A stretch of DNA of 64,000 nt, taken from NCBI GenBank assembly GCA_020162035.1, contig JAIUNM010000019.1:1-64000 (forward strand), given 5' to 3'. The notes under the pieces are model-generated. The model was not told the origin of the DNA. It searched no databases and saw nothing but the letters and a program-made list of their open reading frames with translations. Every line of letters starts with the position of its first letter. Positions within the stretch are counted from its first letter, which is position 1. Made by a program: the position numbers and the translations under genes. The stretch is from Bacteroidota bacterium. Its GTDB lineage: Bacteria > Bacteroidota > Bacteroidia > B-17B0 > Aurantibacillaceae. This document shows positions 1 to 64,000 of this stretch, piece by piece.

Positions 1-66
1 CGTGTTGCTTTATACAGCCCTTCTGCTTGCAAAATTCTCAGGTTTTGTTATACAGAAGAACATTAA
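1..66 (+). other. possible 3' end of a plus-strand gene (uncertain)
   Basis: One plus-strand frame is open from the window edge to a TAA at 64-66 and is followed by a small inverted repeat and a T-rich stretch, as the end of a gene would be. The 21 visible codons match nothing I recognise, and the other two plus frames are also open for most of this length, so the reading is weak. In many Bacteroidota pyk lies downstream of the IPExxxVDY gene on the same strand, but I cannot identify it here. Confidence 0.15.
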
Positions 67-86
67 GCAACGCTTAATATTTTTAT
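62..86 (+). terminator. weak hairpin with T-rich tail
   Basis: ATTAAGC and GCTTAAT (62-68 and 72-78) form a seven-pair stem with a three-base loop, followed by a T-rich run. It could end a plus-strand transcript entering from the left edge. The stem is short and AT-rich, so this is tentative. Confidence 0.25.
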
Positions 87-142
87 TTTATTAAATCAAA
101 TTTAAACTATTAATTGTACAAATGCAAATTTTTGTAAAGTTT

Positions 143-634
143 TTAAAAAATTAAATGACTTGCATTTTTTAAATCAAATGGTTGTATTTGTTGAATTTGA
201 GTAAAATCGTTTACTTGTTTTAGTTTTTCTAAAATTTTGTTTTCGTAAGCAAGTATTTGTTCGCCTTTAACAATTATAAAATAATCGGTTTTTGGTAATT
301 CTTTAATAAGCCTTGCTCTTTCTTCAACTGCTTGTTCGGCAAATAAATCGTTAGTTAGTGTTGCTACTTGCGTTGTTTCAAAGTTACTTAAGTTTGCAAT
401 TAAGTTAAATTCTAAAAAAAGTTCGGGTACATTGCATGTGTATAAATTGTAATTAAATATGCTATTACCTTTTAAATAGTAAGGTACAACACTTTGTAAA
501 CAAAATTCAATGTTTAATAAATTATTAATTTGCGTTATAACACTGTATTGATCTAACGTTGTAGAAATGCCAAATAATAAAAAATTAAAATCATCAAATT
601 CTGTATCTAAACTGTATTTAATTTTTTTGCTCAT
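143..634 (-). CDS. IPExxxVDY family protein
   Basis: A 163-residue soluble protein with no signal peptide. It resembles the Bacteroidota IPExxxVDY family, small proteins of unknown function nearly always found just after rnc. The N-terminus (KIKYSLDTEFDDFNFLLFGI) carries the usual acidic and aromatic pattern, and the family-naming motif is only loosely kept. The start lies inside the end of rnc (17-base overlap), so the two are probably translationally coupled and part of the acpP-fabF-rnc transcript. The conserved position suggests a link to fatty-acid synthesis or RNA processing, but no activity is known. Family assignment is from length, composition and context. Confidence 0.7.
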   Translation of the reverse strand: MSKKIKYSLDTEFDDFNFLLFGISTTLDQYSVITQINNLLNIEFCLQSVVPYYLKGNSIFNYNLYTCNVPELFLEFNLIANLSNFETTQVATLTNDLFAEQAVEERARLIKELPKTDYFIIVKGEQILAYENKILEKLKQVNDFTQIQQIQPFDLKNASHLIF

Positions 635-1358
635 TTAACTGTTGTAAAGTTAATTCAGCTGCTTTTTGTTCGGCTATTTTTTTACTAAAGTTTTCAAAAG
701 TGGTGTATGCATTTCCATCAATTCTAACTTCTATTTTAAATAATTTACCTTGTTGTTGCAATGTTTCACTAATTAAAACATACTCTAATTTTAATTTATT
801 TTTTTGGCAATAAATTTGTAATTGACTTTTAAAGTCGTTGTTTAATTCGGTTAACTCTTTTAAATCAACATGGTTAGAAATAATATTTTTTATAACAAAT
901 TTTTTAGTTTTAACATAACCTAAATCTAAATAAGCTGCGCCAATAAAGGCTTCAAAAGCATCGCCAAATGCACTACTTTTTACTGATTCGGTTTTACTTA
1001 ATGTTGCTTTTAAATAATTGTTAAAGCCAAATTTTAAAGCTAATTTTTTTAATTGTTGCCCATTTACAACTTTGCTGCGGAGTTGTGTTAAAAACCCTTC
1101 GTTTTCTTTTGGGTATAAATTAAATAAATGTTCGGCAATTATGCTTCCTAAAATTGCATCGCCTAAAAACTCTAATCGCTCGTTACTTTTTTGTAAAAAG
1201 TTTGTTTTGCTAGAAGAACTGCTGTGCCTAAAGGCTTGTTTGTATAAATTTAAATTTATGGGAGAATACCCTGTAATAGATTTTATCCAGCGTTTAAATT
1301 CTTTATCATCACCTTTAGTGTTAGCTAACAGACGATTAAAAAAATTATTAATTGGCAA
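618..1358 (-). CDS. rnc: ribonuclease III
   Basis: Double-strand-specific endoribonuclease that matures rRNA precursors and cleaves structured mRNAs. At 246 residues it has the usual bacterial length. The RNase III signature NERLEFLGDAILG lies near residues 58-70, with the metal-binding Glu and Asp in place, and the second acidic cluster GDAFEAFIGA is near residues 130-140. A double-stranded-RNA-binding domain fills the C-terminus (about 165-240), ending in the typical KKIAEQKAAELTLQQL helix. It begins four bases after the fabF stop and overlaps the next gene, so it belongs to the acpP-fabF-rnc operon common in this phylum. Confidence 0.95.
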   Translation of the reverse strand: MPINNFFNRLLANTKGDDKEFKRWIKSITGYSPINLNLYKQAFRHSSSSSKTNFLQKSNERLEFLGDAILGSIIAEHLFNLYPKENEGFLTQLRSKVVNGQQLKKLALKFGFNNYLKATLSKTESVKSSAFGDAFEAFIGAAYLDLGYVKTKKFVIKNIISNHVDLKELTELNNDFKSQLQIYCQKNKLKLEYVLISETLQQQGKLFKIEVRIDGNAYTTFENFSKKIAEQKAAELTLQQLNEQKN

Positions 1359-1362
1359 TTTA

Positions 1363-2616
1363 TTAAGCGTTATATTTTTTGATTACAATTGCAGCATTAT
1401 GTCCACCAAAACCAAAGGTGTTACTAATAGCGGCATTTACAACGCGTTTTTGAGCTTTATTAAGTGTTAAATTTAATTTAGCATCAATTTCAGGGTCGGG
1501 AGTTGTAAAATTAATTGTTGGTGGGATAATATCATTTTTAACTGCTAAAATGGTAGCAATACCTTCTATAGCCCCTGCTCCACCAAGCAAATGGCCAGTC
1601 ATACTTTTTGTAGAACTTATGTTTAGGTTATAAGCATGTTCGCCAAAAACAGAAACGATAGCTTTAAGTTCGGCCACATCTCCTAAAGGTGTACTTGTGC
1701 CATGTGTATTTACATAATCAATGGCAGTTGCATTAATTTCAGCATCTTTTAATGCGCGCTTCATTACAAGACTTGCTCCTAAGCCTTCGGGGTGAGGTGC
1801 GGTAATGTGATGCGCATCGGCACTCATACCTCCGCCAATAATTTCGGCATATATTTTTGCACCGCGTTTAATTGCGTGCTCGTATTCTTCTAAAATAATA
1901 GCTGCTCCGCCTTCGCCTAAAACAAAACCATCGCGGTCTTTATCATAAGGGCGAGATGCAGTTGCAGGGCTTTCATTTCTTGTACTCATGGCCTGGCAAG
2001 CGTTAAATCCTCCCATTCCACTTTCGTTAATTGCAGCCTCGCTACCTCCACTAACTATGGCATTTGCTTTACCCCAACGAATATAGTTGAAGGCATCTAT
2101 TAATGCATTGGTTGATGAAGCACATGCAGAAACTGTTGTAAAATTAGGACCACGTAAACCATAGCGCATAGAAATATGACCACTACAGATATCAGAAATC
2201 ATTTTAGGAATAAAAAATGGGTTAAAACGAGGAGTGCCATCACCTTTAGCAAAGGCAAAGGTTTCTGTTTGGAAAGTATCTAAACCTCCTATTCCACTAC
2301 CCCAAATTACGCCAATTTCATTTCTATCAATGCCTTCTGCGCCTAATCCACTATCTTCGAAAGCTTGAACACTAGCTGCAATTCCATAGTGAGAAAAAGC
2401 ATCTAATTTTCTTGCTTCTTTTTTATCAAAATAATCTTCAGGATTAAATCCTTTAACTTCGCAGGCAAACTGCGTTTTAAATTTAGATGCATCGAAACGG
2501 GTAATAGGCGCTGCTCCGCTAACCCCGTTAATTAGGTTTGTCCAATAATCATTAACACTATTGCCTAAAGGAGTTATAGCTCCAAGTCCAGTTACTACTA
2601 CACGTTTCGGTTGCAT
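1363..2616 (-). CDS. fabF: 3-oxoacyl-[acyl-carrier-protein] synthase II
   Basis: Condensing enzyme of type II fatty-acid synthesis; it joins malonyl-ACP to a growing acyl-ACP with loss of CO2. The 417-residue protein is full length. The nucleophilic cysteine lies in TVSACASSTNA (near residue 165), and the two catalytic histidines are in NTHGTSTPLGD and KSMTGHLLGGAGA. The C-terminal SNTFGFGGHNAAIV motif is intact. It starts 11 bases after acpP, its substrate carrier, and is presumably cotranscribed from the acpP promoter. Confidence 0.97.
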   Translation of the reverse strand: MQPKRVVVTGLGAITPLGNSVNDYWTNLINGVSGAAPITRFDASKFKTQFACEVKGFNPEDYFDKKEARKLDAFSHYGIAASVQAFEDSGLGAEGIDRNEIGVIWGSGIGGLDTFQTETFAFAKGDGTPRFNPFFIPKMISDICSGHISMRYGLRGPNFTTVSACASSTNALIDAFNYIRWGKANAIVSGGSEAAINESGMGGFNACQAMSTRNESPATASRPYDKDRDGFVLGEGGAAIILEEYEHAIKRGAKIYAEIIGGGMSADAHHITAPHPEGLGASLVMKRALKDAEINATAIDYVNTHGTSTPLGDVAELKAIVSVFGEHAYNLNISSTKSMTGHLLGGAGAIEGIATILAVKNDIIPPTINFTTPDPEIDAKLNLTLNKAQKRVVNAAISNTFGFGGHNAAIVIKKYNA

Positions 2617-2627
2617 ATAAATAATTT

Positions 2628-2867
2628 TTAAGCTTTAGCGTTAGCTTCGATGTATGCAATTGCATCACCTACAGTACTAATTTTTTCTGCTTGTTCATCA
2701 GGAATTGCGATATTGAATTCTTTTTCAAATTCCATAATTAACTCAACGGTGTCTAAAGAATCAGCACCTAAATCGTTAGTGAAACTCGCAGCTGGAGTTA
2801 CTTCTTTTTCATCAACACCTAATTTATCAACGATGATTGATTTTACTTTGTTAGAAATGTCAGACAT
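2628..2867 (-). CDS. acpP: acyl carrier protein
   Basis: A small acidic protein of 79 residues that carries acyl chains on a phosphopantetheine arm. The attachment serine sits in the classic [10 protein letters not shown] motif near residue 36. It is the first gene of the acpP-fabF-rnc operon and has a well-formed Bacteroidota promoter in its 5' flank. No anomaly is seen. Confidence 0.97.
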
Positions 2868-2893
2868 TTTTATTGTATTTTAAAATTTTGCCA

Positions 2894-2923
2894 CAAAAAT
2901 AACCATATAACGCTTACTACAAA
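2894..2923 (-). promoter_or_regulatory. promoter of acpP-fabF-rnc operon
   Basis: Read on the minus strand, TTTG (2923-2920) is followed after 18 bases by TATTTTTG (2901-2894). This fits the Bacteroidota -33 TTTG and -7 TAnnTTTG consensus and lies about 27 bases before the acpP start. Confidence 0.7.
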
Positions 2924-3020
2924 ACTAATTTAAACAATTTACACTCATTTTTTTAACAATATTATATGAAATTAACATAACATATGCGTAAATAGTTAAA
3001 AATGTGTGCGTTAAGTAATT

Positions 3021-4481
3021 TTAAGTTTTGTTTTTTAAATATTTATTTAAAAAATTAATATTAGGCAAATGTGCTTCTTGAATTCGTTTGGCATATTTAA
3101 TTGAATCTAAAATTTCTTTTTGGTGTTCTTCTATTTTTATTTTTTGATTTTCAACTTCTTTTTTTTGTATAGAAATTACATTATTTGCATTTCGTTGTTT
3201 TTTTAACCCTCTAAAAATAAATAGTAATAAAATTAAACTAATAAATAAACCTATAACTACAAAAATGGTAATTGATTTTTGCAATTTTAAACCTGATTCT
3301 TTTAAAAGGTTTTCTTTTTGTAATAGTTTATTTAATTGTTCTTTTTTTTCATTGTTGTATTTAGCTTCTAAATCATTTAATTGAGCAAGATTTATATTAT
3401 TAACTAAACTATCTTTTAATTTCATATGTTTTTGCAGATAAATTACTGAAGACTTATAATCGCCAAATTTAAAATATGACTGATACATTAAGAAATAAAT
3501 ACCTTTTAAAGCATCTATATCGTTTAAATCATTTGCAATTTTAAGACTTTTATTAAAATATCTTTCAGCATTATTTTTATCATTTAATTCTGAATACAAA
3601 TTTCCTAAATTAAGGTAAGATTCTGATAAGCTATTTTTATCGTCAATAGTTTCTGCTAAAGAAACAGAAATTAAAAAATGCTTTAGTGCCAACTTATGAT
3701 TTCCGAATTGAAGATATGTTGCCGCTAAATTACCATTTGCTTTAGTTTTCCAATCAATATAATTTTTATCTGTTGCCAAGTTAATAGCTTTATTTAAAAT
3801 TGATATGGCTTTTTCATATTTATCAGTTTTTGCATACATGCCTCCTAAGTTAATGTATGATGCAATTAAGCTGTAATAATTAATTTTAGATTGTTTTTCA
3901 ATTAATTCAATTGCTTTTAAGTTATATTCAATGCATTTATTAAAATTTTCTAACCTACCATAAACATTAGCTAAACCAATTAAAATATCTGCTGCTCTGT
4001 CATTAAGTTTATGAGTTTCGCACACTTCTAATGCCTCAAATAAATCTTTTAATGCCATTTTTAAATCACCCGAAAAAACATACATTACTGCTCTAAAATA
4101 TTTATTTGCTGCAAAACCTTCATAATAATTTACTTTTTTATAATAAGGCTCTGCAATAGTGTAATATTTAATTGCGTTATTAAAATCTTGTTTTTTTTGA
4201 TAAGACATTCCTATTATCATATTTGAAATTCCTATTGAGGAGTCTGATTTAAATTTAACAGATAATTGAAGGCAATAGTTTGCGTACTTATATAAAGTAT
4301 CTGGATTTAAATTATGATGATTTTGAATATAGGCTTTTAAATACTTAAATTTTAAATATTCGGAAGAAGTATTTCTATATAAATTTAATAAGGAATCATT
4401 GTAAGAATTAGAGTATATATTTTTTATTGAAAAAGTAAAGAAAAAAAATATATATACTAATTTCAAACTAATTGCTTTCAT
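3021..4481 (-). CDS. TPR sensor protein lacking a phosphatase domain
   Basis: A 486-residue protein with an N-terminal signal segment (about 1-25), roughly eight TPR-like helical pairs (about 55-350), a coiled-coil stretch, one transmembrane helix near 400-420 and a second coiled coil. It ends with ILDSIKYAKRIQEAHLPN and a short tail. That is the linker which, in the neighbouring genes, leads straight into a SpoIIE/PP2C phosphatase. Here a stop follows and no phosphatase remnant lies in the next 150 bases. It is therefore a clean sensor-plus-linker protein: either a truncated paralogue or an adaptor that could pair with the full-length phosphatases through the coiled coil. It is last in the minus-strand cluster. 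Confidence 0.8.
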   Translation of the reverse strand: MKAISLKLVYIFFFFTFSIKNIYSNSYNDSLLNLYRNTSSEYLKFKYLKAYIQNHHNLNPDTLYKYANYCLQLSVKFKSDSSIGISNMIIGMSYQKKQDFNNAIKYYTIAEPYYKKVNYYEGFAANKYFRAVMYVFSGDLKMALKDLFEALEVCETHKLNDRAADILIGLANVYGRLENFNKCIEYNLKAIELIEKQSKINYYSLIASYINLGGMYAKTDKYEKAISILNKAINLATDKNYIDWKTKANGNLAATYLQFGNHKLALKHFLISVSLAETIDDKNSLSESYLNLGNLYSELNDKNNAERYFNKSLKIANDLNDIDALKGIYFLMYQSYFKFGDYKSSVIYLQKHMKLKDSLVNNINLAQLNDLEAKYNNEKKEQLNKLLQKENLLKESGLKLQKSITIFVVIGLFISLILLLFIFRGLKKQRNANNVISIQKKEVENQKIKIEEHQKEILDSIKYAKRIQEAHLPNINFLNKYLKNKT

Positions 4482-4558
4482 GTTACGATAATGGGTTAAA
4501 ACATGCTTTTGTAAAATGTATAAATATATTTAAAAAACATCAATAAAATTTAATTTAA

Positions 4559-5311
4559 TTAAAAACGAATTCCAACAATACACACATCATCAACTTGTTC
4601 TAAATCACCTTTCCAATTTTTAAAATTAGTTTCTAATTCTTGTTTTTGTTCGCTTAAAGTTTTATTTGAAATAGAAAGCAACAATTCATTTAATGGTTTG
4701 TATTTAAATTTTTTACCTTTTGGTCCACCAAATTGATCGGCATAGCCGTCTGTATATAAATATAAGATATCTCCTTGCTTTACTTGTAGTTTATGGCAAG
4801 TAAAATTTTCTTTTCTTTCGCCAATACCAACAGGCATTTTATCTTTTTGTAATTCTATTAACTCATTATTTGAAATTAAAATTGGTGCGTTATGCGCTGC
4901 TGTATAAGTAATTTCTTTTGTTGATTGATTGAAGCGTACTATAATTCCATCAAAGCCATCTTTTTGCCCTTCTTTACTAACGCTTGACATTAGCCTTTCT
5001 CGAACATATTCAAAAATTAAATTTGTTTCTAAGAAATTTTTCTCATTTATAGCTTCGGTTAAAAAACCAATATTTAATAAACTCATAAATGCGCCAGGCA
5101 CGCCATGACCAGTACTGTCGCAAACGGCTAAATAAAAATTGTCTCCATGTTTAGTTGCCCAATAAAAATCGCCACTAACAATATCCTTTGGATTAAAATA
5201 AACAAAATTATTAGGAATGTTTTCATTTAAAAAATCATGATGTGCTAATAATGTGTTTTGAATGCGTTTGGCATAATGTATTGAATCTAATATTTCTTTT
5301 TGTTTTTCTTC
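4559..5311 (-). repeat. copy 1 of the ~755-bp phosphatase repeat
   Basis: This covers the 3' end of the propeller gene, from the linker to the stop codon. By eye it is almost the same DNA as four other copies at 7655, 9708, 11904 and 13972. It shares an exact 119-base run (5067-5185) with the copy at 7655 (8163-8281). Confidence 0.9.
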
Positions 5312-7621
5312 GAGTTCAGCTTTTTTGTTTGATATTTCAATTGTTCTTAAGTTCACAAGAGATTCTAATTCTTTTTGTTTAACAATATATTTTTTCTCTC
5401 TATATTTAATAATAGCTTTGGTAGCAAAAATTAATAGAGTTATGCTTGAAATAATAAACCACCAAGTTTTATAAAATGGGGGGGAAATTTTAAATGAATA
5501 TTTTGTTGTATCAGAATAAATTGTTTTATCAAGAACTGCCTTTACTTCAAAGGTATAATCACCAGGTTGTAATTTATGAAATGTTACTTCGTTAATAGAA
5601 TTTTGTTTTGTAAAAACAGAATCTAAGCCTATTAGTCTATAAACATATTTAATATTTTTTCTATTATAAAGTTGAGTGCTATGGAAATTGAATTTAAATT
5701 TGTTTTCGTAAAACTTAAATACTTTTTCGTTGTTAAGTTTAATGTCGTTAACTTTTATTTCATCTAAAACAACTGTAAGATTGTTTTTTCTTTTAATAAC
5801 ATCTTGCTCATCAAATTTCCATAAATAATTGTTAGTACCTACAAAAATTTTATTATTTACTTCCAAAATACTTGAATTTAAGCAATCTCCATCAAACCCT
5901 ATTTCATTAGAAATTATTTCCATTTTACCTGAAGCTAATTTTAATTTCGCTATACTACCTGGCATGCCAACCCACAAATAGTTATCTTTATCAACTAATA
6001 TTGAATTAATGATGTTTGAGGGCAATCCATTAAGTGTATTTATAATTTTAATTTTATTAGATTTAACGCTAATAATTCCACCACCGTTAGTCCCTGCAAT
6101 TATATTTCCATTTTTATCTTCAGTAATACAATTAACAATATTTATAGGCATACCATTTTCTGTTGAATATCTTTGCCATTTACCATTAGAGTAATTAACT
6201 AACCCAGCGCCTGAAGATGCAAACCACAAATTTCCTTTTGAGTCTTTAAAGCAAGAATAAAAATACTTAATACTAGCAATTGTTGAATCATTTATGTTTT
6301 TAAACTCTTTACCATCATACTTAACAATTCCGCAACCCCATCCAATAAAATAAATATTGTTTTCATTATCAATTACAGCATTTCTTACACCTGTGTAATT
6401 ATGCTTTTTAATTGTTTTTTGTGTTTTATCATCAATTTGAATTAATTCTTTATCAGTTGCAACAAAAACATTGTTATTATATTTAAAAATATTTATGGCA
6501 GAACCTTTAAAATTATTAATGTAATTTTTTTTAAAATAATTATTTTCTTCGAAAAACACCCCACTTGCTGATGTTACAACCAACTTGTTATTTATAGAAT
6601 TTATAGAGTAAATCATTCTATCTTGTAAGCCATTTTTTTCATTGTATTTTGTCCAACCATTAAAATAAATATTAGCAACACCTTCGCCCCAATTAGAAAT
6701 CCAAATATTATTTTCTTTATCTGCAAAAACTCTAAATGCAGTAGATACTTTTAAACCATTATTTGTTCGAATAGTTTTAAGTACTTTATTTTCTTTAGTA
6801 TTATAAACTACAACGCTTGCATCTTGAGATCCAATAATTAATACATCGTTTAAAGGTTCGGCAAAACTAAACAAATAATACTTTGGTAGTTGATCATTAT
6901 TAATTTTAACTGCTGCTTTATTTCCTTTAGAAATTAAATATAATCCGTTACTTGCTCCTACCCAAGTGTTTTCATTAGAATCGTGAAATGCAGTTAAAAT
7001 TCTTTCATTTGTTAATCCATTAATTTGATTAAACGAAAGTAATTTGTTATTGCTTAATTTAAATAAGCCATACTCTGAATCGTAGCCAAACCAAATATTA
7101 CCTTGCTTATCTTCATTTACAAAAACTACTGCATACTCTGGCAATTTATACTTTTTAGAAATGTTTTCGATTGTAGAATCTGAATTTATTTTAATTAATC
7201 CTTTTTCAGTTCCTGCCCATATATTTTTTTTAGAATCAACAATTACTTGAAAAATTTCTTTAGCAGCTAATTTTGTGTGAATTTTTAAAACAGTATCGTT
7301 TTTTAACAAAAACAATCCTCCGCCAATTGTTCCAATTATAAATTCATTTTTATTAAGTTCGGCAACACTTCGGGTAACTAAATTCAATAAACCATTTTGC
7401 AATCCATAATTTTTAAAAGTTTCACCGTCAAATTTAGAAATGCCACCGCCATAAGTCGAAAACCATAAATTTGATTCTTTATCTTGGTATATATCTGCAA
7501 CCATAGAATGGGGCAATCCATCTTTTAAGCTATAGTATTTTATTGGATATTCTTGTGCAGTTATTAAAATACTTTTAATAATAAAACATATAAATAAATA
7601 ATATTTAAAGTTTATAATCAT
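4559..7621 (-). CDS. beta-propeller sensor / SpoIIE-type PP2C phosphatase
   Basis: A 1020-residue membrane sensor phosphatase. A signal peptide (about 1-22) precedes two-component-regulator propeller repeats with recurring NLWFSTYGGG, NIWAGT and NIWFGY motifs (about 30-600). A Y_Y_Y domain follows (about 615-700), then a transmembrane helix near 713-738, a coiled coil and the ILDSIHYAKRIQ linker. The PP2C domain (about 785-1020) keeps its acidic metal ligands: SGDFYWA, CDSTGHGVPGAF, DGFDG, YTDGYADQFGG and QVDDV. The propeller probably reads a periplasmic signal and the cytoplasmic domain dephosphorylates Ser/Thr on a partner protein. It is the only propeller member of the tandem five. Signal and substrate are unknown. 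Confidence 0.9.
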   Translation of the reverse strand: MIINFKYYLFICFIIKSILITAQEYPIKYYSLKDGLPHSMVADIYQDKESNLWFSTYGGGISKFDGETFKNYGLQNGLLNLVTRSVAELNKNEFIIGTIGGGLFLLKNDTVLKIHTKLAAKEIFQVIVDSKKNIWAGTEKGLIKINSDSTIENISKKYKLPEYAVVFVNEDKQGNIWFGYDSEYGLFKLSNNKLLSFNQINGLTNERILTAFHDSNENTWVGASNGLYLISKGNKAAVKINNDQLPKYYLFSFAEPLNDVLIIGSQDASVVVYNTKENKVLKTIRTNNGLKVSTAFRVFADKENNIWISNWGEGVANIYFNGWTKYNEKNGLQDRMIYSINSINNKLVVTSASGVFFEENNYFKKNYINNFKGSAINIFKYNNNVFVATDKELIQIDDKTQKTIKKHNYTGVRNAVIDNENNIYFIGWGCGIVKYDGKEFKNINDSTIASIKYFYSCFKDSKGNLWFASSGAGLVNYSNGKWQRYSTENGMPINIVNCITEDKNGNIIAGTNGGGIISVKSNKIKIINTLNGLPSNIINSILVDKDNYLWVGMPGSIAKLKLASGKMEIISNEIGFDGDCLNSSILEVNNKIFVGTNNYLWKFDEQDVIKRKNNLTVVLDEIKVNDIKLNNEKVFKFYENKFKFNFHSTQLYNRKNIKYVYRLIGLDSVFTKQNSINEVTFHKLQPGDYTFEVKAVLDKTIYSDTTKYSFKISPPFYKTWWFIISSITLLIFATKAIIKYREKKYIVKQKELESLVNLRTIEISNKKAELEEKQKEILDSIHYAKRIQNTLLAHHDFLNENIPNNFVYFNPKDIVSGDFYWATKHGDNFYLAVCDSTGHGVPGAFMSLLNIGFLTEAINEKNFLETNLIFEYVRERLMSSVSKEGQKDGFDGIIVRFNQSTKEITYTAAHNAPILISNNELIELQKDKMPVGIGERKENFTCHKLQVKQGDILYLYTDGYADQFGGPKGKKFKYKPLNELLLSISNKTLSEQKQELETNFKNWKGDLEQVDDVCIVGIRF

Positions 7622-7654
7622 CTCTCAATTTGTGTAAAAATTAAATATAAAAAG

Positions 7655-8409
7655 TTAAATTCTAATACCAAATACGCACACATCATCTACTTGTTCTAAA
7701 TCACCTTTCCAATTTTTAAAATTAGTTTCTAATTCTTGTTTTTGTTCACTTAAAGTTTTATTTGAAATAGAAAGCAACAATTCATTTAATGGTTTGTATT
7801 TAAATTTTTTACCTTTTGGTCCACCAAATTGATCGGCGTAGCCATCAGTGTATAAATACAGCATATCTCCTTGTTTTACTTGTAGTTTATGGCAAGTAAA
7901 ATTTTCACTTCTTTCGCCAATACCAACTGGCATTTTATCTTTTTGTAATTCTATTAATTCATTGTTTGAGATTAAAATTGGTGCGTTATGTGCTGCTGTA
8001 TATGTAATTTCTTTTGTTGATTGATTGAAGCGTACTATAATTCCATCAAAGCCATCTTTTTGCCCTTCTTTACTAACACTTGAGATGAGTCTTTCTCGAA
8101 CATATTCAAAAATTAAATTAGTTTCTGTAATGTTTTTTTCATTTATCGCTTCGCTTAAAAAGCCAATATTTAATAAACTCATAAATGCGCCAGGCACGCC
8201 ATGACCAGTACTGTCGCAAACGGCTAAATAAAAATTGTCTCCATGTTTAGTTGCCCAATAAAAATCGCCACTAACAATATCTTTAGGATTAAAATAAACA
8301 AAATTATTTGAAATGTTTTCATTTAAAAAATCATGATTAGCCAATAATGTATTTTGAATGCGTTTAGCATAATGTATTGAATCTAATATTTCTTTTTGGT
8401 GTTCCTCAA
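7655..8409 (-). repeat. copy 2 of the ~755-bp phosphatase repeat
   Basis: The shared phosphatase-coding segment. Bases 7820-8029 match 12069-12278 of copy 4 exactly (210 bases by my reading), while 8163-8281 match copy 1 exactly (119 bases). This mixed relationship is the mark of gene conversion. Confidence 0.9.
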
Positions 8410-9631
8410 TAGTTGCTTTTTGAGACTCAACTTCTTTTTTTTGTTCTATAATAATAAGGTTGGCTTTGTTTTTTTGTTTATATGCTTTGTAAATTATTAC
8501 ACCAGTAAATACTAAAATTAAGCTCAAGATTATGAAAAAATACAAAATTGCTCTTTTCTTTTCAATTTCTTTTATATGTAAACTATTTTCATCATTTAAT
8601 ACTTTAATGCGTAATGATTTTTTTTCAGATTCATATATACTTTCCATTTCAAGAAGTTGGCTTTGCTTATTTGAATTATATATACTATCATTAAGTACAT
8701 GGAACAAATTAAAATAATGGTATGCTGAGTCATATTTTTGCTGATTGTATAATATTTCAGAAAGCAATTTTGCGTTTTTAGATATAAGATCGGGGTAAGA
8801 TTTATTTATGCTTAGCTTTAGTGAATGCCTAACATGTGATTCTGCCTTATTAAAATCTTTTGATTTAATATACATTTCGCCCAAAGAAAATTCATTCCAA
8901 GCAATTCCAATAAAATCATTTAAATTTTTTCTAATTAAATTAGATTTTTCGATGTAATTTAAACCTTCGTTGTATTTATTTTTCATAAAATAAATACCAG
9001 CTATGTTATTCAAACTATATGGAATAGCAACACTATCAGCAATAGATTCCTTTAGTTTTAAAGCATCGAAATAATAATGTAAAGCACTATCCAACTCACC
9101 TTTAAATTCAAAAAGTACACCGTAATTATCTAATGCAGTGGATAAATCACTTAAACTTTTAGTCTCTTTTAAAATTTGAATTGCCTCATACATTACAACT
9201 ATAGAATTATTTAAATTTCTGTTTTTACTTTGATATGCCATTGAAACCATTGCATTTGCTTTTTGCCTTTTATCGTTTGATAATTCAAAAAGTTTTATTG
9301 ATTTTTTATGCAACTCAAAAGACTCATAGAAATTCCCCTTTAAATAGGATACTAGTGCTAATTTTTCTATTAATTCAGCTTGATTTTGATTATTATTCTT
9401 AAATATATTACTTTGATATACTAATTGATAGAGCGAATATGATTTATTCAAATTATTTACAACTTTGTCATAAGGTAAAAGAATAGTTTTTAACGCTACT
9501 TCTTCGTTAATTTCGTTTTTTTGAACTTTAAACAAAAGAGAATCTATTTCATTTGTTTGAGCGTTAATAATGTTTAATATAAAAAAACATATAATTAATA
9601 ATTTTATTTGATGTTGATAATACTTTTTCAA
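7655..9631 (-). CDS. TPR sensor / SpoIIE-type PP2C phosphatase
   Basis: A 658-residue protein: signal peptide ending near INAQ (about 25), TPR repeats (about 80-320), a short coiled coil, a transmembrane helix near 360-382, a second coiled coil, the ILDSIHYAKRIQ linker (about 413) and a PP2C domain with all metal-binding aspartates (SGDFYWA, CDSTGHG, DGFDG, YTDGYAD, QVDDV). The TPR part lies before the membrane helix and so is probably periplasmic; the phosphatase is cytoplasmic. Only 33 bases separate it from the propeller gene downstream, which suggests cotranscription. Its phosphatase DNA is a mosaic, sharing exact stretches with two different sister copies. Confidence 0.9.
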   Translation of the reverse strand: MKKYYQHQIKLLIICFFILNIINAQTNEIDSLLFKVQKNEINEEVALKTILLPYDKVVNNLNKSYSLYQLVYQSNIFKNNNQNQAELIEKLALVSYLKGNFYESFELHKKSIKLFELSNDKRQKANAMVSMAYQSKNRNLNNSIVVMYEAIQILKETKSLSDLSTALDNYGVLFEFKGELDSALHYYFDALKLKESIADSVAIPYSLNNIAGIYFMKNKYNEGLNYIEKSNLIRKNLNDFIGIAWNEFSLGEMYIKSKDFNKAESHVRHSLKLSINKSYPDLISKNAKLLSEILYNQQKYDSAYHYFNLFHVLNDSIYNSNKQSQLLEMESIYESEKKSLRIKVLNDENSLHIKEIEKKRAILYFFIILSLILVFTGVIIYKAYKQKNKANLIIIEQKKEVESQKATIEEHQKEILDSIHYAKRIQNTLLANHDFLNENISNNFVYFNPKDIVSGDFYWATKHGDNFYLAVCDSTGHGVPGAFMSLLNIGFLSEAINEKNITETNLIFEYVRERLISSVSKEGQKDGFDGIIVRFNQSTKEITYTAAHNAPILISNNELIELQKDKMPVGIGERSENFTCHKLQVKQGDMLYLYTDGYADQFGGPKGKKFKYKPLNELLLSISNKTLSEQKQELETNFKNWKGDLEQVDDVCVFGIRI

Positions 9632-9707
9632 AACAGAAATATTTTTATTATTTTAATACTTTAACGTAAATGTAATTTAATTAAGGCAACAGTCCACTAT
9701 TTATTCG

Positions 9708-10461
9708 TTAAATTCTAATACCAATAACACACACATCATCTACTTGTTCTAAATCACCTTTCCAGTTTTTAAAATTATTTTCTAATTCTTGTTTTTGTTT
9801 TTCTAATGAGTTATTTGAAATAGAAAGTAACAATTCGTTTAATGGTTTGTATTTAAATTTTTTACCTTTTGGCCCACCAAATTGGTCTGCATATCCGTCT
9901 GTATATAAATATAACACATCTCCTTGTTTTACTTGTAGTTTATGGCAAGTAAATTTTTCTTTTCTTTCACCTATACCTACTGGCATTTTATCTTTTTGTA
10001 ATTCTATTAACTCATTATTTGAGATTAAAATTGGGGCATTGTGTGCAGCTGTATATGTAATTTCGTTTATTGATTGATTGAAGCGCACTATAATTCCATC
10101 AAAGCCATCTTTTTGCCCTTCTTTGCTAACACTTGAGATAAGCCTTTCTCGAACATATTCAAAAATTAAATTAGTTTCTGTAATATTTTTTTCATTTATT
10201 GCTTCGCTTAAAAATCCTATATTTAATAAACTCATAAAAGCACCCGGTACGCCATGTCCGGTACTATCGCAAACGGCTATATAAAAATTATTACCATGTT
10301 TTGTAGCCCAATAAAAATCACCACTAACAATATCTTTAGGATTAAAATAAATAAAATTATTAGGAATATTTTCGTTCAAAAAATCTTGATGTGCTAATAA
10401 TGTATTTTGAATGCGTTTGGCATAATGTATAGAGTCCAAAATTTCTTTTTGTTTTTCATCA
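9708..10461 (-). repeat. copy 3 of the ~755-bp phosphatase repeat
   Basis: The shared phosphatase-coding segment, here attached to a sensor half of different base composition. It carries somewhat more private substitutions than the other copies, for example near 9790-9815 and 10235-10300. Confidence 0.88.
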
Positions 10462-11855
10462 ACCAATAATTTTTGTTGCTCAACCATACTTTTTTGTTCC
10501 GAAATTAATTTATTAGCCTTCCGTTGCACCCGTAAACCTTTAAAAATAAAAAAGGCCAATCCTGAAGCTAAAATTAGGCCTGTTACCGTAAAATATGAGA
10601 TTGTTTTTTGCTGATCTATAGTTTCTTCCGATAATTTTTTTTGCGAATTTAGCAGTTCAATTTCTCTTTTGTTTTTTTCAACCCGGATTTGTTCCTTTTG
10701 AATCTGTAGTTCTTTCAGTGATTTTTCTTGATTCAGCAATGTGATTTCCTGGTTTTTCTTTTCTTTTTCAATTTTTTCTGCCACCAATTGTAACGATTGG
10801 TCCTTTATTTTCAAATCCTGCAAAGCCCTATCTTTAGTGATCATTTCAATTTGGTGTTCTTTTTTTTCTGTTTCGTATTTCGCCGAAATTTCATTTATTG
10901 CTTTTAATGACTGACCTTTGTACAACGAATCTCTTAGTTTGATGTATTTACTAAAGTACTCACGGGCCGAATCACCTTTATTTAAGTATGTATAATTTAT
11001 GGCTAAATTTGCATAAAAGTTCTCTATTTTATCCATTTCCCTTCTTTCGTATAAAATTTCTGAAGCTTTTTGCAAATATTCATTTGCTTTTTCATATTTC
11101 CCTTCATGTTCATATAAAGCAGCAATGTTTGAGTACAAGTCAGGATTAACAAACTTGATTTTATAACTAATTCTTTCGGCATTTAAATAATATTGCATGG
11201 CACCTGCGTAATTATTCTGATGTCTTTCAATTACTCCCAAATTAGAGTAAAGTAGCGGCAAGGCTTTAATGTCCTTCACTGTATCAACAACTTTTAAAGC
11301 TCCTTCATAATAAAATTTCGAATCTTTGTAATTCTTCATTTTATAATAAATTGCACCAAGATTCATGTATATTCTTAACGGAGATTGACCGCTTCCTGAT
11401 TTATTCCTGAATTCGAGGGCTAATTTATATTCCTTCAATGCTTTTTCATCTAATTGAATTTTTTGATAAATGTTGCCAATGTTGTTATGTGTTTTCGATA
11501 TATTAGCATAATCATTCAACTCTTCCAACAATTTTAAACTTTCCTGATAACTAAACATGGCTTTATCAAAGTTAGGCTTGTTTAAATAAAAGGTACCTAA
11601 TGAATTATAACAATATGCAATATTTTTTTTGTTCTTTAATTGCTTCGCATAACTTAATGATAATTCCCCGTACTCTATGGCTTTATCCGCATTTTTATTT
11701 GAGTAGGTCCATGCCAGTTCGTCGATAATGATGAAAATCTTAGCGCTATCTTTTTCAGTTTTGAGCAAGTTATTGAGCGAGTCTATGACGTGTTTTTGAC
11801 TGTGAACCGAAACAGAACACATAAAAATAAAATACAGAGTTAAAAGTTCTTTCAT
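9708..11855 (-). CDS. TPR sensor / SpoIIE-type PP2C phosphatase with long coiled coil
   Basis: About 715 residues from the ATG at 11855, which gives a clean signal peptide (MKELLTLYFIFMCSVSVHSQ). An ATG at 11876 and a TTG at 11882 in the same frame are alternatives. TPR repeats (about 30-300) are followed by an unusually long charged coiled coil (about 320-425), a transmembrane helix and the common linker and PP2C domain with intact metal ligands. The sensor half has more G+C than its neighbours: five 60-base lines counted by hand give 20-24 G+C, against 15 and 12 in lines 9121 and 13141. The phosphatase half matches its sisters. The sensor was perhaps acquired from elsewhere and joined to a resident phosphatase. 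Confidence 0.88.
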   Translation of the reverse strand: MKELLTLYFIFMCSVSVHSQKHVIDSLNNLLKTEKDSAKIFIIIDELAWTYSNKNADKAIEYGELSLSYAKQLKNKKNIAYCYNSLGTFYLNKPNFDKAMFSYQESLKLLEELNDYANISKTHNNIGNIYQKIQLDEKALKEYKLALEFRNKSGSGQSPLRIYMNLGAIYYKMKNYKDSKFYYEGALKVVDTVKDIKALPLLYSNLGVIERHQNNYAGAMQYYLNAERISYKIKFVNPDLYSNIAALYEHEGKYEKANEYLQKASEILYERREMDKIENFYANLAINYTYLNKGDSAREYFSKYIKLRDSLYKGQSLKAINEISAKYETEKKEHQIEMITKDRALQDLKIKDQSLQLVAEKIEKEKKNQEITLLNQEKSLKELQIQKEQIRVEKNKREIELLNSQKKLSEETIDQQKTISYFTVTGLILASGLAFFIFKGLRVQRKANKLISEQKSMVEQQKLLVDEKQKEILDSIHYAKRIQNTLLAHQDFLNENIPNNFIYFNPKDIVSGDFYWATKHGNNFYIAVCDSTGHGVPGAFMSLLNIGFLSEAINEKNITETNLIFEYVRERLISSVSKEGQKDGFDGIIVRFNQSINEITYTAAHNAPILISNNELIELQKDKMPVGIGERKEKFTCHKLQVKQGDVLYLYTDGYADQFGGPKGKKFKYKPLNELLLSISNNSLEKQKQELENNFKNWKGDLEQVDDVCVIGIRI

Positions 11856-11903
11856 TCTAAAGGAGTACTCATTCATGATCAACTAAGTTACTTTAAATTT
11901 TCA

Positions 11904-12659
11904 TTACAATTTTAATCCAATTATTAATACATCGTCAACTTGTTCTAAATCACCTTTCCAATTTTTAAAATTAGTTTCTAATTCTTGTTTTTGTTCGCTT
12001 AAAGTTTTATTTGATATTGAAAGTAACAATTCATTTAAAGATTTGTATTTAAATTTTTTACCTTTTGATCCACCAAATTGATCGGCGTAGCCATCAGTGT
12101 ATAAATACAGCATATCTCCTTGTTTTACTTGTAGTTTATGGCAAGTAAAATTTTCACTTCTTTCGCCAATACCAACTGGCATTTTATCTTTTTGTAATTC
12201 TATTAATTCATTGTTTGAGATTAAAATTGGTGCGTTATGTGCTGCTGTATATGTAATTTCTTTTGTTGATTGATTGAAACGTACTATAATTCCATCAAAG
12301 CCATCTTTTTGTCCTTCTTTGCTAACGCTTGATATAAGCCTTTCTCGAACGTATTCAAAAATTAAATTAGTTTCTGTAATGTTTTTTTCATTTATCGCTT
12401 CGCTTAAAAAGCCAATATTTAATAAACTCATAAATGCGCCTGGTACACCATGGCCGGTACTATCACACACTGCTAAATAAAAATTACTACCATGTTTAGT
12501 TGCCCAATAAAAATCTCCACTTACTATATCTTTCGGGTTAAAGTAAACAAAATTATTAGGTATATTATCGTTCAAAAAATCATGATGTGCTAGTAATGTG
12601 TTTTGAATGCGTTTAGCATAATGTATAGAGTCCAAAATTTCTTTTTGGTGTTCTTCTAT
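11904..12659 (-). repeat. copy 4 of the ~755-bp phosphatase repeat
   Basis: The shared phosphatase-coding segment. It is identical to copy 2 over 210 bases (12069-12278) but close to copy 5 in the region around 12430-12600, another sign of patchwork exchange. Confidence 0.9.
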
Positions 12660-13964
12660 TTTATTTTTTTGTTTTTCAACTTTAGTATTTGTTAGCTGTA
12701 ATTCTAAATTTAATTTTTTTCTTTTGCTACTAATACGAAATATATTAACTGTCAATAAAGTTACTATTCCAAAAACAAAAATCGAAACATAAATAATCAT
12801 TTGTTTTTGCTTATTTGTTTTATTTAATTCGAGTATTTCAGTTTCTTTTCTTGAAATATCATATTTACTTTGCAATTCAGCAACAATTGAAGTTAATTCA
12901 GTTTTATAAAGCGAATCACTAATAATTGAAGCTTTTTTAAAATATTTTATTGCTGAATCAGGTTTATTACAACTTTCAAATATGCCTGATAATATTTTAT
13001 ATAAATTAATTGATGAAAAAGATTCATTTTTGTTATTTAGATATTTAGAAATAGAGTCGCAATAACTTAATGCTAACGTATTATTTTTTTCAATATTTGC
13101 AATTGATGCTAAAACCATATAAATAATTGATTTTACAGACGAGTTTTTTAATTTAATTGAATAGATTAAACTTTCGTTTGCATACTTATATGCTTTTTTA
13201 TAATCATGTTTTTCTAAATAAATTTGTGCTATATCAGCGCTAGAATGCATGGCATTATTTATATCATTGATTTTTAGAGCAACATCATATGCCTTAAATT
13301 TATAAAAATGATTAGAATCTTTATTATTAACATAAGTTGTACTTAAACCATCATAAGAATAAATTAATGAACTATAATCTTTCGTTTTTTGCGCGTAATT
13401 TAACCCTTTTCTAAAGTAATACCTTGATTTTTCATGCATTTTTAACGCAGAAAAAATGTATCCTATATTATTTAAACTAATATTTTCTCCCTCAGTAAAA
13501 CCAAAATTCTTTTCTCTTCTTCCTCCTTCTAAATAAAAATCTAACGCTTTTTTTGATTCTCCTTTATGATAATAAATTGAAGCTATATTGTTTAAATTTT
13601 TACATTCCGATAAACTATCTTTTACTTCAACAGCTTTAGCTAAAGATTTATTAAAGTAAATTAGAGCAGAATCAATTTCGTTTGTATAATAAAAAATAAT
13701 TCCTCTATTGCGTAAAGCTATTACATATGGGTTTTTTCCAACATAATTTATATCTGAATTTTTAATTACATAATTGTAGTAAAATAACGATTTATTAATA
13801 TCTCCAGTTGTTTTATAAACCTCAAATATCAACTTTGAGGCTATCATTTCTTTATTAAATTTGTTTTGTTCAATAAGAAAAACTTTTTCTAAACTATCTA
13901 AATTTTGAGCATTAAATTTTAAACTTAATCCTGTTATTAATATATAAAAAAGTAATTTTTTCAT
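11904..13964 (-). CDS. TPR sensor / SpoIIE-type PP2C phosphatase
   Basis: About 686 residues. I place the start at the ATG at 13964, giving a good signal peptide (MKKLLFYILITGLSLKFNAQ). The frame is open further upstream but would run into the gene before it. TPR repeats (about 50-350) are followed by a transmembrane helix near 390-410, a coiled coil, the ILDSIHYAKRIQ linker and a PP2C domain with complete acidic motifs. The extreme C-terminus (VDDVLIIGLKL) differs from the sisters. Only seven bases separate it from the preceding stop, so it is almost certainly cotranscribed with that gene. Role as for its sisters: a membrane-anchored phosphatase under TPR control. Confidence 0.89.
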   Translation of the reverse strand: MKKLLFYILITGLSLKFNAQNLDSLEKVFLIEQNKFNKEMIASKLIFEVYKTTGDINKSLFYYNYVIKNSDINYVGKNPYVIALRNRGIIFYYTNEIDSALIYFNKSLAKAVEVKDSLSECKNLNNIASIYYHKGESKKALDFYLEGGRREKNFGFTEGENISLNNIGYIFSALKMHEKSRYYFRKGLNYAQKTKDYSSLIYSYDGLSTTYVNNKDSNHFYKFKAYDVALKINDINNAMHSSADIAQIYLEKHDYKKAYKYANESLIYSIKLKNSSVKSIIYMVLASIANIEKNNTLALSYCDSISKYLNNKNESFSSINLYKILSGIFESCNKPDSAIKYFKKASIISDSLYKTELTSIVAELQSKYDISRKETEILELNKTNKQKQMIIYVSIFVFGIVTLLTVNIFRISSKRKKLNLELQLTNTKVEKQKNKIEEHQKEILDSIHYAKRIQNTLLAHHDFLNDNIPNNFVYFNPKDIVSGDFYWATKHGSNFYLAVCDSTGHGVPGAFMSLLNIGFLSEAINEKNITETNLIFEYVRERLISSVSKEGQKDGFDGIIVRFNQSTKEITYTAAHNAPILISNNELIELQKDKMPVGIGERSENFTCHKLQVKQGDMLYLYTDGYADQFGGSKGKKFKYKSLNELLLSISNKTLSEQKQELETNFKNWKGDLEQVDDVLIIGLKL

Positions 13965-13971
13965 GCTTAAA

Positions 13972-14725
13972 TTAAATTCTAATACCAATAACACACACAT
14001 CATCTACTTGTTCTAAATCACCTTTCCAATTTTTAAAATTAGTTTCTAATTCTTGTTTTTGTTCGCTTAAAGTTTTATTTGATATTGAAAGTAAGAGTTC
14101 GTTTAATGGTTTGTATTTAAATTTTTTACCTTTTGGTCCACCAAATTGATCGGCGTAGCCATCAGTGTATAAATATAACACATCGCCTTGCTTTACTTGT
14201 AGTTTATGGCAAGTAAAATTTTCTCTTCTTTCACCTATACCTACTGGCATTTTATCTTTTTGAAGTTCTATTAACTCATTATTTGAAATTAAAATTGGCG
14301 CATTGTGTGCAGCTGTATATGTAATTTCTTTTGTTGATTGATTGAAGCGTACTATAATTCCATCAAAGCCATCTTTTTGTCCTTCTTTGCTAACGCTTGA
14401 CATTAACCTTTCTCGAACATATTCAAATATTAAATTAGTTTCTGTAATATTTTTTTCGTTTATCGCTTCGGTTAAAAAACCAATATTTAACAAACTCATA
14501 AATGCGCCTGGTACACCATGCCCAGTACTATCACACACTGCTAAATAAAAATTATTGCCATGTTTAGTTGCCCAATAAAAATCTCCACTTACAATATCTT
14601 TTGGATTAAAATAAACAAAATTATTAGGTATATTATCGTTCAAAAAATCATGATGAGCTAATAATGTGTTTTGAATACGTTTAGCATAATGTATGGAATC
14701 TAATATTTCTTTTTGTTTTTCTTCA
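13972..14725 (-). repeat. copy 5 of the ~755-bp phosphatase repeat
   Basis: The shared phosphatase-coding segment at the upstream end of the array. Close to copy 4 around the GHG-encoding region, but with its own differences elsewhere. Confidence 0.88.
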
Positions 14726-16068
14726 ATTAAACTATTTTTTTGCTCAACATCTATTTTTTGTTGTGTAATTACTTCGTTTGCTTTTTGTTTTTGCCTGTAT
14801 CCTTTTACTATAAATAGTAACATTATAAACATTAAGCTAAACCCAATTATAAGACCATTACGTTGAGTTTTATGTTTTTCCATTACAATTTGTTGAATAG
14901 AATTATCTTTCTGCAAAAGTTCAATATCTTTTTGTTTTTTTTCATTTGCATATTTTGCGTCAGCTTCAGCAATTTGCTCTGTTAATTTTAAATTAAATAA
15001 TGAATCTTTAAGCTTTACATGTTTTTTGTAAAACAATAAAGAGTTTTCAAAATCTGATATTTTTTCATAATATTTTGATTTTTGTAAAAGATAACGCATT
15101 TGATAATCAAATAAATTTGTCTCATTTAGTATATAACCTAAAGAATCGTTATATCGCTTGGCTAAAGCAATTTTGTTTGTTTCAAATAACACATTTGCTA
15201 TTTTGTAATACGATGTAGCAAACGTTTCTTTTTCACAATTGTATTTTCTTTCAATCTCTAATGCGTGATTGTAATATGATAGTGATTCATCAAATTTTTT
15301 TTCTTTTAAAAGCAAATCTCCTAAACTGTTGTATGATTCTAAGGTACCGTAATAATCTTTATTTTTTAATTTTAACTGTAGTGATTTTTCATATAAACCT
15401 TTAGCTTTTTCAGTTTGACCTAGATTTTCATAAGAATTTGCTAGGTTTGAAATTACCCAAGAAACATACGGGCTGTTAATTCTTGAAAAAGCATCAAGTG
15501 ATTTTTCATAATATTCAATTGCTTTTTTATGGTTTTTTAAATTCTCAAAAACATTACCAATACCCATTGATGCAGCACCTATTCCATGATCGATTTTTAA
15601 AGAATCAAAAATTCGTAAAGAACTAATGTAACATTTTAAAGCTTTATCTGAATTTCCTATAATATCATAAGCATTGCCTAATGAAGAGTATATAGATGCC
15701 GCGCCTTTATAATCTTTTAATTTTTCTTTTAATTTTTTAGCTTCATTTAAATAAAATAAAGAAGAGTCTTTTGAATTTGTGCTGTGTAATTGCCCTAAAC
15801 AACTGTAAGCTTCAGCAGTTCCTCTCTCGAAATTAAGTTGTTTACTAAGAGAAAGGGTTTTGTATGCATAATTAAAACTCTCATCTATATTAAGATGAGA
15901 AGTAACATCTGAAATTTTAGCATAAACAATAATTTTAGTGGTATCGTTTATGTTTGTTTTAAGTAAATTTTTAAGAGAATCTATACTTTGGCTAAAAACC
16001 GTTTGGCAAAAAATAAAACCTATTATAATTAATTTCTGTTTTAATTTAAATATGTTAATTCTCTCCAA
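13972..16068 (-). CDS. TPR sensor / SpoIIE-type PP2C phosphatase
   Basis: A 698-residue protein: signal segment (about 1-27, ending VFSQ), about seven TPR units (about 55-330), a coiled coil, a transmembrane helix near 395-415, a second coiled coil, the linker near 450 and a complete PP2C domain (SGDFYWA, CDSTGHG, DGFDG, YTDGYAD, QVDDV). It is the first phosphatase of the tandem set and begins 15 bases after the paaZ-like gene, so it may share that transcript. The TPR part resembles the Rap-like peptide-sensor layout common in Bacteroidota, but no ligand can be inferred. Confidence 0.89.
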   Translation of the reverse strand: MERINIFKLKQKLIIIGFIFCQTVFSQSIDSLKNLLKTNINDTTKIIVYAKISDVTSHLNIDESFNYAYKTLSLSKQLNFERGTAEAYSCLGQLHSTNSKDSSLFYLNEAKKLKEKLKDYKGAASIYSSLGNAYDIIGNSDKALKCYISSLRIFDSLKIDHGIGAASMGIGNVFENLKNHKKAIEYYEKSLDAFSRINSPYVSWVISNLANSYENLGQTEKAKGLYEKSLQLKLKNKDYYGTLESYNSLGDLLLKEKKFDESLSYYNHALEIERKYNCEKETFATSYYKIANVLFETNKIALAKRYNDSLGYILNETNLFDYQMRYLLQKSKYYEKISDFENSLLFYKKHVKLKDSLFNLKLTEQIAEADAKYANEKKQKDIELLQKDNSIQQIVMEKHKTQRNGLIIGFSLMFIMLLFIVKGYRQKQKANEVITQQKIDVEQKNSLIEEKQKEILDSIHYAKRIQNTLLAHHDFLNDNIPNNFVYFNPKDIVSGDFYWATKHGNNFYLAVCDSTGHGVPGAFMSLLNIGFLTEAINEKNITETNLIFEYVRERLMSSVSKEGQKDGFDGIIVRFNQSTKEITYTAAHNAPILISNNELIELQKDKMPVGIGERRENFTCHKLQVKQGDVLYLYTDGYADQFGGPKGKKFKYKPLNELLLSISNKTLSEQKQELETNFKNWKGDLEQVDDVCVIGIRI

Positions 16069-16083
16069 TTTAAATATTAAAGT

Positions 16084-18186
16084 TTATATTTTATTTTTTT
16101 TCTTAACCATAGTTAATATAGTTGCAATACCAACGGTTTGCCCAGCTTGGTCTGCTGCATCATATTTTTCTAAAATTTCAGGTGTGCTACAATCAACTAT
16201 ATCAACAACCCATTTAACAATACCAACATTAACTTCATCTCCGTTGGCAGCCTTTAGTGGTTTGTCGTTTTCAATTTTTTCTTTACAAGTAAAATGAACT
16301 TTAAAACTCATACCTGGGTATATTGGGCGAGTAAAACGGCATTCATCAATTCCGTAATTTAATAACACTGGTCCTTTTGGTGGATCTACAAATAAGCCTG
16401 CAGCTTTTGATAACACAAAATAACCATGTGCAACGGTACGTTTAAATATTGTTCCATCTAATGATTCGGGTTGCAAGTGAGCATAAAATTTATCTCCACT
16501 TAAATTTGCAAAATTTACAATATCTTCTTCACTAACGGTGTGCGAAGGTGTAACAGTTGTTTCTCCAACTTCTAAATCTTCAAAATATTGACGGAATGGA
16601 TGAAGATCTTTAATAATTTGTTTTGCGCCAACTTGATAGTTGTTTAAAATGCTTGTAATCATACTTGGCGATCCTTGAATTGCTGTACGTTGTAAATAAT
16701 GAAATACACCTCGTTTACCGCCCATTTCTTCTCCACCGCCAGCTCTACCTGGCCCACCATGAACTAACATTGGCATTGGGCTTCCATGACCTGTGCTTTC
16801 TTTTGCGCATTCGTTATTTAACACTAAAATTCTACCATGCATACAAGCTGCCCCTATAACATATTTACGAGCAATTGTTTCGTCTGCTGTAACTATGCTG
16901 CTTACTAAAGAGCCTTTACCCATTTTACTTAATTCAATTGCCTCTTCAATTGTTTTATATGGCATAATAGTACTAACCGGTCCAAATGCTTCAACATCAT
17001 GACAATCGGTATTTTGAAAAGGTTTTTCGTTTAAGAAAATTATTGGCGGCATAAAACATCCTTTTGTCTTATCAGCACCCTTAACTTCAAAATTTTCAAA
17101 ATCACCAATAATTATTTTTTGAGATTTAGATAGAAGTTCTACTTTTTCTTTTACTTCTATTAATTGAGATTTTCCAGCTAAAGAACCCATTCTTACCCCT
17201 TCAACATTTGGATCGCCAATTACATTAGATGCTAATCGTTTTCCTAAAGCAATTTGCACATCTTCAATTAAATTTTCAGGCACAATTACTCTGCGAACTG
17301 CAGTACATTTTTGCCCTGCTTTAGTTGTAATTTCTCTTGCAATTTCTTTTATAAAAATATCAAACTCTGGTTTGTCAGGAGTAACATCTGTACCAAGTAC
17401 ACAACAGTTTAAACTGTCAGCTTCCATATTAAAATGTACACTTTCATTTATTAAGTGAACATTAGACTTTAACATTTTACCAGTGCTAGCTGAGCCAGTA
17501 AAAGTTACAACATCTTGATTCATTACATGATCAATAATTCCGTTTGCACTCCCACAAATTAATTGTATTGCTCCATCAGGTAATATTTTACTTGCAATAA
17601 TTTCTTTTACAACAGCCTCGGTTAAAAAACTTGTTAAGGTTGCAGGCTTTACAACACAAGGTACGCCTGCAAATAAATTAACTGCAATTTTTTCTAACAT
17701 ACCCCATACAGGAAAATTAAAAGCATTGATGTGAATTGCAACACCTTCTTTAGGTACACAAATATGGTGACCAATAAACGTATTGTTTTTAGACAGCCTT
17801 GCAACATCGCCATCGTAACAAAATGTTTCGTTAGGAAATTGACGACGTAATGAAGCATAGGTAAATAAATTACCAATTCCTCCTTCAATATCCACCCAGC
17901 TATCTATTTTTGTTGCACCTGTAGCCCAACTAATTTTATAAAAAATATCTTTTTTAGAAAGTAAATGAGTTGCTAATGCTTTAAGCATCATGCCACGTTG
18001 ATGAAAAGTTAATTTTCTTAGATTTGGTCCACCTATAGATCTAGCATAATTTAGCATTGCTTTAAAATCAATACCTTTACTACTGGCAGTAGCAATAAGT
18101 TCGCCATTAATAGCATTAAACAACTCTGTTCCTTTATCTGAACCGGCAACCCATTGGCCGCAAATATAATTTTGTAACTGTGTCAT
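16084..18186 (-). CDS. paaZ: PaaZ-type bifunctional aldehyde dehydrogenase / enoyl-CoA hydratase
   Basis: A 700-residue fusion matching the phenylacetate-pathway enzyme PaaZ. The N-terminal aldehyde dehydrogenase domain (about 1-520) shows the FTGSASTGK nucleotide-binding motif and the catalytic cysteine in KAGQKCTAVRR. The C-terminal MaoC-type hot-dog hydratase domain (about 535-690) shows FYAHLQPES and TVAHGYFVLS. In phenylacetate catabolism the hydratase opens the oxepin-CoA ring and the dehydrogenase oxidises the semialdehyde formed. No other paa gene is visible, so it may serve another CoA-linked pathway or work with paa genes elsewhere. It heads the phosphatase run. Confidence 0.88.
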   Translation of the reverse strand: MTQLQNYICGQWVAGSDKGTELFNAINGELIATASSKGIDFKAMLNYARSIGGPNLRKLTFHQRGMMLKALATHLLSKKDIFYKISWATGATKIDSWVDIEGGIGNLFTYASLRRQFPNETFCYDGDVARLSKNNTFIGHHICVPKEGVAIHINAFNFPVWGMLEKIAVNLFAGVPCVVKPATLTSFLTEAVVKEIIASKILPDGAIQLICGSANGIIDHVMNQDVVTFTGSASTGKMLKSNVHLINESVHFNMEADSLNCCVLGTDVTPDKPEFDIFIKEIAREITTKAGQKCTAVRRVIVPENLIEDVQIALGKRLASNVIGDPNVEGVRMGSLAGKSQLIEVKEKVELLSKSQKIIIGDFENFEVKGADKTKGCFMPPIIFLNEKPFQNTDCHDVEAFGPVSTIMPYKTIEEAIELSKMGKGSLVSSIVTADETIARKYVIGAACMHGRILVLNNECAKESTGHGSPMPMLVHGGPGRAGGGEEMGGKRGVFHYLQRTAIQGSPSMITSILNNYQVGAKQIIKDLHPFRQYFEDLEVGETTVTPSHTVSEEDIVNFANLSGDKFYAHLQPESLDGTIFKRTVAHGYFVLSKAAGLFVDPPKGPVLLNYGIDECRFTRPIYPGMSFKVHFTCKEKIENDKPLKAANGDEVNVGIVKWVVDIVDCSTPEILEKYDAADQAGQTVGIATILTMVKKKNKI

Positions 18187-18317
18187 ATCTAATTTAATTG
18201 TTTAAATATAATAAAAGAAGAGTTAAATTAATAACGTTTCAATTAATTTAAATAGATATAAAACAATTTTGTTTTTTTGAAAAAGTTAAACAAGTAATTA
18301 AACCTAAAAATATTTAG

Positions 18318-18325
18318 TAAATTTG
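18318..18325 (+). promoter_or_regulatory. -7 promoter element for DUF4476 gene
   Basis: TAAATTTG matches the Bacteroidota -7 consensus TAnnTTTG and lies 19 bases before the start at 18345. No clear -33 element is seen. Confidence 0.5.
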
Positions 18326-18344
18326 ATTTTGTAAAAAGAGAGAA

Positions 18345-19160
18345 ATGAAAAAATTTAAATTATATATTTTTTTAATTGTATGTGTTTTATTTAGTAATCA
18401 TATAATTTCACAAGATTGTGGTATGTTAAAAATTAAAAATGTTGCGTCAAAACAAGAACAGTTTATTGCAACTTTAAATGGTGTTAGGTTATTAAATACA
18501 TACACTACAAACTTAACTTTTACCTGTTTAACTGAACAAAGCTATACGGTACAATTATTAATTGCTGGCGTTTCAAACCCAATGCTATTTAATGCATACA
18601 GCTCACCTAACTATATATGTACTTATATATTAAATAAAGACATGTTTAATAGATATTCATTAGTCTTAGAAAATAAAAGTTTAATAAATTTCAACGACCC
18701 TTCTAATTCGGTTTCTACTCCTACTCTTGTTCCTACTTACACCGCGGCTTCTACGCCAACAGTTATAGAAAGTTCGGTAACAATTGCAATACCAACAGAA
18801 ACCACAAACACTCAATTAACTCAAAATTCTTCTAATAATTCAAATACTTTAACAACTACTCCTACACCAACAGTAATAAGCGACAATGAATTTAATGGAA
18901 TAATAAATATGCTTAAAAAAGAACATATTGAAACAAATAGATTAAACTTAGCAAAAACTTTTTTAAAAAATAAAAACATAAATTCATCTCAAGTTGTTAA
19001 AGCATTAAATACGTTTTATTTAGAAAGAAATAAATTAGATATATCAAAACATTTATATGCGCAAACTATAGATAAATCAAACTATTATAATGTAATTAAT
19101 AATTTATCGCTTAGTGGAAGTAAAAAAGAATTATCTGAATACATTAATAATTTTAAATAA
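18345..19160 (+). CDS. secreted DUF4476 domain protein
   Basis: A 271-residue exported protein. A signal peptide (about 1-23, ending IISQ) is followed by a small N-terminal domain (about 25-120), a Thr/Ser/Pro-rich flexible linker (about 125-180) and a C-terminal helical domain (about 182-271) of the DUF4476 type, starting SDNEFNGIINMLKKE. DUF4476 is frequent in Bacteroidota exported proteins and has no known activity. The gene stands alone, convergent with the barrel gene downstream (one base between their ends). Confidence 0.7.
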   Translation: MKKFKLYIFLIVCVLFSNHIISQDCGMLKIKNVASKQEQFIATLNGVRLLNTYTTNLTFTCLTEQSYTVQLLIAGVSNPMLFNAYSSPNYICTYILNKDMFNRYSLVLENKSLINFNDPSNSVSTPTLVPTYTAASTPTVIESSVTIAIPTETTNTQLTQNSSNNSNTLTTTPTPTVISDNEFNGIINMLKKEHIETNRLNLAKTFLKNKNINSSQVVKALNTFYLERNKLDISKHLYAQTIDKSNYYNVINNLSLSGSKKELSEYINNFK

Positions 19161-19161
19161 A

Positions 19162-20241
19162 TTAAAATGCCTCTCCTAAAGTAAAATAGGGTAAAATTTT
19201 AGCGTTACCAATAGCGGCATCAGTTCTTAAATTTATTTTTTGCTTTTTATCTAAAACAATACGTAATCCTGCGCCATATGTATAATGTGTATTTGTTAAA
19301 TTAAACAATTGCCATTGGCTAGCTACTTGCCCAGCGTTTGCAAAAAGTACAATTCCAATTTGTTTATATAATATTCTTCTATACTCTGTTTGAAATAATA
19401 GTAATTGATTATCTCTATATCTTCCTTCGTAAAACCCTCTCATTCTGTTTGCTCCTCCTAAAACGCCCATTTGATAAAACGGCACCAAGCCTGATGTATA
19501 AGTCGAATAAAAATTAAATGCAAAAATATTATTTTTAAAATTGATGAACTTACTAACATCAATTGTTGCTTTAACATAATTAAAATCGCTTCCAATTTTT
19601 TTATCACCAATTATAATTGAAGATTCAAAATAAATACCTTTAGATGGGAAAAAAATATTATCTCTTGAGTCATATATAGATGTTAAACCTCCAGCAGAAA
19701 CAACTCCACCATTACTTCCAACAATATCACGCTTAATTAATAATCCTGCAGTATCTAAATTATAAAGACTAATGTTATCGTATAAATATTTTACACCAAT
19801 AAAAAATTTAGGATAAACTTTTTTTAATAATGCAATTCTTACTCTTGGATATTTTAAAAAATACCGTTCAGTATTGTTGTTTGATGAATTTCCAATGCCA
19901 TAGAACAAGTAATTAAAATTATAATAACCTACCTCTCCATTTATTTGGTAAGTTCTGTTTTTAAAAAATAAATTAAACGGTACATAAAATAGCACTTGTT
20001 TGTTTTGGGTATATATCCCAATAAAACTTATTTTAGATTGAGGAGCTCCTATAGTATCATTTTTAAAATTAAAAGATGTAAAACCACTTGCTCCAAAAGC
20101 AAATCTAGTTTCGGGTGTATAATAAATTATAGGAAAACCAAAGTAAAAAGGTTTGTTTTTTTTTTGTTGAAGTGTATCATTTTGACCTTTAAACTTAAAA
20201 ACAACAAAAAAAGAAATTGTAATTAAAAACAAAAAACGCAA
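19162..20241 (-). CDS. BamA/TamA-type outer-membrane barrel protein
   Basis: A 359-residue protein with a signal peptide (about 1-19, ending FKGQ) and a C-terminal barrel resembling the surface-antigen D15 (Omp85) domain. Alternating aromatic strands run throughout, GVLGGANRMRGFYEGRYRDNQ near residues 260-280 looks like the Omp85 VRGF/Y motif region, and the last strand ends in Phe (TLGEAF). Without POTRA repeats it is shorter than BamA, so it is more likely one of the small accessory Omp85 relatives of this phylum than the essential assembly factor. Transcribed away from rpsF. Confidence 0.72.
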   Translation of the reverse strand: MRFLFLITISFFVVFKFKGQNDTLQQKKNKPFYFGFPIIYYTPETRFAFGASGFTSFNFKNDTIGAPQSKISFIGIYTQNKQVLFYVPFNLFFKNRTYQINGEVGYYNFNYLFYGIGNSSNNNTERYFLKYPRVRIALLKKVYPKFFIGVKYLYDNISLYNLDTAGLLIKRDIVGSNGGVVSAGGLTSIYDSRDNIFFPSKGIYFESSIIIGDKKIGSDFNYVKATIDVSKFINFKNNIFAFNFYSTYTSGLVPFYQMGVLGGANRMRGFYEGRYRDNQLLLFQTEYRRILYKQIGIVLFANAGQVASQWQLFNLTNTHYTYGAGLRIVLDKKQKINLRTDAAIGNAKILPYFTLGEAF

Positions 20242-20548
20242 GTAAACACTTTTAGTTATTTTATAATCTTTAATAATATTTGATTGGCTGTTTTATTAAA
20301 ATTAATTCGCGAATTTAATTAAACTTAAATTATTTATAGTTTAAAAATATCTTAGTATAATACCCACAATATAATAATAATTAGAAAATCATCTACTTTC
20401 AATAATTATACTTTAATTTAAAGCATGCAAGACATAGCATTTCAATTTAAAAAGCCATTCAAACACTCAACTTTTTGATTTTCAATTAATTAAAATAAAC
20501 ACACCATTCATTTATTTTATATTTTTAGTTAATTATTTTACAAAAAAT
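20242..20548. other. 307-bp divergent intergenic region
   Basis: This stretch separates the minus-strand barrel gene from rpsF. It is very AT-rich and holds no convincing gene, RNA or repeat; the rpsF promoter element lies just beyond its right end. Confidence 0.5.
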
Positions 20549-20551
20549 GTG

Positions 20552-20559
20552 TATATTTG
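20552..20559 (+). promoter_or_regulatory. -7 promoter element for rpsF-rpsR-rplI
   Basis: TATATTTG matches TAnnTTTG and is followed after about seven bases by a likely transcription start, some 20 bases before the rpsF ATG at 20579. A weak TTAG at 20526-20529 could serve as the -33 element. Confidence 0.6.
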
Positions 20560-20578
20560 CACCCCAATTTATAAAACA

Positions 20579-20950
20579 ATGAGTAAACATTATGAGACGG
20601 TCTTCATTTTAACTCCCGTTTTGTCTGATGATCAGGCAAAGGAGGCCGCAAAAAAATTTAAAAAAACCATTACCGATTTGGGAGGCAAGGTAGTGAACGA
20701 AGAAAACTGGGGCTTAAAAAAATTAGCTTACCCAATTCAAAAGAAAACAACAGGGTTTTACCACCTAATTGAATTTACTGGCGAAGGGGAAGAAATAATT
20801 AATACCCTTGAAGTAACTTACAAACGTGATGAGCGTATCTTACGTTTTTTAACTGTAGCTTTAGATAAACATGCTATAGCTTATGCTGAAAAACGCAGAG
20901 GTAAAGTATCTGAAGGTAAAACTAAAAAGAAAGAAAGCGCAAACGCTTAA
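20579..20950 (+). CDS. rpsF: 30S ribosomal protein bS6
   Basis: About 123 residues from the ATG at 20579. A further in-frame codon upstream overlaps the promoter, and the protein begins [19 protein letters not shown] as bS6 normally does. It binds 16S rRNA in the platform together with bS18, encoded next. The lysine-rich C-terminal tail ([10 protein letters not shown]) is typical. There is no Shine-Dalgarno; the start is preceded by A-rich sequence, as usual in Bacteroidota. First gene of rpsF-rpsR-rplI. Confidence 0.95.
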
Positions 20951-20975
20951 TGGTTTAACTTTTTAAATTAAAAAA

Positions 20976-21242
20976 ATGAGCACATCAAAAGATATTAGAT
21001 ATTTAAATCCTCAACAAAGCGAGGTTAAAAAGAAAAAATATTGTCGCTTTCAAAAAAGCGGTATTAAATATATTGATTACAAAGACCCAGATTTTTTATT
21101 AAAATTTGTAAACGAACAAGGAAAATTATTACCTCGTCGTTTAACTGGTACTTCTCTAAAATTTCAACGTAAAGTGGCACAAGCTGTTAAACGTGCGCGC
21201 CATTTATCATTAATGCCATACGTAGCAGATTTAATGAAATAA
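20976..21242 (+). CDS. rpsR: 30S ribosomal protein bS18
   Basis: 88 residues with the conserved [19 protein letters not shown] start and a C-terminal [29 protein letters not shown] region, the rRNA-binding helices of bS18. It forms a heterodimer with bS6. In Bacteroidota bS6, bS18 and bS21 have been shown to cover the anti-Shine-Dalgarno end of 16S rRNA. The ATG follows a run of seven A and no Shine-Dalgarno. Confidence 0.97.
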
Positions 21243-21247
21243 TAAGT

Positions 21248-21255
21248 AAAGGAGG
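21248..21255 (+). promoter_or_regulatory. perfect Shine-Dalgarno before rplI
   Basis: AAAGGAGG lies six bases before the rplI ATG. It is complementary to the 3' end of 16S rRNA and stands out because rpsF, rpsR and nearly every other start in the window lack such a sequence. Confidence 0.75.
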
Positions 21256-21261
21256 AAAACA

Positions 21262-21708
21262 ATGGAAATTATTTTAAAACAAGACATTAAAGGTTTAGGC
21301 TTTAAAGACGATAAAGTTGAAGTTCGTAACGGATACGGAAGAAATTTTTTAATTCCTAAAGGAATGGCAATTTTAGCAACTGAAAGTGCTAAAAAAATGC
21401 ATGCCGAAATTTTAAAGCAAAAAGCTTTTAAAGAAGATAAATTAAGAAAAGAAGCTACTGCAAATGCCGAAAAATTAGCTACATTAACTATTAAAGTTGG
21501 TGCTAAAGCTGGCGAAAGTGGTAAAATTTTTGGTTCAGTTACAACAATTCAAATTGCCGAAGCTTTACAAAAAGCAGGTTATGCAATTGAACGTAAAAAC
21601 ATTGAACTTGGCGAAGATACAATTAAACAAATAGGTGCATACACTGCAAAAGTACGTTTGTTTAAAGAAGTAGTTGCTAACGTAAACTTTGAAGTAGTTG
21701 CTGAATAA
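21262..21708 (+). CDS. rplI: 50S ribosomal protein bL9
   Basis: 148 residues, full length. The N-terminal 23S rRNA-binding domain has the signature GLGFKDDKVEVRNGYGRNFLIPKGMA, followed by the long central helix (about 45-75) and the C-terminal domain (about 80-148, GKIFGSVTTIQIAEAL). Third gene of rpsF-rpsR-rplI; a terminator hairpin follows. Its start alone in this operon has a strong Shine-Dalgarno, hinting at separate translational control. Confidence 0.97.
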   Translation: MEIILKQDIKGLGFKDDKVEVRNGYGRNFLIPKGMAILATESAKKMHAEILKQKAFKEDKLRKEATANAEKLATLTIKVGAKAGESGKIFGSVTTIQIAEALQKAGYAIERKNIELGEDTIKQIGAYTAKVRLFKEVVANVNFEVVAE

Positions 21709-21731
21709 AGTTTAAAACAATTAAATTTTTA

Positions 21732-21764
21732 AAAACCTCAACCTAATAAGTTGAGGTTTTTTAT
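21732..21764 (+). terminator. terminator of rpsF-rpsR-rplI
   Basis: CCTCAAC (21736-21742) pairs with GTTGAGG (21750-21756) around a seven-base loop; flanking A and T runs extend the stem and give a T tract. A standard intrinsic terminator 24 bases after rplI. Confidence 0.85.
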
Positions 21765-21799
21765 TAGTAAAAAGCCTAATTTATTTGCACCTTTGCACA

Positions 21800-22189
21800 A
21801 TGAAATTTTTACACAGACTAAAATTTTACGGAATTGGTTTTGGCATTGGCTTAATTATGGTTTATGCAATGTTTGGTTCTCGTAGTTGCGTTAGCCCTAA
21901 CGAACAAAAAATGCAAGAATTAGTTTATCAAGAATTTGCACTTTCTGATAAAGCAAAATGTAAACTTAAATGTTTAATTAAAAATGAATTGCTCTTAAAA
22001 ATTGAACTTCGTCATTTTGAAGTTAATTACGATTTGAGTGAAGTACATAAAGAACCATTTGGAGAGTATTTTATACAACCCAAAGAAGAATTTAAAAACA
22101 AATACAATTACAAATTAATTATACAAGATTGCGATACAATATCTAGAATTAACGATATAAGCACAACAACAAACTGTAATTGCCCATAA
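21800..22189 (+). CDS. DUF4258-like membrane-anchored protein
   Basis: About 129 residues from the ATG at 21800; a longer reading from a TTG would overlap the likely promoter. One N-terminal transmembrane helix (about 8-26, FYGIGFGIGLIMVYAMFG) is followed by a small domain with several cysteines. The arrangement resembles short Bacteroidota proteins labelled DUF4258, of unknown role. The stop codon shares a base with the tadA start (TAATG), so the two are translationally coupled. Confidence 0.65.
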   Translation: MKFLHRLKFYGIGFGIGLIMVYAMFGSRSCVSPNEQKMQELVYQEFALSDKAKCKLKCLIKNELLLKIELRHFEVNYDLSEVHKEPFGEYFIQPKEEFKNKYNYKLIIQDCDTISRINDISTTTNCNCP

Positions 22190-22629
22190 TGGAAAACCAC
22201 AAAAAATTTATGAAAGAGGCTTTAAAAGAAGCTCAAAAAGCATTTATTTTAGATGAAGTGCCTATTGGGGCTGTTATTGTTGCCGAAAATAAAATTATTG
22301 CTCGCGCCCATAATTTAACTCAACAATTAAATGATGTTACAGCCCATGCAGAAATGCAAGCCATAACCTCAGCAGCAAATTATATAGGTGGTAAATATTT
22401 AACTGATTGTACGCTTTACGTAACAGTAGAACCTTGTTTTATGTGTGCTGGTGCTTTAGGTTGGAGCCAAATATCCAATATAGTTTATGGCGCAGGCGAT
22501 TCTAAAAAAGGATTTTCTCAACTAAATCAATCAATCTTACACCCAAAAACTAAAGTAATTGCTGGCATATTGAGTGAAGAGTGCGAAGCATTGATTAAAG
22601 AATTTTTTCTTAAAAAACGTAAATCTTAA
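22189..22629 (+). CDS. tadA: tRNA-specific adenosine deaminase
   Basis: About 146 residues from the ATG at 22189, which overlaps the preceding stop. It converts adenosine to inosine at the wobble base of tRNA-Arg(ACG). The zinc and catalytic motifs are complete: HAEMQAI near residue 55 (zinc His and proton-shuttling Glu) and PCFMCAGAL near residue 85 (two zinc cysteines). The substrate motif VPIGAVIV is present. Confidence 0.93.
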   Translation: MENHKKFMKEALKEAQKAFILDEVPIGAVIVAENKIIARAHNLTQQLNDVTAHAEMQAITSAANYIGGKYLTDCTLYVTVEPCFMCAGALGWSQISNIVYGAGDSKKGFSQLNQSILHPKTKVIAGILSEECEALIKEFFLKKRKS

Positions 22630-22634
22630 ATTTG
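22627..22634 (+). promoter_or_regulatory. -7 promoter element within the tadA stop region
   Basis: TAAATTTG matches TAnnTTTG and starts on the tadA stop codon, 46 bases before the next gene. It suggests that gene has its own promoter. Confidence 0.4.
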
Positions 22635-22679
22635 TGGTATAATTTTTGAGTATATTTACATAACAAAAAACTAAAAACT

Positions 22680-23099
22680 ATGAAATTAATTAAAACTTTA
22701 GCGTTAAGCTTAATATTAAGTACAGTAGTTATTACTGCAACTGCATCTAATAAACTAACAACAATTACAAAAGCAGTTACAACACCAGATAAAACAATTT
22801 GCATTAAAAACCCTAGTGCAGCTGATGCTGATAAATTTTTCTCTACAATTACAACATTAAATTTTGAAATTTATAAACCAGGAAGCGTAGAGTTTGTTAA
22901 CTCAGTTGTAGAAACTTTAAGAAAAAACCCAACAATTGCAAGCGTAACAATTGGTAAAGTTACTGGCGATTATCACGCAATAACAATTGTATTAAAAAGC
23001 GCAAATTCAAAAGAATTTTTTGTAGGTAACTTTAAACGTGCAGGTTTATTTAATATAAAAATTAATAATAACGACGCAGTAAGTTTAGATAAAATTTAA
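22680..23099 (+). CDS. exported protein of unknown function
   Basis: 139 residues: a signal peptide (about 1-23, LILSTVVITATAS) and a mature part with one cysteine and an alpha/beta pattern (FFSTITTLNFEIYKPGSVEF, then ITIVLKSANSKEFFVGNFKR). I do not recognise the family. It is a single-gene unit, with a candidate promoter at 22627 and a strong terminator after it, so it is probably a real expressed periplasmic protein. Confidence 0.7.
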   Translation: MKLIKTLALSLILSTVVITATASNKLTTITKAVTTPDKTICIKNPSAADADKFFSTITTLNFEIYKPGSVEFVNSVVETLRKNPTIASVTIGKVTGDYHAITIVLKSANSKEFFVGNFKRAGLFNIKINNNDAVSLDKI

Positions 23100-23122
23100 T
23101 ACTAAAATTTAATATTTTTTAT

Positions 23123-23152
23123 GCCAATTCTATAATAGAATTGGCTTTTTTA
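23123..23152 (+). terminator. intrinsic terminator
   Basis: GCCAATTCTA (23123-23132) pairs perfectly with TAGAATTGGC (23136-23145) around a three-base loop and is followed by a T tract. It ends the transcript of the small exported protein. Confidence 0.88.
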
Positions 23153-23166
23153 TTTAATTAAAATCT

Positions 23167-23174
23167 TAAATTTG
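23167..23174 (+). promoter_or_regulatory. -7 promoter element for the deoxyhypusine-synthase-like gene
   Basis: TAAATTTG fits TAnnTTTG, lies just after the terminator and 19 bases before the ATG at 23194. Confidence 0.5.
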
Positions 23175-23193
23175 TTTTTCTAAAAAAAATAAT

Positions 23194-24186
23194 ATGTCAA
23201 CAAATTCTATTTCAAACAAAGGCCCTATTTCTAATTTTATTGCCAACCATTACAAACATTTTAATGCTGCTGCTTTAGTTGATGCGGCTAAAGGTTATGA
23301 AACTCACTTAACCGAAGGCGGTAAAATGATGGTTACACTTGCTGGAGCAATGAGTACTGCCGAATTGGGTAAATCTCTTGCTGAAATGATTCGTCAAGGA
23401 AAAGTTGATATTATTTCTTGTACTGGGGCAAATTTAGAAGAAGACATAATGAATTTAGTTGCACACTCGCACTACAAACGTGTGCCTAATTATCGAGATT
23501 TAAGTCCGCAAGACGAATGGGATTTATTAGAAAACCACTACAATAGAGTTACAGATACTTGTATTCCTGAAGAAGAAGCTTTTCGTCGTTTACAAAAACA
23601 TATTCATAAAATTTGGAGCGATGCCGATAAAGCAGGAGAACGTTATTTCCCGCATGAATTCATGTACAAAATATTAAACAGTGGCGAATTAAAACAATAC
23701 TATGAAATAGATCCGAAAAACAGTTGGATGCTTGCCGCAGCTGAAAAAAATTTACCTATTGTAGTTCCAGGCTGGGAAGATAGTACAATGGGAAACATAT
23801 TTGCAAGTTATGTTATTAAGGGCGAAATTAAAGCTACAACCATGAAAAGTGGTATTGAATACATGGCATGGTTAGCAGATTGGTATGTGAAAAACAGTTC
23901 AGGAAAAGGTATTGGTTTCTTTCAAATTGGTGGTGGTATTGCTGGCGATTTTCCTATTTGTGTTGTACCAATGCTTTATCAAGATATGGAAATGGAAAAT
24001 ATTCCTTTCTGGAGTTATTTCTGTCAAATATCAGATTCAACAACTTCTTATGGTTCGTACTCTGGGGCTGTGCCTAACGAAAAAATTACTTGGGGTAAAT
24101 TAGATATAAATACACCTAAATTTATTGTAGAAAGCGATGCAACAATTGTTGCCCCATTAATGTTTGCCTGGATTTTAGGTTGGTAA
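23194..24186 (+). CDS. deoxyhypusine synthase family protein
   Basis: 330 residues, the length of the DS family. True deoxyhypusine synthase moves an aminobutyl group from spermidine, via NAD and an enzyme-lysine imine, to a lysine of eIF5A. Bacteria lack eIF5A, so bacterial relatives probably act on another amine acceptor. The intermediate-forming lysine of human DHS (Lys329, in SWGK) is kept here as K302 in ITWGKLD, with the active-site Trp at 300. The GGGVVKHH stretch of the human enzyme is GGGIAGDF here, so the Lys287-His288 pair is lost. Chemistry through the lysine is plausible but the substrate must differ. Spermidine-type rearrangement is one possibility; I cannot decide from sequence. 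Confidence 0.85.
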   Translation: MSTNSISNKGPISNFIANHYKHFNAAALVDAAKGYETHLTEGGKMMVTLAGAMSTAELGKSLAEMIRQGKVDIISCTGANLEEDIMNLVAHSHYKRVPNYRDLSPQDEWDLLENHYNRVTDTCIPEEEAFRRLQKHIHKIWSDADKAGERYFPHEFMYKILNSGELKQYYEIDPKNSWMLAAAEKNLPIVVPGWEDSTMGNIFASYVIKGEIKATTMKSGIEYMAWLADWYVKNSSGKGIGFFQIGGGIAGDFPICVVPMLYQDMEMENIPFWSYFCQISDSTTSYGSYSGAVPNEKITWGKLDINTPKFIVESDATIVAPLMFAWILGW

Positions 24187-24191
24187 AAATA

Positions 24192-25178
24192 ATGCTAAGT
24201 TTTTGGAAGCAAATATTAATAAGGGCAATTAAACTTGATAATCCTAACCGTAAAATTACTATTGGAAGTGGATTCCAAGTTTCAAATTATCTGCTTGCTA
24301 AAAGCTATCGGGAGTTTAAAATATCTTTAGTACGCTTATTAAAAGATGTTTTTTTAATAACTGCAGGTATATTTAGCGCAGCCTTTGGATTTAAAGGCTT
24401 TTTGCTATCTAATCATTTTATTGATGGTGGTGCAACAGGCATTTCGCTTTTGCTTGCACAACTAATTAATTTACCTCTTTTTGTTTTTATCATTTTAGTT
24501 AATATCCCATTTATAATTTTAGGGTATAAAGTTTTAGGTAAGTCATTTGCAATTAAAACTTCCTTAGCAATTATTTTACTTTCTATTGTTTTAGTTTTTG
24601 TTCAATTTCCTGATGTTACACACGATAATTTACTTATTGCCGTTTTTGGTGGTTTTTTTCTGGGAGCAGGTATTGGTTTAGCTATTCGTGGTGGTGCAGT
24701 AATTGATGGCACAGAAGTATTAGCAATATTTATTAGTCGTAAAATTGGCGCTTCTATTGGCGATATTGTTTTAGTTTTTAATGTAATTATCTTTTCGGTT
24801 GCTGCATATTTATTAGGAGTTGAAATTGCGCTTTATTCAATGATTACATATTTAGCAGCTTCTAAAACTCTCGATTTTATTGTAGAAGGTATTGAAGAGT
24901 ATGTTGGGGTAACTATAATTTCAACCCACTCAAAAGAAATTAAAGATATGATTGTAAACAATATGAAACATGGTGTTACAGTTTATAATGGCAAAGGTGG
25001 GTACGGAAAAACAGGAGAAGCCCAAAGCAGAGAAATTTTATATACCGTTGTAACACGTATTGAATTTAGCAAACTTAAAACCGAACTCGAAAAAATTGAA
25101 CCAAATATTTTTATGGTAACCCATAGTGTTAAAGATATTAGGGGCGGAATAGTTAAAAAAAGACCCCTAAAACACTAA
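24192..25178 (+). CDS. YitT family membrane protein
   Basis: About 328 residues from the ATG at 24192; an in-frame TTG at 24180 overlaps the previous stop. A short cytoplasmic N-terminus is followed by about five or six transmembrane helices (about 55-235), including the typical GGATGISLLL and GAGIGLAIRGGAVIDGTEVLA segments, and then a soluble DUF2179 domain (about 240-325). YitT proteins are common in Bacteroidota and Firmicutes; their transport role is not established. It lies directly after the deoxyhypusine-synthase-like gene, so the two may form an operon. Confidence 0.88.
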   Translation: MLSFWKQILIRAIKLDNPNRKITIGSGFQVSNYLLAKSYREFKISLVRLLKDVFLITAGIFSAAFGFKGFLLSNHFIDGGATGISLLLAQLINLPLFVFIILVNIPFIILGYKVLGKSFAIKTSLAIILLSIVLVFVQFPDVTHDNLLIAVFGGFFLGAGIGLAIRGGAVIDGTEVLAIFISRKIGASIGDIVLVFNVIIFSVAAYLLGVEIALYSMITYLAASKTLDFIVEGIEEYVGVTIISTHSKEIKDMIVNNMKHGVTVYNGKGGYGKTGEAQSREILYTVVTRIEFSKLKTELEKIEPNIFMVTHSVKDIRGGIVKKRPLKH

Positions 25179-25233
25179 ACTTGCAATTTCTTTGCTTTTT
25201 ATGTACCTTGCGAGTTCCTAATTTCTGTTTATT

Positions 25234-27501
25234 ATGTCAAAATTTAGAAAAGAAGACGCACTTGATTATCATTCTCAAGGTCGTCCTGGAAAAATTGAAG
25301 TTATTCCAACCAAACCATACAGCACTCAACGCGATTTAACCCTAGCCTATAGCCCTGGTGTTGCAGAGCCTTGTTTAGAAATTGAAAAAAATCCTGAAGA
25401 TGCTTATAAGTACACTGCAAAAGGTAATTTAGTGGCTGTAATTAGTAACGGAACCGCAGTTTTAGGCTTGGGAGATATTGGTGCTTTAGCCTCTAAACCA
25501 GTAATGGAAGGTAAAGGACTATTGTTTAAAATTTTTGCAGATATAGATGTTTTTGATATCGAAATTGATACTAAAAACATAGATGAGTTTGTTCAAACTG
25601 TAAAAAATATTGCTCCAACTTTTGGAGGTATTAATTTAGAAGATATTAAAGCGCCCGAGTGTTTTGAAATAGAACGCCGTTTAAAAGAAGAACTAGATAT
25701 TCCTTTAATGCATGACGACCAACACGGAACAGCAATTATTAGTGCAGCTGGTTTAATTAATGCTATTGAATTAAGCGGTAAAAAAATGAGTGATGTTAAA
25801 CTTGTTATTAATGGGGCTGGAGCAAGCGCTAATTCCTGTGCTAAAATGTACATTGCAGTTGGTGTAAAAAAAGAAAACATTACTATGCTTGATAGTAAAG
25901 GTGTAATACACGTTGGCCGTAAAGATTTAGATCAATACAAACAATTTTTTGCATCATCTAACACTAAAATAAATACTCTTGTAGAAGCAATTAAAGGAGC
26001 CGATGTTTTTGTTGGCTTAAGCAAAGGCAATATTTTAAACCAAGATATGGTTAAAAGTATGAATAAAAATTGCGTTGTTTTTGCTCTTGCTAATCCTACT
26101 CCCGAAATTAGTTACGAAGATGCAATTTCTGCTAGGCCGGATATAATTGTGGCAACCGGTAGAAGCGATAACCCTAACCAAGTTAATAATGTTTTAGGTT
26201 TCCCATTTATTTTTAGAGGTGCGTTAGATGTAAGAGCTAATACTATTAACGAAGAAATGAAATTGGCTGCTACTAGAGCCATTGCAGAACTAGCAAAAGA
26301 TGCCGTACCAGATTATGTTAATTTAGCTTATGGCAGTAAAAACTTAAGTTTTGGTTCAGATTATATCATTCCTAAACCAATTGATAACCGTTTAATGAGT
26401 GCTGTTTCTTCTGCTGTTGCAAAAGCAGCAATTGATAGTGGAGTTGCAAAATATAAAATAACAGATTGGGAAGCTTATAAAACAAGTTTAGAAAACCGCT
26501 TAGGTAAAGATAATAAATTAATAAGAAGCTTGGCTAATAAAGCTAAAAACAACCCTAAACGCGTTGTGTTTACCGAAGCCGACACTTATAAAGTTTTAAA
26601 AGCAGCACAATTAGTAAAAGATGAAGGTATTGCAAAACCTATTTTATTAGGCAACAAAGAAAAAATTGCTAACATAGCCAATGAAAATAGTATTGATTTA
26701 TCTGACATGTTAATAATTGACCCTTTAATGGAAGATGAAGTTAAACGTAAAGAATTTGGCGATATACTTTGGAAAAACCGTCAGCGTAGAGGAATTACAC
26801 AACACGATGCTACCAAATTAATGCGCGATAGAAATTATTTTGGTGCCGTGATGGTTGAAACAGGATTGGCAGATGCAATGATAAGTGGATTAACCCGAAA
26901 ATATGGTCAACCTATTAAACCTGCTTTAGAAATTATTGGAGTACAAAAAGGAATAAGTAAAGTAGCCGGTTTATATATTATGGTAACTAAAAAAGGTCCT
27001 TACTTTTTTGCTGATACAACAATGAATGCAAACCCAACTGCCGAAGAGTTAGCAGATATTGCAGTATTAACAGCCAATACAGTTAATCAATTTAATATTA
27101 AGCCACGCATAGCTATGTTAAGCTATTCTAATTTTGGAAGTTCGGAAGGTGAAGTGCCAACAAAAGTTAGAAAAGCAGTTGAAATTTTACATAAAAATTA
27201 CCCTGGTTTAATTGTAGATGGAGATGTACAAGCCAACTTTGCAATAAATAACAGTTTATTAAAAGAACAATTTCCTTTTAGTACATTGGTTGATAAAGAT
27301 GTAAACACATTTATTTTCCCTAATTTATCGGCTGGTAATATTGCCTATAAATTGTTACAAGAACTTGGTGGTGCCGAAGCTATTGGCCCTGTGTTAATGG
27401 GTTTAAATAAACCTGTGCATGTTTTACAACTTGGCAGTAGTGTACGCGAAATTGTAAACATGGTTATTATTTCGGTAGTTGATGCCCAAAATAAAAAATA
27501 A
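25234..27501 (+). CDS. maeB: NADP-dependent malic enzyme with phosphotransacetylase-like domain
   Basis: 755 residues, the MaeB size. The N-terminal part (about 1-430) is the malic enzyme: [12 protein letters not shown], the metal and substrate region [14 protein letters not shown] and [16 protein letters not shown], then a nucleotide-binding [14 protein letters not shown]. It converts malate to pyruvate with CO2 and NADPH. The C-terminal part (about 435-755) resembles phosphotransacetylase; in MaeB it is regulatory (acetyl-CoA feedback) rather than clearly catalytic. It has its own short upstream region. Confidence 0.95.
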
Positions 27502-27762
27502 ATGAAACTTGGTTTAATTTATAAAATTTGTGGCTACTCTTCTATTGTACTTGGTATTATTGCTGCAATTAGCATATATAAAATTCAATACATTAAAATT
27601 GGTTTACCTATTTGTGTATTAGGTTTTATAACAGCCGGAATTAATATTTTTTTAAATACTAAATATTTTTACGACGAAGAAAAAATCCCTAAAGGTTATT
27701 TGGGAATGTTTTTAAGCTCAATACCTGTACTGTTTATTTTGTTTGTTATATACAAACATTAA
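27502..27762 (+). CDS. small membrane protein of unknown function
   Basis: 86 residues with three hydrophobic segments (about 10-27, 32-52 and 67-84). It begins on the base after the malic-enzyme stop, so it is very likely cotranslated with it. I recognise no family. It may be a lineage-specific membrane protein; the link with malic enzyme is positional only. Confidence 0.65.
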   Translation: MKLGLIYKICGYSSIVLGIIAAISIYKIQYIKIGLPICVLGFITAGINIFLNTKYFYDEEKIPKGYLGMFLSSIPVLFILFVIYKH

Positions 27763-27794
27763 TTGCTTATAAAGCACATAAAAACAGTTAAAAC

Positions 27795-27824
27795 TTGCAT
27801 ATTAAAAAAGTTAGTTTAATTTTG
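27795..27824 (+). promoter_or_regulatory. well-formed Bacteroidota promoter
   Basis: TTG (27795-27797), a 19-base spacer, then TAATTTTG (27817-27824) match the -33 and -7 consensus. The transcript would start near 27831 and run through several tiny open frames rather than an obvious full gene. Confidence 0.6.
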
Positions 27825-27943
27825 TTATAACAAACAAAAATTACACCACTATGTTTATGATTTTTAAAGGACTAATCCCCCCTTTTTAACTTTAAAAAAC
27901 TTCTTAAAAACACTTGTTATGATTGCATTTACTGAAAATTTAA

Positions 27944-28156
27944 GTGCGCAAATATCAATCACTTTTACTATGGAATTCCACTTTTGTGTTTACAAAAAAA
28001 CATTTACCAAATATGCCAACAACTAAACAAGTAAATGAAAATGGAATAAATTTAAGTGAAACAACAGTTCGCTTATTAGAAAAACTAGAAGAAGCCTATT
28101 TACATATTTTTGATCTTAATAAACGAATTGAAAAACTTGAAGCTAAAAACAACTAA
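27944..28156 (+). pseudogene. C-terminal remnant of an S74/tail-fibre-type surface protein
   Basis: A 70-codon frame whose last 53 residues (KKHLPNMPTTKQVNENGINL, then a leucine-zipper helix ending LEAKNN) match the usual end of Bacteroidota proteins with a C-terminal KHLPxxPSxxEVxxNGI motif and trimeric coiled coil. Such proteins are hundreds of residues long; everything before the motif is missing and the frame closes just upstream. The likely reading is a truncated gene. An ATG at 28013 could still give a 47-residue coiled-coil peptide, so expression of a short product is not excluded. Confidence 0.5.
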
Positions 28157-28216
28157 AACCAAAACTACAAAAGAACAGCTATTTAATTTATCTTGTTTGT
28201 AATTTTTATTTAAAAC

Positions 28217-29242
28217 ATGAAGGCATATATAATAATCGTAATAATAGGGCTAAAATATACTTTGAATGCGCAAAGCTGCACTCATTATAACTCTGAAATT
28301 ACACCTAACTATTGTTGTGGCCACGATCCAGAAATAAAAACTCAAGATGATAATCATAGATTATTGGTAAACGCACAAGGTGGCCAAAATTTTTGCGATA
28401 ACTCTAATTACACATTAGAAAATAAAACTGAGGCTTTACCAAATGATTTAGTAATAGTTAAATTACCTTGCGATGCAACTAATACTTTTGAAGCAAATGA
28501 AAAGTTTACCTCACCAATTGACACAATAAAAAAATGGCAATTTGGAATAAATGTAGGTGGCGGAGCTTTATTTTTTGTTAATAAAATGCCTTTGTATAAA
28601 AACAAAGGGAGTTACGGCTACTTTATTGGATTAAATGCACAACACACTTTTGAAAAACATAAAAAATTAGCTTATTTTTTACAAGTAGATGTAGGTCAGC
28701 GCGTTTATAACGTAAATGTGCCTAATTTAAATTTCACAAACTTAGAAAACCCATTTAACTTTATTGGTATTAATGCAATCGAAAAATTCTCACGAAAAAA
28801 TATTCAAATAAATTATTTTTGCACTTCAATTACCCATTATATAAATAAGAGGTATAAAAAAATAATTTTCGGTTTAGGTTTAAGAAATAATTTTATATAC
28901 ACTTTAAATGCACATTCAATCAATGAAAATTATGATTATAAATATTTAACAACAAAAATAACTGGCCAAAAAGAGTACGAAGTAATTTCAAATAAAATTT
29001 CTTACAGTAATAGAGCAATGACAATTAATTTTGATGGTTTTATTGAATATAAACATAAAGAAAACAACTCATTTAAAATAAATATCGGACTTCCTATTAT
29101 ATTTATGACTTCTGACTATTTAATTAATTGGAAAGATTCAAGCATAGTCCATGCTAATTCATCTGGAACAATTATAGATTTATCTTCAATACCATGGTCA
29201 AACTCTTTAGTTTCTTTTTCTTACAACTTATATTTTAATTAA
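28217..29242 (+). CDS. exported protein with Cys-rich N-terminal segment and barrel-like C-terminus
   Basis: 341 residues with a signal peptide (about 1-19, YTLNAQ). A cysteine-rich segment follows (about 22-80: YCCGHDPEIKTQDDNH, then GGQNFCDNSNYTLENKT). The rest (about 105-341) has alternating hydrophobic and aromatic strands and ends in YNLYFN, as in an outer-membrane beta barrel. I do not recognise the family. The Cys-rich segment is repeated in the next gene, so the two arose by partial duplication. Metal or disulphide chemistry could be guessed from the cysteines, but nothing proves it. Confidence 0.7.
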   Translation: MKAYIIIVIIGLKYTLNAQSCTHYNSEITPNYCCGHDPEIKTQDDNHRLLVNAQGGQNFCDNSNYTLENKTEALPNDLVIVKLPCDATNTFEANEKFTSPIDTIKKWQFGINVGGGALFFVNKMPLYKNKGSYGYFIGLNAQHTFEKHKKLAYFLQVDVGQRVYNVNVPNLNFTNLENPFNFIGINAIEKFSRKNIQINYFCTSITHYINKRYKKIIFGLGLRNNFIYTLNAHSINENYDYKYLTTKITGQKEYEVISNKISYSNRAMTINFDGFIEYKHKENNSFKINIGLPIIFMTSDYLINWKDSSIVHANSSGTIIDLSSIPWSNSLVSFSYNLYFN

Positions 29243-29245
29243 TTT

Positions 29246-29563
29246 ATGAAAAGTATAATATATTTAATGCTATTTTTCTATTTAAATGTTGTCAAATCTC
29301 AACCATCAGGCGGTTGTCCAGGCAGTTGGTTTCACGGTTGTAATTGTTCAAATTCGAGTGTGGCAACTAATTTCTGTTGTGGGCATGACCCTGAGTTAAA
29401 AACTCAAGATGATAATCACAGATTATTGGTAAACGCACAATGTGGCCAAAATTTTTGCAACAACTCTAATTACACATTAGAAAATAAAACAGGTGTTTAT
29501 CAATTACAAATCTTGATTGAAAATCCTGATGTACAACATGTAATAAAAGTAATTAAAATTTAA
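29246..29563 (+). CDS. short paralogue of the upstream Cys-rich exported protein
   Basis: 105 residues: a signal peptide (about 1-18, VVKS), a Cys/Gly-rich stretch (PSGGCPGSWFHGCNCSNSSV), then about 35 residues nearly identical to the previous gene (FCCGHDPELKTQDDNHRLL through SNYTLENKT). After that the sequence switches to a different end, GVYQLQILIENPDVQHVIKV, which resembles the last strand of a type IX secretion sorting domain. It therefore looks like a duplicated N-terminus joined to an unrelated tail, or a large internal deletion. It starts three bases after the upstream stop. Confidence 0.55.
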   Translation: MKSIIYLMLFFYLNVVKSQPSGGCPGSWFHGCNCSNSSVATNFCCGHDPELKTQDDNHRLLVNAQCGQNFCNNSNYTLENKTGVYQLQILIENPDVQHVIKVIKI

Positions 29564-29576
29564 TATACTCATAATT

Positions 29577-30991
29577 TTGAAAAAATTATTTCATGTTTTC
29601 ATAATTTGCTTTTTAATTTTTGATATTGCATTTTCATTTGTGCAACATTATAATACAGGGTTGGATGGTGATATGACTGGTGGCATTGTGCCAGAACAAA
29701 ATGTATCTAAAATTTTGAAAGACCCATTGGGCTTAAATGTGCTAATTAATGACTCAAGTTATGCGAACCCAAATAGGTATTTTGCACATTATGTTTTTAT
29801 AAATATTATCGTATCGTTCCTCATTTTTTACAAAATTTTACTACACCAATAAACTCTGTGTATTTAGCAAACGCTATAATAAAAACATTAATTCAACTGT
29901 GTTATATTATTATGTTGGCTAAATTTTGTAATCCAAATATTTCAATATTTAATAAAAAAAATTTGTTAAGTATGGCTATAATAACTCCTCTTTTTCAAAC
30001 AAATGGCTATAGAAGTTATATTGGAATAATTGATCCGTCTCCAACTTATACTTTTTTTTACGCTTTACCACTTTTAGTATTATTATTTTTCGTTTTTATT
30101 ATTTATTATAAAATCATTAATAACCGCAAATTAACTCCATTTCAAATATGCATTTTAATTATATTATTATTTTACATCCCCCTAAGTGGGCCATTATTAC
30201 CAGGAATACAATTAGTTTTATCAATTGCAACTTTTGGCTTTTTACTATTTAACAAACAAGTTAATTACTATTATAAAAACATTTTAAATGTAAGCTTAAA
30301 ACACCAACTTAATTTAATAATTATATTTATTAATCTGCTTTGCATATATTCTTTATACATAGGTCAAAATAATGTCATTTTCTCCTCCAATCAAATATCA
30401 ATTATAGACAGATACTTGGATCTACCAATTGGATTATATAATATTATAACTCAAAAATTATCTATTTCTTTATTGATTGGTAATATTTTAATTTCTTATT
30501 TATTTTTAGCAAACAACAAAATTTTAAAACAAAAATTAACCCTATTACTAATCAGCATTTTGTCTTTCTCAGTTATTTATACATTACTTTTACCCTTAGG
30601 TGGTTATAAAGATTATCGCCCATACATTATAAGATATGACACATTTATGCCAATTTCTTTACTTTTATTTATCGCATACTTATTCTCAAGTTTAAGCATA
30701 ATTAATTTTGATGGCATTAGTAAAAAACATATTTATATTTCGATTTTATCATGTATTAGTTTTATTTTTATCAACTCTGATAAAATAGATTTTAATAAAA
30801 ATCAATGTGAGAAAGAAACTCTTAGTTTTATTAGTAATTCAAAAAAAGACACTGTTTTTTTAAATAATAATTGTAATGTTTTGGGTTGGGCTAATCAGCC
30901 TATTTTAAATAATGAACTTAACTCTAAATTGCTTAAAATATGGAATATTACTTCCACTAAAAAAACTATTATTTATTGTAACGCAAACTAA
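29577..30991 (+). pseudogene. polytopic membrane protein gene split by an apparent frameshift
   Basis: Two frames, 29577-29852 (91 residues, TTG start) and 29858-30991 (377 residues, GTG start), together look like one inner-membrane protein of about 470 residues. The first ends inside a hydrophobic stretch. The second has no good start, and its frame is open back to 29777. Read back, it continues as PHFLQNFTTPINSVYLANAI, which joins smoothly to RYFAHYVFINIIV of the first frame. The shift lies within 29777-29854, probably near 29810-29825. About ten transmembrane helices are present. The family, as I remember it, is unnamed and Bacteroidota-specific. A sequencing error is possible. Confidence 0.6.
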
Positions 30992-31581
30992 TTATTAATA
31001 AAACTATCTCTTAAAGTATGTTCTATATTTATTACATGTGTAATAAACTTTATTTGATTTAATAATAAAAACTGCGGGTTTTTACTGGCAATTAAATTAT
31101 ATTTTTCTAGTTGCGTTAACTGTAATGAAGCTGCAACATTAAACACATTCATGTGTCCTATAGTTTCGTAATCAACAAATTTGTTTTGAATGTTTCCAAA
31201 ATAATTTACTAATGCATCTTGTAAAGCATTTAATGTTATTTTTTGATTGTTGTTTAACGATTCTATTAACCCTGCTCCATATAACTTTGGTGTAAGTTTT
31301 TTTGAGTATTCTAGTAACTTAAATGCACCAAGCCCTTCAATTAAAATATCCATCGAACCATCTGAATATTTTTTTAATATCCGTTTAATTTTTACTTCGC
31401 TCCCGTAAACTTGCACTTTTCCTTTATCTAAAAATGGTATTCCAAACGAAGCATTATTTTCATAACATTCGTTTACTAGTTGTTTATACCTCTCTTCAAA
31501 AATATGTAGCTTTGTTGTTTCGCCAACAAGCAAAACCATATTTAATGGAAACATTGGAATTGTTAAATTTTGAGTATTCAT
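30988..31581 (-). CDS. LON substrate-binding-domain protein
   Basis: 197 residues covering only the N-terminal substrate-recognition domain of Lon protease: IPMFPLNMVLLVGETTKLHIFEERYKQLV at the start, then the beta-rich body. There is no ATPase or protease part, as usual for stand-alone proteins of this family. The function is unknown; a role in substrate recognition or as an adaptor is often guessed. Its 3' end overlaps the convergent membrane-protein gene by four bases. Confidence 0.85.
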   Translation of the reverse strand: MNTQNLTIPMFPLNMVLLVGETTKLHIFEERYKQLVNECYENNASFGIPFLDKGKVQVYGSEVKIKRILKKYSDGSMDILIEGLGAFKLLEYSKKLTPKLYGAGLIESLNNNQKITLNALQDALVNYFGNIQNKFVDYETIGHMNVFNVAASLQLTQLEKYNLIASKNPQFLLLNQIKFITHVINIEHTLRDSFINN

Positions 31582-31681
31582 AATTCGTTGTTTTTTATCT
31601 ATACGATTGTTAGATACAAAACGTGGGCTAAAGATTAAAAAAAAATGTAAAAACGTAAAAAAAATGAGTGAAACTATATAT

Positions 31682-32851
31682 TTATTGAGTTAAAAGCGAT
31701 TGGTAATGTTTATCCATATCATTACATAACCTTAAATACGAATATTTTTTGTGTACAATATCAATTGCCAACTTTGCATTAATTGTGCAATTTTCAAAAT
31801 CATTTATTACGTTTATTAATTGTTTAGTAAACATTTTGTCGTTTCCTGGTTCGCACAATTTACCAGATGTTTCTACTAAAATATCTTTCACCCCTCCAAC
31901 ATTCGTAGAAATTACATATTTACCAGCAGCTTGCGCTTCTATTATGCTTACAGGAGTACCTTCGTTGTTTGAGGTTAAACAAACCAAATCTAAACCAGCC
32001 AACACAACATCAACTTCTTTAATCCAACCCAAAAAATGGATGTAAGAATTAGGTAAATTAAATGTGATAGATTTTTCAATTAAAAACGCTTCTAATGCAG
32101 TTCGCATTTCTCCATCGCCAACTATCAAAGCTTTAAATGGTTTATTACAACTATTTTTTAATTGAATAATGGCATTTAAAAACATAAAGTGGTTTTTAAT
32201 TGGAGCTAGTCTTCCTACAATTCCAATTGCTATTTCAGATTTTTCAATTAAATGCATTTGTCTAAATAAATTTCTTTTAAGTTCTACATCTGTATTAAAT
32301 TTTTTTAAATCAAACCCAAGTGGTATAACTTTAACTTTAGAAGGATTGCATATTTTATGCACATCGCATAAATCTTTTTTTTGCAATTCACTTATTGCAA
32401 TAATTGATGTAGATTTTTGAGCTAAAAATCTTTCTATTTGTTTAAAAAATGCCGTTTTAACTTTTGAAAAATAACCATTAAAAACATGTCCATGAAACGT
32501 ATGAACAATTACTGGAACTTTACAATGAATTGCCGCTAACCTACCAATTACACCGGCTTTACTTGCATGAGTGTGTACAATTTCTGGCTTAAATTCTTTA
32601 ATTATTTTTTTAATTTTTCGGTAGGCTAAAAAATCCTGTATTGGATTTATGCTTCTACGCATTTCAAAAATTATTTCAGGGTTTAAGCCAACACTTTCTG
32701 GAATATACAACGAATTTTGTTCACCTTTTTCTTCTGGCCCACCTATTAATTTAGTTTCATAATTATTAGGTAAATATTTACTCAAATAAGTAACATTATA
32801 GGTTATACCTCCTAAATTAAAGCGATTAACTATCCTTAGTATTTTTGTCAA
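31682..32851 (-). CDS. GT4 family glycosyltransferase
   Basis: 389 residues with the GT-B fold of retaining family-4 glycosyltransferases. The N-terminal half starts ILRIVNRFNLGGITYNVTYL and has HTHASKAGVIGRLAA. The C-terminal half holds GIVGRLAPIKNH and the sugar-nucleotide site EAQAAGKYVISTNVGGVKDIL, with the catalytic-region Glu replaced in the usual E-x7-E spacing by more distant acidic residues. Probably transfers a sugar to a surface polysaccharide or lipid. No polysaccharide cluster surrounds it, so the acceptor is unknown. Confidence 0.88.
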   Translation of the reverse strand: MTKILRIVNRFNLGGITYNVTYLSKYLPNNYETKLIGGPEEKGEQNSLYIPESVGLNPEIIFEMRRSINPIQDFLAYRKIKKIIKEFKPEIVHTHASKAGVIGRLAAIHCKVPVIVHTFHGHVFNGYFSKVKTAFFKQIERFLAQKSTSIIAISELQKKDLCDVHKICNPSKVKVIPLGFDLKKFNTDVELKRNLFRQMHLIEKSEIAIGIVGRLAPIKNHFMFLNAIIQLKNSCNKPFKALIVGDGEMRTALEAFLIEKSITFNLPNSYIHFLGWIKEVDVVLAGLDLVCLTSNNEGTPVSIIEAQAAGKYVISTNVGGVKDILVETSGKLCEPGNDKMFTKQLINVINDFENCTINAKLAIDIVHKKYSYLRLCNDMDKHYQSLLTQ

Positions 32852-32924
32852 TTAAAAAAACGCAATGTAAATCGACTAAAATTAATCATTTAACCCAATC
32901 AATTAATAATTTTTTGTACTTTTA

Positions 32925-35900
32925 ATGTTTCGTTTGGTAGCAAAAAAATATATACTCATCTTAATTTTATTAACATTAGGGCTTAATGCTCAGCAGTTAA
33001 AATTTAAATACATTGATAATGAAGATGGTTTAAGTTCGTTATTTGTTAGCAGTATAATGCAAGACGATTTAGGTTTTATGTGGTTTGGTACACAAGATGG
33101 CTTAAATAAATACGATGGTTACCAAATAAAAGTTTATAAAACAGACCCTGATAACCCAGATAATTCGTTAAGTAGTAATGAAATTTATTGCCAAAATCAA
33201 ATAAACCATACACTTACTGTAATAGGTACAAGAGAAGGCGTAACTTTATTTTACCCATTAACAGAAAAATTTGTTTCACTTAAAAAAAATAAATTAATAA
33301 GTGGTAAGATTAATGCCATAATAAAATTAAATGAAACAGAAGTTTTATTAGGAGGTGATGATGGCTTATTTAAATTAAATATTAACACAAGAGTTGCTAA
33401 TAAAATTGATTTTGGCACAGAAAAAATACCCCAAGTTACTTCGTTTTTATACTTAAATAATAAAACTTTAGTTGGTACAAATAATATAGGATTATGGGAA
33501 TACAATATCAAAAGTGTTAAACGTTTAAATTTCAATAACGAATACTCAAAATTTAATTTAAGCACTTTAGATAGCATCTCATCTATTTGTGAATACGCAA
33601 ACAGAATCTATATTGGAACTTCTACAAATGGAATTTTTAAAATTGACCCAACTGATTTAATAATAGAGGAAAATATTAAATTTTTAGAATCTAAGACAAT
33701 AGATGGTGCTAATATGATAAGAAGATTAGTTGCAAAAAACAACAGGATATATGCTGCAACTAAAAACGGGTTATATATACACAATCTATTATCTGGTAAA
33801 TTTGATAAATATTTATATACACAAAACAATAAAAATGGACAAATTTCAGGCAATAATTTATCTAGTATTTATATTGATAAACAAGAAAATTTATGGTTAG
33901 GCTTTATTTTAAATGGCGTTAACGTATCGTTTAAACAAACTCAAAAATTTAATAATGAATATAACCCTGAAGAAATTAAGAGTGTTTATTCATTTTGTGA
34001 TGGTAAAAATAACGAGATTTTAATTGGTGCAAATAAAGTTCTTAAATTTTACAATTATAAAACAAGAACGTATTTTGATATTACAAAATTTATAGGGGAA
34101 AATACTGTATTATCTCTTTACAAAGAAAATGAAAACATTTATTGGATTGGAACATGGGGTATAGGTTTAATTCGTTATGACAGATCCACAAATTCAATTA
34201 AAAAATTTTTTACAACAAATTTAGGTGGAACAATTATATCATTACTGCCTGATGGGTATGGAAATTTGCTTTGTGCAGCTTATGGCGATGGCTTAATTAA
34301 AATAAACCTAAAATCTTTTGATTATAAAATTTACGGCATAGAACAAGGATTACCCAACACAAGTTGTTATTCTCTTTTTAAAGATAAAACAAATAACATT
34401 TGGGTAAGTACTTATGAAAATGGTGTTTATCAATTTAAAGGCTCGGAAATAAATAACAAAATAGAAATTATAAATAAATTTGAAAATACAGGTAAACAAA
34501 ACGAAATTGCTTCAAATGCTGTATTGGCAATAAATCAAGACTCTAAAGGCAATATGTGGTTTGCAACAACCTCTGGTTTAAGTAAATTATTACCAAATAA
34601 ATCTTTTAGTAATTTTTACGAAAAATCTGGTTTACCAAACAGTTATTTATATACAATTGTATCAGATAGTGTAGGTAATTTTTGGATGAGTTCTAATAAC
34701 GGTATTGTTGAGTTTAATCCTTTAGTTAATGAAAAAGAAATTAACTTTAAAAATTTTAGCTTAAAAGATGGTTTAATTAATGCCGAGCATAATTCAGGTG
34801 CTGCGTTTTATTCAGTATCCGGAATTATGTGTTTTGGAGGATCAAATGGTGTAAATTTATTTAGACCTAGTACTATTAAAAACAATACCAATTTACCACA
34901 AAGTTACATTGTAAGTTTTAAAAGAAGTGGTAACGATGTAAGTTTTGATACAAGTATAACTTACAAAAAATACATTAAATTAAACTGGCGCGAAAATTAC
35001 TTTCAATTAGAATTAGTTGCTTTAGATTATACAGAACCTTCCAAAAACAAATTTAAATTTAAATTAGAAAACCGAGATAATGACTGGAGTGCCCCTACAA
35101 ACGTACGCTACATTTCATATTCAGAATTAGCTGGTGGTGATTATGTTTTAAAAATAAAAGCCTGTAATAACGATGGTGTATGGAATGAAACGCCATACGA
35201 ATTGCACATTACCGTTGTTCCACCCTTTTGGAAAACATTATGGTTTTACATTTTAGTAGGGATTTTTGGAACAGCTGGTGTTTTTGCTTTCATACAATTT
35301 AGAACAAATGCCATAAAAAAGGAGAATAAAATACTTGAAAGTAAAGTTGCAGAAAGAACAAAAGAATTAGCCGAAAAAAATCATGATATCATGAGTAGTA
35401 TTCAATATGCCAAACGCATACAAGAAGCTATTTTACCCTCGCGTGATCATATTTACAATAAACTTAATAAATCGTTTATTTTATATAAGCCAAAAGATAT
35501 TGTAAGCGGCGATTTTTATTGGTTTGCAGAAAAAAATAATGTTAAAATTTTTGCATGTGTAGATTGTACCGGCCATGGTGTGCCAGGCGCATTTATGAGT
35601 ATGATTGGGCACAACTTATTACACCAAATAGTTTCAGAAAAAGGAATTACCAAACCAGGCGAAATTTTAAATGCCCTACATCATGGCGTACAAGTAGCCT
35701 TAAGACAAGGTAGTAACGAAGTAAATACCAATGATGGTATGGACGTATCGTTAATTAGTATCGACTCTAAATCAGGTAAAATTGAGTGGGCTGGAGCCAA
35801 TAGGCCATTAATAATAATAGATAATCAAGGAGCATTTAATAAATACGATGGCGATAAGTTCCCAATTGGAGGTGCACAATTAGATAGCAACAGAATATTT

Positions 35901-36143
35901 ACAACAAAAGAAATTACGTACACACCTAACAGTATGGCGTATATGTTTAGTGATGGTTATGCAGACCAGTTTGGAGGCGAAAAAGGTAAAAAATTTATGG
36001 TAAAACGTTTTTACGATCTACTTTTAGATATTCATACAAAAGATATTATGGAACAAAAGTATTTATTATTACAAAATATAGAAGGTTGGAAAGGTGACCA
36101 TGAACAAGTTGATGATGTTTTAGTAATAGGTATTGGAATTTAA
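32925..36143 (+). CDS. beta-propeller / Y_Y_Y sensor SpoIIE phosphatase (SiaA-like role)
   Basis: 1072 residues: signal peptide (about 1-22, LGLNAQ), two propeller blocks with motifs such as FMWFGTQDGLNKYDG and NMWFATTSGLSKL (about 30-640), a Y_Y_Y domain (about 690-760), a transmembrane helix near 766-792, a coiled coil and MSSIQYAKRIQEAILPS near 820. A PP2C domain follows (about 850-1072) with intact ligands: SGDFYWF, VDCTGHGVPGAFMS, DGMDV, FSDGYADQFGG and QVDDV. It is clearly more divergent than the five tandem copies. SiaB and SiaC lie just downstream, so it probably plays the part of SiaA, dephosphorylating SiaC in response to a periplasmic signal. Confidence 0.9.
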   Translation: MFRLVAKKYILILILLTLGLNAQQLKFKYIDNEDGLSSLFVSSIMQDDLGFMWFGTQDGLNKYDGYQIKVYKTDPDNPDNSLSSNEIYCQNQINHTLTVIGTREGVTLFYPLTEKFVSLKKNKLISGKINAIIKLNETEVLLGGDDGLFKLNINTRVANKIDFGTEKIPQVTSFLYLNNKTLVGTNNIGLWEYNIKSVKRLNFNNEYSKFNLSTLDSISSICEYANRIYIGTSTNGIFKIDPTDLIIEENIKFLESKTIDGANMIRRLVAKNNRIYAATKNGLYIHNLLSGKFDKYLYTQNNKNGQISGNNLSSIYIDKQENLWLGFILNGVNVSFKQTQKFNNEYNPEEIKSVYSFCDGKNNEILIGANKVLKFYNYKTRTYFDITKFIGENTVLSLYKENENIYWIGTWGIGLIRYDRSTNSIKKFFTTNLGGTIISLLPDGYGNLLCAAYGDGLIKINLKSFDYKIYGIEQGLPNTSCYSLFKDKTNNIWVSTYENGVYQFKGSEINNKIEIINKFENTGKQNEIASNAVLAINQDSKGNMWFATTSGLSKLLPNKSFSNFYEKSGLPNSYLYTIVSDSVGNFWMSSNNGIVEFNPLVNEKEINFKNFSLKDGLINAEHNSGAAFYSVSGIMCFGGSNGVNLFRPSTIKNNTNLPQSYIVSFKRSGNDVSFDTSITYKKYIKLNWRENYFQLELVALDYTEPSKNKFKFKLENRDNDWSAPTNVRYISYSELAGGDYVLKIKACNNDGVWNETPYELHITVVPPFWKTLWFYILVGIFGTAGVFAFIQFRTNAIKKENKILESKVAERTKELAEKNHDIMSSIQYAKRIQEAILPSRDHIYNKLNKSFILYKPKDIVSGDFYWFAEKNNVKIFACVDCTGHGVPGAFMSMIGHNLLHQIVSEKGITKPGEILNALHHGVQVALRQGSNEVNTNDGMDVSLISIDSKSGKIEWAGANRPLIIIDNQGAFNKYDGDKFPIGGAQLDSNRIFTTKEITYTPNSMAYMFSDGYADQFGGEKGKKFMVKRFYDLLLDIHTKDIMEQKYLLLQNIEGWKGDHEQVDDVLVIGIGI

Positions 36144-36162
36144 ATAAATTGTTATATATTTG
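36133..36162 (+). promoter_or_regulatory. promoter for lipoprotein-siaB-siaC
   Basis: TTG (36133-36135), a 19-base spacer and TATATTTG (36155-36162) match the consensus. It begins inside the last codons of the phosphatase gene, so the three downstream genes can be expressed without it. Confidence 0.6.
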
Positions 36163-36183
36163 TAATACAAAATTAAAATTTAA

Positions 36184-37104
36184 ATGAAAAAAGTTTTTAA
36201 TATAATTGGTTTAACTTTAATTGCTGCAACATTAACTTTAGTAGGTTGCCGTAAAAAAGAAACTGTTGAAGTGGATAACGAAACACAATCTGCAGTTGAT
36301 GATGCTGTTGCTTATCAAGAATATGCCTCTATTATGCCTACAGTAAATAACCATGCAGTAAACACTAAGGGTACAGGAGCGCAAGGAGGACGGTTAACTT
36401 CTGCCCCATGTAACGTATTAAATTTTTTAAATGAAGTAGCTACAGCAACAGTAAATGGTAAAGTATTTCCTGCAGCTGATACAAATTTATTAAATGGTAA
36501 ATACATTAAAATTCCTGTGTATCAATTAGATTTTTCAAATGCAGCAACAACTTGTAGTTTATCTTTTTCTGATGGCAAAGTAAGAACAGGTATTTGGACC
36601 GTTTATTTTACTGGCCCATTAACTAAAGCTGGTAGCCAAGTTGTAATTAAATTACAAAATCATAAAACATTAAATAAAATTAATTACGCTTGCGATAGTA
36701 TAATTGTTACAACAGTAACTAACAATACAGTTGTTCCTAAATATATTGAGTATAATGTAAAATTAGTAAATGGTGTTTGTACAACATCAGATTGGACAAT
36801 TAAATACACTTTTGACAGAACATTTAAACATTATCCAAATGGTGTATCAGGAAATACAGATCCAGTAACAATGATGTGGGGAACTGCAAATGGCATTACG
36901 CGTCAAGGCAAACCATTTACAGTAACTACAGAAGCATCTAATCCATTAGTAAAACATAAAAGTTGCGAATTTATTGATAAAGGAGCAACAAGTTTAACTC
37001 CAGAAGGCTTTAAAACAAGAACAGTAGATTTTGGTAATGGAACTTGCGATGATAAAGCAACCTTTACTGTTAATGGAAACACTGTAGAATTTAAATTAAA
37101 ATAA
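36184..37104 (+). CDS. lipoprotein of unknown function
   Basis: 306 residues. A lipoprotein signal (about 1-22) ends in the lipobox LVGC, with the acylated cysteine near 22. The mature part looks like an all-beta globular protein with a Cys pair and a well-ordered C-terminal strand (FTVNGNTVEFKLK). I recognise no family. Its place between the sensor phosphatase and SiaB-SiaC, under a shared promoter with the latter, makes it a candidate for an envelope component of the signalling module, but this is inference. Confidence 0.7.
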   Translation: MKKVFNIIGLTLIAATLTLVGCRKKETVEVDNETQSAVDDAVAYQEYASIMPTVNNHAVNTKGTGAQGGRLTSAPCNVLNFLNEVATATVNGKVFPAADTNLLNGKYIKIPVYQLDFSNAATTCSLSFSDGKVRTGIWTVYFTGPLTKAGSQVVIKLQNHKTLNKINYACDSIIVTTVTNNTVVPKYIEYNVKLVNGVCTTSDWTIKYTFDRTFKHYPNGVSGNTDPVTMMWGTANGITRQGKPFTVTTEASNPLVKHKSCEFIDKGATSLTPEGFKTRTVDFGNGTCDDKATFTVNGNTVEFKLK

Positions 37105-37132
37105 TATTTCAACGCTTGTAAATAGTGATGCT

Positions 37133-37681
37133 ATGGTAGACGTATTTGATATATACGATAAAATGGAACGCAATAATATTTTATTGTCGTTTAAAGGTGA
37201 AATTACGTCTGACCTCCTTACTTCTATTCTTCAAATTATGGAAAATAAAATGGAGAATATGCAAGAAGAACCTAAAATAAAAAAGAAAGTTTACAACGTT
37301 TTGGTTGAATGTTTACAGAATTTATATCACCATTTAGACGAAATTAGTGAAGAAGATACAGACCGAAGTAAATCTGCTATATTTATGATTGGCAGAGAAA
37401 ACGGTAAATACTCTATTTTTACTGGAAATTACATATTAAACGAAAACATTACCTCTCTTAAAAACAGATTAGATGATGTAAATGCATTAAATAAAGAGGA
37501 GTTAAAAGAATACTACAAAAAAGTATTAAATAATGGCGAAATGTCGTTAAAAGGTGGGGGTGGTTTAGGTATGATTGACATTGCCAGAAAAACTGGTGAA
37601 AAAATTGGATATAATTTTTTGGAAATTGACAAGAAAGTTTCTTTCTTTACACTAAATATTAAAATAACAAATAACAATTAA
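37133..37681 (+). CDS. SiaB family protein kinase
   Basis: 182 residues matching the SiaB family, single-domain GHKL-like kinases that phosphorylate SiaC. The N-box-like helix KVYNVLVECLQNLYHHLDE (about 60-80) and the glycine-rich GGGGLGMIDIARKTG loop (about 142-156) are the nucleotide-binding elements. In Pseudomonas, SiaB phosphorylates SiaC and the PP2C enzyme SiaA reverses it. The gene lies ten bases upstream of siaC. The start at 37133 fits the spacing and family length. Confidence 0.85.
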   Translation: MVDVFDIYDKMERNNILLSFKGEITSDLLTSILQIMENKMENMQEEPKIKKKVYNVLVECLQNLYHHLDEISEEDTDRSKSAIFMIGRENGKYSIFTGNYILNENITSLKNRLDDVNALNKEELKEYYKKVLNNGEMSLKGGGGLGMIDIARKTGEKIGYNFLEIDKKVSFFTLNIKITNNN

Positions 37682-37691
37682 AATATAAGCT

Positions 37692-38072
37692 ATGGACAAA
37701 TACGCAATTGAAGGCACACCTAAAACACCTAGTATCAGTTTTGACTTAAACTCAGGAGTACTTGAAATTAAAGGTCGCTCAATTCCTGAAAACTCAATTG
37801 AATTTTACAAACCATTAGTAGATTCATTAGACAAATACTCAAGTGGTGCTAAATCTGCAACAACAGTAAATGTTCAACTAGAATATTTCAACACATCATC
37901 ATCTAAATGTATTTTAGATGTATTTAAAAAATTAGAAAGCATACACAAAGGCGGAAGTGCAGTTACAATTAACTGGCATTACGAAGAAGATGATGAAGAT
38001 ATGTTAGAAGCTGGAGAAGATTATCAAGCAATTATAAACGTACCATTTAAAATGGTAATGGTTGCTGAATAA
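37692..38072 (+). CDS. SiaC family regulatory phosphoprotein (DUF1987)
   Basis: 126 residues, full length. It has the conserved [12 protein letters not shown] start, GRSIPENS, and [15 protein letters not shown]. Thr68 in YFNTSSSK occupies the same residue number as the phosphorylated Thr68 of Pseudomonas SiaC. There the unphosphorylated protein activates the diguanylate cyclase SiaD. No GGDEF gene is visible here, so the effector must be elsewhere or of another kind. A strong terminator follows. Confidence 0.88.
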
Positions 38073-38090
38073 TTTATTATCAAATTATAG

Positions 38091-38120
38091 CCCTGCCAAA
38101 CATTTGGCGGGGTTTTTTTT
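38091..38120 (+). terminator. terminator after siaC
   Basis: CCCTGCCAAA (38091-38100) pairs with TTTGGCGGGG (38103-38112), one pair being G-T, around a two-base loop, followed by eight T. A strong intrinsic terminator closing the lipoprotein-siaB-siaC unit. Confidence 0.9.
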
Positions 38121-38122
38121 AT

Positions 38123-38130
38123 TATATTTG
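38123..38130 (+). promoter_or_regulatory. -7 promoter element for the aldolase gene
   Basis: TATATTTG fits TAnnTTTG, starts just past the terminator and lies 19 bases before the ATG at 38150. Confidence 0.6.
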
Positions 38131-38149
38131 TACCCTTAAATTTATTATA

Positions 38150-39205
38150 ATGGCAAACACAATTGCACAACTTTTAGGCGATCAAGCTGATAATTTATTA
38201 AACCATACTTGTAAAACAATTCCAAAAGCAAACATACATTTGCCAGGTAACGATTTTGTTGACAGAATTTTTATGCAAAGCAACAGAAACCCACAAGTGT
38301 TAAGAAGCTTACAACAATTGTATGGAACAGGAAGGTTAGCAAATACAGGTTATATGAGTATTTTACCAGTTGACCAAGGTATTGAACACAGTGCAGGAGC
38401 AAGCTTTGCGCCAAATCCAATGTATTTTGATAGCGAAAACATTGTAAAATTAGCTATTGAAGGTGGCTGTAACGCTGTTGCATCTACATATGGTGTTTTA
38501 GCTTCAGTAGCAAGAAAATATGCTCATAAAATTCCATTTATCGTTAAAATTAATCACAACGAATTTATTTCTTATCCAAATAAATTTGATCAAATAATGT
38601 TTGGTTCTGTTGAAGATGCTTGGAATATGGGAGCTGTGGCAGTTGGTGCAACAATTTATTTTGGTTCGCCCGAAAGCCATCATCAAATAATTGAAGTAGC
38701 TCAAGCATTTGAAAGAGCACACGAACTTGGTATGGCAACAATATTATGGTGCTATACAAGAAATTCAGCATTTAAAAAAGACGGTGTAGATTATCACACA
38801 GCTGCAGATTTATCTAGTCAAGCAAATCATTTAGGCGTAACAATTCAAGCAGATATAATTAAACAAAAATTATCAGACAAAAATGGCGGATATTTAGCAG
38901 TTGGTCATGGAAAAACGCACCCTAAAGTTTACTCTGAACTAACAACCGATCATCCAATAGATTTATGCCGTTACCAAGTTGCAAATTGTTACATGGGACG
39001 TATGGGTTTAATTAATAGTGGTGGCGAAAGTAAAGGTGCAAGCGATTTAGCTGAAGCAGTTACAACAGCTGTAATAAACAAAAGAGCTGGTGGTCAAGGT
39101 TTAATTTCTGGTAGAAAAGCATTCCAAAAACCAATAAATGAAGGTGTTGCTTTATTAAATGCAATTCAAGATGTTTATCTTGATAGTAAAATCACAATAG
39201 CTTAA
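38150..39205 (+). CDS. fbaB: class I fructose-bisphosphate aldolase (DhnA type)
   Basis: 351 residues. Cleaves fructose 1,6-bisphosphate to two triose phosphates through a Schiff base. Motifs of the FbaB/DhnA group: [13 protein letters not shown] near residue 65, TIYFGSPES, and [13 protein letters not shown], which holds the lysine expected to form the imine. The late [18 protein letters not shown] motif would bind phosphate. It precedes accD, an order I recall from other Bacteroidota. Confidence 0.9.
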
Positions 39206-39274
39206 GCTATTATTTATTAAATTTTAAATATTGAATTACTTTGTTTAAAATTTATAATTTTTTAATTTAAAGAA

Positions 39275-40120
39275 ATGAGTTGGTTTAAAAGATTAAAAGA
39301 AGGTATTACAACCTCAACTAAAGAAAAAAAGGAAACCCCCGAAGGTCTTTGGTATAAGTGCCCCTCGTGTAAAAAAATACACGATTCGCAACATCACGCA
39401 AACAATAAATATGTTTGTAGCGAATGTAAACATCACGAACGCATTGGAAGTAAAGAATATTTTGAAGTTATTTTTGATAACAATCAATTTACCGAATTAC
39501 ATGAAAACTTAGTAAGTGGCGACCCTTTAGAATTTACCGATACAAAAAAATATACCGATAGATTAGCAGATACCATTAAAAAAACAAATTTAAACGATGC
39601 TTTGCGAAGTGCTTATGGCACAGTAAACGATTTACCATTGGTAATTTGTTGTATGGATTTTAATTTTATTGGTGGAAGCATGGGAAGTGTTGTTGGCGAA
39701 AAAATTTCAAGAGCAATAGATTTTTGTATTAAAACAAACTCCCCACTTTTAATTATAAGCAAGAGCGGTGGCGCGCGTATGATGGAAGCAGCTTTTAGCT
39801 TAATGCAAATGGCTAAAACATCTGCCAAACTAAGCTTATTGGCCCAAAACAAAATACCATATATTTCTTTGTTAACAGATCCTACAACTGGCGGTGTTAC
39901 GGCAAGTTATGCAATGCTTGGCGATTTAAATATTGCTGAACCAGGTAGCTTAATTGGTTTTGCAGGGCCGCGTGTAGTAAAAGAAACAATAGGGAAAGAT
40001 TTACCAAAAGGATTTCAAACTGCTGAATTTGTTTTAGAACATGGCTTTTTAGATAAAATTGTTCCTCGAACCGAATTAAAAAACACATTAGGAAATATTT
40101 TAAAAATGTTAAAAAATTAA
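39275..40120 (+). CDS. accD: acetyl-CoA carboxylase carboxyltransferase subunit beta
   Basis: 281 residues. It transfers the carboxyl group from biotin to acetyl-CoA, forming malonyl-CoA, in complex with AccA (encoded at 49234). The N-terminal four-cysteine zinc finger is intact (WYKCPSCKK near 27-35 and YVCSECKHH near 49-57). The crotonase-fold domain shows [28 protein letters not shown] and [18 protein letters not shown]. It follows the aldolase gene with its own likely promoter near 39236. Confidence 0.96.
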
Positions 40121-40160
40121 TTTTGGCTTAAAATTTGATTAATACCTTAAAATTAAAACT

Positions 40161-40676
40161 ATGAAAAAAACAATTTTAACAACTTTATTTATCGCATTAA
40201 TAAGTTTAACTGCTTTTGCTGGAGATGGCGATAAAATTCCAACTGCAACCTTAAAAAAACTTGATGGTAGTAAAATTAGTAGCACTACTTTTACTAATAA
40301 TGGTAAGCCTATAATTATTAGTTTTTGGGCTACTTGGTGCAAACCATGTAAAAAAGAACTAGATGCAATTGCTGAAAACTATACTGATTGGCAAAAAGAA
40401 ACTGGAGTAAAACTAATTGCAATAAGTATTGATGATGCCCGCAGTAGCGGTAAAGTTGTTACAGATGTAAAAAGTAAAGGTTGGGAATATGAAGTTTACA
40501 TTGACGAAAATCAAGATTTTAAACGAGCAATGAACGTAAACAACGTACCGCATACATTTATAATTGATGGAACTGGAAAAATTGTTTGGAGCCATAATTC
40601 ATATACCGAGGGTGATGAAGAAAAATTACACGAAAACGTAAAAAAAGTGATAAATGGCGAAAAGTTAACTCACTAA
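40161..40676 (+). CDS. TlpA-type thiol-disulfide oxidoreductase
   Basis: 171 residues: signal peptide (about 1-20, ISLTAFAG) and a thioredoxin fold with the active site FWATWCKPCKKEL (CxxC near 58-61) and the cis-proline loop NNVPHTF. It is likely periplasmic, reducing disulphides in exported proteins or in cytochrome maturation. The next two genes encode exported proteins, one (Omp28-like) with a CGNCPP motif that could be a partner. Confidence 0.9.
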   Translation: MKKTILTTLFIALISLTAFAGDGDKIPTATLKKLDGSKISSTTFTNNGKPIIISFWATWCKPCKKELDAIAENYTDWQKETGVKLIAISIDDARSSGKVVTDVKSKGWEYEVYIDENQDFKRAMNVNNVPHTFIIDGTGKIVWSHNSYTEGDEEKLHENVKKVINGEKLTH

Positions 40677-40712
40677 TTGTTAATTTTCGCAAAAATTGTT
40701 TTTCTTTGTAGC

Positions 40713-42422
40713 ATGAAAAACACATCTTTTAAAAGTAGCTTGTTTGCTACTTTTTTGTTAATCTTTACTCTAAATCCATTTAAGATATTTTCTCAATCTA
40801 ACATTTCAGATGAAGTTAATTCAATACACGGAAATTTTCAAGTAGATGCTCAATATTATAATCCTGATAGTTTAATTGGAGCACCTAAAGTTCCTGAAAA
40901 AATGCTTTCAAATGCTTTTGGTAATATTAATTATCAACGCGGTAAATTTAGCGCTGGTGTAAGATACGAAGCTTACAATAATGTAATGCAAGGCTTTGAC
41001 CAAAGATACAAAGGCCAAGGCGTTGTAAATAGATTTGCAAGATATCAAGACAATTTATTAGATATAACTGTTGGAAACATATACGAACAATTTGGAAGCG
41101 GTTTAATTTTTAGAACTTATTATGAACCCGGTTTATTGTACGATAATTCGTTAGATGGTATTCGTGTTATATCTAACCCCTATAAAGGTTTTACGTTTAA
41201 AGGTTTAGTTGGTCGTCAAAGAAGTTTTTTTACTTTAGGACAAGGTATAGTGCGAGGTTTTGATGGCGAAGTAAATATTAATGAAGCTTTAGATTCTTTA
41301 GCTGCAAAAATTAAAACAAAAGTAATTTTGGGAGGAAGTTTTGTAAGTAAATTTCAGCCAGACCAAGACCCAGCTTATAATTTACCTGAAAACGTTGGTG
41401 CGTATGGTGGTAGAATAAATATCATTAGAGAAGGTTTTAATTTTTATGGTGAATATGTAATGAAAGAAAATGATCCAAGTAATGACAATAAAGCCGTTGC
41501 AAATGGAAAAACAATTTATAGTTACAAAAATGGTGAGGCATTATTTCTATCAACCTCTTATGCAACAAAAGGCTTATCTTTTTTATTACAAGGTAAACGC
41601 ATAGATAATTTCGGATTTAGAAGTGATAGAGATGCAGGCTTACAAAATTTACTTATAAATTATTTACCAGCTACAACTAAACAACATACTTATTTAATGC
41701 CTGCATATAACCCATACGCAACACAACCAAGAGGCGAAATTGGTTTATTAGCAGAAATTCAATATAAATTTCAAAAAGGTACTGCACTTGGCGGAAAATA
41801 TGGAACAGAAATAACTTTAAATTACTCACAAGCCAATGGATTAAAACATATAGGTGTTAACGACACCAATTCAACCATGCAACTATACAAAACCAATTAT
41901 AACGAAGTAGGCGAACAATATTATCACGATTTTTTTATTGAAATAAATAAAAAATTCACAAAGCAATTAAAAGGTACGTTTATGTATGCTAACCAATTTT
42001 ACAATAAAAACATAGTTCAGTTTGGTTCGCCAAATGCTGGATATAACAATATAATATCAAATATTGGTGTTGTAGATATTACTTATAAATACAAATCAAA
42101 TTCGGCCATACGTTTTGAAACACAATGTTTATTTAGAGACAACAGCGATACACTAAACTTAGGAAGTTGGGCTACAGCAATGGTAGAGTGGACACCCAAC
42201 ACACATTTTTTTGTTGCAGTTTTAGACCAATACAATTACGGAAACCCTGTTGATAATTTAAAATTACATTACTTTTTAGTAAGTGCGGGCTACACATCAG
42301 GCCCACATAGAATAAGTATGAGTTACGGTAAACAAAGGGCCGGTATTTTTTGTGTTGGAGGGGTATGTAGAAATGTTCCGGCTAGTAATGGATTTGCTAT
42401 TTCTATTACCAGTAGTTTTTAG
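40713..42422 (+). CDS. DUF6029 family outer-membrane protein
   Basis: About 569 residues from the ATG at 40713; this gives a clean signal peptide (MKNTSFKSSL to FSQS), while the frame upstream of it overlaps the TlpA end and a likely promoter. The body is rich in alternating strands and aromatic residues with a GNIYEQFGSGLIFRTYYEPGL segment, as in DUF6029 proteins of Bacteroidota, and ends in Phe (AISITSSF), as barrels do. Role unknown. The gene follows TlpA and precedes an Omp28-like lipoprotein, an order I recall from related genomes. Confidence 0.75.
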   Translation: MKNTSFKSSLFATFLLIFTLNPFKIFSQSNISDEVNSIHGNFQVDAQYYNPDSLIGAPKVPEKMLSNAFGNINYQRGKFSAGVRYEAYNNVMQGFDQRYKGQGVVNRFARYQDNLLDITVGNIYEQFGSGLIFRTYYEPGLLYDNSLDGIRVISNPYKGFTFKGLVGRQRSFFTLGQGIVRGFDGEVNINEALDSLAAKIKTKVILGGSFVSKFQPDQDPAYNLPENVGAYGGRINIIREGFNFYGEYVMKENDPSNDNKAVANGKTIYSYKNGEALFLSTSYATKGLSFLLQGKRIDNFGFRSDRDAGLQNLLINYLPATTKQHTYLMPAYNPYATQPRGEIGLLAEIQYKFQKGTALGGKYGTEITLNYSQANGLKHIGVNDTNSTMQLYKTNYNEVGEQYYHDFFIEINKKFTKQLKGTFMYANQFYNKNIVQFGSPNAGYNNIISNIGVVDITYKYKSNSAIRFETQCLFRDNSDTLNLGSWATAMVEWTPNTHFFVAVLDQYNYGNPVDNLKLHYFLVSAGYTSGPHRISMSYGKQRAGIFCVGGVCRNVPASNGFAISITSSF

Positions 42423-42442
42423 TATATTTACAATAATTAATT

Positions 42443-43327
42443 ATGAAATTAAAACTCACCATATTAATTCTAAGTTTAACAGCAATAGTTATTAGTTGCG
42501 ATAAAGTTAAAAATCCAATTGAAAATCCAACAGTTGGTAACAGTAATTCAACAGTAAACCCATATACATTTTATTCTAAAAACAACATTACAAAATGTAA
42601 TTTTAAAAAAGTGTTACTTGAAGATTATACAGGGCAGCAATGTGGAAACTGCCCGCCTGCTGCTGTTGTAGCTCATAATATAGGCGATCAATATAAAGAT
42701 ACAGTAATAGCAATTGCAGTGCATGCAGGTTTTTTTTCAAAAACAAATTCAACTTTCCCTACATCATATACAACAACAGTAGGTAACGATTGGGATGCAT
42801 CATCTGGTTTTGGTGTAAGTTCTGCCGGTAATCCAAACGGTATGATAAATAGAAAAGATTATGGTTCTGGAAAAATTAAGCCACAGGGTGCATGGCAAGG
42901 ATATGTTGAACTTGCAAAAAAAGAAATTCAAAAAGTAAAACTTGAGCTTTTTTTAAATTATGATGGAGGCACAAGGCAACTAAGTGCAATGGCTAAAGTT
43001 AAATTTAAAGCTACTCATCCAAATAACACAAAAATTAATTTAGTATTAATGGAAGATAGCATAATTGGCCCTCAAAAAGATTATTTGCAATTACCAGATG
43101 TAGTACCAAATTATGTATTTATGCACATGTTACGTGGTAGCTTAAATGGCTCATGGGGTGTTACTGCTAAAAATACGCCAATTGCAGTAAATGACAGTAT
43201 GAGTGTTTCTTACGATAATTACGCTATACCTAGTAACTTTAAAGATAAAGATATGTATTTAGTTGCTTTTGTGTACGACGAATTAGATAAAACAATTTTA
43301 CAAGTAGAAAAACTAAAGATTAAATAA
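42443..43327 (+). CDS. Omp28-related lipoprotein
   Basis: 294 residues. A lipoprotein signal ends in AIVISC (Cys near 19). The mature protein has the Omp28 hallmark VLLEDYTGQQCGNCPPA (about 54-70), a thioredoxin-like CxxC segment, and ends with a beta-sandwich. Omp28-type proteins are surface or periplasmic in Bacteroidota, with no defined activity. Neighbourhood with TlpA suggests its CGNC pair is kept reduced by that enzyme. Confidence 0.85.
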   Translation: MKLKLTILILSLTAIVISCDKVKNPIENPTVGNSNSTVNPYTFYSKNNITKCNFKKVLLEDYTGQQCGNCPPAAVVAHNIGDQYKDTVIAIAVHAGFFSKTNSTFPTSYTTTVGNDWDASSGFGVSSAGNPNGMINRKDYGSGKIKPQGAWQGYVELAKKEIQKVKLELFLNYDGGTRQLSAMAKVKFKATHPNNTKINLVLMEDSIIGPQKDYLQLPDVVPNYVFMHMLRGSLNGSWGVTAKNTPIAVNDSMSVSYDNYAIPSNFKDKDMYLVAFVYDELDKTILQVEKLKIK

Positions 43328-43367
43328 AATGGTTTAAAACATTTTTTTTATGTTTCATTCAAACTAC

Positions 43368-43375
43368 TAAATTTG
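43368..43375 (+). promoter_or_regulatory. -7 promoter element for gcvH
   Basis: TAAATTTG fits TAnnTTTG and lies 15 bases before the ATG at 43391. Confidence 0.5.
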
Positions 43376-43390
43376 TAAAAAATATTTATT

Positions 43391-43771
43391 ATGAATTTTC
43401 CTTCAGAATTAAAGTACACTAAAGACCACGAGTGGGTAAAAATTGATGGTGATGTTGCAACAGTTGGCATTACTGATTTTGCACAACGCGAATTAGGCGA
43501 TATTGTTTATGTTGATGTAAATACAATTGGTGAAACAGTAGAAAAAGAAGCTGTGTTTGGAACAGTTGAAGCCGTAAAAACTGTTAGCGATTTATTTATG
43601 CCATTAAGTGGCGAAGTTTTAGAAGTAAATAAAGATATTGACTCTGCTCCTGAGAGTGTAAATAGCGACCCCTACGGAAAAGGCTGGATGATTAAATTAA
43701 AAATAACTAACTCATCAGAAGTTGCAGGACTTTTAACTGCCGATGCATATAAAGCATTAATTGGTGCTTAA
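43391..43771 (+). CDS. gcvH: glycine cleavage system H protein
   Basis: 126 residues. Carries the aminomethyl group between the P and T proteins on a lipoyl arm; the lipoylated lysine is K63 in [13 protein letters not shown]. The family start [20 protein letters not shown] is present. Single-gene unit with its own promoter and a bidirectional terminator. The other gcv genes are not in the window. Confidence 0.96.
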
Positions 43772-43793
43772 ATTAAAGCAAATAAAAAATTAA

Positions 43794-43827
43794 TAAAAAA
43801 AGCGACAAAAATTTGTCGCTTTTTTTA
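43794..43827. terminator. bidirectional terminator between gcvH and acyl-CoA dehydrogenase
   Basis: AGCGACAAA (43801-43809) and TTTGTCGCT (43812-43820) form a perfect stem flanked by A on the left and T on the right. It can end both the plus-strand gcvH and the minus-strand acyl-CoA dehydrogenase transcripts. Confidence 0.85.
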
Positions 43828-43842
43828 TTAAATAAGTTTTAA

Positions 43843-45027
43843 TTAACTAAAAGCATTAAATCCTGTAACATCCATACCAGTAATTAGTAAATGAATATCA
43901 TGTGTGCCTTCGTAAGTAATTACACTTTCTAAATTCATCATATGGCGCATAATTGGATATTCTCCAGTAATTCCCATTCCACCATGTATTTGGCGGGCTT
44001 CGCGTGCAATTTGTAAAGCCATATTAACGTTATTACGTTTTGCCATGCTTATTTGTGCTGGCGTTGCTCGGTGTTCGTTTTTTAATTGGCCTAACCTAAA
44101 TGTTAATAATTGTGCTTTAGTAATTTCTGTAATCATTTCAGCTAATTTTTTTTGTGTTAATTGAAATGCTCCAATTGGTTTTCCAAATTGCGAACGTTCT
44201 TTACTGTATCTTAAAGCGCTATCATAACAATCCATTGCTGCACCTATTACGCCCCATGCAATACCAAAACGCGCACTATTTAAACAACCTAATGGCCCTT
44301 TTAAACCTTTTATATTTGGGAAAATATTTTCTTTAGGAACTTTAACGTTATCAAACACTAACTCGCCTGTAGCACTTGCTCTTAAACTCCATTTACCATG
44401 AGTTTCGGGAGTTGTAAAACCTGGCATTCCTCTTTCAACAACTAAACCTCTAATATCGCCAGCTTCATCTTTAGCCCAAACAACAGCAATATCAGCAAAT
44501 GGACTATTGCTTATCCACATTTTTGCTCCGTTTAAAATAACGTGCTTACCATCTCCTGCATCTTTAAAATTTGTAATCATTCCTGCAGGGTTACTTCCAT
44601 GATCGGGCTCTGTTAAACCAAAACAACCCATTAAATCGCCAGTTGCAAGTTTTGGCAAATATTTTTTCTTTTGCTCTTCGCTTCCGTAAGTGTAAATTGG
44701 AAACATAACTAACGAGCTTTGAACAGAGGCTGTTGATCTTAAACCACTATCGCCACGTTCTAATTCTTGCATTATTAATCCGTAGCTAATTTGATCTAAA
44801 CCTGGCCCACCATATTCGGTTGGAATATACGGCCCAAACGCACCAATTTCAGCCAAACCTTTTATCCATTGTTTAGGAAATTTTGTTGTTTGACAAGCCT
44901 CTTCAACAATTGGAGTTACTTCTTTTTTTACCCATGCTCGTGCAGTTTCACGAATTAACTTATGTTCATCACTTAATAATTCATCCATTAAGTAATAATC
45001 GTGTGCTTGAAAATTATCAGTTGCCAT
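43843..45027 (-). CDS. acyl-CoA dehydrogenase, glutaryl-CoA dehydrogenase-like
   Basis: 394 residues, full length. FAD-dependent alpha,beta-oxidation of an acyl-CoA. Family motifs: CFGLTEPDHGSNPAGM (FAD and substrate binding), ARFGIAWGVIGAAMDCY and the C-terminal RQIHGGMGITGEYPIMRHM. The catalytic glutamate is E373 in VITYEGTHDIH. The overall sequence, including the ESVITYEGTHDIHLL end, is closest in my reading to glutaryl-CoA dehydrogenase, which also decarboxylates glutaryl-CoA to crotonyl-CoA. Substrate assignment is less sure than the family. Confidence 0.85.
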   Translation of the reverse strand: MATDNFQAHDYYLMDELLSDEHKLIRETARAWVKKEVTPIVEEACQTTKFPKQWIKGLAEIGAFGPYIPTEYGGPGLDQISYGLIMQELERGDSGLRSTASVQSSLVMFPIYTYGSEEQKKKYLPKLATGDLMGCFGLTEPDHGSNPAGMITNFKDAGDGKHVILNGAKMWISNSPFADIAVVWAKDEAGDIRGLVVERGMPGFTTPETHGKWSLRASATGELVFDNVKVPKENIFPNIKGLKGPLGCLNSARFGIAWGVIGAAMDCYDSALRYSKERSQFGKPIGAFQLTQKKLAEMITEITKAQLLTFRLGQLKNEHRATPAQISMAKRNNVNMALQIAREARQIHGGMGITGEYPIMRHMMNLESVITYEGTHDIHLLITGMDVTGFNAFS

Positions 45028-45078
45028 ATAAAAAATTTAAAGAAACAAATTTAATTAATTAATATTAAAAATGGTATA

Positions 45079-46188
45079 TTAATTAGTTGTTAATTGGATA
45101 TCTTCTGGTTTGCCAAAACGTTTTAATGTATTTAAATGTGAAGAAAAAGCCTGCCATAGGGTTTCGTTTTCTAAGTAAGGTATGCCAAATTCTTCGGCTG
45201 TTTGCTTAACTATTGGTGCAATTGCAGGGTAATGTACATGACAAATTGTAGGAAATAAATGATGTTCTACTTGAAAATTTAAACCGCCCACATACCATGA
45301 AATAAATTTATTTTTACGCGAAAAATTAACTGTTGTGTTTAATTGATGTATAGCCCATGTGTTTTCTATTGTACCATGTTCGTTTGGTAATGGATGCGTT
45401 GTTTGTTCTACTGTATGTGCTAATTGGAAAGTAATTGAAAGTATTAAACCTGCTATAATGTGCATAGTAAAAAAGCCAATGATAAATGAAGGTGTGTGAA
45501 CTTCTATTACAAATATTGGCAGAATTATAAATACAACTATGTAAACTATTTTACTTAAAATTATTTTAATTAAAGCAATTACATTTTCTTTAGCTTTTAG
45601 CTTGTTTACACCAGACTTAGTGTATTTAGAAAATTGCACAAAATCTTTAAAAATTACCCAATAAATTGTAAGAATGCTGTAGAATAAAAAAACATAAAAA
45701 TGTTGGAGTTTATGGTACCATTTTACTTTGGTATGAGGCGAAAAACGCATAATTAATTTATCTTCAATATCATCATCATAATCAGTAACATTTGTGTATG
45801 TATGGTGTAAAATATTGTGTTGTAGTTTCCAATTAAAAACAGCACCGCCTAATAAATTTAAAGTATGACCTAACCAATAATTAACATTACTACTACTTGA
45901 GTAAGCACCATGATTTGCATCGTGCATAATAGACATACCAATACCAGCTAAGGCTATACCCATAAGAGCAAATAATAAAATAACATAAACCGGTTGCGGG
46001 GTGAAAATTAAAATACATGAAAATGGCACTAAATACATTGCTAATAATACAATTGTTTTAGTAACCATGCTATTATTATAATTTTTAGATATTTTATTTT
46101 CTTTAAAATAGCCATCAACCCTATTTCTTAAGGTTGAAAAAAATAAAAGTTTGTTTTTATCTTTATCTATAAATTGTAATGGTTTCAT
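45079..46188 (-). CDS. membrane fatty-acid desaturase
   Basis: 369 residues, an integral di-iron desaturase with four main hydrophobic segments. The three histidine boxes are complete: HDANHGAY (near 110), HNILHHTYTN (near 142) and QVEHHLFP (near 308). The QxxHH form of the third box is typical of front-end acyl-lipid desaturases, though several bacterial acyl-CoA desaturases share it. It introduces a double bond into membrane fatty acids, and its neighbour is a cold-shock protein gene, which fits adaptation of membrane fluidity. Confidence 0.88.
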   Translation of the reverse strand: MKPLQFIDKDKNKLLFFSTLRNRVDGYFKENKISKNYNNSMVTKTIVLLAMYLVPFSCILIFTPQPVYVILLFALMGIALAGIGMSIMHDANHGAYSSSSNVNYWLGHTLNLLGGAVFNWKLQHNILHHTYTNVTDYDDDIEDKLIMRFSPHTKVKWYHKLQHFYVFLFYSILTIYWVIFKDFVQFSKYTKSGVNKLKAKENVIALIKIILSKIVYIVVFIILPIFVIEVHTPSFIIGFFTMHIIAGLILSITFQLAHTVEQTTHPLPNEHGTIENTWAIHQLNTTVNFSRKNKFISWYVGGLNFQVEHHLFPTICHVHYPAIAPIVKQTAEEFGIPYLENETLWQAFSSHLNTLKRFGKPEDIQLTTN

Positions 46189-46214
46189 GTTTTTTTTATT
46201 TATAACAATTATAA

Positions 46215-46246
46215 TAAAAAAACCAAAGCTAAATTTGCTTTGGTTT
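46215..46246 (-). terminator. terminator after the cold-shock gene
   Basis: On the minus strand AACCAAAGC (46245-46237) pairs with GCTTTGGTT (46229-46221) around a seven-base loop and runs into a T tract (A run at 46215-46222 on the plus strand). It separates cspA from the desaturase. Confidence 0.8.
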
Positions 46247-46269
46247 AATTAATTTTATGATTTTTGTTA

Positions 46270-46461
46270 TTAAGCTGCTATTGTAACATTTACGGCATTT
46301 AATCCTTTTTTACCGTTTTCTACATCAAATGTAACGATATCGTTTTCGCGGATTTTACTTTTTAAACCTGTAACATGCACGAAAATTTCTTCGCCATCTT
46401 CTGCTTTAATAAATCCGAATCCTTTTGTTTCATTAAAAAATTTAACTGTTCCTTTTTTCAT
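46270..46461 (-). CDS. cold-shock domain protein
   Basis: 63 residues, a single CSD OB-fold that binds single-stranded RNA and DNA. RNP1 (KGFGFIKAEDG) and RNP2 (EIFVHVT) are intact. The protein is of the short CspA type. The gene sits alone between a terminator and a 244-base upstream region, long for this genome and possibly a structured cold-responsive leader. Confidence 0.93.
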   Translation of the reverse strand: MKKGTVKFFNETKGFGFIKAEDGEEIFVHVTGLKSKIRENDIVTFDVENGKKGLNAVNVTIAA

Positions 46462-46705
46462 TTTGTTTTGTTTTGTGCCCTTAGGCGATTATTAGTTGAA
46501 TGTTATTATTAATTTATTAAGAAGTGTAACATTCTAAAACCACTTTATAATTTTTTTTAAATTTTATATTATTTGTTATTGTATTTTAATTAAATATTTG
46601 CTTTTAGACTGTAAACCAAATAAAATAATTAATTGAGATGCGTTCTAAATTGTTCAAAAATAAGTAATAATTATTGAATTTTAAAATAAATAATAAATGT
46701 AAAGG

Positions 46706-47557
46706 CTATTTTGGTTTATTTTTTTGATAATATGTACTTAATAATTGCTTTTTATAGCTATTTATGAGGTCTGTTTTTCGTTTATTTACAATTAGAGTTT
46801 TTATATTGTTTTTTTCAAATGATAAAGGAGATGAATTATTGCGTGTTTTTTCGTCTTTAATTTTTAAATAATAATAATATTCATTATCACTAAACTCCAT
46901 AGTTTTACCTTTATTTAAAATCAAATCTGGTTGATTTCTAAGGTCAGGAATTTCTTTTTTTATATCCTCTAAATACAACCATGTACTATCGTTATTAAAA
47001 AAATTGTCGGCGTTTTCTAAAGCTAAATTATTCAATTGTAGTTTTTCGTTTTCTTTTTGCGTGTTAAATAACTTTTTCATTTTTTCTAATCCTGATGCTT
47101 TTAAAGGAATTTTATAATAGTTTACCTTTACAATATTATCCTTTAAAAGAAAATTATCTATATTTTGATTGTAATAATTTTCTATTTCTTCATTAGAAAT
47201 TGTAGTATCAATATTTGCTTCAATTAATTTAGTTTGATAAATATAATTTACAAGATTTTTTTTATACTCTTCTACTTGCTTATTAATATCCATTTCATCA
47301 TCAAGTAATTTTGAAATAGCCTCTTCATAAAACAATGATTCGGTAATCCAATTATCAATTTGTTGTTTTGCAACAATTGCACTATCGCTACTATTTATTG
47401 TTTTTATAGAGTTTTTAAAAAAATCTTCTTTTGTTAAAACTTGAGTTCCTATTGTTGCAATAACTTCTTCAGATTCTTTATCAGCATGCTTTGTGTTTGA
47501 TTGACAAGCAAAAACTAAAAAGCTTAAAACAACTATATTTAAAAGGATTTTTAACAC
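46706..47557 (-). CDS. SurA-like lipoprotein of unknown function
   Basis: 283 residues. A lipoprotein signal ends in LVFAC (Cys near 18). The N-terminal part (about 30-180) resembles the helical chaperone domain of SurA/PrsA: VIATIGTQVLTKEDF, then IDNWITESLFYEEAI and ISNEEIENYYNQNIDNFLL. A recognisable parvulin prolyl-isomerase core is missing or too diverged to see. Probably an envelope chaperone. Lysine-rich C-terminus. Divergence makes this a moderate call. Confidence 0.65.
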   Translation of the reverse strand: MLKILLNIVVLSFLVFACQSNTKHADKESEEVIATIGTQVLTKEDFFKNSIKTINSSDSAIVAKQQIDNWITESLFYEEAISKLLDDEMDINKQVEEYKKNLVNYIYQTKLIEANIDTTISNEEIENYYNQNIDNFLLKDNIVKVNYYKIPLKASGLEKMKKLFNTQKENEKLQLNNLALENADNFFNNDSTWLYLEDIKKEIPDLRNQPDLILNKGKTMEFSDNEYYYYLKIKDEKTRNNSSPLSFEKNNIKTLIVNKRKTDLINSYKKQLLSTYYQKNKPK

Positions 47558-47601
47558 AAAAATAGTATTTATTAAACTTACAATTATAACAAATTTACTG
47601 T

Positions 47602-48588
47602 TTATTTACTGATAATATTTTCTAATACTTTTTCCCATAGACTTTGCCCAAACAATACATTAAACCCAACTTGAACATAAGGGCCAGGTTTTATATTAAA
47701 ATTTGTTTTTAAATTATCAGTTTTAGTATATTTCCAATTTTGATAAAAGACATAACCAGCCTCTACCCTAGCAACAAAAATTTTGCTAAACTTATATCTT
47801 AAACTTGTGTAAGCAACGCCAGATGTGTAATTTACATTTAATCTACTTCTATTATATAATATCCCTGTCCTATAACCATCTGCACTTACACCTGTTGTTA
47901 AAACTAACTTATTAGTTTTAACTTGTACATTAAGTTGTACTGGTAAAATAAAATTAAAAACAACTTTTTTACCAACAGGAACGCTTCCTCCAAAAAAAGG
48001 CGCAGGAATAAACAGCCCATCGCTATAAGATGCAGCTAAGCCATAAAAATAATTTTTTCTTAAACCTCTTATGTGTAATTGGCCAATAACACCACTAAAT
48101 CTTGGCGCCATTTTATTTAAAGTAATATCTTGTTCGGCAATAGCAATATTTGTACTATAAAAACCAATTCTATATTTTTTAGTTAGCCACGTTCCTAATA
48201 CTCCACCGGCAATTGTGTAATTATTTTTTATTGGCAAACTATCAAAACCAATATTTACTTGTTTAGCATTAACCCTTAACATGCCTAAGGTTTGCGAGGC
48301 TTTTACTCTTACACTATTACGTAAAATATCTTTTAATTTTAAACTACTTAAATCTAATTTAATATCAGCATTTAATTTTGTTTTTATTGGAAAAGTAAAA
48401 ACTGCGTTAACATCTTTAGAGTTGAAAACATTGCTTGTATCAGTAAACTTAGAATCAAAAATATATTTTGAATCAAATTTTAAACGTGGTCTAAAAAGTT
48501 GTTCTATTTGCTCTACCTCAAATGTTTGTGAAAAAAATTTGAAATTAATTGAAACGATTAAAATGAAACTAAAAAAATATTTATTCAT
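47602..48588 (-). CDS. putative outer-membrane beta-barrel protein
   Basis: 328 residues with a signal peptide (about 1-20, FKFFSQ) and regular alternating strands with aromatic ends throughout the mature protein (for example NYFYGLAASYSDGLFIPAPFF). It recalls barrel proteins of the DUF6268 kind, but I am not sure. It lies just upstream (44 bases) of the SurA-like lipoprotein on the same strand, a plausible pair of barrel client and chaperone. Confidence 0.6.
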   Translation of the reverse strand: MNKYFFSFILIVSINFKFFSQTFEVEQIEQLFRPRLKFDSKYIFDSKFTDTSNVFNSKDVNAVFTFPIKTKLNADIKLDLSSLKLKDILRNSVRVKASQTLGMLRVNAKQVNIGFDSLPIKNNYTIAGGVLGTWLTKKYRIGFYSTNIAIAEQDITLNKMAPRFSGVIGQLHIRGLRKNYFYGLAASYSDGLFIPAPFFGGSVPVGKKVVFNFILPVQLNVQVKTNKLVLTTGVSADGYRTGILYNRSRLNVNYTSGVAYTSLRYKFSKIFVARVEAGYVFYQNWKYTKTDNLKTNFNIKPGPYVQVGFNVLFGQSLWEKVLENIISK

Positions 48589-48603
48589 TAAATTTAAAAA
48601 TAC

Positions 48604-48628
48604 AAAAAAAGCGAAGTTTAAACTTCGC
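48604..48628 (-). terminator. terminator of accA-efp
   Basis: GCGAAGTTTAAACTTCGC (48611-48628) is a perfect palindrome. Read on the minus strand it is followed by seven T. It lies 24 bases after the efp stop. Confidence 0.85.
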
Positions 48629-48651
48629 TTTAACTTTAATTAATTAAAATT

Positions 48652-49215
48652 TTATTTTTTAATACGCTCAACGTAATCGCCAGTTCTTGTATCAATTTTT
48701 ACCCAATCACCTTCATTAAAAAATAAAGGAACCATTATTTCAGTGCCTGTATCAATTGTAGCTCTTTTTAATGTGTTGGTTGCAGTATCGCCTTTAACAC
48801 CAGGTTCGGTATAAGTAATTTGTGCTTCAATAAAAGTTGGAGGTTCGGCAACTATTACTTCATCACCCTCGAAGCTGATTTTAACTTCCATTCCTTCTTT
48901 TAAAAATTTTCCGCCTTCACCAAACATAATTAATGGCACATGAACTTGTTCAAACGTTTCGTTATCCATTACAACAGCAAATTCGCCTTCGTTGTATATG
49001 TATTGCATCATTTTATACTCTACACGAACAATTTCAACAGATTCGCCACTTCTAAAACGATTTTCGGTTTGTTTTCCTGTTTTTAAATTACGCATTTTTG
49101 CTTGATAAAATGCGCGTAAATTTCCTGGGGTACGGTGTTGGTATTCTGTAATTTGTACTAAATCACCATTAAATCTAATTATAGAACCTACGTTGATGTC
49201 TCCTGTGTCTGCCAT
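48652..49215 (-). CDS. efp: translation elongation factor P
   Basis: 187 residues with the three beta-barrel domains of EF-P; it rescues ribosomes stalled at polyproline. The N-terminal tip loop reads HRTPGNLRAF. Aligned without gaps to the E. coli VKPGKGQAF loop, Asn32 takes the place of the modified Lys34. It therefore cannot receive the beta-lysyl, rhamnosyl or 5-aminopentanol groups known on Lys or Arg tips. The C-terminal EPGVKGDTA and GDWVKIDTRTGDYVERI motifs are normal. It follows accA by 18 bases and ends in a terminator. Confidence 0.95.
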   Translation of the reverse strand: MADTGDINVGSIIRFNGDLVQITEYQHRTPGNLRAFYQAKMRNLKTGKQTENRFRSGESVEIVRVEYKMMQYIYNEGEFAVVMDNETFEQVHVPLIMFGEGGKFLKEGMEVKISFEGDEVIVAEPPTFIEAQITYTEPGVKGDTATNTLKRATIDTGTEIMVPLFFNEGDWVKIDTRTGDYVERIKK

Positions 49216-49233
49216 TGTTTTTTTATTTTATAG

Positions 49234-50196
49234 TTATTCATTAATATCATGCACAACGCCCATATTTGCAAATTTTTCTATTCTTGCATTTACACGTTGT
49301 TGTTCTGATTGTTTAGTTAATTCATTTAAGTGTTTTTTTATTTCAGATTTTACTGTTTCAAAAATTTGTTGATGGTTGCGGTGTGCACCACCAATTGGTT
49401 CTTGAATTACGCCATCAACTAACCCATTTTTAAACATATCTGTTGCAGTAAGTTTTAATGCTTCAGCTGCTTTTTCTTTTTGTGCCCAAGTTCTCCATAA
49501 AATGGTTGAACAGTTTTCGGGCGAAATTACAGAGTACCAAGAGTTTTCAAGCATTAATACTTTATCTCCAATCCCAATTCCTAATGCTCCGCCGCTTGCT
49601 CCTTCGCCAATAATAATGCAAATTACAGGTACTTTTAGTTGGCTCATTTCCAATAAATTTCTGGCAATAGCTTCGCCTTGCCCTCTTTCTTCGGCCTCTA
49701 AACCTGGGTATGCGCCAGGGGTATCAATAAATGTTACAATGGGTTTATTAAATTTTTCAGCGAGTTTCATTAAACGCAAAGCTTTACGATAACCTTCAGG
49801 GTTTGCCATACCAAACCTGCGTATTTGACGCATTTTAGTATTTATACCTTTTTGTTGACCAATAAACATAACTGTTTGTCCATCAATTTCGCCAAAACCT
49901 CCAACCATGGCTTTATCATCAGCAACGGTTCTATCGCCATGAAGTTCAATGTAAGTTCCGTTAGTAATATTTTCTATATAAGCATTGGTGTACGGTCTTT
50001 CTGGGTGTCGGCTTACTTGTACACGTTGCCAAGGTGTTAAATTAGAATAAAGTTCTTTTGTTTTTAGAGTAATTTCGTCTTCTAACTCTTTAACTTTATC
50101 ATCTAATTTAACTTTACTTTTTGCATTTACCTCTTTCAACTTTACCAATTCTCCCTCCAAATCCTGAATTGGTTTTTCAAAATCTAAATACGTCAT
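49234..50196 (-). CDS. accA: acetyl-CoA carboxylase carboxyltransferase subunit alpha
   Basis: 320 residues. Partner of AccD (39275) in making malonyl-CoA. Motifs: [67 protein letters not shown], and [18 protein letters not shown]. The N-terminal coiled coil (about 1-45) is typical. Likely cotranscribed with efp downstream. Confidence 0.97.
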
Positions 50197-50353
50197 AAGT
50201 TTTTAAGTTAGGCTGCAAAGATAAGATTAATTAAATAAATATACATCCTAATTTAATAATTCAAGTTATTGATTATAAGTAATTTATGTAATTCTTTCAA
50301 AAAAAACATTTTCCATCAATTTATTTAACAACAATTATTTTATTTGAAATAAC

Positions 50354-51010
50354 TTATTTTAATTGCACAATTATACTTTCTGCAACTTTATTACTGATGT
50401 TTATTTTATTTTTATTGCAATTTAAAGTTATTGAATTATCAAAATCTTCGATATTAATAACTTTAACTTCTGCCCCTATAATTAATTTTTGCTTTTCGAG
50501 ATATTTTAAAAATAAAGTAGAGTGATCGGTAACTCCCATTACTATATAATTACATTTTAATTTCGATTCTGATAATTTAATAAAGTTACTTTTTTGAATT
50601 TTACCTTTTTCATCAGGTATTGGCTCGCCATGAGGGTCATAAATTGGATTACCAAGAATTGAGGCAAGTTTATTAATTAATTTGGTATTATTTATATGTT
50701 CTAATTCTTCGGCTATTTCATGCACTTCATCCCATCCAAAACCTAATTCTTTTGCTAGATAAGTTTCCCAAATTCTATGCCGCCTTATGATGTCGAGCGC
50801 TAATTTAGACCCGTTTGTTGTTAATCTTGAGCCATATGATTTTTCATAAACAATTAATTTAAGGTTATGCAATTTCCTTAAACCTTCGGTTACGGTTGCA
50901 GGGTTAAGGTTTAGTTTTTTAGATATTGTTTGATTATTTACTACAGCTGTATTATTATAAGATAGGTTGTAAATTGTTTTTAAATAATTTTCTATAGTTT
51001 CTTGTCTCAT
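50354..51010 (-). CDS. DtxR/MntR-type metal-dependent repressor
   Basis: 218 residues. A winged-helix DNA-binding domain (about 1-65; SKKLNLNPATVTEGLRKLHNLKLI) is followed by the metal-binding dimerisation domain (about 66-140; DIIRRHRIWETYLAKELGFGWDEVHEIAEELEHI, with the His, Glu and Asp ligands) and an SH3/FeoA-like C-terminal domain (about 145-218). It represses metal-uptake genes when Mn or Fe is high. It is divergent from the di-heme gene at 51084, and an operator-like element lies ten bases before its start. Confidence 0.9.
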   Translation of the reverse strand: MRQETIENYLKTIYNLSYNNTAVVNNQTISKKLNLNPATVTEGLRKLHNLKLIVYEKSYGSRLTTNGSKLALDIIRRHRIWETYLAKELGFGWDEVHEIAEELEHINNTKLINKLASILGNPIYDPHGEPIPDEKGKIQKSNFIKLSESKLKCNYIVMGVTDHSTLFLKYLEKQKLIIGAEVKVINIEDFDNSITLNCNKNKINISNKVAESIIVQLK

Positions 51011-51019
51011 AAATATATT

Positions 51020-51035
51020 TTTTGGTATGCCTAAA
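51020..51035. promoter_or_regulatory. candidate DtxR/MntR-family operator
   Basis: TTTTGGTATGCCTAAA matches the TTTAGGnnnnCCTAAA type of site used by IdeR/SirR/MntR-like repressors at 11 of 12 defined positions. It lies between the regulator gene and the divergent di-heme gene and could control one or both. Confidence 0.45.
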
Positions 51036-51083
51036 TTAATAATTATTATAAATAAAAATACAATAATATTTGTAAATTAATTT

Positions 51084-52274
51084 ATGTATAAATATTTTAT
51101 ATTTTTTTTATTATTTATTTACACTTTTATTTCATGTAAAAAAATAATGCCATCAGCTCCTAAAGACGATGAGATTTTAGATGGACCAATAGAAGGGCTA
51201 ACTTCTGCTCAATTAAAACAATTTATTAAAGGGGATATAGCTTTTAACGACGAGGTTTTTACTCCTCAAACTGGCCTTGGACCAATATTTGTTGCAAACT
51301 CTTGTGGGTCTTGTCATGCTGGCGATGGAAAGGGACATCCATTTACAACTTTAATTAGATTTGGTCAAATAGATAGCACCGGAAACACATGGTTAAACCA
51401 AGGGGGACCACAATTACAAAATAGAGCAATACCAGGTTATGAACCAGAAAATTTACCAAATAATATAAGTTATTCTAAAATATTGCCACCTGCAAATACT
51501 GGATTAGGTTATCTAGATGCGGTAACTGATGCTGATATTTTAGCAATGTCTGACCCAAATGACTCAAATGGTGATGGCATTTCAGGGGTACCTAACTGGA
51601 TAAATTTACCTAACTATTGCAATAAAAGAATTAATTCAATTACACAAAATGGAAAATACATAGGACGATTTGGAAAAAAAGCATCAACTTACGATTTACT
51701 TCAACAAACTGTAAATGCTTATAATCAAGATATGGGTATTAACTCATCATTTGAGCCTATTGACACATATTCTAAATTATTAGTTGACCCCGAAGTATCA
51801 AATCAAACAATAAATGAAGTTATTTTTTATTTAAAAACTTTAAAAACTCCACTACAAAGAAATGTAAATGATATAGAAGTAAAAAACGGTAAAGAATTAT
51901 TTATCTCAATAGGATGTGACAAATGTCATAAACCAGAATTAAAAACAGGATATTCAGATATTGAAGTATTATCAAACAAAATATTTTATCCCTACACTGA
52001 TTTATTATTGCACAACATGGGAAATAGTTTAGATGATAATTATACCGAAGGAAATGCAAAAACCTATGAATGGAGAACTCCCGCATTATGGGGATTAGGT
52101 TTATCTAAAAATTCGCAAGGCGGAAATTATTTTTTAATGCATGATGGTAGAGCAAAATCAATTGAAGAAGCTATTTTGTTACACGAAGGAGAAAGTAAAC
52201 AAAGTAATACTAAATATCAAAACTTAACATCTTCTGAAAAACAAAAATTAATGAAGTTTTTAGAAAGTTTATAA
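51084..52274 (+). CDS. di-heme c-type oxidoreductase lipoprotein (DUF1111 type)
   Basis: 396 residues with a lipoprotein signal ending TFISC (Cys near 18). Two covalent heme sites are visible, NSCGSCHAGDG (near 73-77) and IGCDKCHKPEL (near 278-282). The layout and GDIAFNDEVFT and HDGRAKSIEEAILLHEGE motifs match the di-heme 'thiol oxidoreductase' family, relatives of bacterial cytochrome c peroxidase. It is probably an outer- or inner-membrane-bound electron-transfer enzyme; substrate unknown. The stop overlaps the next start (TAATG), so it is coupled to the Rieske protein. Confidence 0.88.
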   Translation: MYKYFIFFLLFIYTFISCKKIMPSAPKDDEILDGPIEGLTSAQLKQFIKGDIAFNDEVFTPQTGLGPIFVANSCGSCHAGDGKGHPFTTLIRFGQIDSTGNTWLNQGGPQLQNRAIPGYEPENLPNNISYSKILPPANTGLGYLDAVTDADILAMSDPNDSNGDGISGVPNWINLPNYCNKRINSITQNGKYIGRFGKKASTYDLLQQTVNAYNQDMGINSSFEPIDTYSKLLVDPEVSNQTINEVIFYLKTLKTPLQRNVNDIEVKNGKELFISIGCDKCHKPELKTGYSDIEVLSNKIFYPYTDLLLHNMGNSLDDNYTEGNAKTYEWRTPALWGLGLSKNSQGGNYFLMHDGRAKSIEEAILLHEGESKQSNTKYQNLTSSEKQKLMKFLESL

Positions 52275-52714
52275 TGAAACGACGAGAATTTATAAAATCA
52301 TCTTGTGTAAATTGTGCTGCTAGTTTTACTAGTATTTTATTAATTAATAGTTGTACAACAAATAAATACACATCAAATTTTTTAATAGCAAACAATAAAA
52401 TAACTTTAAGTAAAAACGAGTTTTTTATTGTTGAAAACAACAAGTCAAAAGAATTACAGTTTGTAATACTAAAGCCAAAACAAATTGAATTTCCAATTGT
52501 TATTTATAAGCTAGAAACAAATAAATATTTTGCTAATTATTTGCAATGTACACATCAAGGCTGCGAGCTTACACCTCATAATACTTTAATGGTTTGCCCT
52601 TGCCATGGAGCAGAATTTAACACTAAAGGAGAAGTTGTTACAGGACCAGCAGAAACTAATTTAAAAACATTTAATACAACGGTTGATGATGAAAATATTT
52701 ACATCTATTTATAA
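52274..52714 (+). CDS. Rieske [2Fe-2S] lipoprotein
   Basis: 146 residues. The N-terminus has both an Arg-Arg pair (MKRREF) and a lipobox (LINSC), as in Tat-exported lipoproteins, which suits a protein exported with its cluster. The Rieske motifs are intact: CTHQGCEL near 94-101 and CPCHGAEF near 112-119. A high-potential electron carrier, probably a partner of the di-heme protein just upstream. The next gene overlaps its end in another frame. Confidence 0.92.
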   Translation: MKRREFIKSSCVNCAASFTSILLINSCTTNKYTSNFLIANNKITLSKNEFFIVENNKSKELQFVILKPKQIEFPIVIYKLETNKYFANYLQCTHQGCELTPHNTLMVCPCHGAEFNTKGEVVTGPAETNLKTFNTTVDDENIYIYL

Positions 52715-53945
52715 ATTTAAAAAAATAGTTTTATTTAACTTTTTGTTTGTATTTATTACAAATACTTTTTACGCACAAAATGATACAAATAAAATTAATC
52801 GTGTAAACATTGATACAACAAAATTATACCTTAATACTGATGCTGTTTATAATAGACCATTTTTAAAATATGGCAAAATACCAATTGCTATTGGTGGATA
52901 TGCTGAAGCAAACACTCAGTATAAAGTAACAGATGGCGTATCAGACGGATTTTCATTTCAAATGAAAAGAATGACATTGTTTTTATCTTCATCAATACAC
53001 CGTAAAATAAAATTTTTAAGCGAAATTGAATTTGAAGATGGAACAAAAGAAATTAATATTGAGTTTGCTGCATTAGATTTTCAACTGCATCATTTATTAA
53101 ATTTTAGAAGCGGAATAGTAATGAATCCAATTGGTGCATTTAACCAAAATCATGATGGTCCAAAATGGGAGTTTATTGATAGGCCAATTTCTGCAACACA
53201 AATGTTACCCTCAACGTTTAGCAACATTGGTTTTGGGATTTTTGGTAAATCATATCAATCAAACTTTGTATGGTCTTATGAATTTTATTTAACCAATGGC
53301 TTTAATGATAATATAATTTCAAATACAGAAAATAAAACATTTTTACCTTCAACAAAATTAGATGTAAATAGATTTGAAGAAAGTTACAACGGAATACCTT
53401 TAACTAATTTTAAAACAGCTGTTAAATTTAAAAATATTGGAGAGTTAGGCATTTCATATATGGGAGGGGTGTACAATAAATTTGAAATTGATGGTTTAAT
53501 TTTAGACAAAAAAAGAAGGGCAGATGTTTTTGCTATTGATTACAACACACAAATTCCAAAATTAAAAACTACAATAATTACAGAATTTGCATGGGTATTT
53601 GTTGATGTGCCAAACACATATTCTCAACAATTTGGAAACAAACAACATGGTGGATTTATTGATATTGTACAACCAATTTTAAAAAGAAATATTTTTGGCT
53701 TTGAAAAAGCAACCTTAAATATTGCATTAAGAACTGAATATGTTGATTGGAATTATGGAAAATTTAAAGAAACAAACACAAGCATATCAGATGACATTTT
53801 TGCAATAATTCCAGCAATAAGTTTTAGGCCAACCGCACAAACTGTGATTAGGTTAAATTATAGGTTAGAACATAAGAAAGACCTATTGGGTAACCCTGCT
53901 TCAAAAACTGGAGTTATACAATTAGGTGTAAGTAGTTATTTTTAA
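52689..53945 (+). CDS. exported porin-like protein
   Basis: About 418 residues; ATGs at 52686 and 52689 are equally good and both overlap the Rieske gene. A signal peptide (ending FYAQN) is followed by a body with the pattern of a phosphate-selective-porin-like barrel: IGGYAEANTQYKV near the start, QMKRMTLFLSSSIHRKIKFLSEIEFE, and a final strand ending in Phe. Together with the two preceding genes it forms a three-gene unit, so the barrel may serve the di-heme/Rieske pathway by carrying its substrate across the outer membrane. Confidence 0.72.
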   Translation: MKIFTSIYKFKKIVLFNFLFVFITNTFYAQNDTNKINRVNIDTTKLYLNTDAVYNRPFLKYGKIPIAIGGYAEANTQYKVTDGVSDGFSFQMKRMTLFLSSSIHRKIKFLSEIEFEDGTKEINIEFAALDFQLHHLLNFRSGIVMNPIGAFNQNHDGPKWEFIDRPISATQMLPSTFSNIGFGIFGKSYQSNFVWSYEFYLTNGFNDNIISNTENKTFLPSTKLDVNRFEESYNGIPLTNFKTAVKFKNIGELGISYMGGVYNKFEIDGLILDKKRRADVFAIDYNTQIPKLKTTIITEFAWVFVDVPNTYSQQFGNKQHGGFIDIVQPILKRNIFGFEKATLNIALRTEYVDWNYGKFKETNTSISDDIFAIIPAISFRPTAQTVIRLNYRLEHKKDLLGNPASKTGVIQLGVSSYF

Positions 53946-53957
53946 TACATGATATAC

Positions 53958-55217
53958 TTAATGACTATGTTCACCTGAATTTGTCATTTTTGCTAAAATA
54001 AAAAATGCACCTTTTGTAACAATTTTTGTATTCGGTTTTAACTCAGTTAAAAATACAACCTCACTGTAACCTATATCAGTTGTACCTTTTTTAATTGGAA
54101 TTTTCTCAAACTCAACATCTCCATTAACTGTAATATCGATAGAACTATTGTGTTCGTGACTATGGTCATGATTTTCGGAATGGTTATGCTCATTTTCGTT
54201 ATTATTTTTTTCTGAAACCGCAAAAATGTAATCTTGCCCTTTGTAATTAACAATTGCATCTGTAGGAACTGCATCAACTGTTGCATTTTCTAAACTTACA
54301 ATTGCAGTAATACCCATACCGTTAATCAACCCTACTTTATCTCCTTCAACCATTGCATGAACAGCAATAGCTTTTGAGTTTTCTTCAAACGTATTACTAA
54401 TTGCATATACTTTTGCGTCGTACTCTTTACCAGGGTTATTAGTAAGTGTAAAATGAATAGTTTGTCCTTCTTTTAGTTTTGCTAAATCTTTTTCATAAAC
54501 AAATAAATCTAAATGTAGTTGACTATTATCAATCACTTCTGCAATAGGATTATTTGCATCTACATATGTGCCAATGTTTACCGAGATAGCACTTATTGCA
54601 CCTGAAATTGGACTCAAAATATTAATTACAGTTTGTATATTATCACTTGTTAAGTTTAATGGATTAATTCCAACTAATTCTAATTGTTTTTTTAAACTAG
54701 ATTTTTTTGCTTTTAAAGATTTAACTTCAGCTTCGGCAATTTGTAAAATTTTTAATGATGTTGCGTTGCCTGATTGCAAATCTTGTTGACGTTTAAATTC
54801 ATTTTCTGCTAAATCTAATTTTGATGTTGTGTTTAAATAATCTTCTTGTAAAGTAATAAATGAAGTGTTTGCAATTGTAGCAATTACTTGCCCTTTATTA
54901 ACATTGTTACCTGTTTGAACAAATATTGATTTTATAACTCCTCCCATTAATGCCGAAATAGTAGCTTTATTTTGGTTGGGTACATTTAATATGCCATTAG
55001 CTCGTAATGCGGCAGTTAATTGTTTCTTCTCAATTTTCCCAAATTCTAATTTAATAGCATTAATTTGATCTTTTGTAAAAGAAACAGAATTTGTTACTTC
55101 GTGCGAGTCATTATGTTCTGCGTCTTCATGATTATGATTAGTTGTGTTTTTATTTCCACATGCAGTTATAAAAATAAAAGTGGAAAAAATAATTAAAAAT
55201 TGAATTTTGTATTTCAT
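53958..55217 (-). CDS. RND efflux periplasmic adaptor (CusB/CzcB type)
   Basis: 419 residues. A lipoprotein signal (ITAC, Cys near 20) precedes a histidine-rich stretch (NHNHEDAEHNDSHE) and the membrane-fusion-protein body with a barrel-sandwich hybrid (about 75-120 and 190-225), a helical hairpin (about 125-185) and beta domains. A second His cluster (ENEHNHSENHDHSHEHN) is inserted near 340-358. The His runs suit copper, silver, zinc or cobalt. It lies one base after the pump gene, the second gene of the operon. Confidence 0.9.
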   Translation of the reverse strand: MKYKIQFLIIFSTFIFITACGNKNTTNHNHEDAEHNDSHEVTNSVSFTKDQINAIKLEFGKIEKKQLTAALRANGILNVPNQNKATISALMGGVIKSIFVQTGNNVNKGQVIATIANTSFITLQEDYLNTTSKLDLAENEFKRQQDLQSGNATSLKILQIAEAEVKSLKAKKSSLKKQLELVGINPLNLTSDNIQTVINILSPISGAISAISVNIGTYVDANNPIAEVIDNSQLHLDLFVYEKDLAKLKEGQTIHFTLTNNPGKEYDAKVYAISNTFEENSKAIAVHAMVEGDKVGLINGMGITAIVSLENATVDAVPTDAIVNYKGQDYIFAVSEKNNNENEHNHSENHDHSHEHNSSIDITVNGDVEFEKIPIKKGTTDIGYSEVVFLTELKPNTKIVTKGAFFILAKMTNSGEHSH

Positions 55218-55218
55218 C

Positions 55219-58200
55219 TTATTTATTTATTAAATAATTAATATTTATTACTTCTTGATTAATTTGGTTTATTACTTCATAATAACCGAGTTGTATTTGT
55301 GTAAAAGTTTCAATTGCTTGTAAATATTCAACATATGTTATAACATTAGATTTAAATGATGTTTTAGCAGTTTGTAAAATAATATTTGCATTATTTGTAC
55401 CAACCGATTTATAGTAATTGTATTTTTGAAGCGCTTGATTATATTTCAACAATGCAACTTGTAAATTTGCCTGTAATTTTATTTTTTCATTTGAAGTTTC
55501 GTTTTCGATTGCTAATTTTTGTTGATTTAAAGATTTAATTTTTGCTGTATTACTAAAAAAAGTAAGCGGAACACTTATTCCGGCATTTACACCAGTAAAC
55601 CTATTACTTCTATTAAAATAAACATCTTGCCCATTTATGTTTTGAATACCCATTAAAGATTGATTAAAATACCCTATTAATAAATCGGGTAAAAATAAAC
55701 TAGATTCAAGTTTTTTAGTTTTATCAGCAATTATAATTTGATTATACATTGATTTAAGTCTTGGGTTATTCATAATTAAAGAAGTATCAAATGCAGTTGA
55801 AATTTCTAAAGGTTCAAAAATGATTTGTTTTAATGCAAAATTTTCATTTATGTTAATTATTGATTTCAGCATATAAACTACTTCATTTAATTCGGCTTCT
55901 ATTTGTTGAAGTTGAAGTTTTATTTGTGCAAATTTTGCATCTGAAGTTGTTTTTTCTAACAAATTAGTTTCGCCAGTTGTATATTTTAAATTTGCTGTAT
56001 TTGTAAATTCAGCATAAGTTAAATTTAAATCTATCATAAGTTTTTTCTTTTGTTCTAAAAAAAGAATTTGATAATAAAAACTTTTAACTTGATTTTTAAC
56101 ATCATTAATTGTTATTTGTTCTTGTAATATTGCAGAATTTGCTTGGGCATTATATAATTTAGATTTTGCAACAAAAAATGTTGGAAACGGAATCCCTTGC
56201 GAAAAATTAAAACCTAAATCTTGATTTACGCTGTTGTATTGACCATATTGCATATTAACTGTAGTTTTAGGCAGTTCAAAAGCAGATTTTTTTAAATATT
56301 GATAAGATTTTACAAGATGTTGTTGTGATTTAATTTCAAAATTATTTTTTAAAGCAAGGGTTATTGCATCATCTAATGTTAACTCTAAATTAGATTGTGC
56401 TTTAAAATTAATTGGTAAAATAAATATAAAAAATACAACAACTAATTTTGAGTTAATTTTACTTTTTAAATTAGATGAAAAAAAGTAATACAATAATGGT
56501 AAAATAAATAACGTTAAAATTGTTGCTGAAATTAAACCTCCAATAACAACTGTAGCTAATGGTTTCTGCACCTCTGCACCAGCTCCATTTGAAAATGCCA
56601 TTGGAAAAAATCCGAGCGAGGCAACTGTTGCAGTCATTAAAACAGGTCTTAATCTATTTTTTGTGCCAGTTTTAATCCTATCAATAATGTTTATAACACC
56701 TTCTTTTTCTAATTGATTAAAAGTGCCTATTAAAACAATTCCATTTAAAACTGCTACTCCAAATAATGCAATAAAACCAATTCCTGCAGAAATACTAAAA
56801 GGCATATCTCTAATTAATAAAGCAAAAACTCCGCCAATAACACTCATTGGAATTGCCGCAAAAATTAAAATTGCTTGTTTTATAGAATTAAATGTGAAGT
56901 ACAAAAGAGAAAATATTAACAATAATGCAATTGGTAATGCTATTAATAATCTATTTCTTGCTAATTGTAAATTTTCAAAAGTGCCTCCAAACTTATAAAA
57001 ATAACCATTAGGTAATTTTAAATTATCTAATTTTAATTTAACATCTGCAACTACACTTTCAACATCTCTATCTTTTAAATTAAACCCTATTACTATTCTG
57101 CGTTTTCCGTCTTCTCTACTTATCTGCGCTGGCCCTAATTCCATTTTAATTTCTGCAATTTGCGATAAAGGTATTTGAACGCCATTTTTGGCGGGGATAT
57201 ATAAATTATTTACATCTTCTATTTTTGTTCTGTATGCGCTATCTAATCTAACAACTAAATCAAATCTTCGTTCATTTTCAAAAACTACACCAGCTATACC
57301 TCCAGCAAAAGCAGTACTTACATAACTATTAACATCATCAATATTTATTCCATAGTTTGCCATTTGAATTCTATTGTATTTAATAACAATTTGTGGTAAG
57401 CCTTCTACTCTTTCAACCATTGGATTTGTAGCACCTCTAATACCTTGTATTACTGCTGAAACTTTATTTGCATAATTTAAAAGTGTGTCTAAATCTTCAC
57501 CAAAAATTTTAATTGCTACATCTTGCCTAATACCTGTCATTAATTCATTAAATCGCATTTGAATTGGTTGATTTTTTTCAAAAAATACACCAGGCAAAAC
57601 TTTAAGTTTATCTATCATTTCATCAGCTAATTGTTGATAGGAAATATTTCTTTTCCAATTTTCATGTGGTTTTAAAATTATAACCATATCGGTGGCTTCA
57701 GGCGGCATTGGGTCGGTAGGAATTTCAGCCGAACCTGTTTTACCAACAACTAATTTCACTTCATCAAAGCTTTTTAATATTCGCATGGCTTGCATACTCG
57801 TTTCTATACTTTGTGATAGAGATGTGCCTTGAGGTAAAATACAATGAAATGCAAAATCACCCTCATCTAAATTTGGTATGAACTCTCCACCCATACGTGA
57901 AAATAAAATTATTGATAAACAAAAAAGAGAAATTGTTAATCCAATTAAAAATTTTTTAAATTTTATTGCGCTATTAAGTATTGGTAAGTAAATACGATAA
58001 GCCAAATCCATTAGTTTATCGCTAAAGCTTTTTGTTGTTGAAATTGTTTTTGGTAAAAACAATGCACACATCATAGGTATATAAGTTAATGATAAAATTA
58101 ATGCGCCTAATATTGCAAAACCAACAGTTTGAGCCATTGGTTTAAACATTTTACCTTCAATGCCAACCATTGTTAATATAGGGATATAAACGATAAGGAT

Positions 58201-59565
58201 AATTATTTCTCCAAAAGCTGCGCTGTTTCTAATTTTTGACGCAGAATTATAAACTTCTTCATCCATTTCGGATTGTGTTAAACGCCCAATAGTTTTCCTA
58301 ATAGCTAAATGATGCATAGTTGCTTCAACAATAATTACTGCCCCATCTACAATTAAACCAAAATCAATTGCACCTAAGCTCATTAAATTTGCGCTTACTC
58401 CAAAAACATTCATTAAAGCAATGGCAAACAACATTGCAATTGGTATAGCCGAAGCTACAATTAATCCAGCTCTTATGTTTCCTAAAAATAGTACTAAAAC
58501 AAAAATTACAATTAAAGCGCCTTCAATTAAATTTTTACTTACTGTAGATATTGCTCTTTCAACTAAATCTCTCCTATCTAAAAAAGATTCAATAATAACA
58601 TCATGAGGAAGAGATTTTTTTATTGTAATCATTTTTTCTTTAATTCTATTTACAACGTCTGCGCTATTTTCACCTTTCAGCATCATTATTACACCACCTA
58701 CAACATCTTTTTCACCATTATATGTCATTGCTCCATATCTTACTGCGCTTCCAAATCTAACTTCAGCTACATCTTTAATTAAAATTGGGATACCATTAGG
58801 ATTATTTTTAACCAAACAATTTTTAATATCTTCAAAAGAATGAACCAATCCAACACCTCTAATAAAATATGCATTTGGTTTTTTATCAATATATGCTCCG
58901 CCTGTATTTTCGTTATTGTTTTTTAAAGCGTTAAAAACATCAGCAATTGTAACATTCATGGCTAATAATTTTGTTGGATTAATAGCTACTTCGTATTGTT
59001 TTAATTGTCCACCAAAACTATTTACCTCTGCAATTCCTTTTGTACCATATAATTGGCGTGCAACTATCCAATCTTGCATTGAGCGTAAATCCATTGCAGA
59101 GTATTTATTTTCGCTACCTTTTGCTGGATGTATTACATATTGATAAATTTCACCTAAACCCGTACTAACAGGAGCTAATTCGGGTGAGCCAACACCATTT
59201 GGAATTTTAGATTCAGCTTCTTTTAATCTTTCGCTTATGATTTGTCTTGCAAAATAAATATCAACATCATCATCAAATACAACTGTAACAACCGAAAGTC
59301 CAAAACGTGAAACACTTCTTAGTTCAGTTAAATCAGGTAAATTAGACATAGTCCTTTCTATAGGGTATGTAACTAATTGTTCTACTTCTTGGCCAGCTAA
59401 TGTTGGGCAAGTTGTAATTATTTGAACTTGGTTATTGGTAATATCTGGTACAGCATCAATAGGAAGTTTTGATAAACTCCAAATTCCCCAGATAATTAAA
59501 AAGAGCGTTAATACACCAATAACAATTTTATTTTTAATGCTATACGCAATAATTTTATCTAACAT
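55219..59565 (-). CDS. CusA/CzcA heavy-metal RND pump fused to a TolC-like outer-membrane factor
   Basis: 1448 residues. Residues 1 to about 1040 are a full heavy-metal RND permease: MLDKIIAYSIKNKIVIG, the HME signature AIDFGLIVDGAVIIVEA in TM4, and the second-half GVAVLNGIVLIGTF. After the last pump helix comes a hydrophobic stretch (VVVFFIFILPINFKAQ), like a signal peptide, then a TolC/CzcC domain (about 1060-1448) starting LELTLDDAITLALKNNFEI. In one polypeptide this joins the inner-membrane pump and the outer-membrane channel; cleavage at the internal signal-like site would yield two proteins. The fusion is known in Bacteroidota. The adaptor is encoded just downstream. Confidence 0.93.
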   Translation of the reverse strand: MLDKIIAYSIKNKIVIGVLTLFLIIWGIWSLSKLPIDAVPDITNNQVQIITTCPTLAGQEVEQLVTYPIERTMSNLPDLTELRSVSRFGLSVVTVVFDDDVDIYFARQIISERLKEAESKIPNGVGSPELAPVSTGLGEIYQYVIHPAKGSENKYSAMDLRSMQDWIVARQLYGTKGIAEVNSFGGQLKQYEVAINPTKLLAMNVTIADVFNALKNNNENTGGAYIDKKPNAYFIRGVGLVHSFEDIKNCLVKNNPNGIPILIKDVAEVRFGSAVRYGAMTYNGEKDVVGGVIMMLKGENSADVVNRIKEKMITIKKSLPHDVIIESFLDRRDLVERAISTVSKNLIEGALIVIFVLVLFLGNIRAGLIVASAIPIAMLFAIALMNVFGVSANLMSLGAIDFGLIVDGAVIIVEATMHHLAIRKTIGRLTQSEMDEEVYNSASKIRNSAAFGEIIILIVYIPILTMVGIEGKMFKPMAQTVGFAILGALILSLTYIPMMCALFLPKTISTTKSFSDKLMDLAYRIYLPILNSAIKFKKFLIGLTISLFCLSIILFSRMGGEFIPNLDEGDFAFHCILPQGTSLSQSIETSMQAMRILKSFDEVKLVVGKTGSAEIPTDPMPPEATDMVIILKPHENWKRNISYQQLADEMIDKLKVLPGVFFEKNQPIQMRFNELMTGIRQDVAIKIFGEDLDTLLNYANKVSAVIQGIRGATNPMVERVEGLPQIVIKYNRIQMANYGINIDDVNSYVSTAFAGGIAGVVFENERRFDLVVRLDSAYRTKIEDVNNLYIPAKNGVQIPLSQIAEIKMELGPAQISREDGKRRIVIGFNLKDRDVESVVADVKLKLDNLKLPNGYFYKFGGTFENLQLARNRLLIALPIALLLIFSLLYFTFNSIKQAILIFAAIPMSVIGGVFALLIRDMPFSISAGIGFIALFGVAVLNGIVLIGTFNQLEKEGVINIIDRIKTGTKNRLRPVLMTATVASLGFFPMAFSNGAGAEVQKPLATVVIGGLISATILTLFILPLLYYFFSSNLKSKINSKLVVVFFIFILPINFKAQSNLELTLDDAITLALKNNFEIKSQQHLVKSYQYLKKSAFELPKTTVNMQYGQYNSVNQDLGFNFSQGIPFPTFFVAKSKLYNAQANSAILQEQITINDVKNQVKSFYYQILFLEQKKKLMIDLNLTYAEFTNTANLKYTTGETNLLEKTTSDAKFAQIKLQLQQIEAELNEVVYMLKSIININENFALKQIIFEPLEISTAFDTSLIMNNPRLKSMYNQIIIADKTKKLESSLFLPDLLIGYFNQSLMGIQNINGQDVYFNRSNRFTGVNAGISVPLTFFSNTAKIKSLNQQKLAIENETSNEKIKLQANLQVALLKYNQALQKYNYYKSVGTNNANIILQTAKTSFKSNVITYVEYLQAIETFTQIQLGYYEVINQINQEVININYLINK

Positions 59566-59650
59566 GATTGAAAAATTAATGAATTAAATTTAGCTTTTAA
59601 AGCAAGCAAGAGAACTGTCAAAAAATATTAATTTGACTTACAAAAATTCA

Positions 59651-60058
59651 TTAAACTAGTTTTGGAGGTTGCCAAATTGAACACAAATCTGTGCAAGAAA
59701 TGTTTTCATTTATGTTAATATAAGAAAAAGATTGAATAATTATATAATTACAAATAGCCGAAACATAATTTGATGTTAATCCATACAAAGGAATATGAAT
59801 ATTAAAGCAGCAATCGTTACAATGTTTAAATGGTAAATTGCAATCTTTGTCATCTTCATCATGAGATGTATTGTGAGTATCTGCATTTATATCAGAATAA
59901 TGAATTTTTAAAAAATTTATAAAAGTTAAGTCTTTGTTATGAGAAATTTTGTGATGATTGTAATGTTGAAATAAACTAGGTAACTTAATAAGTTCTTCTG
60001 CAAATGCATTATTGCTAATTATTTGCAATAGTAAAAATATTACAATTATTTTTTTCAA
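59651..60058 (-). CDS. His/Cys-rich exported protein beside metal efflux genes
   Basis: 135 residues: signal peptide (about 1-20, NNAFAE), a histidine-rich stretch (HYNHHKISHNKD), an acidic-histidine run (HNTSHDEDDKDC), several cysteines (KHCNDCCFN), and a C-terminal IWQPPKLV. Similar short proteins ending in WQPPK often stand before czc/cus operons in Bacteroidota. It is the first gene upstream of the pump on the same strand, so it probably binds the exported metal or senses it. Function unproven. Confidence 0.65.
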   Translation of the reverse strand: MKKIIVIFLLLQIISNNAFAEELIKLPSLFQHYNHHKISHNKDLTFINFLKIHYSDINADTHNTSHDEDDKDCNLPFKHCNDCCFNIHIPLYGLTSNYVSAICNYIIIQSFSYININENISCTDLCSIWQPPKLV

Positions 60059-60090
60059 TTAAGCAAATTTACTAAAAAAACACAAAATAA

Positions 60091-61380
60091 TTATTTTACA
60101 CTGTTAATTTTTGCTTTTATAAACTTTGTACTAGGCAAAACAGCGTTTTGAATACGTTTAGCATAACGAATGCTTGAAACTATTTCGTTTTGCTTTTCTT
60201 CAATTAAATCTTTTTGTTTTTGAATAATTTTAAATTTATTAAATAGAATAAAAGAAAAAAGTATTATAATACTTAAAATTGAAAGTATTGCATAAATAAT
60301 AATTCTATTTATTTTTTGCTTTTCTTCATGATCTTTTTTTTGTTTCTCTTTTTCAGCCTTATGTAATAATTCTTTTTTAAGAATTTCAAATTTCATTTCG
60401 TTTTGATTTATCTCTTTTAAAACTTCAGAATTCGTTAAACTATCTCTATAAGAAATAAAAAGTTTATAATAAGCATATGCTTTGTCGTACATTTTACGTC
60501 TTTCATAATGGTTAGCTAAAGAGCTGTAGGCATCTCTAAAAGCATCAGGAAAATTTATTTCTTTAGCTTTATTTAAACCTAAAAATAAATTTTTTTCAGC
60601 TTTATCAAACATATATAAACTAGAATAAGCTGTTCCAATATTTAAATGTGAATAAACTATTCCGAAATTATCATTCAATTTAAATTGAGAATCAATAGCT
60701 TCATTAAAATAACTTAAAGCTTCTTCAAATTTATTTAACTCTAAACAAACACTACCTAAATTATTTTTAGCACTCGCTATACCTGTTAATCTATTTGCTG
60801 CTTTATAATGCTTTAAAGCTTGTAAATAATATCCTTTTGCTTTTTCTAATTCTTTCTTTTTATAAAATACATTTCCAATGTTTGAATAAAAATTACCAAG
60901 GTTAATTTTTTCTTTGCTTTCATTTACAACCTTAATAGCTTTAAAATAATAATTCAACGATTTATTAAATTCGTTTTGTGTAAAATAAACAACACCAATA
61001 TTACTATTTATACTAACAATTTGTTTAGTGTATTTTAAATCTTCAGCAATTTTTAATGCATTTAAGTACAAGTTTAGAGAAACTGAATAGTTTCCTTTTA
61101 ATTCGTTTAAATATGCATTTAACGCGAAACAGACAAGTTGTTTAAATTTTATGTGTGTTTTTACTTTTAAATTAATCAAATCATTTAATAACGAGTCGGC
61201 TTTATTTAAATTTCCATCATAAATTGTAAGTCCAATTAATTTTTCAAATTTAGAAATTTTCACAGAGTCATTTTTTATACTATAAATAGTTTTTAAAATA
61301 GAATCTCTATTTTGTGCATTTAATTTAAAGCATAATACAATAAAAAAAATGCAAATATAATATGACCTGAATTTTAACAA
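60091..61380 (-). CDS. TPR sensor protein lacking a phosphatase domain
   Basis: 429 residues: signal peptide (about 1-22, FKLNAQ), TPR repeats (about 60-310), coiled coil, a transmembrane helix near 355-378, another coiled coil, and the linker IVSSIRYAKRIQNAVLPS, which in other proteins of the window leads into PP2C. It then stops after 15 residues. It is thus a second sensor-only relative, more distant from the tandem five than the protein at 3021. The region to its 3' side (60059-60090) has no trace of a phosphatase. It could pair with a phosphatase encoded elsewhere. Confidence 0.82.
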   Translation of the reverse strand: MLKFRSYYICIFFIVLCFKLNAQNRDSILKTIYSIKNDSVKISKFEKLIGLTIYDGNLNKADSLLNDLINLKVKTHIKFKQLVCFALNAYLNELKGNYSVSLNLYLNALKIAEDLKYTKQIVSINSNIGVVYFTQNEFNKSLNYYFKAIKVVNESKEKINLGNFYSNIGNVFYKKKELEKAKGYYLQALKHYKAANRLTGIASAKNNLGSVCLELNKFEEALSYFNEAIDSQFKLNDNFGIVYSHLNIGTAYSSLYMFDKAEKNLFLGLNKAKEINFPDAFRDAYSSLANHYERRKMYDKAYAYYKLFISYRDSLTNSEVLKEINQNEMKFEILKKELLHKAEKEKQKKDHEEKQKINRIIIYAILSILSIIILFSFILFNKFKIIQKQKDLIEEKQNEIVSSIRYAKRIQNAVLPSTKFIKAKINSVK

Positions 61381-61485
61381 TTTAATTTCTATATTAAATA
61401 TAAAAAAATATTAAAATATTAAAAAATAAATTTATTGATTTAATCAAAAATATCATTAATTTTATAATATACAGAAACAATAATT

Positions 61486-61788
61486 ATGGGAAATTATACT
61501 GATTTAGTAAGTGGTATAAACGATTTAAAAAAACAAGGATATACTGAGGACTTTAACCTAAGAGAAAATTGTTTGGAATGTAGAAACGGGCACTTTAAAC
61601 TTTTTCATGATGAATTTCAAATAGATGAATGGTACAGAATTGAAGGAGATGATTCGAGTGCTGAGGGCTCTTCTATACTTTATGCAATATCTTCAGCAAA
61701 ACATAATTTAAAAGGTGTTTTAGTTAATGCATATAGTATATACTCAAATTCAATTACAAACGAAATGCTTTCTAAACTTCGTACTTAA
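61486..61788 (+). CDS. small conserved protein (often mislabelled phosphoribosylpyrophosphate synthetase)
   Basis: 100 residues with a highly conserved core: LKKQGYTEDFNLRENCLECR, FKLFHDEFQIDEWYRIEGD and ILYAISSAKHNLKGVLVNAYS. Homologues in many Bacteroidota carry the product name phosphoribosylpyrophosphate synthetase, but the protein is far too short and lacks the PRPP-binding motif, so that name should not be used. Cytosolic, function unknown. It is an isolated gene between two minus-strand units. Confidence 0.8.
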   Translation: MGNYTDLVSGINDLKKQGYTEDFNLRENCLECRNGHFKLFHDEFQIDEWYRIEGDDSSAEGSSILYAISSAKHNLKGVLVNAYSIYSNSITNEMLSKLRT

Positions 61789-61800
61789 TTTAATTTTTTA

Positions 61801-62496
61801 CTATTTATTAGGTACTCTTCTTATTTGTAAAACATTAACTATAAAAGCAAATGCCATTGAAAAATAAATATAACCTTTTGGTATTTCAAAATGCATACCT
61901 TCGGCTATTAATGAAACACCTATCATTAATAAAAAACAAAGCGCTAAAATTTTAAATGAGGGGTGTTTCTGAATAAATGTACTAATTGGTTTTGATGCAA
62001 ATAACATAATTAAAACAGAAACAATAACTGCAACATACATTACCCAAAGCTCTTGAACCATACCAACAGCAGTTATAATAGAGTCTATTGAAAAAACTAA
62101 ATCTAAAACAATAACTTCAATTAATAGCTTACTAAAATCACTATTTTTATTTTTTTCAAAATTTTCATCCTCTACATCTTCCGTTTTATGCATAATTTCT
62201 TTTGAACTTTTGTAGATTAAAAATAACCCACCAGTTAATAAAATTAAACCTTTACCAGAAAAATCAATATTTTGAAATGTAAATAAGGTTTTATCTAATT
62301 TCAAAATCCAAGAAATTACAGTTAAAAGCAACAGCCTAATAAGCATTGCTAATCCTAAGCCCCAATACCTTAGTTTATCTTTTTGGTTTGCAGGTAATTT
62401 ATCTGAAAGAATTGATATAAAAATTATATTATCAATTCCTAAAATAATTTCTAAAGAAATTAATGAAATTAATGGGATTAAAGAATCTAAAAACAT
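61801..62496 (-). CDS. TerC family integral membrane protein
   Basis: 231 residues and about seven transmembrane helices. TerC hallmarks: an early LEIILGIDNIIFISIL and a later VLDLVFSIDSIITAVGM, with the conserved acidic residues in the membrane. TerC/Alx-type proteins are linked to tellurite resistance, manganese export and metalation of exported proteins. It lies next to efflux genes on the same strand, with 15 bases between it and the outer-membrane factor. Confidence 0.92.
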   Translation of the reverse strand: MFLDSLIPLISLISLEIILGIDNIIFISILSDKLPANQKDKLRYWGLGLAMLIRLLLLTVISWILKLDKTLFTFQNIDFSGKGLILLTGGLFLIYKSSKEIMHKTEDVEDENFEKNKNSDFSKLLIEVIVLDLVFSIDSIITAVGMVQELWVMYVAVIVSVLIMLFASKPISTFIQKHPSFKILALCFLLMIGVSLIAEGMHFEIPKGYIYFSMAFAFIVNVLQIRRVPNK

Positions 62497-62511
62497 GTTA
62501 TTTTAATTAAA

Positions 62512-63951
62512 TTATTTCCAACCGCCTCCTAAAGCTTTATATAAATTGATTAAAGAAATATTTTGACGTTTAAATAAATTTATTAATTCTATTTGAGAAT
62601 GAAGTGAATTTTTTTGAGATGTAATAATTTCTAAATAATTAGCTCTACCAGCTCTAAAAAGTTCAGAAGAAGTTGATATTGATTTTTTAAGTAAATCAAC
62701 CTCTTCTTTTTTTAATTCATACATTACTTTAGAATTTTTGATATTATTAACAGCAACGTACACTTCTTTAAAAGCATTTACAACATTTCGTTCGTAATTA
62801 ATATAAGCTTGTTTTTGTTCTGACTCAGCTGCCATTAATTCTCCTTTTAATTTTCTTCTATTTAATAACGGTGCGGTTAAACCACCAATTGTATTATAAG
62901 CTAATGATGCCGGCAGTTCTGTTAACAGTAAAGCGTTAAATGATTGTAAACCAATTAATGCATTTATATTTAAGCTTGGATAAAAAGCTGCTTTTGCAGA
63001 TTTAACATCAGCATTTGAAGCTTTTAACTCAAACTCTGCTTGTTTAATATCTGCTCTATTATTAATTAAATCTGACGGGATACCAGTAACAATTGCGTTA
63101 TTAATTTTTTGTGCTAAATAATTTGTATCTCTATTTAAATTATAAGGATAAGTACCACAAAGAAAATTAATATTGCTTATTGTTTCAATAGTAAGTTGTT
63201 CAATTTCTGCTTTTATAGTTTTTGAATTTAATAATTGAGCCGTCATTAATTCTATGGCTAACTCATTTGCTTTACCAGCTTCTTTTTGCGCTAAAACCAT
63301 TTCAATTGCATTTTTTTGAAGCTCAATGTTTTCATTTAATATTTGAACTTCTTCATCATAAGCAATTAATTCGTAATATGCTGTAGCAACTTCGGCAATT
63401 AAATTAGTAACAATTAAATCTTTACCATATTGAGATGCAATAAATTTAGATGCTGCTGATTTTTTTTTATTTTTTAATTTACCCCACAAATCAATTTCCC
63501 AAGATGTTTGAAAGCCTACATTATAATCGGGTAAAGGGTTTGGAATTTGTTGTTTATTATTTATGTTAGTAGAAAATTGTGTGTCATAATTTCCAACTCC
63601 ATCCATTGTATAATCGCCAAATTTTCTTTGCCCAAATGCAGCATTTACTCCTAAATCTGGCAATCTAATTCCTTTGTTTGTTTTTAATACGGCTCTATAC
63701 GTTTCAATTTTTTGTAATGCAATTTTTAAATCGAAATTATTTTTTAAAGCGGTATCTATTAAACTTACCAAATTGGGGTCAAAGTAAAATTCTTTCCATT
63801 TTAAGTTAGATGAAGATAAACTATTAGTAGAATCGGAAAATTTTTTTGGTAAATTATTATTAATTGTATCTGTTTGTAACTGTTTGGTTTTACAAGACGC
63901 AAAAAAGATTATTAGTACTAAAAAAAGATTATAGATTTTAAATTTCAACAT
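62512..63951 (-). CDS. NodT-family outer-membrane efflux lipoprotein
   Basis: 479 residues. A lipoprotein signal ends in FFASC (Cys near 20). Two outer-membrane-efflux repeats cover the mature protein, with the NodT-type VGFQTSWEIDLWGKLKNKKKSA segment (about 150-172) and RADIKQAEFELKASNADVKSAKAAFYP (about 295-322). It acts as the outer-membrane channel of a tripartite RND pump. The gene upstream, cut by the window edge, overlaps its start and is probably the pump. Confidence 0.93.
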   Translation of the reverse strand: MLKFKIYNLFLVLIIFFASCKTKQLQTDTINNNLPKKFSDSTNSLSSSNLKWKEFYFDPNLVSLIDTALKNNFDLKIALQKIETYRAVLKTNKGIRLPDLGVNAAFGQRKFGDYTMDGVGNYDTQFSTNINNKQQIPNPLPDYNVGFQTSWEIDLWGKLKNKKKSAASKFIASQYGKDLIVTNLIAEVATAYYELIAYDEEVQILNENIELQKNAIEMVLAQKEAGKANELAIELMTAQLLNSKTIKAEIEQLTIETISNINFLCGTYPYNLNRDTNYLAQKINNAIVTGIPSDLINNRADIKQAEFELKASNADVKSAKAAFYPSLNINALIGLQSFNALLLTELPASLAYNTIGGLTAPLLNRRKLKGELMAAESEQKQAYINYERNVVNAFKEVYVAVNNIKNSKVMYELKKEEVDLLKKSISTSSELFRAGRANYLEIITSQKNSLHSQIELINLFKRQNISLINLYKALGGGWK

Positions 63952-64000
63952 GTTCTTTAGTAATTACATTTGGTTTTTTAGAATTGATTTTTGGTTTTGA
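63938..64000 (-). CDS. 3' end of the upstream gene, probably an RND pump
   Basis: On the minus strand a frame enters from the window edge, runs 20 codons (ending ITKEHVEI) and stops at 63938, overlapping the start of the NodT gene by 14 bases. It is the only one of the three minus frames open across the whole edge. The Lys/Pro-rich tail fits the cytoplasmic end of an RND permease, the usual neighbour of a NodT gene; the identity is inferred from context. Confidence 0.45.
   Translation of the reverse strand, partial: SKPKINSKKPNVITKEHVEI

Follow-up and report, generated by a model that had tools for sequence, protein, structure and literature searches.

The DNA examined here, a stretch of 64,000 nucleotides from a member of the Bacteroidota (assembly GCA_020162035.1, contig JAIUNM010000019.1, positions 1 to 64,000; referred to as the window), raises the question of how five neighbouring genes came to join dissimilar sensors to nearly the same phosphatase, and of why the sensor-coding part of one of them, g3, differs in base composition from its own phosphatase half. 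An earlier note on this DNA had proposed that the g3 sensor was obtained from another genome and spliced onto a resident output domain.

Layout of the phosphatase array

The genome to which the window belongs (contig C19) is assembled into 31 contigs, comprises 3.17 Mb and has a completeness value of 99.98. Five genes, g1 to g5, are arranged head to tail on the minus strand between positions 4559 and 16068; three of the spacers between them measure 33, 76 and 21 bases, and one pair of genes overlaps (Table 1). Profile searches detected a C-terminal SpoIIE phosphatase domain (PF07228) in each of the five proteins, with matches that extend over the whole domain (E-values from 5.5e-21 to 5.3e-22, 75.8 to 79.1 bits, cut-off 25). 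The motifs GDFYW, DSTGHGVPG, TDGYADQFGG and QVDDV, which we take to be metal-binding acidic, catalytic-type motifs, are intact in all five. The N-terminal parts consist of TPR repeats in four of the proteins and of a propeller with a Y_Y_Y domain in the remaining one, g1. All share an architecture of sensor, one transmembrane helix, helical linker and phosphatase; judging from the N-terminal hydrophobic stretch and the position of the transmembrane helix, the sensors are probably periplasmic. The predicted structure of g3, taken as a basis for its architecture only, is confident in the TPR region (pLDDT 79 to 96 for residues 31 to 290) and of low confidence outside it (mean 66, pTM 0.42, five-row alignment).

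Table 1. Positions of the array genes, the segments of g3 and associated features within the window
Feature	Position	Strand	Description
Sensor-only gene	3021..4481	minus	directly downstream of g1; TPR, hydrophobic segment, same linker motif, no phosphatase
g1	4559..7621	minus	propeller/Y_Y_Y sensor and SpoIIE phosphatase; phosphatase half 4559-5299
g2	7655..9631	minus	TPR sensor and SpoIIE phosphatase; phosphatase half 7655-8395
Longest shared tract, g2 side	7778..8005	minus	27 consecutive silent polymorphic codons identical
g3	9708-11882	minus	whole gene
g3 phosphatase half	9708..10448	minus	SpoIIE/PPM phosphatase; GC3 0.16; 88-90% DNA identity to the four sisters
g3 linker	10449..10517	minus	cytoplasmic linker up to the KEILDSIHYAKRIQ motif; GC3 native again (0.17)
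g3 sensor, codons 1-455	10518..11882	minus	foreign composition, GC3 0.32; N-terminal hydrophobic stretch, TPR repeats, long helix, one transmembrane helix
g4	11904..14003	minus	TPR sensor and SpoIIE phosphatase; phosphatase half 11904-12644
Longest shared tract, g4 side	12027..12254	minus
g5	13972..16068	minus	TPR sensor and SpoIIE phosphatase, start codon uncertain; phosphatase half 13972-14712

A compositional step in the linker of g3

The line counts on which the earlier note was founded are all exact (21, 20, 23, 21 and 24 G+C per 60 bases in the g3 sensor, 15 and 12 in sister sensors). Total GC, at 0.309 in the g3 sensor, 0.283 in its own phosphatase half and 0.223 to 0.258 in the sister sensors, changes too shallowly to serve as a measure and was replaced by GC3. 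By this measure, the g3 sensor (150/478 codons, 0.31) differs clearly from the phosphatase half (40/246, 0.16; Fisher p 7.9e-6), whereas the same comparison in the four sisters yields p values of 0.84, 0.6, 0.12 and 1, with sister sensors at a GC3 of 0.13 to 0.18. Profiling of GC3 and codon usage bears out a real step near position 10462, where the note had seen it: a change-point scan places the drop, from 0.321 to 0.163, at codon 455 (window position 10517, 55 bases away), and thus within the linker. The log-likelihood gain is 10.9 in the scan and 11.5 when the full frame is taken; of the 505 open reading frames of this genome that were scanned, none gains more, although the runner-up is close, at 10.6 (L027 5440-6432). 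Since native GC3 (0.17) is already reached in the terminal part of the linker, codons 456-478, the scar lies between the transmembrane helix and the conserved KEILDSIHYAKRIQ motif.

Across 528 reading frames from 824 kb of this genome, window included, GC3 has a median of 0.174 and a 99th percentile of 0.320. The g3 value is the highest among the sensors of the 33 SpoIIE genes found in the genome, the next being 0.209, in a survey in which one gene lacks a measurable sensor part and several were measured from the first methionine onward. Codon usage gives the same picture. Under the best foreign table the g3 sensor gains 0.117 nats per codon, and only three of 344 other own reading frames of at least 300 amino acids gain more, all of them in one segment of contig C2 (L058). 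Among the codon tables of the 34 relatives with sampled sequence, 31 fit the g3 sensor better than that of its own genome, and the five best have a GC3 of 0.28 to 0.36. For the sensors of g1, g4 and g5 and for the phosphatase half of g3, the own table is the best of those tried, while the tables of two congeners fit the g2 sensor slightly better than the own one. G-ending codons account for 0.246 of the fourfold sites in the g3 sensor and for 0.070 in the genome. Expression-driven codon bias was rejected as the cause, because the phosphatase half of the same reading frame is native in codon usage; GC-biased conversion was rejected as well, the converted half being the AT-rich one.

In codon usage, the g3 sensor departs from the genome about as far as does a putative mobile island located elsewhere in it. 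This island (L058, C2:1-20000) holds five reading frames with a GC3 of 0.31 to 0.37, a transposase-like frame and genes of copper/heavy-metal type, named by eye; besides the g3 sensor, it is the clearest foreign segment in the sampled part of the genome.

The step in g3 is more than chance. A GC3 contrast between sensor and phosphatase beyond a |z| of 3 was found in five of 124 genes tested (two sets, 96 and 28), and only in g3 is the sensor the richer part. Two of the reverse cases, L218 5426-7606 in G017 (z -4.4) and L227 6315-8489 in G012 (z -3.2), are further candidates for exchanged halves.

Relatives of the sensors

When the closest homologues of the g3 sensor were collected, the best match lay in another genus. 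Among 39 congeners the best matches reach 32% identity over residues 57-368, or 29% over residues 62-475 with 117 bits; among 87 genomes of the family, its own included, a single strong match stands out, in genome G063, with 38% identity over residues 8-475 and 263 bits, the next match having 129 bits. These 87 genomes also constitute the order-level search set; as 18 of up to 213 first-look candidates per genome were scored, further relatives are possible. A profile built from the g3 and G063 sensors and run against 395 genomes of the class, with four candidates scored per genome, gave 198 bits for the best other match (the 880 bits of the G063 sensor follow from its membership in the profile). 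In a collection of 84,980 species, two short peptide patterns, which could miss relatives, retrieved 24 other loci, the next by E-value at 28% identity, and an additional pattern-based scan of this collection likewise yielded nothing closer than G063. A separate scan of viral contigs found no relative of the g3 sensor, and a phage route was set aside on that ground. The codon table of G063 itself ranks 30th of 34 in its fit to the g3 sensor.

The origin of the sensor in another genome is thus favoured by foreign codon usage confined to the sensor and by a closest full-length relative that belongs to another genus; the case is only moderately strong because no high-identity donor was found among the 39 congeners, the 87 family and 395 class genomes and the species collection, where 38% was the best identity. 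Patchy distribution alone does not set g3 apart, as scattered sensor relatives are common in the family. The g2 sensor has relatives with 65% identity in the same genus (G022) and 51% in another (G074), and that of g5 has relatives with 50% in the same genus (G024), 52% in another (G076) and 37 to 44% in four more congeners. With g2 and g5 likewise represented in two genera, it is composition, not distribution, that singles out g3. The best matches of the g4 sensor are at 28 to 30%, and a search limited to E-values of 1e-100 or better returned one match for g1 (34%, in G040).

A protein on contig C20 of the same genome carries a TPR sensor that is 31% identical to that of g3, and it appears histidine kinase-like, with a HATPase_c_2 match just under the cut-off. 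Such a sensor on a putative kinase would be in line with exchange across output classes.

Homogenisation of the phosphatase halves

The five phosphatase halves each measure 741 bp with the stop codon, are free of insertions and deletions relative to each other, and are 88 to 93% identical in DNA, with differences mostly at third codon positions; the region of similarity extends roughly from the KEILDS motif to the stop codon. A Sawyer-type run test over 86 silent polymorphic codons found a longest shared run of 27 codons, as against 9.6 expected (p 0.0002); this tract, shared by g2 and g4, corresponds to bases 390-617 of the half and contains three non-silent differences. A PHI-type statistic fell below all 2000 permutations (p < 1/2000), and 801 of 1431 informative pairs of sites are incompatible and clustered along the sequence. 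The phosphatases are 91 to 97% identical in protein within the array but 60 to 68% identical to those of the genes that carry relatives of the g2 and g5 sensors; the sensors, in reverse, are 50 to 65% identical to these relatives, and among themselves the array sensors share a median identity of 31%. Hence, the five phosphatase halves are a patchwork produced by gene conversion, and the sensors lack such homogenisation. The phosphatase half of g3 does match its sisters, in native GC3 and in DNA identity (88 to 90%), as had been pointed out before; since conversion homogenised all five halves, this match is no sign of a single splicing event.

Strong homogenisation of adjacent phosphatases is not general. 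A DNA identity of at least 0.88 between phosphatases was found in five of 78 adjacent same-strand pairs (73 plus 5) from 37 regions that were picked by likeness to the phosphatases or sensors of the window rather than at random; the next value is 0.75. Four of these pairs are in the window and one is in G063, so that two of the 37 regions are concerned. The g3-type gene of G063 has another SpoIIE gene as its immediate neighbour, and the two phosphatase halves are 94.7% identical in DNA from about 30 bases upstream of the motif onward, while the sensors are 33% identical in protein; GC3 is 0.28 to 0.31 in the sensors and 0.49 to 0.52 in the phosphatases. Because the G063 phosphatase is only 43% identical to that of g3, this arrangement probably arose separately. 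Both homogenised arrays contain a g3-type sensor, a sample of two of which the second was located through that very sensor.

On contig C11 of the same genome, two SpoIIE genes that flank a third (L031 11349-13586 and 15605-17929) share a stretch of 200 phosphatase codons in which the DNA identity of each 20-codon block is 83 to 100%; the sequence on either side has diverged. This conversion-like tract has a GC3 that is, on average, raised (phosphatase halves 0.25 and 0.33), and the sensors are native, the reverse of what is seen in g3.

Conflict between sensor and phosphatase trees

The five phosphatases form one clade, with a support of 99, in trees of 161 and of 43 sequences. In a sensor tree of 39 rows, g2 groups with G022 (98) and with G074 (100), g5 with G024 and G076 (100), and g3 with G063 (99); g4 falls into no supported group, and g1 was left out. 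AU tests, for groups chosen by sensor likeness after the 43-sequence phosphatase tree was known, reject the corresponding groupings of the phosphatases: p is 4.5e-6 for g3 with G063, whose phosphatase belongs to another lineage, 0.033 for g2 with G022 and 0.008 with G074 added, 0.001 for g5 with G024 and 4e-83 with G076 added, and 0.026 for a further pair from G076 and G074. Two of these six results (0.033 and 0.026) are marginal.

The conflict has its limits. Among 72 genes whose sensor has a relative in another genome at 42% identity or more, the phosphatase is closer to a same-genome paralogue in 26 and not so in 46 (two of which have no paralogue to compare), the paralogues being drawn from sampled regions and not from all SpoIIE genes of each genome. 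Whole genes are inherited among close relatives, and exchange becomes visible at greater distance. Two genes of other genomes, L142 8201-10132 (G058) and L143 9002-11041 (G064), have sensors that are 61% and phosphatases that are 38% identical, an apparent output swap.

Splicing or overwriting

Two histories of similar weight can account for the present form of g3. In the first, the sensor segment would have entered from another bacterium and would then have been joined to the resident phosphatase type; in the second, a complete foreign sensor-phosphatase gene would have been inserted, and its phosphatase half would later have been overwritten by the resident type through conversion from the sisters. 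We give this second course somewhat less than even odds. It draws on the conversion evident among the phosphatase halves, on a foreign composition that begins with the reading frame itself (21 bases past the end of g4, with a GC3 of 0.48 over the first 60 codons) and ends in the linker, and on the number of private differences, which is highest in the g3 half (24, as against 5 to 17 in the others); however, that half is native as a whole (GC3 0.163) without a visible foreign remnant, and conversion would have had to start in a donor phosphatase that was possibly too diverged. The earlier proposal holds as far as a foreign sensor is concerned, but its second part, splicing onto a resident output, predicts nothing that a whole foreign gene with an overwritten output would not also show: because conversion acts in the array and the same arrangement surrounds the G063 sensor, the one cannot be told from the other.

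Sensor-only genes and a possible cassette system

The sensor-only gene next to g1 stops 18 residues past YAKRIQ, and a second one lies at 60091-61380 on the minus strand of the window. Further proteins of this kind are encoded in L059 and in at least 14 of the loci L084-L156. In loci of the same genome, the tail after the linker motif measures 200 to 300 residues in 18 of 22 reading frames and 9 to 18 in the other four, the nine-residue tail belonging to a short frame in L056; in relatives, it measures 200 to 300 residues in 99 of 128, 17 to 25 in 28, and an intermediate length in one. Many of the short tails read LLPSEKYI or similar, and this recurrence suggests that they belong to a genuine class of proteins and are not products of decay. 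The protein L031 853-2577 resembles the sensor-only proteins and is outside these counts because its motif differs.

We tentatively consider that the array might be a sensor-cassette system. The homogenised halves would flank each sensor as direct repeats, homologous recombination between them could insert, delete or replace sensors, foreign ones included, and conversion would keep one output; sensor-only genes might serve as a reservoir and, in addition, supply regulatory partners that use the common linker to pair with the phosphatases.

Less likely histories

It is improbable that the g3 sensor is native and that its GC3 was raised by selection or by a local mutation bias. The family does abound in TPR sensors of this type (69 of 87 genomes have matches at an E-value of 1e-15), and the sensor-only paralogue L031 853-2577 of the same genome is 35% identical to g3 over residues 81-475. 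This paralogue, however, has a GC3 of 0.110, and the native phosphatase half within the same reading frame, the excess of G-ending codons at fourfold sites and the first rank of g3 among 505 reading frames for its GC3 step all speak against a native origin. By eye, this paralogue of native composition has a long coiled coil as well, so that the long coiled coil of g3, to which the earlier note had drawn attention, is not in itself a foreign feature.

An assembly artefact, in which repeats were mis-joined and sensors wrongly paired with outputs, is very improbable. The assembly is in 31 contigs, and short reads could be misplaced in a segment of about 210 bases (positions 366-575 of the half) where g2 does not differ from g4; mis-joins would nevertheless not produce a foreign codon usage with its end point inside the linker and thus upstream of the repeat, and the same arrangement is present in another assembly, that of G063. 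Assembly error is hence unlikely to be behind the compositional scar, although it could affect details of the conversion tracts. The explanation with the least to commend it, that the halves were duplicated recently and have been kept alike by purifying selection and not by gene conversion, would suit their low dN/dS (NG86 0.04-0.08 in seven of ten pairs) but not the clustered mosaic of incompatible sites, the long shared silent runs, or sensors whose median identity of 31% means that they were not duplicated at the same time as the phosphatase halves.

Output and probable partner of the array

The reading that best explains the whole, to which we assign a probability of roughly 0.7, combines diverse sensors, outputs homogenised by conversion, an imported g3 sensor and one shared partner. 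Five adjacent membrane proteins would thereby connect different sensors, through a transmembrane helix and a coiled-coil linker, to a single type of cytoplasmic SpoIIE/RsbU-type PPM phosphatase, which would probably act on an anti-anti-sigma factor. The search for partners consisted of the models PF01740 and PF13581. The former found one STAS-only reading frame above the cut-off in the genome (C17:11647-11952) and a sub-threshold match in a frame of 540 amino acids; the latter found eight matches, one in a short frame of 136 amino acids (C8:103772-104134) and seven in frames of 318 to 1148 amino acids. By these domain matches, the partner-switching components, an anti-anti-sigma protein and an RsbW-like anti-sigma kinase, are present in the genome; the candidates are located on contigs other than that of the array.

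According to Baral et al. (PMC12143880), RsbU becomes active through its linkers, which form a coiled coil and thereby dimerise the phosphatases; the authors propose that sensors can be exchanged across outputs. Each array sensor may likewise order its linker and so dimerise the phosphatases; if activation is linker-driven in this manner, a newly arrived sensor could function immediately, provided that its linker is compatible. The uniform outputs would keep all five proteins on one partner. This partner is most likely the single STAS-only anti-anti-sigma protein, which the single short RsbW-like kinase would oppose. If the substrate is indeed shared, the likeness of the outputs would be accounted for; the link of the array phosphatases to the STAS protein is our inference. 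It is likely that several sensors drive one interchangeable phosphatase that acts on one anti-anti-sigma protein.

Relation to known systems and biological meaning

Histidine kinases are known to recombine sensor and output domains by domain shuffling; theirs is a different output family, and the array homogenises its output within itself. A closer likeness is offered by TLR1 and TLR6 of mammals, for which the pertinent study (PMC2077338) describes gene conversion that limits the divergence of tandem receptor paralogues: the output-side region is homogenised, and the sensing ends diverge and follow orthology. Unlike the system described there, the array comprises five copies of bacterial PPM phosphatases, its homogenisation starts at the linker motif and leaves out the transmembrane segment, and one copy has a sensor of foreign composition. 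With the RsbU/SpoIIE-type PPM proteins of PMC12143880, the array shares the C-terminal SpoIIE-type phosphatase (PF07228 here), the N-terminal sensor, a helical linker proposed to carry the signal, and the proposed exchange of sensors. It differs from what is presented there by its TPR or propeller sensors in front of a transmembrane helix, and by exchange that is deduced from DNA composition and tree conflict.

In the open-licence literature, we found no description of a bacterial phosphatase array of this kind. The principle is already known, from TLR1/TLR6 and from modular PPM sensors; the bacterial case is a variation on it. To our knowledge, the exchange of bacterial sensors between signalling outputs has so far mostly been inferred from domain architectures. 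In the array, it is seen as a compositional scar at the linker and as a tree conflict inside one reading frame, and with an output domain kept uniform through conversion, the idea of an exchangeable toolkit for PPM phosphatases becomes directly testable. The presence of 33 phosphatases and of one STAS-only protein found in the same genome suggests that many inputs may feed one switch, and the array points to a possible exchange of entire sensor modules on such a common switch.
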